Of a stretch of 64,000 nucleotides of DNA, positions 1-64,000 are shown in pieces. Every line of letters begins with the position of its first letter. Position 1 is the first letter of the stretch. The stretch is from NCBI GenBank assembly GCA_037039685.1, contig JAWNGF010000007.1:682001-746000 (forward strand). Direction: 5' to 3'. The notes beneath the pieces were generated by a model. It had not been told where the DNA came from and made no database searches. It worked only from the letters and a program-made list of their open reading frames with translations. Source of the DNA: Ceratobasidium sp. AG-K. Its lineage: Eukaryota > Basidiomycota > Agaricomycetes > Cantharellales > Ceratobasidiaceae. Both the position numbers and the translations under genes were made by a program.

Positions 1-218
1 AGTTGTTGTCGAGTAATTTCCTAAATGAAGTACATTTGATATGCCTGCTGAAGTGAGTCTGGCGTCGTCAGAGGTGCGACTAAGCGACGAGCGCGAGCAC
101 ATGACAACAATAGCATAACTGCCCGACCATGACCCAGGTACCTCACTGGGGAAAGCGGCCGCCCGAATAACTCTCTCCGTATACTCTAGACGCTGCTCGT
201 AGACCGCCCGGAGTATCC

Positions 219-1010
219 GTGGCCGATGAGCTGGTCTTGTACGATACCGCTATGCAAGGCCTCCGTCAGATAGATCTCCTAGTCCAAAAGAAAAAGGGCT
301 CAGAGCTCGATATCGACACAATCTCGAGCTCAATTCCACTCTCCAAGCTTGAAGCTATACTTGTAATATCCGAACTGCCAGATAACTTTAGGTTCTTTAA
401 ATCTACTACTCTGGTCACGCTCTGTGTCAGGCTCATGTCGGCTATCAAGGTGGCGGGCGAATCCTCAGTGAGCCCCCGAGCCTGGCCCGAAAATCGCATC
501 TAAATGTTGCAAGCCCTTCAGTCTTGCATATGGCTACGCTTGCTTCGGAATCCTCATACTCGCCTGTGGCGTGAACCTGTTCCAACGCACAGATGATTTC
601 GACGATACCGTTGCTGAAATACACACACGATGAAAGGATGCCATTGCAATTGTTCTCCGGGAATGTCTTGAGTTATTCAAAGAGAGATCGAGACTGCACA
701 GGATATAGCCTACTGCGATTATATCCTCGGCTGGTCCCAATGAAAGGGTCGCCCTCGCCGAGAGCCCCTGATGCATATATCCGACGCGACTTTTCTCCTG
801 GATCTACTCTATGAGGTCCGAAAGTGCTTCCTACGACGTCTCTTGTCCACATAATCGCCTGGGGTCTATCCAGAGTATACATGTTCCTTTGGGGAACTGA
901 TATCGAGACGTTACGGAGCATTCTTGATCATCGAGAGTTAAATGGAATTTCCATGATGCCACACCTAGTTAACCCGACCTCATCAACTCTTTTCCAGTTG
1001 AAAGTTCATT
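219..1010 (+). pseudogene. Decayed copy of the local MYND-finger gene family (N-terminal and middle part)
   Basis: The first block (219-503) is open. It holds IPLSKLEAIL...LVTLCVRLM, which lines up with IPLSTLKLVL...LISGCLKLM in the better preserved copy at 10.6-12.6 kb. About 505-615 continues in another frame with the family signature KPFSLAYGYACF (compare KPFSYEYGY and VFRYEYGFLCF in the other copies), followed by an in-frame stop near 630. A third piece near 780-900 contains FLLDLLYEVRKCFL and, after one more frame change, GLSRVYMFLWG, matching the family's PGLSPVFFVLWRF region. Several stops and frame changes separate the blocks, so this is a relic. The zinc-finger end is not visible. 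The molecular function of the family is unknown. Confidence 0.6.
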
Positions 1011-1904
1011 GAATCTGCTCGATCTCACAACAACCAGACGGTCACAAGGTTTGATCGGCATGCGGAAACCAATAGACGATGCGCTCGCAGAAAGCGAGCT
1101 CGAATCTTCCAATAGTTTGGTATCGTCGACGCCGTCAAGTGAGTTTACATCAAGTTTCAAATTTCAAATTAAGCATGCCAAGGCCCTCTAAGGAGCCAAA
1201 TATACGTACACCTAAAAATCACGACGTTCGCTTGTTCGATGAGGGATTGACGCGGAATCTCGACCTAACCGCGAGGACCGTATTTCTAATTGGAGAGTCA
1301 AGGCTAGTGGACGGTCAGCCAAGCATTAAGCCACACACATACTATCGGCAAGTCGAGTGGCTTCACTCGCGCGCCAGTTACTGGTGGCAGTCATAACCGC
1401 ATCCCATAGAAACAGATACCCAAAGCGTTCAAGCAAATACAGGCCCAACAATCGTAAACAGGCCTAGGGGACCATATAGCTCGAAGTGACAAAAGAGTGA
1501 AGTATCAGTGGGTGCAGAATGTTATTTAGGACGAGCTATTTATCACAAACTCAGTAGTTGACACTTGTGTCCGTGGCGGCGTTGAGTGAGGGGCGCCACC
1601 CCGCCATAACCAACATGTATTTCAAATAATCCCCACGCGGCTCACCGGTCCGTTTGCCGCGACTCCAGGTTCACGACATTCATTACATCTCAGGAGCCCT
1701 AGCGACACGACGAAGAGAACATAAATCAAAACAAAGAGGATGTACCAACAGACGAGCGGGGAGAATGATGAAGAGATTATGTAGAGATACTGTGAGAGCA
1801 TAGCGGAATAGAACATAAGGGTGCAGCAATGTCCGTTCAATACCTGCTCTGATTGAGTAAACTCCTGGTGGAGGAGTCAGGGAACGCACCAGGTCCAACG
1901 AGAT
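1011..1904. other. Gene-poor gap
   Basis: Short overlapping ORFs occur on both strands but none resembles a known family or joins through plausible splice sites. The last part is the 3' flank of the Rab4-type gene. I see no RNA gene or mobile element here. Confidence 0.4.
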
Positions 1905-2989
<1,085 letters not shown>

Positions 2990-3285
2990 TGGTATCCTGT
3001 ATGGGTATACGAGGAGTGCGAAGCCGTTGCCAACAGACCGAATGTCAAAGGGTGGTGGTGGGACGGAGCAGACCCCTTGGCTCCAATGTCCAATATGCTG
3101 ACGTAATATCGGCAAGTGTCAATTGAGCCGCTCCATTATGGGCGCTTATGGGTATCGCGTGCGATTGCTTGCGAAGACAGTGCACGTTGCAAAGGGTGAT
3201 CTCATGCACAATAAACCTAGTTTGGCTTTGGGTTCTCGATGTTGTAATGTACATGTGTTTATTATTACATTCTCTCTACAGCTTC

Positions 3286-4519
3286 GGCAAGGGTTTGAAC
3301 CGGGGCGGTTGTTTTGTTTGGAATGCTCTGAAAGCGTCGGTGAGGTCCTAGAGAGAGCATAAGGCCGAGTATATGTGAGATGCGCTCTACCTACCAGCGA
3401 CTGCAACATTCCCTGATTCCATGACGCCGTATACTCGAGATTATCCTCAACCCTACGAAACACGTTAGCAAATACCCCACACGGCTGAGCAAAACCTACG
3501 AATGATCACGAGCATGCAACAACACCCTCTTGGTCCCAACCACCGCGATGGGGGACTTGGACGCAATGACTCTAGCAGTCTCCAAGGCCGCCGCTGACAT
3601 CCGGTCAGCACACAGCCACTATTTTCCATGCAACGTACCAGTCACTTCGTCCCGTCCGCCTTGAACGACCCTCGAGACGAATCCAAGCTGAAGTGCTTCG
3701 GCCGGTCCAAACTCGCGTGCCGAGAATGCGAGTTCGCGTAGGAGAGACTCGTTGCCGCTTATTTTCGGGAGTCGGGCGAGGGTGCCTATATCCGCTGCCA
3801 GGCCGACGTCTACTTCCTGGTCCCAATAAATACCTAGAAAGAGCGAGGAAATCGGGGGCTCACCTTGATTGAGAACCGGGTATTGGGGCTGGTATACCGT
3901 ACGTCGCAAGCGCACATAATATCTATGGCGAGACCATACGCGATCCCGTTGACCGCCGCAATGACCGGCTGGGTGCATCGTTCGATGGCGGAAATGCACG
4001 ATTGAAAGTGCTACAACCGGTATAAGATCATTGTTTCGCTACAATGAGGGGACTTACTAGGATATGGTCCCGCAACCTGAGCGCCTGACGGGCTGGGTCC
4101 AAGTTCTCGGTGTTGGCCAGCGCACCAGTGTCGAGCACTTTCCAACCCTATCGTCAAGTTCCAACTCGCAACAACGAGATGTTATGCTCACGATCGAGAC
4201 CGGCAGTGAAAATCTTTGGGTTCGTTGACGAGAGAACTACTGCCCGAATAGTTCCATCTCGACTAATCTTGTCAAATGTTGCGCCGAGCTCTTCCCAAAA
4301 CCTAGGCAAGTTTGGCATAAATTGGCATAAAATCTGCTTATATGGGTTTGACATACGGCTGGTTGAACGCGTTAACAGGAGCCCTACAAGTTCCCTAGTA
4401 TGAGTACTGAACCACACGGAATACGGGTGAACGCACCGGTTGAGTTCCACTAGCAGGACAGACTTGTTCTCCAGCGGAGCCGAAACTTTGACCAGTTTAT
4501 TGTTCGCGAATTCGGACAT
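3286..4519 (-). CDS. Delta3,5-Delta2,4-dienoyl-CoA isomerase (ECH1-like, crotonase superfamily)
   Basis: Spliced exons read through the whole crotonase fold: VELNRAPVNAFNQPFWEEL, RAVVLSSTNPKIFTAGLD (substrate and oxyanion region), QPVIAAVNGIAYGLAIDI, FSIKEVDVGLAADIG, ISGNESLLRELAFSAREF, SKSPIAVVGTKRVLL and VEDNLEYTASWNQGML. The Glu and last Asp of EVDVGLAAD match the catalytic Glu196/Asp204 pair of rat ECH1, which separates it from plain enoyl-CoA hydratases. The enzyme shifts double bonds during beta-oxidation of unsaturated fatty acids, in peroxisomes and/or mitochondria. The C-terminus is PLPKL; ECH1 usually ends SKL (PTS1), so PKL could be a weak peroxisomal signal. Start MSEFANNKL at 4519; a GTG five codons upstream is unlikely in a eukaryote. 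Introns are near 50 nt. No disabling change seen. Confidence 0.88.
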
Positions 4520-4943
4520 GATAAATGGATCCACGGTATAGTATAAAGAGAGGAGAGGGGGTCGAGGTGTCGTCGTCTAAATACCGAATACGGGTCGGCA
4601 TTCGGCTAGCAACTATTCCGGCGGGGAATCACGTGAGAAACTTAAGACCCGCTCTGTGTCGTCCGACGACCATTGCCAAGTATGCATTTCGGGCGTATAT
4701 GCCCTCTCATGGCCCATTCCCCTATATGTCTTAGTCTCAGCGATCATAGGTGAGGCCGTCCAAGTTGCTTTTTCACGAAGAAAAAGCTTGACGAGGCAGT
4801 TGCAACTCGTGAGGATCCAAAGCAGGGTTGTATTGGAGTTAACCGATCTATAGCACATTGGCTTAGAGAACGGTCAAATTCAAGGTTCCGATGCACCTGG
4901 TTACCCTCCGTCTGCACAACGGGTGATCCTCCAATAATGAGTA

Positions 4944-6154
4944 TCACTTCTCCTCTGGCGCACCAGAGGTCTGACACTCTACGGCACCGTCGCTCTGCCT
5001 CCTTCGTCTTCGTTGAGCCAACGGATTCAGAATCACAGCGAGGAGTATAACCAGGCCATCTAGCACCTGGCCACTCACGGATGACCAATCAATTCGGACA
5101 AATGGGGTTTCGGCACTCACCACTACAAAAATGTAAGGTATCGCAGCGAATAAGTCAAACGAGTCTTTGAACGCGAGAGAAACCGCACTGAAGACCCCGC
5201 CTAGCATGTCGATAGTCATGAATAGAATGGATACGCCTAACGGAATATAGTTCACTTGATAGTTTGTTCCATATCGGTACTCACCCACGACTTCCCTCCG
5301 CTTCCAGATTTCCCAGTATTGCGGCCTTGGTATCGTGAGCGAGCGATATGAAGACATATAACATCCAACCTACAAGAGACCTCCAGACAGGAGAACGGTG
5401 CTTATAATTGAAAATGTTCTGAGAGACCACACGTCACCGCCATTGTACTTGTGCTATATCTAATTTGAGCGAGACCCACAATGTGGGGTTTCCAAGCCGA
5501 AACTTACCTTTACCAGCGTTGCAAATCCACCTTGGAACCCTCCACCCAAAGCTAGAAATGCCATAAAGATGGAGACGCAATAGCGCTTTGTTTTGCGGGA
5601 ACCGTAATATAAACACTACAAGATGTACATCAGTTGCGTCGCGCGCCCGAATGACATGATCAAAGTTTAATCCCTACCTGGATCCACGATACTGCGGCCA
5701 TAGCTCCAAATAGTTGCGGTTGTAATATAAGCTATGGGCGCTCGCTGTGGTGAGATAATGCCTTCAAATAGCATCGTATCTCACTGGTATGCTTATGTTT
5801 TGAGAAATCATATAAACCCCTAAAAATGGAGCCGAGAGCGCCCAGATGAACCTGGTTCACAGATGCAAATGAGGAAGGTTAGCCCAATGAGTCGGCGAGA
5901 ATCCGCACATTAGCCAGGGAGACAGGCCTTCAGTCGACTTTTCTCTATAACTCTTGACGATTTGCGGAACTTGTTCCTAATGGTCAGTCACGAACCGCGG
6001 GCCGCAAAGGAATCGAAAGTACTTACTTAACTGAACCATCCACATTACCGTGCCTGGAAGCACATAGGCAGATCAACATCTGAAATAAGTCTCGTATAGC
6101 CAAGCACAAACCAACAGTAGCCAGAACATTCTCAGCCACCGTATTGACAGGCAT
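4944..6154 (-). CDS. PQ-loop repeat membrane protein
   Basis: The start ATG at 6154 begins MPVNTVAENVLATVG, which splices to TVMWMVQLIPQIVKSYREKS, the first PQ loop, followed by TEGLSPWLM. A later exon carries the second PQ motif, PRPQYWEIWKRREVVG, spliced to VSILFMTIDMLGGVF and then to VVLDGLVILLAVILNP, with a basic RRRRRQ cytosolic end. PQ-loop proteins (SLC66/SWEET-like fold, relatives of cystinosin) are seven-helix carriers or receptors, many in vacuolar membranes. The substrate cannot be told from sequence. The two introns inside 4944-5357 are read through by a single open frame, so a naive ORF call would insert false residues. The middle exons (5,400-5,950) are placed only roughly. Confidence 0.8.
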
Positions 6155-6498
6155 CCCGCTGTGAATGGAGCGTGAGCGAGCAGTTAAGTCGGTCCGGACA
6201 ATGATCTGTATGAGAGATATTGACTGCAACGCCCTCTACATAACAAAAGTAGATTGTTCAAGTATTTGGTCGGCCGAGCCTGTTATCTTATCGTAGCCAG
6301 TTTGAAGGCAAGACGGCATGACACAGGGTGGTAAACAAAAACCGCGCCACTCAGGGTCAGTTGGAAATCAGAAGGTGCCCACTGGGCTTCCCCTATATGC
6401 GCGCTCTCACGTTCAGATGGGTGCATGGTTTGTCGCGCTGTTCTAAGTTATAAATTTCTCTCTAAGCACATCAGTAAAATTAACCACTACAAGGTGGT

Positions 6499-8432
6499 CT
6501 ATGACGGTTGCCAGTGCTCCAGTCCAAAGGCATTCTCAATCCGACGTAAAGCGAGCTGCCGATTCAAGGAGCGCGATTAGTTTCGTACGAGGTTGAGAAA
6601 GAATAATGACTTGCCATCATCACCTCTCGGGGAAGGGTAAACGTCATCCTAAAACGGGTCACAATTGGGTCGTCTGAGTCGAACGTCGGAACCTATTCAT
6701 GAATTAAACGCCATGTGTCATGTGGTGCCAGCTACAAATCCGACCGACCAGATATACCCCCGCGTTCTGCATGGCTTTGAATCCTGTAATAGTTTGCTCC
6801 CGAAGGTTGGATGCGGTCCCGCTCAGTCGACCAAGGATCGGAGCAAAATCAATAACGAAAAATACACCCGCACTCGCTGGGGTAAATCTTCATCGAGCAA
6901 TGCTGTGGTATGAGCTTATACAAGCAGTGTTGGAAATCGGAACTTACGGCAATTTATGAAAAGTACACCAATCTCCAGCTAGTTCAAACGCTTTCTGAAG
7001 GCGTGCCCTGTTTTCCCGCAAAAACCAGTCTCTAAACTCGGTGTCATTGAGGACAGGCGTGAAAAGCGCATCGGAGGCGGACGACATAGGCACTGCTTGA
7101 ACTGCGCGCTCGACAAGCCGAAGGAGATCAGGATTGTGTTGCGAAATTAGGCTTCCGACCTTGAGCCCTGAAGAGCCAAAGTCCTTGGTAGGCCCCCCGA
7201 GCACGTGAATCCGGGCGGGATTGCAGCCAACGAGGCTTTGAACATCTAGACTCAATATAGAAACGAAAGGAGTAGGGTTTGGAACGTATTTGCTTGAGAA
7301 AACTTGTAGCCCATAGATTTCGTCGACAAGCAGATGCACGTTGAACTGATGCGTCGCATATATGCGTTCGTTAGTTCATACGGCCAAGCCGGGACGATCC
7401 ATAAATATAGTGACTCGCCTCTTCGGCGATTCTAGCATATTCTAAGATCACTTCTTGATGATGTGGCGTGGCCAGTGGGTTATGCGGGTTACTAGGAGGG
7501 TACTCAGTCTGATGGCAAACATCGCATCTATTATCAAATGGACTGCGTACCATAAGATTACAACTCGAACACGGCTTTCCTTGTTTTCCAGAGCTGAACG
7601 AACGTATTTTGTCGCAGCCAAAGACAAGGGATCTATCTTTGTAGGAACATGAGCGGGAACAACCTTGGCTTGGGCTGGGTAGTTTATATCTCGAGGATAT
7701 GTGTCTAGTCGTGCAGGCTCTCAGTTGGTAAACGCAGGGATGGACCTTGGGATCTCACCATAATACGGCTAGAAGCAGCATGGGTCAGGAAAAAGGGTGA
7801 CTACACAGACTGAGGTAGTTTTTAGCCCAATTTCTCACCGTGGTCATCAGCACGCCGTCCCCTGGTTCGCATAGAGCCCAAATGACTTGGGGAAGTAATG
7901 ATCCGATCCCATCGGCGTGCACGCAGTGCTGAGGTGAAATCTTGATCCGGGGATTGAAGTATGTATTGAAGTATTCTGGAAGGGCAGTTTTGGTCGATTG
8001 TTCGTACCCCCCAACCAGCGAAGTGCCTGTGGGAGAGGGTCAGGATAAAAAATAGCGGACATAAAGGACATGAAAACTCACGGTACTTGAGATGTGAGGG
8101 AGTCAAATGGAAATGGGAGTGGAAATACTAGATAAAGGTCAGAAACCGCCGGGGGAGGCTCGAAATGCCACTTGCGTCCAACAGCTCGTCGTTAAGCAAT
8201 GAGTTTTCTGCGGTTGCCATTCGTATGACACCATCCGGATTCTTTTCTTTGTCGTAAAAACTACCGATGAATGAACTGCAGTGTATTAGGGGGTTTGTTT
8301 GGCCGTTAGTCGTGTAAATGTGTTAAGAAATGGCCATACCCACAATGGTGATGGTTCCTTGAGGGTAGTTACTTGTTGGGTCCCCCTCCGTGAGAGCGTC
8401 GGTTGGCTGAAAGTATGCGTAGTATCCGACAT
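6499..8432 (-). CDS. ACC-synthase-like class I/II aminotransferase (PLP enzyme)
   Basis: Starts MSDTTHTFSQPTLSRRG and continues over short introns through FYDKEKNPDGVIRMATAENS, GYEQSTKTALPEYFNTYF, GIGSLLPQVIWALCEPGDGV, CNPHNPLATPHHQE, HLLVDEIYGLQVF, GPTKDFGSSGLKVG and FVIDFAPILGRLSGTASN, ending EHWQPS. NPHNP and DEIY bind PLP, and the Lys of TKDFGSSGLKVG forms the Schiff base. Order and motifs match the fungal group related to 1-aminocyclopropane-1-carboxylate synthase. Fungal members often act on other amino acids, so ethylene-precursor synthesis should not be assumed. The VDEIY exon is reached by a GC-AG intron (GAG|GCGAGT, donor at 7418), and the last intron probably uses ATG|GCAAGT (donor at 6614). 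With these the frame stays open from end to end. Confidence 0.85.
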
Positions 8433-9293
8433 CGTGATTTGCTTGGGATGGATGGAGAAGCGGTTGCACCGGTCTGCCAGTCGTTGAGTTGATATAAAAG
8501 TGAACGTAGTCACGTGCTAGATTACTCAGCCACCGGCCACCTAGGGGCGAGAATCAAAACAGAGCAACAGAAGGTAGGTTCTACTGTACTTGCCAGTGTT
8601 GGTTGACCACCCCTTGAACTGGTGGAATAGGCACAAATTTCATATCGTGTTGTTTTAGTTAGCCCGCGTTCCCATGTCGGATTTCTCATTGAGTGATCCA
8701 TCGTCCTCAACGGCACTATATTGTATCAGTACAACGGCCTGGCAGTGACAATTAACTAGAAAGTAACTAGAACTTACCTATATATGTATATGGTAATATT
8801 GCACGGCGGGGTAGACATATACCCGACACCACTTGCGTTGAAATTCTAGGGAACACAACGGATGGACCGTACTGCAAATATTTCGACATTTCTAACGTGA
8901 AATGTTGGCCATCTCACAAAGTGTGGGTTCTCCTTTATCTAACTTTATTAGGTAGCGTTGAGTAAAAATGACAAAAGAAACCCCTTCAATATGTGCCTAA
9001 TATCTGGGGATTGCTCCAGGGCGTGCCGGACTATCGAATTAACACTACGCATACATGGGCGAATACTGCTTGAAACTCATTTTATATACCAGTTGGTCGA
9101 ATATTATAGCGTTTTAAGCCACCCGAAATCACAAAAGAACGAACGTAATGCTTGTGTGTCGTATAGGTTCGGGCCAGCACACAGTTGGACGCGGAGCGAC
9201 ACTGAAGGCATCTACGACGATTTCCCATGTAATGTAGTGTCTGTTGAGTACGTTTGAGTTCGGTACAATTGGTTACTAGGTACTTTATTTTGA
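8433..9293. other. Gene-poor gap
   Basis: This is the promoter side of the PLP-enzyme gene and the 3' side of the next MYND-family copy. The longest ORFs (about 99 and 74 codons) lie on opposite strands of the same stretch near 8,960-9,300 and resemble nothing known. No repeat or RNA gene is apparent. Confidence 0.35.
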
Positions 9294-9960
9294 TTAATCC
9301 ATACAATCATCTTCATGTGGCTTTTGCCAATCACCGTTCCACCAGTCTCTAGGTGATGAGATTAAAGTCAGCAGGTGTCACAGTTGCCATTCCCAACTTA
9401 CAAATCCTGACATCTTGCACTACAGTAAAGCCTTTCACAGTCTTCGCCCGCAAACTGAGGGCTCATCGGTTGAAAAGGGTTTGGGCACCTCGCCAGAGCT
9501 GTCTTTATGACATCTATCGCCTCGCTGACTTGCCGAATGAAGCACCTTAAGCCAAGAGTTACTACACGACTTCCAATAGCTCCTCTCAGTGTCTAATCGT
9601 CCGGATATGGCTGAGCGCCACTCGAAATAGGACACGTATTTGACCCAGTCACCCAGGCAAGGTTCAAAATTATACTTGAAGGTTGATTTAGGGATTGAAC
9701 GTATTAAGTAAAGAGCGCCGAAAAACTTATCAGATCCCATAATGAACCCCGCATATGGAGCTACATTCGATGGGTCAGTGCTAATGTAATTAAAATAAGC
9801 AAGCCGTATTACGCATTGATACTCCAGGGAAGGCGGGTTCGAGTTTGGTCATGATGCCTGCCATGAGGCCTAGAAGATCCTCCCTGATTATTGCATCAAT
9901 GAGTTGGGGCCCTGCGTCAGAAGGAATAGGCTATAACTCTTTAAGTAGACTCCTAATACC
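9294..9960 (-). pseudogene. MYND-finger family copy, 3' part (truncated or frameshifted)
   Basis: The minus strand reads IREDLLGLMAGIM, then after a short intron GFIMGSDKFFGALYLIRS and LGDWVKYVSYFEW, the mid-region pattern of the local MYND family (compare ENDALDLVGRLMLLM and YVPDWLKYNRYLGRL at 11 kb). A zinc-finger end follows: ARCPNP...CERLYCSARCQDL, then after a GT-AG intron DWWNGDWQKPHEDDC and a stop. The Cys/His order agrees with MYND (C-C...YC-C...W-H-C). The YFEW block and the finger block lie in different frames with no clear intron between them near 9,550, so a frameshift is likely. The 5' half of the family is not recognised upstream; it may be missing or lie in the poorly read stretch at 10.1-10.5 kb. 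Role unknown; MYND fingers usually bind proline-rich partner peptides. Confidence 0.6.
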
Positions 9961-9993
9961 ATCAATGGGGTTTAACATCTGCAAAGGCCATTG

Positions 9994-10085
9994 GCCTCCA
10001 GAGTAGCTCTAGAGTACTCAGAGTGCTTAGGTAAACCTAAAATCTCCCAGAGTACCCAGAGTGACTCTAGAGTACTCTAGGAGGC
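9994..10085. repeat. 92-bp foldback (inverted-repeat) element
   Basis: The ends are near-perfect inverted copies: GCCTCCAGAGTAGCTCTAGA at the left, and the reverse complement of the right end reads GCCTCCTAGAGTACTCTAGA. The unit AGAGTACTC/CTCTAGAGT recurs inside, and the centre is itself palindromic (CTTAGGTAAACCTAA). It could form a long hairpin. Such an object may be a MITE-like element or a regulatory or RNA hairpin. No target-site duplication was established. Confidence 0.6.
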
Positions 10086-10098
10086 ATCCGACTGGTTA

Positions 10099-10510
10099 TC
10101 ATGTTAAGACTCGAGCCTTCTTACTCCCAACCAGTGTGCATATCTCGCGGATGGCTTCCACGGTGTTGGCAAGAACAGAACGCTCCTCTTCTGGGGTAAA
10201 ACTAAATACACATATGCTGTCATCCATATCATAATAGGGGATATATTCGGGCATCTTGTATCCCCAAAATGGAGCGTTGTTCACATTGGAGAATCTGTTG
10301 TATTGTTGCGGCAGTAATACTGTTGCATGAAGGGTGGTCGTTCAGAAGGCGTGTGAAACTGATTACATCAGCATGCGTTGAATTCGGTGCGGAAGCGCGC
10401 AACTTGCTCCAAAGCATTGGTGACGTTCCAAAGCTGCTCTGTCCACATGTATGCGCCGTGGATTCTATTTTACAATGTTGGGTATTGGAAGGAAGCAATG
10501 CTGCATTCAC
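10099..10510 (-). other. Unclassified coding-like remnant
   Basis: Two overlapping minus-strand frames hold protein-like text. One has MLWSKLRASAPNSTHADVIS and LLNDHPSCNSITAATIQQIL. The other has FWGYKMPEYIPYYDMDDSI and FTPEEERSVLANTVEAIREI. They meet near 10,255-10,284 without splice signals I trust, which suggests one reading frame broken by an indel. It may be the 5' part of the MYND-family copy downstream, separated from it by the foldback element, or an unrelated gene. I do not recognise a family. Confidence 0.3.
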
Positions 10511-10625
10511 CTAACTTGAATTTGGCCACGAGTCGTGCAACACTGGATCATTGTGTATAATGCTTGTTGTGATAACCAAGAGTGCAGTTGTAGTTAACGA
10601 ATAATTGTCACGACATCTCCATAAT

Positions 10626-12641
10626 CTATACAGGATGGATGTGTGCTCGGCAAGATCTTCTATGTGACTCCTGCCCGCCCAGTATCCAGTCGCTTAAAAG
10701 CGTTAGCCTTTAGCGAAACCAAAAGGGAGATTAGCCTACCCTTGTTGACATTGAGAACTACAGTAAGCACGATCAGTACACCCTCCGCAAACAAACGTGC
10801 CGCCCCCCAGTCCGGCCGGGTCTGAGCACCTCGGGTAATCACACCCAACCACCTGGGTTTGTTCTCGTTTTATACCAGGTCCAAGTCCGAGTGAATGTGC
10901 GACGGTGCTCCAAAGATTACGACAAGCCAGGAAATGATCGATGTCCGGACGCGGGGAGCTCATGGTACAAAACACGAGACGACCCAAGTACCGGTTGTAC
11001 TTCAACCAATCGGGAACGTACCCGCGGAACGTATACTCGAGGACCCGTTTAGGCGCGACCTTAGCTAGCTCGAGAAACATGAATTGCGTATTTCCGAGGA
11101 ATCCGCTATTTTGGTCTTTGTTTCGAGTGTCAATTCTCTTATGGAGGATTGAGTATGAGTGTAACTCACCGTAAAGTTGCGGTGCTCGAAACGGGGTGGG
11201 GTTCATTAACAACATGAGCCGGCCAACCAAATCTAGTGCGTCGTTTTCTACCATCGCTTCTAATGTTTCCACGAGAGCATATCGGTTGGAGTAAAATGTA
11301 TGACGCAGAGACTTGAACAAATGGCTAATTCAACGGCAATCAGGGATTAGGAAGCCAGCCGATATTTGGCCAATTTATAAGAGGGGGACTCACCCAAAGT
11401 GTTTGAACAGATCTCCTATATGCATAAAAAAGTTAGGCATAACTCCCGCATCTTGCTGCGGCACATCGGATACGATCTCCCAGCATCTGGCCAGGGTTGA
11501 CCCGAAAAGAGCTGGCAGTAGATCCTCTGAGCCAGATTGGACATGAGGCACCACAAATCTGAGAAGCCAGGACATTGTCTCGACGTCCAATGGTGTGTAG
11601 AGCTGCGGGATCGCCGGCTCGAGACGCCCGTTGTATGCTTGCAATATTATCCTCGAATCTTCGAGATCGACAGTTTGTGGGCGATCGTAGTGGTTTCTTA
11701 AGTCTGTAACTGTCTGGTCGATGCATTTGAGCACGTGGTACTGCTCTGGTGTAGCCACAAGCATGTATCGCCACAGGATTTCGCGAAGCTGGCTGGAGTA
11801 AAGTGCTTTAGATCCTGCCAAACTGGTAAAATCAGCCGGATCGCTACCTGAGAGCAAGGCTGCTGTCACTTACAAGCTACCCTGCGTAAAGCGCCATAGG
11901 ACAAAGAAAACAGGTGATAGACCTGGGAGGAATGTGAACAAACTGGCCGTGAGGAATGCCTTCCGGTCTTCCCATATCATGTGCAATAGCATCGAGAGGT
12001 CGGACCTCGATATCAGCGTTGACTGTTTCAGGTGGCAAGGCGACGTGGTCCATCCGAGAATCCAATCACAGTTATCTTCGTCAACAGTAATTTCGTTATC
12101 AATGGCTCGAGAAACAAGGCAGGACAAGGCCAGCAAATCATCGACTGCGGGATCAAAGGCAAAGCTCTGGGCTGTCAAACCCGACTCGTTTGAGCGTTCG
12201 AGTATACAGACTGCAAGGGTGATTGCGATGATTCGAAAACACAATATCCGTATTCGTAGCTAAATGGCTTTATGTGTATAAGTAATGCAAGTAAAACCAT
12301 CCTACCAATGAACGCACAGAAATCTTGCCGAAATCGTTTACAGTAGCCATAAGCTTCAGGCATCCGCTTATAAGTGCCGGGCGAGCAAGTTCTCCAAGAA
12401 CGGCGAGAGATATAGAGTGTTTGAGAACTAACTTGAGCGTCGAAAGTGGTATCTGGTTAGCCTCGGCCGTGGTATCAATCGGATGTGATTGATCTCCCAG
12501 CATCGATATCGCTCGGATTGCCTCTAGGACTTTCAGTTGAATATCAGGACGAAGAGCCCCCCTCCGTTCCGCATTATTTATATCGTAGCTCTGGTAGTAG
12601 CGGCCTAGTGGTTGACCCCAGCGAGGATGGGGCTCGGACAT
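10626..12641 (-). CDS. MYND-finger protein of a locally expanded fungal family
   Basis: The start MSEPHPRWGQPLGRYYQSYD at 12641 parallels MPPSHPVYGPHLEDYVRFYT of the copy at 49.7 kb. A long helical body follows, with IPLSTLKLVL, WEDRKAFLTASLF, LPGLSPVFFVLWRF, MSWLLRFVVPHVQSGSEDLLPALFG and ENDALDLVGRLMLL. It ends in a MYND finger: CDYPRC...CGGCTDRAYCSSQCQQG, then over an intron (TTTTAAG|C) DWILGGQESHRRSCRA and the stop at 10626. The finger is complete; its first pair is C-x4-C. Near 12,255 the conserved KPFSYEYGY and the following CFRIIAITLAVCILERSN are in different frames, offset as if one base were missing. Either the gene is newly broken there or it uses an unusual acceptor and loses the motif. 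Function unknown; MYND domains mediate protein-protein contacts. Confidence 0.65.
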
Positions 12642-12679
12642 TGCGGCAGCCGTAGAAGATGAGGCTCCTAAATTACGGA

Positions 12680-13650
12680 TCACGTGCTAACTTTGGTTAC
12701 GTACACATGAATCGCCTGGAAATAGGGACTCTCTGAAAGGTACTGGGTTTCGAAATAAGTGGATAGGAACGGTAGCCGACAGCAAAACTGGTCGAACAGT
12801 GAATTGATAGCCCCATCCAGGTGATCCCCATCCCGCCCTGCCCATCCTCTGCTTTTCCCGTCTCCCGCCCTTTCTCTTGGTACGGCAAGCGTTCTTACCC
12901 AGCCTTCTCCGCATTGCATCTCTCTGAATACCTCGAGATGCATTATCGGTAGTCCCGTCTCAGATATCAATTGTCGAGTTTGGCCGTTAAATGTGGCGAG
13001 GAATATTCAAATAGGCTTGTTAGCGACTGAGATGCTTGATTTTAGCCCAAGGGGATTGTTATGCCTTGTCGTGTGGCCAGTGGGGTGCTGGATAATCGCC
13101 AAACATTCGTGCGCGGTCAATTTACCCAGCCATCGAAGGTCGAGATTCGAGTGGCTTGAGATTATTTCCGTCACCTTCGATCGAGAAGAAACCAAAACTT
13201 GACATATTTCCACGTCCAGCGCGCCGAGAGTATCCAAAAGTAGGTTCGGATATGATCGCAGGCCATAAAGTCAGTACCAAGCACGGGCGTTCGCCCTCGC
13301 GGTGAGCAGCCAAAGATAATTTCCCAATTGAGGCGTATCAATATCAGCAACTCGAAGCAGAGAGCGAAGAAAGTATCGCGTACCACAACGTTACCACCTC
13401 GACAGGTACGACCGTGGAGACGACCGATGTTCGTTATTGCCAACTCTCAGTACGTGGTCGAAATGAACTTGAAGGAATTTGAACTCGGGTGTGGAGCGGG
13501 TGTATGACCTTGCATTCTAGTATTACCTTAGAATGATTCGTAAAACGGGGGCACCAACCGCACTCACAAACTGGCGCTCTCTGAGGGAGGGGGGCCGCGT
13601 CAATGCCGATAGCAATGGCGGAGTCGCTGGATTTGACGCGTTGGGGCACG
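12680..13650 (-). other. Coding-like stretch of unknown identity
   Basis: Several minus-strand segments look protein-coding: PQRVKSSDSAIAIGIDAAPL (13,580-13,640), NPNLLLDTLGALDVEICQ-like text around 13,200 leading to KLTAHECLAIIQHP, and GEGWVRTLAVPRERAGDGKS (12,840-12,910). They do not join cleanly through obvious introns and match no family I know. This could be a small multi-exon gene head to tail with the MYND gene, or a relic. No function is proposed. Confidence 0.3.
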
Positions 13651-14543
13651 AGAGCGAGAACCTAGTAATGAGCACTATTTTCACCGGCTAGAGTAGGAAT
13701 GAATATTTTTGAGCAACGAATCAGCGTGCGGATTATGGAATGGATATCTCATACCTCCGATCCCCCAAACAGGATAGATTAGGAATCACTGAGACGAACA
13801 CGCAGTTATGCTACCTCAGGAAATCCAGTGGCTCCATCCTGCCTGCTAGAGTACGCTGTTTCCTGGAAACTATTCGACGCGTCGTCTGGAAGATGTGAAA
13901 TTCGACTGCGCTATTTTGCTTCCAACGCAAGGGTGCAAGGGGGCTCGATTGCTTCTAGAGATGACATACAGTATACAAGAGCGGTACAGGGCCATTGAAG
14001 GGCTGGGGAGGGGCATTCTCAAGTACTGTAGCGGAGGAGAGTGATGGCTGGTAGCCCGGACAATCCCGAAATTACTCGCCAAGGTTTGTCAGCAGAGAGG
14101 CACCCACAAAGCCAAGCACCGAGGCAAATCTGCAATCGGTCTCTCGAAGTCAATGGTGGGCGGCCATCGACTCACCATTCGAAATCAAAGTTAAATCGAA
14201 TACAGTACGCTCCCGTGATCAGAATATATTTTTTAATTATAGGGGTTTAGACCGGGATCCAACTTTCAGTCCGCTCGACGCAAACTGATGTGTGGGTAGG
14301 ACCGGAGAAGTTGGACTCCTCACAGAGTGATATCTTATATGCGCGCCATTACGAGGTAAAAGTTTTAGGATAGCATGAGAAATCAAAGACAGTTACATAT
14401 GGTTCGTGTCCTTAACTACAGATTTCTTCTAACTATCTGGAACGTGGGATGACTGCTAATAGGAACGTTTCTAAGTAATGCACTCTCGAGGAAGGGCAAG
14501 CGTCCAGGAGTAAATCAGGCCTATCTTCATGAGAAGTCGCAGC
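13651..14543. other. Gene-poor gap
   Basis: Only short unrelated ORFs on both strands (for example 70 codons at 13,870-14,082). It forms the 3' flank of the NACHT array. No repeat or RNA gene is recognised. Confidence 0.35.
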
Positions 14544-17500
14544 TCAGCGCTTGTAAGGCTCCGTCCACGACTTCCCCAGCATGGCGGACTCGAACCCAAG
14601 CTCAAAAGAGCCTCCGGTCGATATAAGTAGCTTGTTACGTGCGCGAAGCAAAGCGGGCCGCAGATCAGGTGGAACCCACGCTAGCAAGCGGGATTGTGCG
14701 TCAACGACCCATCCCTCCTCCTGGAGGGTAAAAGATGAAGGCGCGGAAGCTGAAATCTCCCCCTCATTGAGAGAAGAGCGCTCGGTTTCTGTTGAGGCGC
14801 AGTGTGAGCAATAAGTCAAATATATAAGCCTAATGAGTACCTTGAGATTTTGGCCTCCCAACAAAATCAGCAATGTCCCATACACGTATGCTTCTATCAT
14901 GCGAGCTCGAGACGATACGTTTACCATCGGGTGAAAAGACACAACAATGTATACCCATCGTATGCCCGACGATTGGATGACCGACTGCTTGTCCGGTTTT
15001 AGCATCCCATATGCGCACCGTCGCGTCGTCACACCCGGAAACAATGTACCGACTATCGGAAGAGAAGGTGAGAAATTTGACTCGGGCAGTGTGTCCTTGA
15101 AGCGGAGGAGGAAGGGCCTGGCCGGTCTGTGCATCCCAGAGTCGGACGGTCTTGTCTGTGGCGCCAGAAGCAAACCGCAAACCATCAGGCGAGACAGCAA
15201 CCGTCATGACGGGGCCGGTATGACCCAAAAGAGGCGAAAGCAAGCGCTGACCGCTTTTGACATCCCAGATCATGATGGTCCTGTCGGCGGCCCCGGATAC
15301 TATCTTTGAGCCATCGGGCAAAAAATACACCGGTCGAACCCAGTCGGTATGCTCGCGCAGGGGGTCTAAAATTGGGGCTTGGGTTTGTGCGTCCCATAGT
15401 CTAATAGTCATGTCTTTAGAACCGGATGCAATCAGAGCACCATCAGGCGAGAAACAAGCGGAGAGGACGCCCTCCGCGTGACCAGTGAGCGGTTTCCCGA
15501 TTGGCAATCCACTTTGTGCGTCCCATAGTCGTATGGTGCGATCCTCTGAGGCAGAAACAATGCGGGTGTTGTCAGGGGAGAAGCAGGAGGTATGGACGTA
15601 GTGAGTGTGACCTTGGAGGGGGCCTAGAACCAATTGCCCACTTGTGGCGTCCCATACACAGACTGTGGTGTCGACAGAGCACGAAAGTATACGATTTCCG
15701 TCATTAGAATAACTAACGGATAATACTGCTTTAGTATGTCCCCCAAGTGGGATTTCTACCGGACCTTGACTCCAAAGATCCCAGACTCGGACGGTCCAGT
15801 CGAGCGAGCTGGAGAAAAGTCGTGTGCCATCGGGGGAGAAGGCAACGGAGTAAACATCATTCATGTGTCCGCGTAGTGTTTGACGGGGTCCTGACGAGAA
15901 TTTGGTTCCCAGATGTGTATAGTGTGATCGTGGCCGCCTGAGACAATGCGCTTGCCATCGGAAGAAAATGCGACACAATATACTTGATCAGTATGCCCTT
16001 GGAGTTCGTTCGCAGCTGCATCCGTACCCAGGTTGCTCCATACTCGTACGGTCTTATCGTATGATCCGGAGGCTATGCGAGCGCCGTCTGGCGAAAAACG
16101 CACAGACTTGATAGGACCAGCATGGCCTGTGAGTGCACATGTCATCTCGCAGGTTTTGGTATCCCAGATTCGTATGGACTTGTCCCTGGACCCCGAGGCT
16201 ATGCGGGCGCCATCAGGGGAAATGTGCATCGACAGGACCTCATCGTCGTGAGCTTCGATTATCCGAACCGTCGCAACCTCGTTCGTCAGGTCCCATATTC
16301 GTATAGTCTTGTCTTCGCTGGCTGATACAACGCGGGTGCCGTCAGGCAAAAAGCATACCGAGGTCACCTTCCCACTATGCCCCGTGAGGGGGCCGCGAAC
16401 CAGCTCGCCGTTTCCTGTTTGCCAAATTCGAACTGTCTTATCATTAGAACCTGTGGCAAGTAATTTGGCGTCAATCGACCATGCGACCGACCGGATCCAG
16501 TCATCGTGTGAAAGTGGGCCCAACACGGCTTCCCTGGTCGTTGAGTCCACAACGTATGCCGAGGATAAGCACCCTATTGCGACTTGGGTCCCATCTGGGG
16601 ATAAGGAGATAGATTCTGGCCACCCCTTAAAATCCCACGTAGCCAATAGCTCAAGCCTCCGCCTTGTCAAAGCGGTGCCCCGCGGCTGAAGCGCTCCTAG
16701 CGGCCGTGTAAAGTAGTTTTTGGAAACCGGCGCTTCTTCAGGCCAGAATGGCAGCATTGATGTGTAAATGTGCGGCGTACTTTGGGATACCGCGTGGCTT
16801 GCAAACATAGTTACGAATCGCCAGGCGTCATGAGCGAGGTCAATAGTTTTTTGGGGGCAGTTATTAGTCTATACGTTGGTTAACGGTTACGAACGATGTT
16901 ATAATTCGCTTGCACTTACTCTACTCCACACCTTCGCACGCTGTAAGATATCAGGGCCTAGTTTCATGCTCTTTTTCACATTTAATATTTCCATCCACAG
17001 CAGGAGTCGCTCTGACAAAATGTCCCAAAGTAGATCCTTCATTTCATTTGGTTCGCCAGCGAGTTCCAGATGGGCGATCCAATAGCGACATGCATAGAAC
17101 ACTTGCGATAGGACGACTTCGTTTGAGCGCTCAGCCAGATCTGAAACTTCTTCGTCGCGTAGATAAGAGGATTCAAGACCACATATGTTAAACTGGGGAC
17201 GTAGATTTCTCATAGCGTCAAAGGACTGGCGTGATAATCGTGAATGGGTCGCAGGGGAGTCACAATAGAAGAAAGCCGAGCGCCCCGGGTCAAGCATATA
17301 ATCAGGAAAAGAAGCATGCAGAGTCGTCACCAGCCCCTTCGACTCTGATATGTTCAACACAGATGACAGCGACCCAAGCAATGCGCCGGCTTGTTTGCCG
17401 CTCCTTAGCCCAAGAAGACCCGCTAGCCCATCAAGGGTCATTGGCTCCTGAGCGCAGATGATTGTATCCAGGATGGTCTTCAGTCGGGTTTGAACTGATT

Positions 17501-19459
17501 TACTAACTTTATCGGTCTGGAAGGCTGCTCGAAGGATGGATGTGTAGAGTTTGTCGATTTCCTGTCCTTGCTATCCGTGGGCTCCAGTGACAGCCCAAGG
17601 ATCGTGTCCAGCCTGTCTTCATGTTCCATATACTGCTGCCCATCTTTGATATATCTAGCTGCGGTGGAAGCAAAAATGAAAAGGACTCCTGATAGCTCAA
17701 CCAGGGAAGAGAGTTGCGAGGGCGAGAGATCAACCGATGCGAGTTCGGCCAGGAGATATGTCTCGATATCATGCTTCACCACTTGCCTATCCAAATCATG
17801 CAATACAAGGCGCGCGTCGATTCCGTCACCCACCCGGCTCATCATTCTTCGGTAAATCTCGGCCTCAGGTCGACTCGAAATCAAAAAGCGAACGGGTAAA
17901 TCTGAATTGCTACTGTGGGAAAATAGCACATCCAGGATCTGTCCAATGCTATCTTCGTTTTCGCATTCGTCCAGTGCATCGATCACAACGATGAAATCAG
18001 TCGGGAGAGCATGTTTCACCTCGGCAAGAGGCTTGGCTAGCAGATTGTCGAACTGAGCCTTCAGTACTCGAGTATGCACGTCTGGATCCGCCTCTAGAAT
18101 AACAGAGAGAGCATAGCGAAAAGGACGGGAGAACCGAGCGAGCTGATATGCAATCGAGGGAATAATGAGTTTGACGTTGCGACACTCAGGTATCTGCCTG
18201 GAGCAGAAGAAGCTCGCGCCTAGTTCTGCAGTTTTGTCAAGCTCAGCGCAAAGAGTGTATGCAATCGTGGTTTTTCCTGTGCCAGCCATTCCATTCATCC
18301 AGTATACATCCTCCGTCGTAGTGATTTGCCTGCGGGCCCAGCTTAGCAATTTGGCCAACTCCTTCTGACGAGTGCCGATGGTACACTCTCTCCGTTGGAC
18401 AACTTCTGACTCAGCCGAGTTATACAAAGCCGATAGTGCGGGCATGAGCGCTTTCAACCTCGATTCCTGAGCTTGCTGGTCAGATTGCTCGTTGCCACTT
18501 AACCTTAGGTACGTACCGTCTCCAAGTTACTGACAGTCTCCCACATACTCAAGTTCGCGTTCATCTGCTAAGCAGTAAGTCATGGACCTCAAGTCGAATG
18601 CATTCAGGGTAATTACCGCGAGACGTTCAAGGTAGCCTTGTATACGCCGGTAAGATGCCAATATCTCGTTAGTGTTTTCTAGTGCTTCCATATGCTGCCG
18701 AACTGCTCCCCGGGCATTTTTCTCCTGGGCAATCTGTAGCTCCTGGTCCAAGCCTCTGCCGGTACCGAGATTGGTAAGCTCATACTTGCCGTACAAATAT
18801 TGACTCACATGCATAGGTTCATCATGCTTGTCGTCATCTTGGTGCCAGTTATGCGAGCGGCGTATCCACTCAGGTCGCCTAGTAGCGAGTCCAGCTTGGC
18901 AAGCAACTCAGCATAGTCTTTACGCCCTCTGGAGGCGTTCTGTCAACGTGTTTAGAGAGGCGCGGAGGAAGATTCGGTATACCACACACCTCGAATATTT
19001 CGATAAATGAATTTAGTCCACCCACCGCCGATTTGAATGGCGGAAACACACCCGTGCTCGCATCGAGGACTGTGAGTAGCGTTTTGAGACCGGTCCACCG
19101 TACAGCGTTTTGACTTTCAACTGCCGTTGGATTAGGAGTAACAACAGTAGCAGCCGCATCAAGGTACCAGTGCCGAGAGCTGAGTTTGAATCGGCCTCGG
19201 ATGGCTTTGGGGCCAGTGCTGCGCCTGGCACACCAGTCGCCGAAGCATACGCCGAGAGGCCGGTTGGGGGTGATTGAAAATTTGAAGGTACCGAAGCCGT
19301 GTCATCGTGAACCTGTGGGTGCTTATCGGGCACTGAACTCGGACTAGGATTCAACTGTTGCTCGTTCAATGCTAAGGACAAACCCGTTTTCGGTGTATCC
19401 TTGCCGAATAGTTGTCTTAAGTTGTCTTTTGCGCTCAAGTACCGATCCTTTAGCGGCAT
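14544..19459 (-). pseudogene. NACHT-WD40 STAND protein, copy A (full length, frameshifted)
   Basis: All parts of the family are present in order. They are: leader MPLKDRYLSAKDNLRQLFGK; Ser/Pro linker; helical domain (LKTLLTVLDASTGVFPPFKS); coiled helices (QGYLERL); NACHT with Walker A NGMAGTGKTTIAY, Walker B FIVVIDALDEC and sensor RFLISSRPE; helical bridge ending LLWMEILNVKKSMKLGP; about 14 WD40 blades; and the C-terminal cap EEGWVVDAQSRLLAWVPPDL ending at 14544. Three one-base losses break it. Near 19,160 the linker changes frame. Near 17,562 CCTGTCC stands where intact copy D has CCTTATCC. Near 15,880 AAA stands where AAAA would keep HIWEPNSRQDPVK joined to TLRGHMNDVYS. The blades are otherwise well preserved, so inactivation is recent or partial products are made. 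The family role (HET-E type) is allorecognition and cell death. Confidence 0.85.
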
Positions 19460-19835
19460 TGTGTACTTGTGCTTGACCTCGGTTTTGAGGAGTTGTCGTG
19501 GCGGTAACTTGATTCTGATGGATTGATATCGGTTTGAGCGCTAAAATCCCCCCGAGTGGTTTGTTCCAGATAATGGCACGTGACTCGTCTACTTCTCGTC
19601 TCACTTGCTGCAATAGCGCGCCGCGCATATAGGGCGAAAGAAAAGACCACAGACACCAGGTAACTCATATGTATGAATAGATCTTAAACAAAATAGAACC
19701 AAGATCTCCTCTAGTAATGAGACCTAAAGTACTGTAAATAATGCACAGAAATATTTGGAAGAGGGGGTACGTCAGGAGAAGCCGGGGGCTGAGAACAACC
19801 CGAGAATCTCAGCTAAAAGAATGCATAACAAGATT

Positions 19836-22800
19836 TCAATGTTTGTAGCCCTCCGCCCATGACTTTCCAAGCTTAGCTGCCTCCATATTAAGCTGGAAAG
19901 AGCCTTCGGTCGATATCAGCAGTGTGTTGCGCGGGTGCATCAAACTGGCGCATAAGTCGGGCGGTACCCACGCCAGTAAGTGCGATTGTCGATCAACAAT
20001 CCAGCCATCCTCCTGATAAATTAACTCATACGGACTATAGTCCGCTCCAGTATTCTGTAGTGTAGTGGAAACGTGAGATCCTGCTTAGAGAATAAATAAG
20101 CGGGCAATTATACGGTCAATAAGATATTACCTTGGGAGGCTTGAATGCCAACAATATCCGTTACGTTCCATACACGTATGCTCCTGTCTTGGGACCCCGA
20201 GACAACTAGTTTACCGTCGGGTGAAAAAGTGCAACAATGAATCCCCATGGTGTGCCCAACAAGTGGACCGCCAACCGCGCGCCCGGTTTCCACGTTCCAT
20301 AAGCGTAACGTTTTATCGTCAGAGCCAGAGACGATATATTGGCTGCCTGGAGAGAACGCCAGGAATTTAACTCTGCCCGTATGCCCCCGGAGAGGAGAAA
20401 GGAGTGGTTCGCCGCTTTGTGTGTTCCAGAGCCGGATAGTCATGTCCGTCGAGCCAGAGGCAATCGACGAGCCGTCAGGCGAGGTAGAAATCGTCATGAC
20501 AGGGCCAGTATGACCTTGAGGAGGTGACGCCAACCGACGCCCACTTTTTGCATCCCAGATCAGTATGGTATTATCAGCGGCCCCAGATACCAGCTTCGAG
20601 CCATCCGGTAAGAAGTACACGGGTCGGACCCAGTCTGTATGCTCTGTTAGTGGGCCTAAAATCAAATCTTGGCTTTTTGCGCTCCATATTCTAATAGTCC
20701 GGTCCTTGGATCCAGATACAATCAGAGCGCCATCAGGTGAAAAACAAGCGGAGAGAACCCCATCGGTGTGACCGCTAAGAGGTTCCCCGACCGGATCTCC
20801 ACTCTTTGCATCCCACAATCGGATGGTCTGGTCTTCGGAGCTTGAAGCGATCTGAGTATTGTCTGGGGAAAAGCAAGCGGTGTGAACAAAGCCGGTATGA
20901 CCCTGGAGGGGGGGCAGAGCTAGTTGGCCACTCTCAGTATCCCATACACGTATCGTGGTATCGATTGAGCTGGACAGAATGTGGTTGCCGTCATTCGAGA
21001 AACTGACTGACAGAACCGCCTTTGTGTGCCCCGAAAGTGGACCCTCAGCCGGAATTTCATTTGCAACATCCCAGAGTCGAATGGTCCAGTCGAGCGAGCT
21101 TGAGACCAGGCACGTGCTATCAGAGGACAATGCGACTGAGTAAACATCATTCATGTGACCCTCAAGTACTCGGACAGGGTCAAGGCTACCGCTTGTATCC
21201 CAGATCCGTATAGTATGATCATGACCTCCTGAGACAACGTGCTTGCCATCGGGAGAGAAAGAGGCGCAATAAACCTCGTCGGTGTGCCCCTGGAATATTT
21301 TGACCTGCGTGCCGGTTGGGGCGTTTATGTTCCAAAGTTGCACGGTCTTATCATAAGAGGCAGAAACGATATGTGTACCGTCCGGCGAAAAACGCACAGA
21401 CTTGACCGGGCCGGTGTGGCCTTCGAGTGGGCCCGATACCTGCGCCCCAGTTTCAGCGTGCCATACTCGTACTGTGTTATCTTTGGAGCCAGAAGCGAAC
21501 TGAATACCGTCGGGAGAGACGCAAACAGTTAAAACGGCGTCGTTGTGGGCTTGGATTACTCGAATAATTTCACCGCCATTCTGAAGACTCCAAATACGAA
21601 TTGAGCTATCGTGGCTGCCCGAGACGATACGGGTGTTGTCGGGGAGGAAACAGACTGAGGACACCAGGCTGCTGTGTCCCACAAGAGGGTCAATAACAGG
21701 CTTGCCGCTATCAGCACTCCAGATCCTAACTGTCTTATCTTCCGAACCAGAGGCAAGCAGTTTACCATCAGCGGACCATGAAATTGACAAGACCCGGCCG
21801 TCATGCGCAAGCGGGCCGAGGATGATCTGCCTGGTGGCTGTATCCAGGACAAAAACTGAAGACAAGCGGCCTATTGCGATAAGTTTCCAATCAGATGATA
21901 GGGTAGCGGATACTGGCCATGCGTCGAAAGACCAAATGGCCAGACAGTCAAGCCGACGTTTAGTTAATGCAGTGCCTTGTAGCTCAATCGTTCCCTCGGT
22001 TTGCTTGAAGTAGTACTTGGCGATCGGTGCAGTTTTTGGCCAGAATGGAAGCATAGATACGTAGATATGCGGGGTGCTTTGCGAGACAGCATGACTTGCA
22101 AACATTGCTACGAAACGCCAGGCATCGTGTGCGAGGGCAATAGTCTCTTCAGAAAAATCGTTAGCCTATACTCATGTGTATCAGTTATAGTCTCAATCGT
22201 AGAAATGAGATATCCCCCACCCGACACCAACTTTCCGCATGCTTCATTATCCTTGGGCCCAGGTGCATGCATCCGTTGATATTGAGGATTTCCATCCATA
22301 GCAATAGTTGGGTCGACAAAAAGTCCCAAAGTAGGTCCTTTATTTGATCTGATTGGCCTCCGAGCCTCATATGTACAACCCAGTTACGGCACGCGTAGAG
22401 CACATACGTCGGTATCGATTTGTTTGAGCGCTCGGATAAATCTAGGACTTCGTCATCGCGGACGTACGAGGATTCAAGTGCACATATATTGAACTGCGGG
22501 TTTGTCTTTTTGATAGCCTGGAAGCACTGCCGCGACATTCGGGCATGGATTGTTGGGGGATCGCAGTGGAATTGTGAAGACCGTTCTCGCTCAAATAAAA
22601 ATTCGGTGAACGAAGCGTGGAGAGTGGTCACTAGTCCGGTCGACTGGGATATATTGATAACGGAAGCTAGGTGCAGTACCGCCGCGTCTGTCTGTTTTTC
22701 GCCCAGTCCAAGTAGACCTGCCAACCCACTGACCGTCATTGGTTCCTGTGCGCATATAACCGTATCCAGGATCATTTTCAGGCGTGCTTGATTCGGTTTT

Positions 22801-24704
22801 CCGGCTAGCACTCGTTCGAGCACAGACGTGTACATTTCATCGATTTCTCGGTTCTTCTCGGTGACCCCGGACGATAACCCAAGGACCGCATTTAGTCGGT
22901 CTTCGTGCTCCTCGAATCGGATTCCCTCCTTGATGTACCGGACCATGGCGGAAGCAAAACAGAAAAACACACCAGAGAGCTCGACTAGAGTGGTGAGCTG
23001 TGAAGGGGTGAGGTTAACTTCCGCAAGTTCAGTCTCTATGAATGCTTCAATGTCTCGCTTGACCGTTTTTGCGTCCACTTCGTGTAATACCAGTCGAGCT
23101 TTTTGATTGGCAAACTTGCGGGAAATCTCCCACTCGGGTCGACTAGACACCAAAAAGCGCACCGGAAGGCCAGAATTCCTGGTCTGGGAGATCAGCACAT
23201 CCAGGAACTGCTTAACGCTCTCGTCGTGTTCGCACTCATCCAAACCGTCAATCACCACCACAAGTTTCGTCGAAAATTTGTCCTTGTCTTGGGCCAGCGG
23301 CTTGACGATGAGATTCTCAAATTGTGTTTTGAACGCGCGCGTCTGTAGGTCGTGTTCCGACTGCAGAATCTCCGACAAGGCCTTGCGGAAGGGAGCCGAG
23401 GTTCGAGCAAGCTGGTAGGCGATGGAAGGAATGATGAACTTGACGTTGCAACATTCGGCTACGAGCTTCGAACAGAAGAAACTTGCCCCTAGCTCTGCCG
23501 AGTTGGCGAGCTCAGCACATAGGCTGTATGCGATCGTCGTCTTGCCAGTGCCAGCCATTCCGTTCATCCAGTACACATCTTCGGCTTGAGGGGTTGGATC
23601 TCGAGCCCAGCTTAATAGCTTCGCAAGCTCCTCTTTGCGGGTTCCTGGGGTACACTGCTTGCGCCACTCATCTTCTGGCTCGGCCGAGTCATATGCTGCC
23701 GACATACTTGGCGAGAGTGCTTTCAAGCGTGCCTCCTGTAATATCTCGTTAGAAACTCGGCAATGATATATTACTCTACCCACGGTTTCCAAGTTGTTCA
23801 CAGTGTCCCACATACTTAGGTTCGCATTCATCTACTGGTTATTAGCCTTGGTATCCTTCACCGACAAGAACAGAACTCGTACCGTCAAACGCTCAAGGTA
23901 TCCTTGGATACGCCGATAGGAAGACATGATTCTATCAGAATCTTCCAAAGTTACGATGGCGCTCTTGCCGTATTTCTCGTGAACATCCTTGAGTTCCTTG
24001 TCGAGGCCCCTGTTCATAACAATCAGCTCCACGTCAAGGCACATGGAAAGGTTACGAACGTGCATAGATCCATCATGCTTTGAGTTATCTTCGTGCCAGC
24101 CGATGCACTAATAAATCCGCTCAAGTCACCAAGTAGCGAGTCCATTTTTCCAAATAACTCCACATATTCATTCCGGCCCCTGGAGGCATCCTAAAAGATG
24201 TATCAAGTAAAATAAAATGCGCACATAATATATGCCACACACCTCAAATATTCTAATACAAGTGTGTAGACCGTGGACAGCCGATTTGAGTGGCGGAAAA
24301 GCGCTAGAGCTCGAATCTAGAACCTTGAGGAGTGTCTTGAACCCAGACCACCCGCCAGGTATCGTAGGCTTCTGCGCGCCAACTGCCTGGCCGGGGGAAA
24401 CGGCGGGTGTAGACCCAGTGCTCGGGACTATGCCAGATTGAACTTCGGATATGGTGATCGTCGGGACCGTGATGGGTTCCGAGAGAGCTCGAGTATGCGC
24501 TTGGGATCTAGTCGGTGTAGTTGGCCGAGGAGATCTGGATGCTGCAATATTGGGAACTGGAGTCTGGGGGCGGGAAGTTGGCCGAGGGCTAGGGCTTCGT
24601 GATGAGCGTTCACCTCGTTGCGAGGTCGAGCTTGCGTTCGATGAGCTTCTAAGTCTTCGCTTTATTTTTTCTCCCGTACTTGAGAGCCTGTCCAGAAACG
24701 ACAT
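19836..24704 (-). CDS. NACHT-WD40 STAND protein, copy B (intact, HET-E/HNWD-like)
   Basis: About 1,500 residues. The start MSFLDRLSSTGEKIKRRLRS is chosen by likeness to the leaders of the sister genes. A Ser/Pro/Thr-rich linker follows, then the helical domain SGFKTLLKVLDSSSSAFPPL, further helices with SYRRIQGYLERLT, and NANLSMWDTVNN. NACHT motifs are NGMAGTGKTTIAYSL (Walker A), KLVVVIDGLDECEHD (Walker B) and VRFLVSSRPE. A helical bridge (winged-helix region, HASFTEFLFERERS) leads over an intron near 22.2 kb to AHDAWRFVAMFASHAVSQST. Thirteen clear WD40 repeats plus one degenerate first blade could build two seven-blade propellers. The last exon adds the cap DGWIVDRQSHLLAWVPPDL and stops at 19836. 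In the known model, ligand binding to the WD40 sensor drives ATP-dependent oligomerisation and the N-terminal domain then acts as effector. No frameshift seen. Confidence 0.9.
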
Positions 24705-26336
24705 GGCAGACGCAGGAAAATCAAGGCGGATTATCTCCATGTCACCCCCTTATTTTAAATTGTGTCACATGCCGAGCGCTCAGGGTTTATTTATTGCCAC
24801 CCGGAGATTTGCGTCATATCCCCATATGGCCGAGCTATCCATCAAAACGGGCGAGTGTCAATAATCGTGATTAGACAAGCCATAGGACTTCAAGCGCGAA
24901 CCTGGACTCCTATATGAGATAGCAAATCCATTACGTCTAACATCTCACGAACAATGCCCTTACCATTGTTCATCCAGTTCATTGATTTGGGGTTTCAGAA
25001 GTGCTGCGAGCGCGTGTAATAGGCTATTATATTAGTTTATCCGTGTCTAGCGTACAAATAAACCCCCGTTCCTCAATGTCATCAAAAATAAGATCTCTAA
25101 AACGGCACGATGCGTCCTGACAAACAGAAGCGCGCCATCCGCACCTGAGATCGTCGAGCAACCTTGACCCCTGCAAGGTCCATGTCTGACCTCAGCGCGT
25201 TTTCTGGACGAGTTCAAGGAAACCCCTGGAAGCCGAATCGCATTCGGTAGCACCAGCTTCCAGTCTCACCCCATCTGCATTACCCACGAGCGCTACTACC
25301 ACCCGTTATCCCCATCGACTTGGATCCGGCTCGTCGGTGCCTGGCAATGGACCAGGCTACGCATCTCCGCGTCGATAAGAAAATCTGGAATTGGGACAAG
25401 GGAGCCTGGCGTCCATTGAATATATTTTTGTCCAGATGAAGCGGTCAGAATAGCCGTTTGTCCGCTCAGGCGGCTAGGTGCTTGGCTATGAGTCTGTGAA
25501 TCCAGCCGGGACTAAATTCTGTCGTGTCTGTCGGCTAGCCACTCGATGAGGCAAAGTGCGTCCAACCCTCCATTTGAACGTAGAGTTGTCCATATACCGC
25601 ACACAGGAGCGTAACCATAGCCGCGCGAAATTTCCCAATAAGTCGTTGACGTCTGGATGAATATATCAAGGCAATGCGAGAGTGAGTGATCAGAGGAAAC
25701 ATGCGTACCAGGACATCGGAAGCAAGCAGACAAGGACTATAAGTTCTACGTGTTCCCACTCATCACCCGAGCATATATTTAGCGGAAAATCCCATTGAAG
25801 AAGCTGATTGTTTCTCAAGAAAGGCATGGTCAAGGATACCAACATCTAAACCCAAGTAGCTAAGAGACCGAAACCACATGTCAAGAGTCAACCCCTGCTC
25901 GGCTAGAAAATCATGCACCCCATGATTGTCTTGATTAATAGAGCGCTGAGGCTCAAAGTGTTGGTTTTGATGTATATCGGTCGAGCATCCGAAGTTGACC
26001 ACTGACAAGCAGTGGTGGTGAAAGCAGCGACAGTCTTATCTGACAATTTGCAATTCGTTAGTCACTCACGTCAAACAAGCCACAAACAAACGCCTGCGGG
26101 TCCTGCCCAAGGACCTCATGAAGTCAAGATCGTCGAGTGGTTGTCTTACCCAAGACTTGGATATGATAACATATGAATACCCTCCTGCTCCTCTAGCATT
26201 TCCGAAAGCAGCATCGCCTGTTAATCACGCGTTGGAAATATGCCTTTGTTGGTAAATAATAGAAAAAGGTGTGCTTTGGTACATCCCATTATAGAAAATT
26301 ATGATCACTATACATATTCAAAACCAAGCATAAGAC
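24705..26336. other. Gap between NACHT copies B and C
   Basis: The promoter side of copy B. Some minus-strand text looks exon-like but fits no family: QGLTLDMWFRSLSYLGLDVG (25,763-26,008), LGQDPQAFVCGLFD ending at a GTGAGT donor near 26,070, and MLLSEMLEEQEGIHMLSYPS near 26,180-26,230. These may be pieces of one small gene or relics. Confidence 0.3.
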
Positions 26337-27000
26337 TTATATCTTCCTTCCTCTACGCTGGAAGGCTGGCTTATGGGCAAAAGACTTGTGAACGAAGAAA
26401 CAGATATTAAAGAGGTGGGCAATAGTATGCATGAGCAGGTATGCGAATGGGAGAGTGGTAGGGAGGTGTGGATCATGGGTCGAAATTTTATAGGCCTTTT
26501 TGGTGCTATGGTCCGTCACCTTAAAAGCCCTTTGAGTCTGGCCGTCCCCCAACCGTACATAGTTCTCGTTCGGCGTCTGCTCCGTCACCACGAACTGTTG
26601 GCCTAGGCCTAGTCGTAGATGCGCCAAGGGGAACAAAGGCTTCTCGATGGCGGCCCGAAGGAGAGCCGGTGGTGGTCGTAGCTTGACGGTGCTTGGCGGC
26701 GGTTGTGACTCGGAGATTAGGTGCGGGGATAGGAATGGTTGTAGTTGTGGATCTGTCAGCCGGGATGAACGTTTGACTGGCGCCGGTCGGGGGCAAAGCA
26801 AACGTTGGGTCGACCTGTCAAGTCGGATGGCCTTATTCTTGGAGTCGGGCACAATCAGAGGACCGAGTGCAAGGTTCAAGTCGAGCAACCAAGCGACGAG
26901 GCGCATACGATCGGAATAGAATACGACCAAATAGAAGTGGCTCATATACTCTTTGAGTATTAGGACTGGGCATGGGTTCTGGCTATCGCGTGCGTCCAAG
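26337..27000 (-). pseudogene. Relic resembling the 3' part of the HAPSTR/C16orf72-like gene
   Basis: The stretch just past the NACHT copy C frame resembles the end of the gene at 47.4-48.1 kb. Protein text TTAAKHRQATTTTGSP...RHREAFVPL...TRPRPTVRG lines up with PTTKRRHAAITVDTPARRRR...VLVPP...EPRPTRRG of the intact gene. The 3' flanks also match at DNA level on the plus strand: GCAAAAGACTTGTGAACGAA here against GCAAAAGAATTATGAACGAA near 47,300. Upstream, SDRMRLVAWLLDLNLALG may correspond to SDDTMGVARVMDWVEGQLG. The two halves are in different frames, so it is not a working copy. It may still supply the 3' end of the transcript of copy C. The similarity is judged by eye and is weak in places. 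Confidence 0.45.
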
Positions 27001-30000
27001 ACTCGTAGGGTTTGATAGCGACCTTCTGGGGAAATGAAATTGCCACCACGAAACATGTAACGCAAGAAACCGCATCTTTGTCCCCTCGAAATACGCCGGA
27101 ATCAGTCCCGATTATTGAAGCGCCGTTGTTCCACGGGTGCTCAGCCTTGTTGTATGAACCAGGATCAATATGAATATCGCCTTGTAAATAGCGCACAAGA
27201 TCGACAAGGCCAGCAGAATTCTCGAGAGGTCCCAGCACCATTGCTTCAGCTTTGGCGTCCCACATATGGACCATCCTTTTGCGGGAATTAGAGGTAGCCG
27301 GGATGCTGTCAACCAAGGCACGGGGCGATGAGATGAGCTCATTATCAACCGGAATTGCTCGGATAATTTCGCCACCATTTTGAAGGCTCCAATCTCGGAC
27401 GGTACCGTCGCCGACCGAATCAACCTGCTGGGTATTGTCGGGCGGGAAAAAAATCGATGATTTTTGGCTACTATTCCCCTCGGGCGGCTCCGCCATAGGC
27501 TCGCTACTATCTGCCTCCCGGCCTCGAACTGGCTCGTCCTCGGAAGCGGCCTCCATGAAATAGTATTTGGTAATCGGCGCATTTTTCGGCCAGGATCGCA
27601 GTATTGATAGGCAGGTGTTTGGCATGCCGTGTGGAGCAGCCTGGGTCGCGAACATCGTAACAAACCTCCAAGCGTCGTGCGCGAGAGCGACATGTTCTTC
27701 AGAACAGCCGTTATCCTACGCTCATGTTAGTGGGTATTGGTTCCAACCACGTAAGCGAGAAATGTCTTACCGTACACCAGCTTTCTACCTGCTCCATAAA
27801 TTGCGGACCCATGTGTATGCACTTGTTGTCGTTCAGAATATCCAGCCATAGTAAGAGCCGCGTCGACAAAAAGTTCCAAAGGAGGTCCTTCGGCTGGTTG
27901 AGGACTTCTCCGCGGGTGAGATGCGTAACCCAGTTGCGACACGCGTAGAGCGCCTGTGGCGACACCGGCTTGTCCGCGCGCTCGAGCAAATCTCGAACTT
28001 CGATATCGCTAGCACACGAGGGATCCGGTGCGCATATATTGGGCTGCGCTTCCGAACTTATAATAGCCTCGAGGCACTTTCGCGATATCAAAGCATGGGT
28101 TTTTGTGGGATCGCAGTAGAAGGAAGGTGAGCGCTTTTGACTGAGTATGTAGTCGTGGAAGGAAGTATGAAGGGTCGTCACTAGGTTATTCGTATGGGAT
28201 ATATGGATGACGGAGGCTAGCGGTCGCAGGCATGCCTCGACCTGTGCGCCATCCTTGAGCCCAAGCAGGCCTGCTAATGCATCGATCGTCATAGGCTCCT
28301 GTGCGCATACAATGGTATCGAGTAACTCTTTCAGCCGGGCTTGGTTCCGTTTTCCGCCGCTCTTCTGAAAGGCTCGTTGGAGGATGGATTCGTACATGTC
28401 GTCCACTTCCCGGTCCTTTTCCGTAGGCTCTGATAATAACCCGAGAACGGCGTTCAGTCGGTCACCTTCCTCCCCGAACTTAAATCCTTCATTAATGTAA
28501 TGAGCTATTGCAGAAGCGGAGAAGAAGTGAACCCCGGATAGTTGAACCAAGTCGGCAAGCTGTGAGGGGATCAGATCGATACCAGCGAGTTTGCCCTGAA
28601 GAAAGGTTTCGATATCCTGCGTGACCGTCTGGGCATCTACCTCGTGTAGTACAAGTCGAGACCCACGATCTTGGCGCGTCATTCGTTCCGAGATCACCCA
28701 TTCGGGTCGGCTCGAAACCAAGAACCGTATCGGGAGATCCAACTCTGTGGTCTGGGAGATTAAGACATCTAGGAATTGTTTGATGCTATTCTCGTGATCG
28801 CATTCGTCCAGAGCGTCGATGACGACCACCAGGTCAGTATGAAGGTTATCCCTGGCCTGGGCGAGAGGCCTGGCGAGGAGGTACTCGAACTGATCTTTAA
28901 GATTACGCGCCACTAGATCGTGCTCTGCTCGGAGAATTTCCAATAGAGCCCTGCAGAAAGGCGCCAACGACCGAGCTAGCTGGTACGCGATGGAAGGGAA
29001 TATGAACTTGACATCTCGACATTCGGGATCGGAACAGAAGAAACTTGCGCCAAGCTTGGCAGATTTTTCCAGCTCCTCACATAGGGTGTATGCGATCGTT
29101 GTTTTGCCCGTGCCAGCCATTCCGTTGATCCAGTACAGCTTTTGGGTGGGAGAGGCCAGGCCTATCCAATCCAAGAGTGTTGCGAGCTCTTTCTGGCGAG
29201 TGCCTGGCGTGCAACCCCTTTCTCCCTCATCCCCCAGGTGGGCCGAATTATATACTGCCGCCATGCTCGGTGAAAGCGATTTTAACTGTGTTTCCTAAAA
29301 GGCCATGTGAGGGAGCCCTTGAGGCCACACCAATAAACGTACCGTATTCAAGTCGTTCATCGTATTCAACGTACTCAAGTTGATATCCATCTGTTACGCA
29401 GTTAGCTAATTTTCTAAGCCAAAAAGGGCCAAGTACTCACCATAAGGCGTTCAAGACCCATTTGGATGCGTTTGTAGGATTTCACCATTCTCTCGGAATC
29501 CTCCGAAGTAAATATAGTTGTCTTCCCGTATCTATCTTGAATATCCTTCAGTTCGTTCCCCACTGATCTATATCCCTACTCATCAGTCCACCATCAGTCA
29601 ATTTTTTTTAAAAAAAAACTGACTCGCAAAGCTTTCTGGTCCCAGCCGTCATTTGGGTGTTAGCCGCCCTACCGCCGTACTCGTTCAGTTGCCCAAGTAT
29701 CCAGTCCATTCCGCCAAACAATTCCTTATACTCATTGCGAACGTCATAGGCGCCCTATTTAAAAGATTTCAGAAAATGTGCAGAAGCATCATGTGCGAGT
29801 TATCAAACCTCGAATATTTCAAGACACGCGCTTAGATTGCGTGCGATCAATTTTAATGGTGAGATTGCGTTGGAACACGATTCTAGGGCCTTGAGCGGTG
29901 CTTTGGATTTAGAAAATCTGGTGGATGATGTCGGCTTGGGTATCATAGGCGCGTGGCTGGCTTTAGGCTCAGTTATAACTCCAGTGCTAGGCTCGGCTTT

Positions 30001-30258
30001 GAGTTGCACCGTGACCTGCGGTGGGGGGTGATCTAGGGTGATTGGGGAATGAACTGGACGTTGAGCCAGGGGGACAAACTGAGGAGACTCGGGTGCTGCA
30101 ACGCCACAAGGTGGAATCTGGCTGGGGGAGACCGGTGGAGCCGTTGCGGCAGGGCTCCGGGGGGAATTCGAGGCCAAGCCTGCCTTGGGCGAGCCCCAAG
30201 CACGTAGTCGCCTGCACCTATCCTTTACGCTCGAAAAAACCCTGTTTCTCAACGACAT
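26960..30258 (-). CDS. NACHT STAND protein, copy C, with a decayed WD40 region
   Basis: Leader MSLRNRVFSSVKDRCRRLRA, Pro-rich linker, helical segment, then an intact NACHT: NGMAGTGKTTIAYTL, DLVVVIDALDEC, IRFLVSSRPEWV, followed by the bridge (HTSFHDYILSQKRS, LLWLDILNDNKCIHMGP). The WD part starts normally (AHDAWRFVTMFATQAAPHGM, WPKNAPITKYYF). About 90 residues are then replaced by an acidic, Ser/Pro-rich piece (SSEPMAEPPEGNSSQ). Only blurred blades follow: DGTVRDWSLQNGGEIIRAIP, MVHMWDAKAEAMVLGPLE and RGDKDAVSCVTCF match copy B blades 2-5 but have lost their GH and SPDG signatures. The frame stays open to 26,960. The C-terminal cap seen in A, B and D is absent. ATPase function looks preserved while the sensor is degenerate. 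The 3' border may differ if splicing leads into the adjoining relic. Confidence 0.7.
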
Positions 30259-32369
30259 GGTGGATAGAATCAAAGTTGGTGGCCAGAATTCCCGGTAGCC
30301 ACTGGATTTTATATTGCGCACAGCGCCTGGAGTTCCGACCCCTGCTCGCCAGCGTCTGAGCAGTGCCTTTGTTGCCGGTAAGGTATGCTTCTACTCCGCC
30401 TCGTTGAAGGAAAAGGGGAAAAGTAGCTCAATAGTTGTCATCACAACAATCCATCCACATGATAAGCCGACACGAGATAGCAGTATCCAAATTGGGACAA
30501 ATGAATTACGTCATTGTAGTCATGTCACATTGAAGTCGTTCGAGCGTGACTCGACTAGAGAGAACACGAGCGTCGGAATACGCCTCAGCGGCGTATGTAT
30601 TTTATGTATAACGTACTAGTACAAATGACTAGGTGCACTTTGCCTGACTAGGCGAAAATCAATATACCATAGATCCCAAAATCCGGCAAAGCTGTGAGCC
30701 CGAGGTCTCTTGGGCTTCCAGAACCGTGCGCGCGCTGCTCGAACGCCCCACCCCCGGCAATATTTATTTCCGGCCATCTGGGTATCCTCCTTGACCCAAA
30801 TCAGGTAATACTTCCGCCACCCATCAATAGGATGGCCGTAAAATAGGCAGCATCTGGCCCTGCGTAAATCAACTGACCTTAATCTCGACGCGCTGATCTT
30901 CCATCTAAAGTCCGCCACCATTTCGAGCCACAAAAAGCTCGCGCGAGGTGACGAACACTTTTGCCCCAATCGACTCGCCAGCACCGGTTCCTTTGTGGTG
31001 GCGTAAAATAGCATTTGTCACGTGCAGGGTGGGTTAAATTGGGAACAATTGAATACTTTTCAGCTCGACCGGTAATTCAGGAGTGGAATACACATGTGAT
31101 GAAGTATAAGACCCTTTGTTGCTGCCGAGACGATCGAGCGCAGACGCGCCATATATATCCAGGAGAAAAGGGCTAGCCACTCTTGTGTCCTATAGTAAAT
31201 CTCCAAATGAAGGATTGGACACGATAGTATCCAGCGTGCTCGTAAGGCGCAATAGGTATAGGTGCGAAATAGGAGTAGGCGAGCTCCAAGTATCTTAGCT
31301 ATCGATAGACCAACCGTCAAGTGGCAGGATCGAATCTCGAGGTTTCTTGGTTGAGACTGAACGACTTGGACGGATCTCCACTATGAAGGGTGGTGGTAAT
31401 AGGCGCACTGGCTCCGGGAAGGGTCGAAATGTCTGCCAACTAGTGGCCGTCAAGCACCTAAAAGAATTTCCTACAATCTTGGCACCAAGTTTTGCACCCG
31501 GGTCTGTCGAGCAAATGTAAGATCCTTTAACAACTTCAAGCATCAATTCGACTCACAAACTCATATTACTGAGACTCGCCTGTAGCCCCAAAACTAGAAC
31601 CAGGGGCGGGCCGAATCTGGCGTGTTGGCGTCAAGACAGCGAGATATTACCATTGTCGTAAACGACTAAATATTCTCTAGCTCTATTCTAGTCTAAAGTT
31701 TGGCGAAACCTTTGGCAACAATCGGCCAAGAAGCTATTCCACACCTTGGAGATACACGCCTAGAGGAACGGCCTTGGTGCAAATCCAGGTTAGTTGCTAC
31801 GCCCTAAAGCCAAGTTGTTTAAGTTTAAAATACCGGTAGCATATGTGTGTGTTGAATAATTACGGTGTTTGAGCATAAGCAGGATGAACCACAGTGACGT
31901 CGATCGGTGGGGAGGATGTTGTGGACAAAAGCCGGTAATCAAGCAGCTGGCGAATAGACGGATTTCAAAGGGATTGGATAGCAGCCCTGGTATACATTCT
32001 TAACTCGATCCGAGTATCTCCTCATTCACTCCCATTATTGGAGGGATCGTCCCGCAGCTCAGAAAAAATATGTGAACGACTCTTACTACGCACATTAGCT
32101 TGTTGGCCATAAGTTCTGATGCTTTATACTGCATATGCTACATACGCCACCTGTGTCTCCCGTTCAGCGACTGTGAGGGTGTCTGTCAAAGCTCTTAGGA
32201 GATCCCAAGGAATAGGAGGGGAGGGTTAATATTGTGCAGAAAAATGCAGCTACGTGTCCATATCAAATACGAACAAAAACGAAGTCAAAGCAGACGCAGG
32301 TATTCATATCGGGGCCGGAGTCGAGCACGGAAGAGGACATGTGCATTGATAGACGAACAAAAAAAATTG
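30259..32369. other. Gap between NACHT copies C and D
   Basis: Contains ORFs of 60-132 codons on both strands without family likeness. The best protein-like text is WQTFRPFPEPVRLLPPPFIV near 31,400 (minus). No tRNA, repeat array or transposon ends were recognised. Confidence 0.3.
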
Positions 32370-35300
32370 TCAACGTCGATAGTACTCCGTCCAGCTCTCC
32401 CCCAGTTTGGTGAAATCGAAGTCGAGTTGGAAAGAACCTCCGGTTGAAATGAGACGAATATTTCGTGGTCCCATTAGAGCAGGATGTAAATCCAACGGGA
32501 CCCATACCAAAAGACGTGACTGTGAGTCAACCACCCAGCCATCTTCTCGCAAAGACCAGGACTGAGTAGCAGAGCAATGCTCAGTGATCGATGTGGTTAT
32601 GGGAGACGAGATATCTAAACGGTGATTCCTTTGAGTACACAAACTGCTAAATAAAGTATAAATACGCACCTTTCAAAACCTGAACATTGACGAGATCGGC
32701 AACATCCCATATACGTATGGTCATATCGTTGGACCCGGAGGCGATATAAGTCCCGTTGGGTGAAAAGTCGCAGGAACGAATGATATCAGAGTGACCCGTG
32801 AGCGGGCTCCCAATCGCTTCCCCGGTTTCCGCGTCCCATAACCGCAATGATCTGTCGGTTGAGCCTGAAACAACACATCGACTATCCGGGGAAAAGGATA
32901 CGACAGTTACCAGACCAGTGTGTCCTCGGAGTGGACCCAGAAGCGACTGGCCGGTTCGTACATCCCAGAGCCGAACGGTCCTATCGGCTGAGCCAGAAGC
33001 AATGCGTGTGCCATCTGGAGACGCACAAACCGACCCAATCGCACCAGTGTGACCTGTGAGTGGTGGAAATACGCGGTGGGGATCGTTGACATCCCAAATT
33101 ATCAAGGTTTTATCGAACGAACTGGAAACTAGTCTTGAGGTATTTGGTATGAAGCACACAGAGTGGACCCAGCCCTCATGCTCTTGCAATGGACTGGTGA
33201 TAGGCTGTCGACTTGAAGGATCCCATAGCCATATTGTATTGTCTTCCGAGCCGGAAGCAAGTAGATCCCCGTTGGGTGAGAAGCAGGCCGAACGAACCGG
33301 CTCAGTGTGGCCGACGAGGGGCTCGCCAATCGGATGGCCGCTTTGCGCATTCCATAAGCGTATGGTAGTATCTGCCGAGCTAGATGCTATCCGTGTGCCG
33401 TCGGGAGAGAAGCTAACAGAGTTGACCCAGTGAGTATGTCCCCGTAGTGGACCTAGGGTAATTTTTCCGCTGTTGGTGTCCCACACCCGTATAGTCGTGT
33501 CGTCGGATCCAGAAAGTATGCGTTGACCATCTGGCGAAAAGGCGATGGACGAAATTTGGCCTGTATGACCCTCAAGGAGGTTCTCCGTCGGACCTAGGAC
33601 GGCGGAATCCCAGACACGCACTGTTCCATCATTGGAGCCAGAAACAATGCGGGAGCCATCAGGCGAAAAAGCGGTCGACGTCACGGCTTCCATATGGCCT
33701 CGGAGTATTCTTGCGGAGCTCGCTCCCGCATGGGTATCCCAGAGTCGCACAGTACGATCCCGGGACCCGGAGATAATCTGCTTCCCGTCGGGGGAAAATG
33801 CAACGGAATTGACATGGTTGGTATGCCCCTGAAGTAAATCAATGGCTATATGACTACGCAGGATACTCCATACGCGTATGGTCTTGTCGATCGAACCGGA
33901 GACTATGCGCGTGCCGTCTGGTGAGAAACCCAAAGACCAGATCATATCGGTATGTCCTTGAAGCGGGCCAAGAATCATATCTCCGCTATTCAGGTCCCAG
34001 ACCCGAATCATATGGTCATCGGAACTTGATGCAATGCGAGTGCCATCGGGAGAGACACAAATGGCTAGAACCCAACCGTCTTGAGGATTGATCTGCATGC
34101 TCAACGTCCCATCATTCTTCAGGTCCCATATCTGTATAGCCTTGTAGACACCGATGACGATACGTGTGCTGTTGGCGAAGACGCAAATTGGGACAACAGC
34201 GCTAAAAATGCCAGTAAATAGTGTCATAGCAAGCTCCCCATTCGTAATTCTCCAGACTCGAACATTATTGTCATCCGCGCCGGAGGCAAGGAGCGTGCCA
34301 TCTGGGGAGAATGCAACCGACCTGACAGGGGTATCATGAATGAGCGGGTCAAGAACTGGTTTTCCTGTAGTTGCGTTTATCAGGTATACCCGAGACGAGG
34401 TGCAAAATGCAACTAGTGACCTATCCGGAGAGAATCGAGGAGAATAAGTTGTATCTTCGAACTTCCACGTTGATAGAAGTCCGGGCTGCCGTCTGCTCGA
34501 CGCAGTGTCATGCGATAAAAGAGCTCCTCGCGCGTTTGAAAAGTAATGGTTGGTAATCGGTGCAGATTTAGGCCAAAATAGTAGCATCGATATGTAGAGA
34601 TGTGGCGTGCTTTGTGATACTGCGTGACCAGCAAACATTGTGACGAATCTCCACGCGTCATGTGCAAGTTCAATAGTCCCTTCTGAGACTTCCTTCGCCT
34701 GCAATAGTATTAGCAATAAACTCCCAATCGCACGCTATGGGCATAACTTACTCTAATCCAGCTTTCAGCACGCTGCATAATTCCAGGCCCAAGATACATG
34801 CATCGTTTCACATTCATTATTTCGATCCATAAAAAGAATCTGATTGCCAAAAAGTCCCAAAGTAACGTCCCCACTTTATCTGGTTCACTTCCACGCTCCA
34901 GATGAGCAATCCAATAGCGACATGCATAGAATAGCTGCAGTGATACCGCGTCATCAGAACGTTTTGTAAGGGATGGAACCTCGTCATCTCGCAAGTATGA
35001 TGATTGGAGCCCGCAAATGTTGAAGTACGGCTCTACGCTTCTGATAGTATCAAAACATTGATATAGGATTCGAGCATGAGTAGCCAAGGGATCGCAGTAG
35101 AAAGAAGCCGAGCGACTTCGATTGAGAATATAGTCTGGAAAGGAAGCATGGAGGGTTGTCACCAGTCCGTTGGGCTCAGAGATATTTAGCACAGACGATA
35201 GCAACCGTAGCAAGGCTTCCACATGCTTCCTTTTTTCGCCCAATAAACCTGCTAAACCATCAACGGTCATCGGCTCTTGCGCGCATATAATCGTATCCAG

Positions 35301-37168
35301 TATGGCCTTTAGCCGGGCTTGAATTTTCTCGCCAGCTTTGTCGTTGAGGAACGCTGCCCCAAGGATGGATGTGTATAGCTTGTCGATTTCCTTATCCTTG
35401 CTATCTGTCGGTGTTGATGACAACCCAAGGATCGTATCCAGTCGCTCTTCGTGTTCCATGTATCGCAGTCCTTCCTTGATATATCTAGCTGCGGTGGAGG
35501 CAAAAATAAAAAGTACTCCCGATAACTGGACAAGAGCGGCCAGTTGCGAGGGAGTAAGGCCAACAATGGCAAGCTCATCTCGAAAATATGCTTCGATGTC
35601 GTGTTTGACCGACTGTGCGTCCAAATCGTGGAGTACGAGTCGGGCTTCGAGGTCGTCACCAACCAGGTGCATCATTCGGTGGTATATCTCAGGCTCGGGT
35701 CGACTGGATACCAAAAATCGCACAGGGATCTCAGGTTTGGCCGAGTAGAAAAGTAGTACATCCAATATCTGACCAACGCTCTCCTCGTTGTCGCATTCGT
35801 CCAGAGCGTCAACTACGATGACCAAGTTTGTCGGAAGGGCATGCTTAGCTTTAACCAGCGGTTTAAAGAGGAGATTTTCGAACTGTGCTCGTAAAGCAAG
35901 AGCGTGCACGTCAGGGTCAGCCTTGAGAATCGCTGAAAGGCAAAAGCGAAAAGGGTGCGAGAACCGAGCCAGCTGATATGCGATCGATGGGATTATTAGC
36001 TTGACATCGCGGCATTGGGGTATTAGTCTCGAGCAGAAGAAGCTCGCACCCAGGTTTGATGTCTTCTCAAGCTCGGCGCAGAGACTATACGCAATGGTTG
36101 TTTTGCCAGTGCCTGCCATCCCATTCATCCAGTACGCGCCTCCCATCCCGGAAGTCCCGCCGCGCGCCCAATTCAACAGTTTGATGAGTTCTCTTTCACG
36201 TGTACCTGGCGTACATGCTCTCCGCTTGACATCATCCGATTCGGCTGAGTTATAAGCCGCCGCCAGGGCCGGTGAGAGCGCCCTTAAGCGTGCCTCCTAA
36301 GAATTCACATTAGCATTCTTACTAGGTTTCTTCCTACACTTACTGTTGCCACTTCGTTAACCGTCTCCCACATGCTCAAATTCGCATTTAACTGGTATTC
36401 CTTTAGCCGTAAGGAAAACCAATGATGAAAACAAAGCACTAACCATGAGGCGTTCGAGATGGCCTTGTATCCGTCGATAGCACTCAAACACTTCTTCAGA
36501 GCTATCGCTAACTCTTTTGTATTTCTGGATTGCATTGCTGTTGTAATTTTCCTGTACTGTTTTCACCTCCATGGCTAGACCACTGCGGCGAGGGACGTCA
36601 AATTATGCTCGTCACTTTTGATGAGGCGACTCACAAGCACAGGTTACTTATGCTCGAGCTAATTTCTAGACTGCTATCATTTCCGATATAATGGCTCAGG
36701 TCCCTCAGTAACGAATCTAACACAGTGCGTAACTCGTCGTATTCTTTACGCCCCTTGGCTGCGCCCTGGACGACAAGTCAATAACGGATGTATATTAAAC
36801 AACCGTAATTTACTCACCTCAAATATATCAATACATTCGTTTAGCCCGTATAATGCCAACTTGAGCGGAGGAAATACATCTAGGGCGGGGTTAAGAATAT
36901 TTAGGAGTATCTTGAGCCCGGACCATGAGGCCGATTTTTTGTCCTCCGAGGGTGTTCCTGTATGTTTGACTGCGCTTGAGTCAGAGATCTCTGAAGCGGA
37001 GCTCAGCATCCCGGAAGACTGAGCGTTAAGTCTAGAGTCCACGAGGTTGGGGCTTGGAGTTGATTGTGTCAAGCTTGGAGAGTGTGTTGAAGTAGCAGAA
37101 TCAGAACTCGTAAAGAGCCGTCTTTTCAGACCGCCTTTGGCCTGCAGGTACCGCGATTTGAACGACAT
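32370..37168 (-). CDS. NACHT-WD40 STAND protein, copy D (intact)
   Basis: Start MSFKSRYLQAKGGLKRRLFT, short Ser-rich linker, helical domain SGLKILLNILNPALDVFPPL, helices with CYRRIQGHLERLM and NANLSMWETVNEV. The NACHT has NGMAGTGKTTIAYSL, LVIVVDALDECDNEE and VRFLVSSRPEPE. The NACHT-bridge exon ends at ESWIR and joins over GTAAGT...TTGCAG near 34,750-34,700 to AKEVSEGTIELAHDAWRF. About 14 WD40 blades follow; the third (IQIWDLKNDG) is the weakest. The blades occur in the same order as in A and B: the unusual blade with EHEGWVHSVCFIPNTSRLVS sits where B has EHTDWVRPVYFLPDGSK. The final exon carries the cap REDGWVVDSQSRLLVWVPLD and stops at 32370. No frameshift. Likely a functional STAND receptor of the HET-E/HNWD class; ligand unknown. 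Confidence 0.9.
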
Positions 37169-37741
37169 TGTAAAATGAGTGATGATGGTCGAGGGTCAGC
37201 AGCGGGGACGCGGAAATAGGAAGTACTTCGCCTCGGTTACCATCAAATAATCTGTGAGACGGGCCGGGATTGGAAATTACCATTACCTGGCGGTTGTCAG
37301 CGGATGGTACAAGCGGTTTAGAATCTGAAAAATGCATATTTATCCTTTGCTGCGAGACGCGGGAAATAAAATTCTACGCTTCTCCTGGATCGTTCGGGCG
37401 AGCTCCCAGTGCTGCGAGGGTGACTGGCGGCCGCCATGATAATTAGATTGTTTCGATGAACGTCAGCCTTTCTGCCCCCTGTGATGCAAACGAATCTCCC
37501 AGAGTTAAAGAAACAAGGAGTTGGATGTAATTCCTAAAATTCCTGCGTGGCAGAGGCTCCAGCCAACTCGGGCCGTTTCTTCGAGCCCAGCACTGAGAGT
37601 GACGAGCTCAGCGGCACTGCATCCGTCAATCAAATAGGGCCATCCAGCATGCGCCCGCGTTGCCCGAGACAGGTTTCATATAGTGTATAAGCGAAATTAA
37701 TCATTCATTATAGGAAAAGAATACAGAGTTGTCATATATGG
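37169..37741. other. Short gap between NACHT copies D and E
   Basis: Promoter side of copy D. No feature is recognised beyond short random ORFs. Confidence 0.4.
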
Positions 37742-40059
37742 CTAGCTATCATGAGTTAACCAAACCATACGAAGTTCCACCAGCTCAGCAGGTGCACAAC
37801 AAAAAGATAGTGTTGCGCGTGATGATCCTGCGCTTACAAACTCAGACATGAGAGCGGCCGGTTCCGCATGACCCCTGTATTCCAGCGAGCAATCGAAGGT
37901 ACTCTCCGAGAGCCGCGACGAAGTGGGAAATGTAGGGGCTTTGGTCCGGAAAGGTATCACAGTCTTTATAACAGAGCACCGGTGCACACGGTGATTCCAC
38001 TGATCCAGAGACGAGCATACAACCAGGAATGTGTGGGGAATTACGACGAGCCGGTTCAACCCGGAGGTATTTAGCGCCAACGCGCACCACGGCCAGACGC
38101 GCGTAAGTTCACTAGCATTCTCTTCAAATGGACCCGCCAACCCATCAAGATTCATCGGTTCTTGCATGTATGAAGTTGTACCTGAAATATATTGTTAGCC
38201 TGATCTGGGTAAATTGCCAGTGTTTTTTTCTCTTTCGAAACACCAATGGGAAGATGCACACGTACAGTCTTTCGATCTCCTTGTCCTTACCATCCAGGGG
38301 CTCCGAGGACAACCCGAGAATGGCATTTAGCCGTTCTCGTGCTCCATGTATCGCAATCCCTCCCTGATGTATCTAGCGGCCGTCGAAGCGAAAATAAAAA
38401 GAATGCCAGATAGCTCGACCAAAGCCGAGACTTGGGAAGAGGTGAGATCGACGGCTGTAAGCTCGGCTCGAAGGTAAACCTCAATGTCATGCTTGATCAT
38501 CTGCGCATCGAGGTCGTGTAGGACGAGCCGAGCGTCGAGGTTGTCACTACCCCGGGCCATCATCCGGCGGTGGATCTCGGGCTCGGGCCGGCTGGATATC
38601 AGTAACCGAACGGAAGTTGAGAGTCGTTGGTGTATGAGGATAACACGTCCAGCATCTGTCCGACACTGTCTTCGTCATCGCATTCGTCCAGGCCATCAAT
38701 CACAACAACCAGGTTGTTAGGAAGCGCGTGCTTAACTCGAGCCAGAGGCTTGATGAGCAATGTCTCAAACTGAACCTGCAGTGTACGTTTAGGCACGTCG
38801 GGTTCTGCCTCAAGGATGGTCGAAAGGGCATGGCGAAAAGGGCGCGAAAACCGGGCGAGTTGATAAGCAATGGACGGGAATATGAGCCCGACGTTACGAC
38901 ACTCGGGGATTAGCCTAGCGCAGAAGAAGCTTGCTCCCAGCTCCGCAGACTTTTCGAGTTCGGCGCAGAGAGTGGCGGCGATTGTGGTCTTACCAGTTCC
39001 GGCCATTCCACTCATCCAGTAGATGTCTTCCGCATTGGGTGATTTGTCACGAGACCACTCCAGTAGCTTGGCAAGCTCGTTTTCACGGGTTCCAGGTGTA
39101 CAGACCCTGCGCTGGAGGTCTTCTGACTCGGCCGAGTTGTATACTGCGGCCATGGTTGGCATCAGCGCCTTCAGGCGGGTTTCCTATAATTTCTGATAAA
39201 CAGCGCGCTTTTATGCCGCCAACGGACGTACTATTTCCAAGTTCCCGACCGTTTCCCACATGTTTGTATTCGCGTTCGCCTGCCTTTCAATTAGCCATTG
39301 ACTCGACTCGGATCAAGGTCCTTACCGTGAGACGTTCCAGATAACCTTGTATGCGCAGATACGACTCCATTAGATCATCAGCATCGTCCAGGATCTCTAA
39401 ATGCCTCTTGATGGCACCCTTGGCATTTTTCTCTTGAACCATCTTTAGCTCGTGGTCCAGGCCACTATCCTCAAACCTATCAGTCTCGTCCACCAATCCA
39501 ACCAAACGACTTACATGCATAGATTCATCATGCTCGACGTCAACTTTGATCCAGCCGCATTCTGAATATACCCACTCAAGTCCCCAAGCAATGCATCCAA
39601 TTTGGCAAGTAGTTCCATGTAATCCTTGCGCCCCTTTGAGGCATTCTACTCGGAGTGTCAGCAACAACATGCAAATATAACCCTGATACGCACCTCGAAT
39701 ATCTCTATACACGAACTCAACCCATCAATTGCCGACTTGAGCGGCGGAAACAAACCCGCGCTCGAATCGACGACCTTGAGCAATGTCTTGAGGCCGGAAC
39801 GTCCGACCGACTTGACAGTCGATGAATCAACCAGACTCGAGAGGGTGTTGAGTGATCCGATCTTGGAGGACTTGGAGGAGCCTGTCGTGATGGAAAGTAT
39901 GTCGGTCGTTGAGAGAGGAGGAGAGGGTGTTGGAACACGAGGTAGAGGGCTTAACGTCCGACTGGACGGAATAGCAGTCAAGGTAGGAGTGGGCGGCCCC
40001 ATACCCCAGCGCCGCTTCAACCCGTCTTTGACGTGCAAGTAACGATCCCGAAGAGGCAT
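37742..40059 (-). pseudogene. NACHT STAND protein, copy E, truncated relic without WD40
   Basis: Leader MPLRDRYLHVKDGLKRRWGM, linker, RSGLKTLLKVVDSSAGLFPP and helices are good, and the NACHT begins well (SGMAGTGKTTIAATL, LVVVIDGLDECDDED). A one-base loss near 38,611 breaks the sensor region, where LPVRLLISSRPE is expected. A second loss near 38,337 breaks MEHEERLNAIL: this copy has GCCGTTCTCGTG where copy F has GCCGTTCTTCGTG. After EIERLY the next family exon is missing. Instead, beyond an intron-like gap, a diverged fragment reads QEPMNLDGLAG...ENASELTR...LNTSGLNRLVVIPHTFL, matching QEPMTVDGLAG...LNISEPNGLVTTLHASF of copy D. It then fades out. No WD40 or cap follows. A dead copy, or at best a source of a short N-terminal/NACHT product. 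Confidence 0.8.
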
Positions 40060-41767
40060 GGAGGATACGCCGTCTCAGGGTGGTCAACTCACGCCTTTTA
40101 TTCCAAGCGAGGGGCAGGCGCTAAAAGATCAGCATCCTGATCTGCAGGGTCGTCAAGTGATCGGGTCGAAACAGGAACTGCCCTGGTGTTCCCGGAGAGC
40201 CTCCGAACACCGATCACCACGTGATCCTTCAGCTAAATTCCCTATTGGTGGAATCTAGTAGATTTGCAGTGCATATGAGGCAATTGAACTATTTTTGTGC
40301 GCTTCGTGCCTGGAGCGAGTGTTGGGGGCGAGGTAACTGAATACACTGCAACACGTCAGCACTGGCTATACCACTGCCATGATCCGCGAGCCTAACCGAG
40401 TCATGGCCAGGCTATCATCTACCTGATAGGCACGACTGCGCAGCCCAGACTCCATCGTGCGGCTAGGGTGGCGTAGGATACGATCGCACCGTCGCATCAT
40501 GACTCCATGAAGACACTTACTATGAATGCCTTGCTGTCACCATGATCAATATACCTGCTGCAAAACATATTATTATGAGAACCCCTGATGTAGGACGACC
40601 CTCACCAATCATAAGCTCAGACAATATGTGATATTCGAATTTACACCAACCAAGTAAATACTAGCGCAAGGATCCGGGATGCAGCCGAGTAGCGGAAAGC
40701 CATTATAGGAGGGCCGTGTCTGCCTAATTCCGGGGCTGGTTTAGTTCAACGCTTTCTATTAAGTCTGGGAGGACGAGGTCGGATAATGAACATGGGGATG
40801 CGCGCAAGCAGGCACGATCTTAAGTAATATGCAATTGCTTAGTCATGACCAGAGTCAACCCATAAACAAACAACAGCCGCCCCGTCGTGAGTGACTAGAG
40901 AGTACGACTTGTTTGTACGTGGTGCGACACCGGGCTCATAAAGCCCCCGGGGGGCTTAATCAACACAGGTGGGTAGGAACTATGAATGTCGTGGGCTCCC
41001 CAGACATGGAGCCAAACCATCGCGATTATACGCTGCGCTGTTTTATTGTAATGGATTCTGAATATAGTCGTCTAGTTTGCCCGTAGGGAATGTTGCAGGA
41101 AGCTAAGGGAAAACTAGGGCGGGATAATCATTAATACGTACATGAACTCAGACCAACGCTCTCCAAGGTCACCATATCCAAAAGTATAACGCCCGGTCCA
41201 AAATATATGGCCATGTCTGTAAATTCGGACAGCCAAAACAAACCTGTGGGAGATACTGGATATTCGAAGATACCATCGCCATATAGGACTAGTACCTTTG
41301 GCGCTTGAACCCCTTGACTGCAACGATATTGCTCGATCTGGTGGACTACATGGCTTGAGGCTACAAAATACCAAGAGCGGCTTGTCTTGAAGACTGGGAG
41401 CCAGTCCGATTATTCGATATGGAAGCGATTGATTTATGCGCATATATGCGTGGTATCTCCCGCCATTGTAGTTATGCAAGCACGGAGTGGAATCGTCCAC
41501 AGTTTCAGGTATGGCCTATGAACTCGTCTACTGAACCGTTAACCTTGATGCCAGGCAAGTATCCTGCGGCCGAGGAGTGGGCTCGAGCCACAATTTCGTT
41601 CTAGAAATACCATGGAAAGCCTATATAAGATACCAATGACACTATCCCTTGAATTATCCTAGATCGGAATATCCCCTACAAAAACAACGAAGTACACAAG
41701 GTGCAGAAATTTATAATACACGAAGGGCGAAGCGATACGAAGGGCTAGAGAATTGACACAATGGATC
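40060..41767. other. Gene-poor stretch left of the pheromone gene
   Basis: No long exon-like frames. A minus-strand ORF at 41,114-41,500 has faint protein-like text (YTFGYGDLGERWSEFMYV) that I cannot assign. Includes the 5' flank of copy E. Confidence 0.35.
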
Positions 41768-41820
41768 CTGCAAGTGGGAAAGTCAGTAATCAGGTTTACT
41801 CATGAATATATACAACTTAC
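41768..41820 (-). other. Probable 53-nt intron in the 3' UTR of the pheromone gene
   Basis: On the minus strand, 31 nt after the TAA stop, there is a consensus donor GTAAGT, a branch-like CTGAC and the acceptor TTTCCCACTTGCAG. Size and signals match the coding introns of the neighbouring genes. Confidence 0.5.
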
Positions 41821-41851
41821 GAAGGGAAGGTTTGTTCGATGACACTTGCAA

Positions 41852-41974
41852 TTATGCAATCACGCAGCTCTGGCCGCTGCCGCCGGAGTCTCCGCCGCGC
41901 GCAACTGGGTCTTCAAGGTCGCCAGTTGCGGGTGAGGTGGGATAGAAGGAAATGATGTTGAACAAGGAGTCCAT
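41852..41974 (-). CDS. Lipopeptide mating pheromone precursor (CaaX, a-factor type)
   Basis: A 40-codon ORF, MDSLFNIISFYPTSPATG... ending GGSGQSCVIA and TAA. Basidiomycete pheromone precursors are usually 35-80 residues, often start MDS/MDT followed by hydrophobic residues, carry a charged cleavage site in the middle and end in CaaX. All of these are here: MDS start, aromatic/hydrophobic residues 4-11, an acidic/Arg stretch at residues 20-26 (LEDPVAR), a Gly/Ser-rich mature part and CVIA, the same box as yeast a-factor. In the known pathway Cys37 is farnesylated, VIA is removed and the Cys carboxyl-methylated. The lipopeptide is exported and read by a STE3-type receptor of a compatible mate. 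A TATA-like box lies about 140 nt upstream. Chance occurrence of all traits is possible but unlikely. No receptor gene is seen in the window. Confidence 0.8.
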   Translation of the reverse strand: MDSLFNIISFYPTSPATGDLEDPVARGGDSGGSGQSCVIA

Positions 41975-42110
41975 TTTAATATCACGTGTGGCGATGGATA
42001 AGAGGGGATATGGTTTTAGTGGAGGAGCAGGCCTGTAACGTAGTGGATGAGAGGCTGAAGTGCGGGAGAGTGGGCTACTATCTTGCCGACCAAGGACGCC
42101 CTCAGTGTAA

Positions 42111-42120
42111 CTTTATACCT
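42111..42120 (-). promoter_or_regulatory. TATA-like box of the pheromone gene
   Basis: The minus strand reads AGGTATAAAG about 140 nt before the ATG, followed by pyrimidine-rich sequence typical of fungal 5' leaders. Assigned by motif and position only. Confidence 0.45.
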
Positions 42121-42158
42121 CCTACCATTTCGGACGGTAAGGATGGACCGCCGAGATC

Positions 42159-42293
42159 ATGAGTGACGCGTTGTTGGTTTCCCCCGAAACTCCCATTCGT
42201 CCGGACATCCATATTGATTTTGTTGTATCAAAAAGTTATAGCAATGATGAAGGGCCTCTACAGTCCCAAAGTGACCCAAACACCATATCTTAA
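42159..42293 (+). CDS. Small divergent ORF (44 residues), uncertain
   Basis: Begins MSDALLVSPETPIRPDIHID and ends with TAA; soluble and acidic, with no CaaX box. It starts 185 bp from the pheromone ATG on the opposite strand, so the two would share one intergenic promoter. Length alone does not distinguish it from a chance ORF, and no family is recognised. It could also be a first exon. Confidence 0.2.
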   Translation: MSDALLVSPETPIRPDIHIDFVVSKSYSNDEGPLQSQSDPNTIS

Positions 42294-44389
42294 GCGCCAG
42301 TGCTTAGGGCCGATCTCGGCCGCTCTTCCCTTGTTCACAACTTGCTGACGCACTCGGTGGCCGGGCTTGGCACACGTTCAAATAACGTCTCATGGAGAAG
42401 CTCAAGTGATTGATTAGTCTCCCCTCGATGTTGTCCACCAGTGGTGATAAGTGTCAGTTTCTTTTGCTCGATGGCCACTCTTTCTAGACTCAAGTGTTCA
42501 ATAGAAGCGTACGGTCCATCACTTGGCGTGTTTCCCTTTAACCATTAATTATTGATATATACAGGGCTTGAGGTCCACACCCCCTCGCTAAGATGACGCC
42601 GGAGTGAAGATCTTATCGGCTGAGGTAGTCTGGGCGAAACTGGCTCTTGGCTGAGGGGCGTAGAGGTCGACCCCAAACCCAGTGGTCAGCTAAGCCAGAA
42701 CGGGTTGATCCCGAACACGCCGGTGATGAGGTAAGACAAAGGGGTGTACATGACATGAACCACTAAATTGGCCTTTCTTGGGGAAATGCGGAATTTTCCG
42801 ATGGACCGTGAGCAATATCGTGAATTGGTTCCACGTACTTCGACTACTATTCTGCGCCCGAGGGTCGAGTGCTGTACAAATGAAGGAATTGTCCAAAAAA
42901 GTCTTGTTTTACAGAAACGGTGAATGACGTAGTTGAAAATGTGGCTGTTTCGGCGTTTAGAACAGCCCATGGGACGGTGCAACCCTAGGCAAGGTAACAA
43001 GATCGAGGCATGCAGATGGGATGAGACTGACGCTCAAGTGGTTCAAATGATCGACAGTCTCTTGAACCACCTATTAGGGCAGCGAATGGGGTTTTGACCG
43101 ATTGCAAACACACGCTCGTTTATGCTCTGTTCAGGATGGATATGTTACGTAGGGCCTAGGCAATCGTGGTCGAATAAAGACTTCGGGGCAAGGGGTGCCC
43201 AGCTGCGACATCTTCCGACATCGCAACTTCGCTCCCAAGGTACCACTTTGACCGGTTCAGGGCTAGGTCCAGGTCCATCAGCCAATGTGACATGACACTT
43301 CGTTGAACCTGGCAGAACGAGAGCTAGTCCAGGTACTGTAACATTTCTGAAGGCATCTTCCATGTCTGACCCTTGCTCAGGCGAGCGGAATCAGGGGATC
43401 ACCCTCGTTGATAGTAACTTCCACGAGCAGAATAATGGCCGACAAGCAGCCGGCAGAAGTGATGGTCGGTGGGCGACTTCCTGCTCCAAGATTTAGGGTA
43501 TAGCGGAGGCATTCGAGTTCGACCCCGTATAGATTGTGATTACTTTGTTTAGACCGGCTTCCATCGAGATCAAGTCGCAGTTCCTGTTGGAAGTGCATAC
43601 TCGACATGTTCTCAGGAAGAGGAGGGGTGGACTGGTTCCTGATTTGGCGTACAAGGTGTGCCGGTACGAACAACCAATTAATAGTCTCGCTTCGGGGAGA
43701 GTTGGTGAAAACCCGTGTAATGACGTGAGAGACCAAGTAGCACGTCACGTCCTCACGCACTGCCACAATCCGCGGGACTCGCCAAGCCCTTTCTGGTCCG
43801 CAGCAATCGACCGATATAATTGGCTAAAGGACCTACCTTACCGTGACTGTGCTACGAGATTAGCTACAGCCCAAGTAGCAGGCTATTTGAGTGCCAAGTG
43901 GGTTTCATCAAAATCGGGCGAGAAATTCGTGCTATTAGCCCCTGATATCGGGTTCATGAATTTCCAGTCCCCGCCATTCTCTACGCAGGTGATACAAAAA
44001 GTATTAGGAATATTGTATGTAGCGGTAAACAGCTTAATATCCTAGAAGCCATTATGCTATGATCAATGTTGGGGAACGGTATGCACGTCACTCAGAGTCG
44101 GCCTTTGGACAACGCCGAGCCCGTTATTGGTGTCCATTAGAGCTCTGTCATATCCACGCGCATACACTGTACTGAACCCGGTGCCCGGTTCTCAAAGCTG
44201 AATAAATTTCTTGTGTGTGCTCCCGCTGCTTCCGACAAGGGCGAGGGGGAGGGACTTTAGATCTGATGAGTATGGCGGCACGGTGATCGTGGATTCTGAC
44301 ATTAACTTTACTCATGATGTTCTGGCAACTATACACTGCGCGTCCCGGCCTTTGATTACTCCAAAGCGCGATCGCTGGGCATGCGTCAA
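42294..44389. other. Gene-poor stretch between the pheromone gene and NACHT copy F
   Basis: Several overlapping ORFs on both strands. The longest is plus 43,536-44,045 (169 codons), overlapped by a 129-codon minus frame. None shows family likeness, codon-like exon borders or zinc/cysteine patterns. I scanned by eye for further CaaX-ending short ORFs and found none I would support. Confidence 0.35.
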
Positions 44390-46374
44390 AGTTGGGTCGC
44401 AGTGAAAGGAAGCCGAGCGCTTGTGGTCAAGCATATAGTCAGAAAAGGAAGGATGAAGAATCGTGACCAGTCCATTAGACTCGGAAATGTTCACAACAGA
44501 TGATAGTGACCGTAGCAAGGTGTCGACATGATGCCCATTCTTCAGCCCCAAGAGACCGGCCAGCGCGCCCACGGTCACTGACTCTTGTAAGCATATAATC
44601 GTATCTAGGATCATTTTGAGACGAGTGTGGGTGAATTTGCTCATGCTCTCGTTGTTGAAGACCGCCTGAAGGATGGATGTGTACAGTCTGTCCATTTCCT
44701 TGTCTTTGCCGTCTGTAGGTTCCGAGGACAGCCCGAGAATGGTATTCAGCCGTTCTTCGTGTTCCATGTAGCGTATTCCGTCCTTGATGTACCTAACAGC
44801 TGCGGAAGCAAAAATAAAGAGACCCCCAGACAGTTCGACTAGAGCGGAGATTTGCAAAGGGCTAGCGTCAATACTCGCGAGCTCGGCCCAAAGGTATGTC
44901 TCAATGTCGTGGTTGACCACTTGCGCATCCGAGTCATGTAGGACAAGTCGGGAGTCCAAGTTGCTGCCAACCCGGGCCATCATCCGGCGATATATCGTAG
45001 ACTCGGGTCGGCTGGATATCAAGAACCGCATTGGGAGTGTGGGATTGGCGGTATAAGAAAGCAATACGTCGAGGAGCTGTCCAACGTTGTCCTCCTTTTC
45101 GCATTCGTCCAGCGCGTCAATGACGATCACAAAGTCTTCAGGCAGCGTTTGCTTGACTTGGGTAAGAGGTCTGACGAGTAGCGTCTCAAACTGCGCGCGC
45201 ACTACACGGGAATGCGCGTCGGGTTCTTCCTGGAGAATAGCGGATAGAGCGTGACGAAAGGGGCGCGAAAACCGAGCAAGCTGGTATGCGATCGAAGGGA
45301 GGATCAGCTTGACGTTGCGACATGCGGGGATCAACCTGGAACAAAAGAAGCTGGCACCAAGCTGTGCGGATTCCTCGAGCTCAGCACAGAGGCTGTATGC
45401 GATTGCGGTTTTGCCAGTTCCGGCCATGCCATTCATCCAGTAGATATCTTGCACATTGGGCACCTTTTTGTGAGCCCAATCCAGTAGCCGGCCGAGCTCT
45501 CGTTCACGAGTACCAGGTGTACAGGCTCTTCGCCGGACGTCTTCGGACTCGGCCGAGTTGTACACCGCCGCCGGGGTCGGCATCAATCCTCTGAGGCGGG
45601 CTTCCTATTGACATACACTCAGTGACCCATCGCTCTCACACCAACATCATTTACCGTTTCCAAATTGCTAACCGCCTCCCATATACCTAGATTCGCATTC
45701 ATCTGCTCAACCTCAGCAGCTCGCTCGATTTGAAATATGAAAAACTCCTACCCTGAGACGCTCGAGATAACCTTGCACACGTCGACAAGACTTCATTATA
45801 TCAGCCGAATTGTCCAAGGTCTCCAAACCTCTTGCGCTTTCCTCTTGAACGGTCTTGAGTTCTTGATCCAGACCACTGCGTGGCCCATCAGCTATATACC
45901 GGCCTAGCCGGAGAGACGACTCACATGCATAGATTCATCATACTCGCCGTCATCTTCGATCCAGCTCCGCTTGCAATGTATCCACTCAAGTCGGCTAAAA
46001 TTATATCCAACTTGACGAGTAACTCCATATACTCCCTGCGTCCTTTGGAGGCATTCTAACTTGCGAGGTTAGCCAACGAATAAAAAATACAACAGCCCTC
46101 ACCTCGAATATCTCGATACTCGCGCTCAACCCACCCACCGCCCACTTGAGCGGCGGAAATACCCCAGCGCTCGCGTCGACGACCTTGAGCAAGGTCCTGA
46201 GTCCAGACCACCCGGCTGATCTGATAGTCGACTGATGGACAAGGCTCAAAGGGGCATCGAGCATGTCAATTCTGTGAGTGGGGTTGGGTTCGGCCGTAAA
46301 CGGCAGGGTATCTGTAGACATTTAAGTGAAGATGGACTTGGGAACGTCGAGAGCTTCAGAATTCTGTCGCGCAT
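44390..46374 (-). pseudogene. NACHT STAND protein, copy F, truncated after the NACHT bridge
   Basis: Helical domain SGLRTLLKVVDASAGVFPPL, helices (CRRVQGYLERLR), NANLGIWEAVSNLET, NACHT with NGMAGTGKTAIAYSL, DFVIVIDALDECEKED and MRFLISSRPE, bridge HPSFSDYMLDHKRSASFHCD. Homology stops abruptly at THAQRSRF near 44,395, in the middle of the bridge. A short unrelated tail and a stop follow, with no WD40 or cap. At the other end the usual leader is damaged: MRDRILKLSTFPSPSSLK starts at an ATG at 46,374 and then the frame changes into STDTLPFTAEPNP. The NACHT core itself is open. It may be a dead copy, or a short NACHT-only protein made from the ATG at 46,321. Confidence 0.8.
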
Positions 46375-47406
46375 AGGTCGACTTGCTTTATATTTCGCAG
46401 CAGAGGGGAGGCGCGCCCGAGATGCCGATAAACATAATGGCCAAGTGACCGAGAAATTCGCTTAAGAAGGTAATCATCCAGCTGTTTTTTCGGAACGCTC
46501 CAAGGACCGAGCAACACGTGACTCTCTCGTGGAGCTTTTAGGCTACAGGTGTCGTTATTCGCCAGGTTCCTGCGCAGCCTCTTTTCTTTCGTCCGTTCTG
46601 TAGTTTTATTATTTTGTTTCAGAAGGTTAATCGAGTGCAATTGGTAATCATTGCGTTTGCGCAGTGCTCGGTTTGTCGCAAGTACCGACCATGACTCGCT
46701 GTGCGGCGCAATGAAATTTACCTCGTCCCAGGTCTCGGATTCTCGCAATGCTCGGCGAGTGTGGTCAAACGCGTTCGCCGAGGCCGGGCCAATCAAGGGC
46801 GTGTATCGGGCGCTTTGTCATGCCTGAGCAGGGTCTTTGGGAGGACCGGAAGCTAGGCATCCGAGGTTTTGCAATAGCGGCGGTGCCAGCATCGCGCATA
46901 GCCAAGTCCGAGTCGAATCGGGTGAATCCCGGATACATTCCTATTTAGGAGACATGTTTATGCCTAGAATGGACGATATGAGAGCGCTCCATGATGCCGA
47001 ATCTGGAGTATGAACAAGGCGGGACTCGCAATGTCGATAGTCCGAGTTTCGCCCAGCAGTGCATCTTCAAACACAAGCGAACCAGCCACATGTGCAAAGA
47101 TTACGTTCAGATACCCGCCGCACCCGATTCAAAGCCCAGTTACACACCAACAGCGAACTTGGGCCAGAAGTCGATGGTAACCAACAGTACCGCGCCACCC
47201 ACATCACGCTTACATCATCCTCGACTCATCAACGAACATGACGATCCAAAGAACATAGTTTACAGCGTCCTTACTCTACATCGACAAGTAGTCTACATGC
47301 AAAAGAATTATGAACGAAGAATAAAGATTGGGTGATGCTCGAGTATACATGCAAGAAAGAAAGATGGCATGGCATGAACGGAAAAGTGCAGATGGATGGA
47401 TGCGGC
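46375..47406. other. Gap between NACHT copy F and the HAPSTR-like gene
   Basis: A minus-strand TATA-like AATATAAAG lies near 46,388, just upstream of copy F. The rest shows ORFs without family likeness. The part just before 47,400 is the 3' flank of the HAPSTR-like gene and resembles the flank of the relic at 26.3 kb. Confidence 0.35.
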
Positions 47407-48083
47407 TTAGGGAGTGGGCAGGTTGGACGATGTTCGAGAGCGCTTCCTGTCCCGCGGTCCGTCGTCTTCATAGTCCATCGATTCGGGTCTTTGTTCTTGG
47501 CCACCTGTTCGTTTGCCGCGGCGTGTGGGTCTGGGCTCAGTCGGTGCCGTGGGAGGAACAAGGACTCGTCTCCGGCGGGCGGGTGTATCGACCGTGATAG
47601 CAGCGTGGCGGCGCTTGGTGGTCGGGGTCGACTCGAGGACAGCAGCAGGAACAACTGGTTCGGTGGACGTAGACGCCCGACGAGTGGGTGGTGACGAGGG
47701 TCGTGGAGACGAGCGCTGGACAGTCGACGCTTCATCGGCCGACTCGACAAGACCCAGATCCTTGCCATCTGCGTATCGGCCCAGCTGTCCTTCGACCCAA
47801 TCCATCACCCGCGCCACACCCATCGTGTCGTCCGATAGTCCTGTCTGGATGAATTGAAGCATGTCTTGGAGGCACGCAGCATATCCCGCGTCGTGTGCGT
47901 GTTTGACCGTCTGTTTCGAGGAGCGGTAGAACGTTGCCAGCGACTGGGCGGCCGCTGTTCTTTGTCAGCCAGGTCAAACCAGACGAGATAGGGCTCACCT
48001 CGGAATTCCATCGACATTTCCTGTTCAGACGCTTGCAGGCGGCCGTTGGGCAGTGATTCGCGCAAGAGTGAGAGAGAGTCCAT
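47407..48083 (-). CDS. HAPSTR1/C16orf72-like (TAPR1/DUF4588 family) protein
   Basis: Starts MDSLSLLRESLPNGRLQASE, then a short intron (donor GTGAGC, acceptor GAACAG near 47,955) leads to AAAQSLATFYRSSKQTVKHA, HDAGYAACLQDMLQFIQTGL and GVARVMDWVEGQLGRYADGK. This is the pattern of the family: a helical block with A-A-A..L.. -YR/K-S, a G-Y motif, and a helix leading to a basic, disordered end. The tail is rich in Ser/Pro/Arg and ends ..RDRKRSRTSSN, likely nuclear. In animals HAPSTR1 helps cells adjust stress signalling with the HUWE1 ubiquitin ligase; the role in fungi is not known to me. About 210 residues. The family call comes from memory of motifs and is moderately sure. Confidence 0.6.
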
Positions 48084-49719
48084 TGCAGTGCCACCGTCGT
48101 CGTCGATGGAGAAAACTAGGGCGCACGGGGTCGGAATTTACCACGTGACTCGTAAGCGCTGGGCTTTCGGAGCCGAGATGCACCGTTTGGGTGGGCACTC
48201 GGGTCTTGATCGGACATGCCGTGCATGGCTTACTCGTATAGGACCAAGTCTCTTATCGCAAGAACCGGGCTGCAAGTTACGGTCGTGCCTCGGACTGCCA
48301 TGTGACCATCGTAAAATGGTCCCTCGGACTGCCCTGGTTTATGGGTGCTTGTAATCAAGATCGTGAAGGAGAAGTGCGCAGGCTCTTACGAAACCTGTAT
48401 AAACACCCTTGGGGGCGGACGGCGTGCAAGTGGTGGACCAGCACACCGGTCCCGATACACTGCAGTCCAGATTTTAGGAGAGCTTTATTACATACTTTTG
48501 CAATGTCTTGCATGACGTACGGCAAAAAGACAAATTGAGATTAAAGTATCAAAATAAACTGAACGGCTATAGGATGCGATAATCAACAAGAAGGTTTCTA
48601 AAGGAGGTGTCATGGTAAAATTGGAGGCGTATATTGAGGTATACCTGGTGAGTGCTGTCCGATTTAACGAATCGTGGCCGATCGGGCCGGTATAGCCGTA
48701 TATTCAGATGACTTGAAGACCTGTTCTCTGTTCACGCAACGATGTCTTTGATCTTGGTGACTTTCGCTGAGAGTGGCCTTGTTGATCCCCGGTGCAAGTA
48801 ATGTTTCCAATGAACCCCCGAATGGTGAGCCGACAAGGCCGTGGGGTTGATGGCGATCAGCCCTCTACACATTGTGTCGAATAACCATGTGTCATGCAAA
48901 GCTCGAGGAGAAAATGCCACATATTCACATACCACAGTTGCCCTTTGCAAAGCCTTTCGAAAGTCGAATCCTCAAGGAACAATGGAAACCACGCTTTTTC
49001 ATCTCCCCCCAATCTGGAACAAATGCTGCATACATGTGCTCCATCACAAAACGCAGTATGGGCCTTGTTATCCGCAGTTCTTTCACTATGCCACGTGCGC
49101 GCATTCCCTACTCGACATGAGAGCGGCCGTAGGCGATTATGGAATGAATGTCCGGGGGCTGTGAATGTACTCTTTTCCCCGGTCCATTGGATGCTTGGGT
49201 CGCCTCATTGAGGTATCCAGGGAGATACTCTTATGGCCAATGTCATAGATCGTAAGCCAATTTTCCACTAATGTGGGGAAATCACGACTTATGGTATCAT
49301 AGTGGTTGGGTACTTGTCCTCGGAGGACAAGTACCCATGGTGGAGCCTCCATCAGGGATTTGTAGTGTAAGTTGAGCGCTGTCTTTGGAGTGAAAGCGTG
49401 TGCAATCCGAATCAAAGGTTCGATTGGGCTAGTATAATACACCTTTGATCCCAGCCCAACGATTGAGAAGCGCCTCGCTTGTAACTGAATGGTTCAAGCC
49501 ACCTCTTCCAAGTTCTCCTCTCATGTTTCCGATTCACAAGGTAAGAGCTATAGCATATACTTGTATGCGAGGTTTCAAGTACGAAATAAACGTGTTCATC
49601 ATATCAGCAGCGTGATACGTGGCCACCCACCTGCCTGAATCCGAAATGGAAAGCCAACGACTATTCTGGTAGCTACGTGGAGGTCTTTGCCCTCGATCCA
49701 GCTGCAGCCCGCCACGACC
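48084..49719. other. Gene-poor gap with a perfect palindrome
   Basis: Overlapping frames of 60-107 codons at 48.7-49.5 kb show no family likeness. The end is the 5' flank of the MYND copy. The palindrome at 49,308-49,336 is listed separately. Confidence 0.35.
49308..49336. repeat. Perfect 14-bp inverted repeat with a one-base centre
   Basis: GGGTACTTGTCCTC, one central G, then GAGGACAAGTACCC. Both arms match completely. It lies about 380 bp upstream of the MYND gene start. It could be a dimer-binding site or a cruciform-forming motif; no run of T follows to suggest a terminator-like hairpin. Confidence 0.6.
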
Positions 49720-51648
49720 ATGCCCCCAAGTCATCCCGTCTATGGCCCTCATCTGGAAGACTATGTCCGGTTCTATACCGTGGAGGTTTGTCGAAGGGAG
49801 GTTCGCCGGGATCCTAGTCGCATCCTCTCCTCTTTCTGGGATGTGATTAACTGTGGATTAAACCTCCCCGAGGATATTATCGAAAATTCAATCAGCTTGG
49901 ACTTACTCAAGTCACTTCTAGGCTATACACTTTGCTCTGATTCGATTATCAGTCTTGCGTCCCCGATCTTGGCCAGGATGTGTATCATGTTGATGGAGAA
50001 AATGTACTCGCAAGAACAATCGGTGGGTCTCTATTCAGCGCCCAGTACCCTGCTCATTAGTACTAGGGTTTTTCGCTACGAATATGGTTTTCTGTGCTTC
50101 CGGGTCTTCGTCATCTCTCACGCACTCTGCTTCCTCAAACAGCACGGTCGGTTAGCGGAATTCATGTAAGCAATGGATCGAGCTCCTCACCAAGAATTCA
50201 ACGAGCTTCTTACCCAGACCTTTTGCCGATTTATTGTAGATGATTTTGAGAAATATGGTGGGAAAGTGTACTAGGGCTGGGTTCACCAATCCAACGGACC
50301 ATTGGAGTTGGTCAACTACCGCCAGATATATGCGCTGACGCGCATCCTTTATCACGATCGCAAGTTTTTCTTTGCCTCATTGATGAAGACCCACGGGCCA
50401 GGATTGTCGGGTTGTTTTTTACGCTTTTGCAATACATGAAGTACGAAGTGTGCGTGCAGTGCCATTCTTACACAAAGCTATTCTGACCAACCTCGTTCAG
50501 ACCGGAACCACACCCAGACCCTACAGAGTTCAGCCATCCCGTCTATGATCTTCTGTTCCGCTACCTCATCGTGCTTCCTTGGGATGAACGACCTGCAATA
50601 CACTTCCTCCGCGACAGACTTCTCTGGGAACATCCGTTCCCGCAGTTCGTGTGTGTCGATATCGAAGATTCAAGAAACGTTTTGAGCGCGTTTGGTCAAT
50701 GTTTTGGTGGTTCACATGCACACTGCTCGTTGACTTTGGATGGACTGGCAAGTGTGCTGCATGTCGCTGTCAAAATTGCTGTGCCTGGGTGCGAGGACCT
50801 CTTGCCCGCATTTTTTGAGGCGATAGTCAATCAGATGTGGGATGCGGCCATTAACGACAGCCTCACTCAGAGGGGCACGCTAAAAGACTGTGTTTGGCAA
50901 ATACTACTCATGATGAGGCAGGTACTATTCTATTTAAACCAAGGCGTCGACTGACAAAAGGAACCTAGCACTGAATTAGCTTCGTTAAAAGATCAACTAA
51001 TTGCTCAAGCAGTAGTTTTGAAAATTGTCGGGGTACTCGCTAGGAACGATTTCGTCGACCTCCTAGTGAGGATTGCGTTTACTCTTAATCCTCAGGTGAC
51101 AAAAACAAGTTACGAGGATTGGACAAGTAAGTATTGCCACCGTCCACCATTTTTGTACTAACTGAATAACAGAGGGAGGGGAAAATCACAAATTCAGACT
51201 CTGTGCAATCAACGTGTGTCAGAAGCTGGGCGATCATGTCTCTCGAGACGTGTTGAAGAAAACCCTTAGCCCTCTGTTGGACTGGCACAAGTACGGGAAC
51301 TATGTTATCTGGTCCATGGCCCAACACGATCCCTCCTCCCAGGAGTATATTCACTACTCTATATTTCTTGGGTTTCTACACGATCTCCGAGAAGCTGTGA
51401 GTGGTGATAGCATCAATATTCCAGGGTTTTGTGGATATACGAGGTGTCCTGTACTCGTGGGTCTGTGGCATCGTTGCTCCGCTTGTGATTTCATGTATTG
51501 CAGTCAGCGGTGCCAAGCAGCGTAAGTCGTGTATTTCCGTTGGTGGCTTTTTTGACTTGGGCGTTCTAGTGATTGGATCCTTGGGCTACATCAAGACACA
51601 TGTGCTCTGGGAATCACAGGTGAAAGCCGTGGGTCATACCTAGGCTGA
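49720..51648 (+). pseudogene. MYND-finger family copy with nonsense codon and frameshift
   Basis: The start MPPSHPVYGPHLEDYVRFYT and the order of blocks match the copy at 10.6 kb: VFRYEYGFLCFRVFVISHAL, LYHDRKFFFASLM, GPGLSG, then LLFRYLIVLPWDERPAIHFL, VLHVAVKIAVPGCEDLLPAF and a MYND end. The finger is CGYTRC...CSACDFMYCSQRCQAA, then over a GTAAGT...TTCTAG intron DWILGLHQDTCA; the stop at 51646-51648 is overlapped by AATAAA. Two lesions lie in the middle. A TAG stands at 50272-50274, within GGKVY-stop-GWVHQ. One base is missing near 50,410, where GLSG and FFTLLQYMKYEV are in different frames. Later exons are open. Either a recent pseudogene or a gene read only in part. Function of the family unknown. 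Confidence 0.65.
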
Positions 51649-52137
51649 ATAAACATACAACTTGGATGTCGTACTGTATCATGCTGTATCGTTCCAATGG
51701 CTACCCACCCAGAATCAGCTATTGAAATTTCACCGGGTGTGAACAGTCAAAGGGGACATTTTAGTGCTTGTATGCACGTGCGCCCGGCCCGAGTGGCTTG
51801 ATGGTATTCACCAAGGCTCACTTGAATTTGTCAGTAAAAGTGAATGCGGGCCCCCAAAATAGCCGGTGCGGGATTATTTTGCTATATGTGCAATGCCAAC
51901 CCCTCTTATTCCCTTCCCCGTTTGACATATATCACAAGCTATTCACTCAGGTACGCTATTTTGTTAGTTGGTTATGGCTACTTCCGGGACGCGCCTGTAG
52001 GACTTTTCAAGTGACCAGTGGTTCAGCCCGGTTGATTGTGTAGGTAGATCTTCGAAAGCGAATACAAGACGAGCATGTAAGCTGTAAAATAGACAATGCC
52101 AAACACCATGAGAGTATGCACAAGCCCGTTAGACAAG

Positions 52138-53523
52138 TCATAAAAGGGGCAGACCGAGAAGTAATTGCTGAACCGAACCTCCTTTCCACTCATACACATA
52201 GCACAATGGCCAACTCCTAGTATCCATTATCTGGCCGATGGTATAAGGCTCATACATCCCTGCACATTATACCACAATCAGCCCTCGTTCCGTTGAATCC
52301 GGTTGATTATGCGCACCTGCAGTCGGAATTAGACTTGTTTTATTGAGCTACGGGGCCTGGCCGTTGGGATAGAGTACCAAAGCTGATAGGTTTTGTGCTG
52401 CAATCAGTAATCAGCGGTTGTGCCAGAAGTCGGTTGGCGTACCTGGGCAGCTCCCCCATGGAATGCAGCCTTGTTGGTCTCGGATTTCTCTTGCCAAAGC
52501 CACCATAGTCGGTCAACGTTCTGTATGTGGGTATTGGATATGAAACTTAACACGGTTACAATTGAATATTAACTTACGCCATGATGCATATGGAACATAG
52601 GCTCAGGGTAAATCAATTTCCCGAAACACCATTACAGGAATACCGGGAGCCTACCTCGTTCGCGGAGAATGTCGGAGCACCCTCGGTCGGACAAACACTC
52701 GTATTTGAAGAACCTTTAGGGCAAAGCCCAGCCAAATCTCTGCTGGAATGAGTTCCTATTCATATTTCATACGGTTTCAGAACTTACCCTCCAAGAATCG
52801 AATGAATAGCACTGTGCATTCCCACAATTTGCTCCATATACTCTTGGAAAGCCGTAAAATTGCCCTCCGGCGTGACAAGGAGTGTGTCAACTTGGGCGGG
52901 CGAAAAAGTGGAGTTTGCCGATACGTTGGAGAAGCCACTCCATCCCCGGTATGGGCGGTACTCCCGGCGGAGCTTGTGGGCACTTTCATTTAATGGCGCG
53001 TTGAGCTATGGTTGATGAAGATGATAGAGAGGGGCGTACACGGGATAGGCGAGCGAGATATCCAACCCACCGGCCTTGAGGGTGTAGTCACATAGATTGC
53101 AACGTAAAAGGCTTACACGTAGACCAACTCGTCATAGTAAGTCGAATTTTCGGTCATCGGAGCAATCTAAGCGCATGCGTATCCGTTAGCAGAGTATTGT
53201 GAGGACGATAAGATTTTCTGACCTGGTCGATGACTTCCGAATAGCTCGAAGTATTCACCGGTGGGTCGAGTTTACCAGACCTAGGAGTTTTATTCAAGCA
53301 CTGAGCAAGAAATTTCAATGTAAGTAAACAAACAAGGCAACCCTCCGGAAGCCTACATTGACCACGTCGATCCATGCCTTGCGTTCCGATATGGACAGCG
53401 CGCGCCATTCCTTGCGGACTTCGATCGAGGAACATGCCTGAGTCGAACCAGTTTGATAGAGATGTCCAGGCCAGTAGCGAGAGCAGAGAAAACAAGAATA
53501 GAAAGAGCGACAAAGTTTTTCAT
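52138..53523 (-). pseudogene. Tyrosinase relic lacking the CuA copper site
   Basis: Signal peptide MKNFVALSILVFSALAT, then after a frame change CSSIEVRKEWRALSISERKA, and over introns CLNKTPRSGKLDPPVN and NSTYYDELVYV. These are the N-terminal landmarks of fungal secreted tyrosinases (phenol oxidation, melanin). The next block should carry the CuA motif with its PWHR signature, but the text jumps to LNAPLNESAHKLRREYRPYR. The CuB part is present: MHSAIHSILGGDLAGLCP and PMFHMHHGNVDRLWWLWQ. Past AAFHGGAAQ the frame shifts again, and NLSALVLYPNGQAP is followed by an in-frame TAG. The end TIGQIMDTRSWPLCYVYE is conserved. Two frame changes, one stop and a missing copper site make this a pseudogene. 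Confidence 0.8.
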
Positions 53524-56326
53524 AACTGAAAGAGCGAAATCCGCAGGGGATGCCAGCAAGATCACGCGTGGCCGTCGAGCTATATACCCCTAAAAGAATG
53601 CTTTCCCCAGAATGCTATGCTTAATTTCAACCTCAAAGTGGGGTTGGCAGCAAGATTGATCATACGAAGATCCTCGTTAGTGCATCTATTCGAAGAAGTG
53701 CCGCAGACGTGGTATTTGCAAGTGACCACAGCAACGATCAGCACAATACAAGTCGGTTCAACGATGCCCCCAATAGCCAAGCTATGACGTAAATGTCGAT
53801 AATTCCCAGCGATTCTCATTCAGCGCAGTACGAATCATTGTTTTGAGTTATTTTTATGCAGGCCGCAGATTGGCGAAGGAACAATATAGCCCAAAGAATG
53901 TGCCTTAGGAGGATTGGTCGATCTAGGAAGCCACTAACTAAGAGTAGCTGTGTAGCCCCATCCTTGAGATCCCGCCGGCTAAAAAAACGGGAAGGTGGCA
54001 AATGGCTCCGAAGGAGTCCGAGGACGTGGGAGGCTGCAGTGGGTTTATCAAGTGTGGTCGTGTTTGGCCGGCAGTGCTTTGTCCCGGCATTGAGTCGACA
54101 AGCAGATGCCCCCCGACTCCCGAAATCATATGCTGCTCGCGTCGAGGCAGCAACAAAACGAATAGAGAAACAAATTTATCGACTCCAAACAAATAATTAC
54201 ACTCGTACAGTATGGCTACACCTGTACCAAGGGGCATTGAGTGTCACCAGTGCAAGTTGGTTCGTAGGCGGAGGTCTCCACCTGCATTTGGAGCTACCCA
54301 CTTCTGAGGTGGCGTGGAAGACGGATTGAAAACAAGCGGTTCCCCCGGCCTTATCCTTGAAGCCGAACCTTAGCACCACAGCCTTAAACATGTGCAAGGT
54401 GGTCTAAATCTCCATCGGATGTCAGTATGGTATCAATCAATTCAGACGATCGAGCGAACATACCTTCTAACCTCCTAGCTGTAGCACCCACCTACCCCGG
54501 TGATTCATATGTAAGCCTCAATGATAATCGACCCTCGTTCGGCATCGGCGCAATCACAAGTTGTTTAATGGAATTTGAGGGAGATAGGTCAGCCGCCAGC
54601 CTTGAGTCAAGGAGCGCAGGCGAGATACATAAGCTAGAGGAAGATATGGGGCACCCAAAGCCATTAGAGTCAGCGGAAGATTCAGAGGAAGTGAAACAGC
54701 GCAACGGGGGCTGGACCGAGAACCCAAAGCATAGAGAGACAGGTTATGACCGGATCTCACGCACGGGCGCGTCTCCTATTCCGCGCCCTATTTCAGACTC
54801 ACACCCCTATTGGGGTTTCCTTCAGCTGCCCGCTGAGGGAAGTGAAACAGCGCAACTGGGTCCCATCAGTTGGTTCGTCGTTCTGGACATTGTTCGAGCG
54901 AACCTTCCTCATCCCGCTACTGTTTGTTTGGCAGAAAACAAAATATTGTAGGATATGCAGGGTAAAGATTAGATCTACAATTCGGAAAGGATAACCTCGT
55001 CGAGAGTTGAGATTGCGCGAAATTATGACGTCATGTACGTCACGTGACTGCGGAGAGTGCAACAAACCAAACAGCCAGACTCGGAACTCCGATCCGGATC
55101 CGCAGATCCTCGACCGCTCTTAACCGTTGCTGAGAGTGTTCTAGACTCTTGTGCTGAGTTGGCTAATTCCGGGTTGATTTGCCTCGAACGATATTAATTC
55201 TACTCTACTTGGCACACAGCCGGAATTACCGTGCGTTCTCATCTGGGAGGCAGGTACTCAATATATTCGAGTAACCATGCAGGCCGTTAACGAGAACCCG
55301 CCTCGCGCCCCATTGGAACTTTCTATAATAATACGACCTGCGATACTTTGATTATGTTCATAGCTGGGTGCCGTGGGTGCTGGAGGTAAGCATGGCCTAC
55401 CGACCTAGCACCCATGCGATATACAAGCCCATGATCGACGGTAGTTTTGGCATCAGACTCGTTGACCCCGTGATAGAGGGAAGTCCATTGGAGTACCCGA
55501 TGCACATCATCACCAACACGTGGTGGAGCATATGTTACCGCAAGCAAGTCAGATTTTGTTTTCATGCCTTGAATGTTTCTTCACAATCATAAGGAACGAA
55601 GATGCACGCCTATTTTGTCCTTTGGATTACTCGCTTTTATAATGACAAGCCGCGCATACAATCGCCGCTACCAAGAGCTCGCTAGGCTTGAAAGGAAGGC
55701 AGTGCACTAAACTATCCTTATTTGCAATTTGATCGTTTGACTCGGATTACATTCTCAGAGTTCAGACACCGGTACAGGACGTCGAGTACAAGGGATATAA
55801 TTACGCTATGACCTTAAAGCTGATGTAACGACTTTCAAGACACCGGCGGGTTTGAAATATGTCAATACCAGAATTTCGGAGCGATTTTGCCAAGGGAGTG
55901 TGTTGTCCCTCCCGTTTGATAGCTTGACTAATGTTTCGTGGTTGAAAGTCTCACAAAGTACCCGAAGGCAAGTCTCAAGGTCATTAACCCAGTGGAAGCT
56001 TGGGTATTGTTAGTATCCCTGTATCACTCATAAGATACGATTCACCTTTGATAAGCGGTATCTAACACTCCGCCTGCAGCATGAATCAGTGCTTTTCGTG
56101 CTACCTTGGATTGGTCACCCGTTGACCGAACGTTTACCGCCACTATATTGAGCATGGGTTAGTTTCGCCTTATAATACCGCTCAAGCTGGCATTCAACAT
56201 ACGCAGTGCCAGGCACCAACAACTGGAAGCCCATTAGCATATGCGGGTTCAGCAAGTAGATGTTGGGCTCACAGGCGGAGATTCAGAGTCTGTCGGATCT
56301 CGGATTGTCGTGGTGTGCCTAAAGGT
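53524..56326. other. Gap with weakly coding frames
   Basis: A plus-strand start near 54,211 reads MATPVPRGIECHQCKLVRRR, reminiscent of the first half of a Zn2Cys6 cluster, but it ends soon after. AARVEAATKRIEKQIYRLQT near 54,130-54,190 could be a coiled coil. A 174-codon plus frame is listed separately. 55.0-56.3 kb holds only short unassigned ORFs. Confidence 0.3.
54427..54951 (+). CDS. Hypothetical ORF of 174 codons
   Basis: Begins MVSINSDDRANIPSNLLAVA. Acidic and Glu/Ser-rich in the middle (LEEDMGHPKPLESAEDSEEV), later YDRISRTGASPIPRPISDSH. No domain, signal peptide or membrane segment is seen. It might be an exon of a larger gene that also uses the cysteine-containing text upstream at 54.2 kb. 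It may equally be a chance ORF. Confidence 0.25.
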   Translation: MVSINSDDRANIPSNLLAVAPTYPGDSYVSLNDNRPSFGIGAITSCLMEFEGDRSAASLESRSAGEIHKLEEDMGHPKPLESAEDSEEVKQRNGGWTENPKHRETGYDRISRTGASPIPRPISDSHPYWGFLQLPAEGSETAQLGPISWFVVLDIVRANLPHPATVCLAENKIL

Positions 56327-59300
56327 TCATCTCGAACCATCCATCGGCCTATATAACAAGGTTAGGATGTTCGTAAGATAAAACTTCAACGAGAAATACT
56401 CGCCATCTTGAGTAAATTTCAGTTTCTCCGAAAGCGCCGACAACGCTTCGATGAATTCAGCCAGCGGTCCCATTTCACGCAGAGCTCGCACGTTCAGGTG
56501 ATTTCTTGCCAAATACCTCGCCCATGAATACGGCAATATTAGGCCGGAAAAGCCATCATTGGACCATTCGTAACTCGCTCGTCCGTAGAAAATCATCTGG
56601 CATGTGATTTGCTCAGCCAAGTGGACCAGTACCGCTGCGTCTATTTGGCCCGCAGCAGAATCTATCCCCTTCCTACATAAGGTAGAATGAGTCAAAAAAG
56701 ATAAAGTAATATGCAATTTTTTCCATACTGCAATATTGAAACGGCCGCGACCAAGCCGCTCGGGTCCTCCAAATTGGCGAAGCAAGCTAGCTGGTGGACA
56801 GTCGATTGGTATTCTGCATCTGGGATGGCGGATGGTAGGGTGGGCTGGGGTACTTTCGAAACCTCAGTTTTGGCATTGCTCGTATGTTTGGGACCTAGAT
56901 GACTGGCTAAGCTTTGCCCAATAATGTTTTCAAACGTTGATGGTGTAGTGATTGAGTGCGGGTAGGACCGAGGCGTGAGATACTGCTTGATACATGCGTG
57001 GACTGCTTTGAAAACGGAGCGTTTGTCTTGTGCTGAAAGTGAGTCCATAACCCCAAAAACGCCACTTGGAGGGTAGAGAATATCGAATAATCGGCGCACC
57101 CAAAGATGTAGGGCGCTTCGGTTTTCACGGAACTCCTCGATCGGAAGAGCGCGCACTGGCGCGAGTGCACTGATTGCAACTACAGCCGCATTCAAGCGTG
57201 TTCTCATTTCCCTGTCCGAGGTTACAGCGTGGGTCAACGGTGCTGAAGGAGGCGATGTGAAGGCCGATCTAGGGTGTACCATAGGCTTGAACACGGGGAG
57301 AGCTATCCAGCCTGAACGCAGAAGCCCGTCGTATATTGCGCGTAACCGGTCGTGCAAGCGCTCGCAGAACCCGTCCTTCACTAGCTTGTCAATCCAACGA
57401 GCCGGCACCAAGAGTTCATCGTGGGAGTTCCGCTGTGTAACCATGCTTTGCTTCCCAGCGAGTTCGTAAATTATCGAACTCTCCGAGACTACGAAGAGAG
57501 AGTTCAGGGAGGCTGAACCAGAAGGTTTGAACCCCAGGAGACGCTGAGCGGAAGATAGTTTGCTGGGGTTAGGCGCATCTACGATGGGTGAAATAATCGA
57601 ATTATAAGCACCCCAAGCACCTAGATGATTGATGATATCTCCCGAGAAGCGACTATGAAGCCAGGCGGTATCTTGAAGGGCCAAGTGAAAAATGAGCGCC
57701 TTTCGAATTTTCTCATCTATACTTTTCTTGCCCCAATCTTTGGCCCTTATGAGAGGAATAGGGCTACCGGTCTTGAGGTCACCGTTTAGGACATCCCGGA
57801 ACAGCACTATCTTGGGGTAATATCAGTATCAACGAGTATTGAGACAATACAACCTGGTAGCACGTACTTCTTTACGAATTCTTGGCTCTAGATGTGGGAG
57901 ATAGGGGTGCAATTTCTCGATCAGCGTTTGAAGTCCGCGAAGCGAGCGTTGAGATCTTTTGCCTTCCAGAACAAATATCCACTCCGCACGATTTATCAAC
58001 GCCTTGGCACCTTCGGTGAGACTAAGGAGCCGCTGAAATTCGTCAAAGTCTTTAAGGTACCATTCCATTGCTTCGGAGAGTAAGTTTTCTTCCAAATAAA
58101 TCTTGGCGAGCTCGCTATATCTTTGGTTGTGGGCCAAAAGGTGTTTGAGCTGCGGAATAAAGTTGTTCGTTCGCGCAAACTCGAGCTGGTCATCAAGATT
58201 ATCAAAAAGCCGAGACAAGGCCCTGGATACCAGATTTTGTGTGAGCGACGTCATACTATGATCGAATCATTTAAAACGGGGATGTAGACTCTTACCTGAA
58301 CTCATGTAATCCAAAATAGTGCATGCGACTACGGTTAAGAAGCACATCCCTCAGCTGTTTGCCCAATTTCTCCCAGTGAGTCAGCAGGTATTTGACTCCG
58401 TTGTCAATATCATCGTGATCGAAAAGAGTACATGTTGCTCGCTCGTGGAAGCCAGCTTTCACAAATGCCTTCGAGGCTTGTAGAACCTCGCGAGCCAGCT
58501 CTAGGCAAGTTGCTACGTGAAACCATAGGTGTCGTGCGTTCTTGTCTCCTGGGGCAAAGTCCTGGGCACATAGGCTCAACGCGTCGGCGGCACTCTTCAG
58601 CTCAGCACGGCTATTTGGGTTATCTTGTCGAAGCATTTTGAGCTTTGCTCGAGACATCTGCTGGTAGGCGCTCGCGATCCTTGCCTTGGAGTCGTCCCCT
58701 CCGCGCCTGAAACAACCTGCCGCCAGCTTGTACATCCCATTGGCAAAGTACTCCTGTCCCTTCTCAATCCATTGAGATGCAGTAGACTTTGCTTCAATCG
58801 TAGCTGGCTGTAAGGAAGCTAAACCATATAAACAGCACAAGACTTACTTGAACCCCAGCTAGTCATTTCCAATGCCGAGGCGGTTCTAATCAATCCCTGA
58901 GAGTGCCAGAAGTCCTATATCCAGTAGTGTATTAGAATGAGCATCCCCCTATCACAATCGTCTCACCGTCATGGATGCGATTACATCCCCATGATCCCAT
59001 ATCCAACATCTCTTCCGAGCCCGAGTGATGGCGACATACAAGAGCTTTAAATCATTGCACAACGATACCGGGGGGTCCAATTCCTGAGCACTTCGATGTG
59101 TCCTTTGCGTAAATCCGTGTACGAACTCCCAGGCCTCGACATTCTCCGAGGTAGCAAAGAAGTCAAATAATAGGACGTCATCGAACTCAAGCCCTACAGA
59201 CGAGAGAATTACGACTCTGTACGCGTACTCCACCGTGGAATGCATGTACTGTACCTTTGCTATCTGTGATAGTCAATATAGGGCAAATTTCTGAGAGAGC

Positions 59301-62220
59301 AGGACCGAGTCTCTCTAAAACTGCCTCAGATCGAACCAAAATCGCTTGCTGCGCTCCAAACGCCTCTTCGGAGCTATAATCGAAGAATCAGTGCATCATG
59401 CTATGGTGCATAAGATGTATAACCAACTTTGATTTCAGTAAGAAACTTTCAAAAAAAGATGTCTCAGAGCCAGTGTGAGTCAATACCAAGGGAAGGGGGC
59501 CATTGCGCCTGGCAGTTTCAGGGGGCATGTGATCCACGGAATCGGGAAAGAGCCTGTAGATGACCTGAACAACGGATGCTGCGCAACGGACAATTCCTTC
59601 GTGACTCCGAAAATTTACGGTGAGCTCAAACTTGGTAAAAGGAGAAATAGGGCGATTAGACATTTTGGGGCGTTTATTCTGAGTTGGAGACTACGCGACC
59701 AAAATGAATGTAAGCACCAGTTAGTTGCAACTCGAACTGTGTGCCCAGCTTACCTCCTCAAAAAGATACGCTCCCAGATCCCTGATTTGGAAGGCGCTTC
59801 CCGCGACGATTGTTTGCGCCGTATCTCCGCCCCAATATGTATCGCAGATACGTTTTCCAAGCTGCCGTAAAACTGACCAAGCCGTTAGATTTATATCCGT
59901 TATATATCATTGAATTACCCTGAACATCCGCCATGAGGTTATCCTGCACCTCATCGACATACCTGCGGGAATGCTGGTAAATCGGTTCCCCGAATGGCAG
60001 GGACAGAATACTTACAAAAAATCGACCAAATTCTTTATAGCTTTACACTTCTCGGGGCCCTTTATTAGGTATTTGAAAACTCGTTGGGCTCTATATGTAA
60101 TGCTATTGAGCGTTGCGCAGTGCTCTGGATCTCGTACTCATACCTATCTGCAGGATCAAGCTCGAATCTCCCGGCTTTGAGTGCTCGGTATTGGTCAAAA
60201 ATAGCGTATATACTCCTCCTCGTCTCAATATCCAATTGTGCAGCTATCCTATGCGTTAGCCCTTCGATATACTGGTCTCGTTCTAAGAAACCAGAAGTCT
60301 CTTTATTATTAAGAGCAACGGAGGAACCTTTGATAACGCCCATGATCTCCGAATACACAAGGGCAGGGCTGAGACCAAATTTGTACCCCATATTGAAGCT
60401 TGGCCAATATTGTTCTCTAAATTCACTGTAAAAAAAGAGAAAAAATTAGAGCCTGAGAAAGTTTCCCATTCACTGAAAGAGTCGTACTTATAACCAATCA
60501 GTTTGCGCCCTTGTCGCTCCTAGCTGACCAGGGAGTTCGAGGATTCTCTTTATTCTCTTCATCAAACTGAACAAACAAGTCGCCTTCAATTAGAGAACAC
60601 AGCTGAGAAAATAAATTCAACAATCGGCAGATGAGCAGGTCATAATGGCCCACCTTGTCAAATGAAATGAACAGCGGGAAATGCGAATTTTTGAGCTCCG
60701 AGAAACAATCAGGGAGATCATCCCGAAGATCTATTTCGTTATCAAATTCCATGAGAGATTGATCTATTCCCTTGTTTGATTGCTGAGCTAGATCGGCAAG
60801 CTCTTGCTCCGTTTTGTAAGCTATAGCAGCCGACGAAACGAGTCCACGGTAGCCAGACTCGACGTGTCGAGCAAGTACAGGAGAACGAGTGACAAACATC
60901 TGACGACACTCCTCTGTTTCAGACTGGTTGACCGCTTTCATTCGATACATAAGTGCCGTTGTTTTTCCTTTAGGTATCCAGATTAGCAACCTGAGCATGT
61001 ACTGTGTGGTGAACCGAGATATTGATCTTACCTGTACCACTTCGACCTACAACAATTGTAGCCCCTCGATGGTTTACGATGTCCCGCTCGGGAGGACTGG
61101 ACGTAGAGCATGAGAAAAGTAAAGGCGCTCACCAAGCGATATGACGTACTCGAGCAATATTGGAAGACTTAGTTCTAAATTTGCGATGATTGCTAAAACC
61201 AATAATCGTGTCAGAATCCACTGGTTATATGCAAAACACAAATCGAGGAGAGCACTTGCAATTGTACAGTGCCTTTGTTGCCGGGGTGTATCTCTCAAGC
61301 CTGGTAGATATACATCAGCAAGCCTAAAAAAGAGATAGATTCGAACAAAGGCGAGTGGGAACACACCTGATATCATCGGTCGCCTGAACAGTAGTCCCGC
61401 ATTAGGTACAAAAATAAATGGAATAATATGGGAGCGGAGCGTACCTGGTTTTGAGCCTCATCTTTCTCATCATACACCACGGCAGCGTTATATCCAAATT
61501 TTGTATGAGGGAATTTCGCGGGTTGGCAAGTGTACTCGTTTTCCTGCGTCAAGGATAATCGGAAGATACATCTAGTATTTGGTATTAACGAGAATACGAG
61601 GGGCGAGAACGCTTAATGCCGGACCCTCAGCTAACGCGGAAGGGCGTACCGTTCGTGATATTCGCTCCCATGACAATTCAAGGAGGCTGCAACTCGCGAC
61701 CAAAACCCGTAGTCGATATGCGCACGAGAATCGATCCGCAGGATTTTAATAACTAACGACAACAAGGAGTTAACTAGACCGAGCGGCTGCTCAGATTTAT
61801 CAGCACTACCTTGGCAATCAAACTCCATCAAATCTACGTTAGCGTGCGCAATGCATTTGAAAGGCGGTTTAGACCTACCTCGCCAGACGGATGTTGGGCA
61901 ATGTCGATGTGATAAATAATTCTCAGGTCGTTGCTCAACCGAGCCCTATATATCGGGATCTCCGTCGTGCTGCCCTTGACGGCGGTATGATTATCCTCCG
62001 TAAACTGACCCGCAGAGAGCTCGCTGGGGGAGGCGGATGAGCCAATCGCTATTGCCGTCTCAAGTGTTCAACACACACCGTATTTTCTTCCAGACAATAT
62101 CCAGCGCATTCTGGTCTCGTTGTAGTTTTCGTAATTCGGCAATCGCGCGTGAGGCCAAAACGACGCCCCAACGATCGCTGGCAGGCGACGCTTCCATCTC
62201 CTGGAGAGCTTTTCAAGTAT
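56327..62220 (-). CDS. TRANK1-like UvrD/Rep-type superfamily 1 helicase
   Basis: A long, many-exon gene. From the N-terminal side: ALQEMEASPASDRWGVVLAS (62.2 kb), EIPIYRARLSNDLRIIYHID, Walker A VVGRSGTGKTTALMYRM (split by an intron inside the motif near 61.0 kb), FVTRSPVLARHVESGYRGL, GLSPALVYSEIMGVIKGSSV, motif II RYVDEVQDNLMADV, NFRSHEGIVRCAASVV, VVILSSVGLEFDDVLLFDFF and LLYVAITRARKRCWIWD. A helical C-terminal half with TPR-like repeats follows (EKGQEYFANGMYKLAAGCFR; YLEENLLSEAMEWYLKDF), reaching the stop at 56327. This is the architecture of the TRANK1/LBA1 family, common in agaricomycetes. The fold predicts an ATP-driven DNA or RNA helicase/translocase; the cellular role is unknown. The first exon, upstream of 62,220, is not resolved. 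No break seen, though not every exon was followed. Confidence 0.8.
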
Positions 62221-63059
62221 AGATAGGTGAGAAATTAACTTTACCACCAGACGGTAAATTTTTCAGGTTGTAGGGGAGAGTGGCTACTTAAAGAGAGTGG
62301 CTACAATTTGTATGTGTTTGCCACTTGATGAGCCACGTGCATCGGCCACCCTTGGAATGAGACGTACAACTCGTGAGATACGGCGCAAAACGCTCCTATA
62401 AATCAGGAAACTTCCCAGCGGCAAGCAATTTTTTCGATGTTTATATCGATGAAGAACACGAAAGAACCCGGCCATTCCTGTGACTCGGTTGTTCGTGTCG
62501 GGCTTCCAACTATGCACATGTATGCCGACACGCTGGGCATAACCACGGTGACAAACGGATCACATTGACTTAGATACGTGATGATACAAATCAATAAGAT
62601 ACTTTAAAGTTATTATAATCGATTGCCTTTCATAAGGCGGGATAATCTGTGAAGGACATCAACGTCGGCACGATCCACAAGATTGAACACACCTTCAGGA
62701 CATGATACTTCTGGCCGGACGTTTTGATTTCTGGTTATTCCTACCGCTGTAATTGTCGAGTCTTGTGAAGTCTCAGGAACATGTTTCTGTCGGACTGCAC
62801 ATAACATGAGATGAGACAGAACATAGACGATATGGAGGCAAGGGCCATCCTGGCTGGAAACTGGATTGTTCTTGGGGCGTTCATATAATACCACACTCAG
62901 ATGGGGTGCTCAATCAGCGACCGCGAGAGTTGTATGTGAAGATATCGTCCTCAAGCATTCAAACCGTCGTTGTGGTTGAGTGTAACAATGACGCCATATA
63001 ACCACGTGACCGGCGATCCCAATAAATGGAATGGATCTATGTGCAATTGCAATCCTACC
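62221..63059. other. Region upstream of the helicase gene
   Basis: Probably holds the short first exon(s) and promoter of the helicase gene. One minus-strand frame (62,613-62,894) contains CPEGVFNLVDRADVDVLHRL, which I cannot assign. Confidence 0.3.
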
Positions 63060-64000
63060 TGAGCCGTGACGCGATCAACATGTTGCCTTTGCTACTCACA
63101 AAAACTATACGGCAAGAGTGGGTTCTACTTATCAAACCGAAAACCTTCGAAGTTGGATTCCCGTTAGATAACTTGCGCTGTACGCTCAATGCTCTAAAGT
63201 GAGTCGTATTCTCCGTGCAGCTTCCGCATCCGCTCTAATCCACGTGTCCGCTCCTAGAGATACCTACGAGCCGATTGATCCGATGCCTGAATCCCTGGCG
63301 CTTGAGGTCATCGATGTGATAATTAAAGTAGATGTATTAGGTCTCATGGCGCGCATGATGGTGGATGTTTGGACCGTCCATCGTGGGATACGCGCTCAGA
63401 CTTCCGAAGAAGGTACCCCGTCCCTGCTCATTCCGCATAACCAAGCTCTGAAATTAAATGACAGAAAGTCAAAACCTCTTCGAAGCGTTCGAGAACTTCT
63501 TCGAGACGATTTGCTCGACACTACCAGAATCGGCCATCAACTCCAAATTCAAACCCCCCCATCCACGACTGATTCAAGTACAATCTATACTTTGACCATC
63601 GGTTCCAGGCAAACGAATCGGACGAGGGAAGCGCCTATTTGTACTCGTGCTTGGATACAATGTTTAATGTCTTCGAGACGATTAAGCAAGAAGACCACAT
63701 CGAGGCAACCGCCAAGTCTCGCTACGGGTGTGCATACGAGCGGTGCCCGAACCCGTGTCCGATGCTGGACGCACTGGTACCCTTCATGAACTCCTCGTGC
63801 GCTCGATGGTATTGTATTTTTGGTGTCCCAGAAGGGGTGAGTGCAAGAGTACGGTGATGACTCGAGTTAACTCGTTATTGTAGCGATGGGAAGTTGGGAC
63901 ATTCACATGAATGCACGAGAAGCCACGATTAAGTCTGGGATACGGTGAGCTACAAAGTGCTTCTCCCTCGTTCTGCCGATATATTATGGCACTCCAATTT
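63060..64000 (+). CDS. Probable MYND-family gene fragment, cut by the window end
   Basis: The first block, DAINMLPLLLTKTIRQEWVL and FEVGFPLDNLRCTLNALK, ends at a GTGAGT donor at about 63,200. After the acceptor CTCCTAG, YEPIDPMPESLALEVID and VDVLGLMARMMVDVW follow, similar to the DLLGLMAGIM and DALDLVGRLMLL blocks of the local MYND copies. Next come NLFEAFENFFETICSTLPES, LYSCLDTMFNVFETIKQED, and a cysteine-rich end CAYERCPNPCP...CARWYC, close to CPNP...CERLYC of the copy at 9.3 kb. The C-terminal half of the finger lies at or beyond the window edge, and the 5' part was not found. One stop near 63,590 must lie in an intron or be a lesion. Confidence 0.4.

What the first reader, a model, noticed from the sequence alone, without database searches (positions are those of the whole stretch)
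41852..41974. A hidden 40-residue CaaX mating-pheromone gene inside an immune-type gene array
Seen: an ORF MDSLFNIISF... with a charged centre and the end GQSCVIA-stop, with a TATA-like box upstream and a spliced-looking 3' UTR. Known: basidiomycete pheromone precursors are short, start MDS/MDT, and end in a CaaX box that is farnesylated. Inferred: this is such a gene. It is far below usual ORF length limits, so automatic annotation would miss it. If real, it links a mating (P/R or B-type) locus, or a stray pheromone, to a cluster of NACHT-WD40 allorecognition-type genes: two self/non-self systems in one interval.
Basis: partly seen in the sequence, partly recalled or inferred. Interest (0 to 1): 0.9.

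Follow-up and report, generated by a model that had tools for sequence, protein, structure and literature searches.

The report
Receptor-unlinked pheromone-like peptide gene
A 40-residue reading frame lying between immune-type genes of a fungus is one of five related short genes that are predicted to be trimmed and lipid-tagged into pheromone-like signals, and because none of the five lies near a detected pheromone-receptor gene it is likely a non-mating signal gene rather than part of a mating-type locus.

Summary
Window 41852-41974 (-) encodes MDSLFNIISFYPTSPATGDLEDPVARGGDSGGSGQSCVIA, with a TATA box and a well-formed 3' UTR intron. It is not chance: searches of the same genome found four paralogues (two on contig C4, two on C9), each MD...C-V-[IV]-A. 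Nine of ten pairwise dN/dS values are 0.09-0.38 (the tenth is saturated). All five share a TATA box, a leader motif and a 49-56-base intron signal starting 27-33 bases after the stop. The gene is very probably real and of lipopeptide-pheromone type.

The mating-locus part is not supported. About 45 STE3-like receptor loci (fragments included) were found; none in the window, none on C4 or C9, the nearest on C7 1.28 Mb away. No pheromone-like ORF was seen beside the 34 of 45 receptor loci that I could read (short flanks). [quoted passage not shown]

In the window copy the usual ER/DR processing dipeptide reads AR. The NACHT link is suggestive only (3 of 5 copies within 10 kb of a scored NACHT match, post hoc). 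No expression data were available.

The parts
41852..41974 (-). 40-residue CaaX precursor ORF (MDSLFNIISF...GQSCVIA), stop included
   Evidence: four paralogues; dN/dS
41864..41896 (-). predicted mature peptide segment GGDSGGSGQSC (residues 27-37); inferred from the R-GG boundary and the CaaX box
   Evidence: sequence; alignment A2; processing scheme in PMC8305134 section 3.5
42112..42117 (-). TATA box (TATAAA), 143 bases upstream of the ATG; a TATAA lies at -126 to -147 in all five copies
42046..42085 (-). leader block CAAGATAGTA...CTCTCCCGCACTTCAGCCTCTCATC; CTTCA and T[CA]TCATC are kept in 5 of 5 copies, the first part is diverged in C9a
   Evidence: MAFFT alignment
41768..41820 (-). predicted 53-base 3' UTR intron (GTAAGT...CTGAC...CAG), 31 bases after the stop; counterpart in all five copies
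41631..43706 (-). about 2.1-kb block, 72% identical to C4:3995891-3998015, which carries a paralogue; a further 65% identical piece lies at 40907-41221
   Evidence: 65-83% identity in 100-base bins
44312..45604 (-). flanking NPHP3_N/NACHT ORF; no WD40 match in the 7 minus-strand ORFs of 60 codons or more between it and the CaaX gene
37742..39183 (-). flanking NPHP3_N/NACHT stretch that appears broken over several frames (or spliced); the NPHP3_N match is in 38599-39162
   Evidence: continuity of the other frames is my reading

Best explanation
The ORF at 41852-41974 (-) is one of five dispersed, homologous short genes in this genome that likely encode non-mating-type, pheromone-like lipopeptide precursors. 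Predicted route: the precursor is cut near residue 26 and at the CaaX box; Cys37 would be farnesylated, the last three residues removed and the cysteine carboxymethylated, giving GGDSGGSGQSC-farnesyl; the peptide would then be exported and bind one or more of the genome's STE3-like receptors for hyphal self or neighbour sensing rather than mate choice. Shown: the ORF, its paralogues, coding constraint, shared TATA, leader and 3' UTR intron signals, and no detected receptor within 1.28 Mb. Inferred: expression, splicing, processing, farnesylation, receptor binding and the non-mating role. Its place in a NACHT array probably reflects duplication into a fast-changing region.
For: Five paralogues found by homology. 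C7 versus C4b: codon-position differences 5/6/21, dN/dS 0.11; C7 versus C9a 9/9/23, 0.09 (synonymous sites close to saturation); the other unsaturated pairs 0.16-0.38. TATA box and 49-56-base 3' UTR intron signal in 5 of 5. Agaricus precursors are 44-54 aa, unlinked to its receptors, G-rich, with EST-supported 3' UTR introns in at least three of four; Coprinopsis and Laccaria consensus GGGSGNGAYC and GGGSGNNAYC (PMC8305134, passages, section 3.5). Pycnoporus: the mutually similar precursors are the ones that resemble presumed non-mating peptides (PMC4101180, passages). 45 STE3 loci, none within 1.28 Mb; no pheromone-like ORF near the 34 of 45 STE3 loci read.
Against: The window copy has AR where three paralogues have ER/DR, so its processing may be altered. 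Of the predicted mature lengths only the window copy and C4b (11 residues each) fall near the published 11-13; C9a would be 9, C4a 16, C9b 22. No Pfam Pheromone (PF08015) match in any of five members, and no homologue in the protein collection, although that collection holds Rhizoctonia proteins. No expression data. A mating pheromone unlike this family, or lying beyond the short flanks read, could have been missed, and 11 of 45 STE3 loci were not read. Weak, probably chance STE3-like tblastn pieces lie in three of the five CaaX loci (best E 0.003 in the C4b locus); the best one contains a stop.
Confidence: 0.72

Rival explanations
1. It is a mating-type pheromone gene that has moved away from its receptor, or mating in this species uses pheromone genes unlinked to receptors.
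For: Its 123-nt length falls in the range of the Rhizoctonia Mfa genes reported beside the receptor (120-132 nt from the printed coordinates, PMC7884421 section). Five of the six homeodomain matches lie on C4 at 3.15-3.55 Mb, about 0.37 Mb or more from the two C4 paralogues.
Against: No STE3 within 1.28 Mb; five mutually similar copies, whereas B-mating-type precursors are described as very distinct (PMC4101180); Rhizoctonia Mfa lies beside Pra. The Mfa sequences themselves were not seen.
Confidence: 0.15
2. The window copy is a decaying, non-functional paralogue of an otherwise working family, carried along in a duplicated block inside a degenerate stretch of the NACHT array.
For: AR instead of ER/DR; 72% identical 2.1-kb block shared with C4; neighbouring NACHT ORFs apparently broken or lacking WD40; dN/dS 0.34 against C4a.
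Against: Frame, CaaX, TATA and intron signal all intact; dN/dS 0.09-0.16 against C4b, C9a and C9b.
Confidence: 0.2
3. A CaaX microprotein unrelated to pheromones, for instance a small membrane-anchored intracellular protein.
For: No Pfam match; one member (C9b) has a longer tail and no ER/DR.
Against: Length, MD start, a central ER/DR in three of five copies, G-rich end and 3' UTR intron signal together match published pheromone-like precursors.
Confidence: 0.08
4. Chance ORF.
For: It is short.
Against: Four paralogues with the same frame, promoter and intron signals.
Confidence: 0.01

Closest known systems
Agaricus bisporus pheromone-like peptide precursors (PMC8305134)
   Same: Short precursor, MD start, G-rich predicted peptide of 11 residues (published 11-13), CaaX, 3' UTR intron, unlinked to receptors
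   Different: Window copy lacks ER/DR at the predicted cut; its end GQSC differs from the GNGAYC/GNNAYC type of C. cinerea and L. bicolor that three of the Agaricus peptides resemble; five copies instead of four; only sequence signals for the intron here, EST support there
Rhizoctonia Mfa (P/R locus, PMC7884421)
   Same: Related host group by NACHT hits; same gene length range (120-132 nt from printed coordinates)
   Different: Mfa is adjacent to a Pra receptor; here no receptor within 1.28 Mb. Sequences not compared (supplement not readable)
Pfam PF08015 Pheromone
   Same: Fungal pheromone precursors with a CaaX end (recalled description of the model)
   Different: No match of any of five members

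Membership tests
Agaricomycete non-mating-type pheromone-like precursors | Short ORF with MD start and C-terminal CaaX | tested here: met
   5 of 5 copies, 38-50 aa, C-V-[IV]-A
Agaricomycete non-mating-type pheromone-like precursors | Charged dipeptide (ER, DR and the like) at processing distance | tested here: inconclusive
   VER, VER, VDR in three copies; VAR in the window copy (an ED pair lies four residues earlier); LDF in C9b. The published list is open-ended ('such as')
Agaricomycete non-mating-type pheromone-like precursors | G-rich mature peptide of about 11-13 residues | tested here: met
   Predicted GGDSGGSGQSC, 11 residues (sequence); cleavage itself untested. C4b 11, C9a 9, C4a 16, C9b 22
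Agaricomycete non-mating-type pheromone-like precursors | Intron in the 3' UTR (reported for Agaricus) | tested here: met
   Sequence signals in 5 of 5; splicing not testable here
Agaricomycete non-mating-type pheromone-like precursors | Not linked to a mating-type receptor | tested here: met
   Nearest STE3 match 1.28 Mb; none on C4 or C9
Agaricomycete non-mating-type pheromone-like precursors | Expressed, farnesylated, exported peptide | not testable with these tools
   No transcripts or peptide data
B-type (P/R) mating locus | STE3 receptor adjacent to the pheromone gene | tested here: not met
Pfam PF08015 Pheromone | Match to the model | tested here: not met
   0 of 5 members; the genome search was also empty but its controls were silent

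The most novel reading that the evidence does not exclude
This fungus runs a greatly enlarged, mating-independent lipopeptide communication system: about 45 dispersed STE3-like receptor loci and a small set of unlinked pheromone-like ligands, some of them kept inside NACHT arrays so that diffusible self-signals and intracellular non-self sensors diversify in the same genome compartments.
Probability: 0.12. Interest if true: 0.8.

Novelty: new member of a known kind. Interest (0 to 1): 0.45.

Why it matters
The function of most non-mating STE3-like receptors of basidiomycetes is obscure and their ligands unknown (PMC13308352, passages; PMC8161036, passages). A genome with about 45 such receptor loci and five clearly related candidate ligand genes gives a concrete ligand set to test against them. 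The case also shows how a length cut-off in gene finding could hide a conserved gene family.

Tried and rejected
Mating (P/R) locus: rejected, no receptor detected nearby. Co-localisation of the CaaX genes with NACHT genes: 3 of 5 within 10 kb of a scored NACHT/NPHP3_N match, shift-permutation p 0.005 (0.22 at 5 kb, 0.035 at 20 kb); but I had seen the distances before choosing the cuts, C7 and C4a share duplicated DNA, the lengths of C9, C10, C12, C13, C14, C16 and C17 were assumed in the script, and only part of the candidates were scored (89 of 270, 150 of 340, 99 of 367; 214 loci after merging). STE3 loci gave p 0.34, 0.20 and 0.08, and P450 loci, used as a control, 0.44, 0.07 and 0.03 at 5, 10 and 20 kb. 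For P450 I entered 92 of the 115 rows; the 23 left out are neighbouring exons within 1.5 kb of an entered row, so the 91 loci should not change. I do not claim the association. Co-duplicated NACHT neighbours: the two C4 neighbours are 55% identical to the window neighbour and rank 27th and 28th of 99 rows, the query itself included, so no special kinship. A conserved second gene in the 2.1-kb block: no ORF stands out, and the ORFs scanned there have no Pfam match below E 0.06. Homologues in other species by sequence: none found. Rfam: no match at 41000-44400. No solved structure matches.

Full report
What is there. The minus-strand ORF at 41852-41974 is exactly as described: 40 residues, MDS start, CVIA end. 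Upstream lies TATAAA at 42117-42112, and downstream a predicted 53-base intron at 41820-41768.

Is it more than chance? Yes. A DNA search of the window's own genome (G000, 53.6 Mb, 17 contigs; the window is C7:682001-746000) gave two further matches on C4. The protein gave five places in all: C7:723855-723974, C4:3916494-3916613 (C4b), C4:3996129-3996263 (C4a), C9:236909-237022 (C9a) and C9:325477-325572 (C9b; full length 325423-325572). Searching with the two C9 proteins returned the same five places. The paralogues read MDFVSAI...GQSCVIA, MDNLFNI...GQSCVVA, MDSIFDI...SQGCVIA and MDSIFDI...NQNSCVVA. Invariant in all five: M1, D2, I7, A16, G18, E21, D22, P23, G27, G28, G32, C37, V38 and A40 of the window copy. 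Ten pairwise codon comparisons give dN/dS 0.09-0.38 in nine; the tenth (C4b-C9a) is saturated at synonymous sites, and the two C7-C9 pairs are close to it (pS 0.74 and 0.72). The most similar pair at synonymous sites, C7-C4a, has 0.34 and its flanking DNA is about as similar as the CDS, so that pair alone would prove little.

Gene anatomy is shared. A TATA box sits 126-147 bases before the ATG in five of five copies. A leader motif (CTTCA, then T[CA]TCATC) follows in five of five. A 49-56-base intron with donor GTAAGT or GTAGGT, a CTRAY branch and an AG acceptor begins 27-33 bases after the stop in five of five; the same rule, written after I had seen the copies, fires in 3.7% of random 150-base stretches. 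Apart from C7-C4a, blastn between copies finds only pieces of up to 136 bases, mostly at the gene itself, so the promoter and intron look retained rather than merely recent.

Receptors. PF02076 gives 110 exon-level matches, which cluster into 45 loci on C1, C2, C3, C5, C6, C7, C8, C11, C13, C14 and C15; 8 of the 45 rest on a single match, and other merging distances give 66 or 37. Several are in tandem or mirrored pairs with equal scores, so the number of distinct genes is smaller. None is on C4 or C9, none is in the window, and the nearest on C7 is 1.28 Mb away. tblastn of 18 STE3 exon peptides against the window found nothing; against the five 3.1-kb CaaX loci it gave weak hits in three (E 0.003-0.064, 13-57 residues) and none in two, while three STE3 regions used as positive controls gave strong ones. 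CaaX scans: 20 regions of 9.9 kb covering 24 STE3 loci, one of them with only 0.1 kb on one side; 20 regions of about 3.4 kb that add 8 loci with about 0.8 to 1.9 kb of flank (strict pattern only); and 2 more loci in 3.7-kb regions, so 34 of 45. Besides the window ORF, marked four ORFs with a strict CaaX end; none starts with MD and two overlap STE3 exons. No pheromone-like ORF was seen in these scans. ORFs with introns in the coding part, or further away, would be missed.

Immune-type surroundings. The window holds a minus-strand NPHP3_N/NACHT and WD40 array. The two NACHT ORFs that flank the CaaX gene are a 430-codon frame at 44312-45604, with no WD40 match in the seven minus-strand ORFs of 60 codons or more between it and the CaaX gene, and a stretch at 37742-39183 that appears broken over several frames. 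Such genes are common in the genome. Distance from the five CaaX genes to the start coordinate of the nearest scored NACHT match: 2.3 (C7), 5.9 (C4b), 9.3 (C4a), 76 (C9a) and 135 kb (C9b). The association is suggestive but post hoc (see Tried and rejected).

Host. Of 745 homologues of a window NACHT protein, 120 are listed; every listed row that names an organism names Rhizoctonia or Ceratobasidium (40-47% identity), and rows without an organism reach 54%. So the host is probably a member of, or close to, Ceratobasidiaceae; the species is not identified.

Comparison with what is known. Agaricus bisporus has four precursor genes of 44-54 aa, three on chromosome 1 and one on chromosome 2, not linked to its receptor genes, G-rich, with 3' UTR introns in the transcripts of at least three (PMC8305134; I saw passages and section 3.5). 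Pycnoporus has four mutually similar precursors that resemble presumed non-mating peptides, besides three very distinct ones (PMC4101180, passages). Rhizoctonia has Mfa next to Pra, while further Pra-like genes lack adjacent Mfa-like genes (PMC7884421, passages, section). In S. commune, two non-mating receptors were proposed to serve hyphal self-sensing, with self-pheromones as possible ligands (PMC8161036, passages). I found no paper describing this five-gene family in Rhizoctonia or Ceratobasidium in the listings of searches; most subscription papers are not in that library.

A caveat on the window copy. Three paralogues have ER or DR just before the G-rich segment; the window copy has AR and C9b has DF. 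The window gene may be processed differently or be losing function. The intact frame, CaaX box, promoter and intron signals speak for function.

Verdict. Very probably a real gene and a member of a known kind of pheromone-like precursor, in an unusual setting: many STE3-like receptors and no receptor-linked ligand detected. Not a mating locus on this evidence.

Noticed in passing
G000 contigs C1, C2, C3, C5, C6, C7, C8, C11, C13, C14, C15: About 45 STE3-like loci (110 exon matches to PF02076; 8 loci rest on one match), an apparently large receptor set; several pairs have equal scores in tandem or mirrored positions.
   Followed up: partly
G000:C5 (copies about 519 kb apart), C8 and C15 (mirrored), C2/C11, C13/C14: Large repeated blocks inferred from paired match positions; either real segmental duplications or haplotypes joined in the assembly.
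   Followed up: no
G000:C4:3149536-3546584: Five homeodomain (PF05920) matches with equal scores on the same contig as two of the CaaX paralogues, about 0.37 Mb or more away; possibly the HD mating-type genes.
   Followed up: no
window 41631-43706 and G000:C4:3995891-3998015: A 2.1-kb block at 72% identity that includes the CaaX gene and about 1.7 kb upstream without a recognisable gene.
   Followed up: partly
window 37742-39183 and 44312-45604: The NACHT ORFs on either side of the CaaX gene appear broken or lack a following WD40 ORF, unlike other members of the array.
   Followed up: partly
L027 212-743 (+): A HEAT-repeat-like frame beside the C9a paralogue resembles deoxyhypusine hydroxylase (recalled from the sequence, not searched).
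   Followed up: no
L025 701-835 (-): A weak STE3-like tblastn piece (E 0.003, 45 residues, one stop) about 0.7 kb upstream of the C4b CaaX gene; chance or an old receptor fragment.
   Followed up: no
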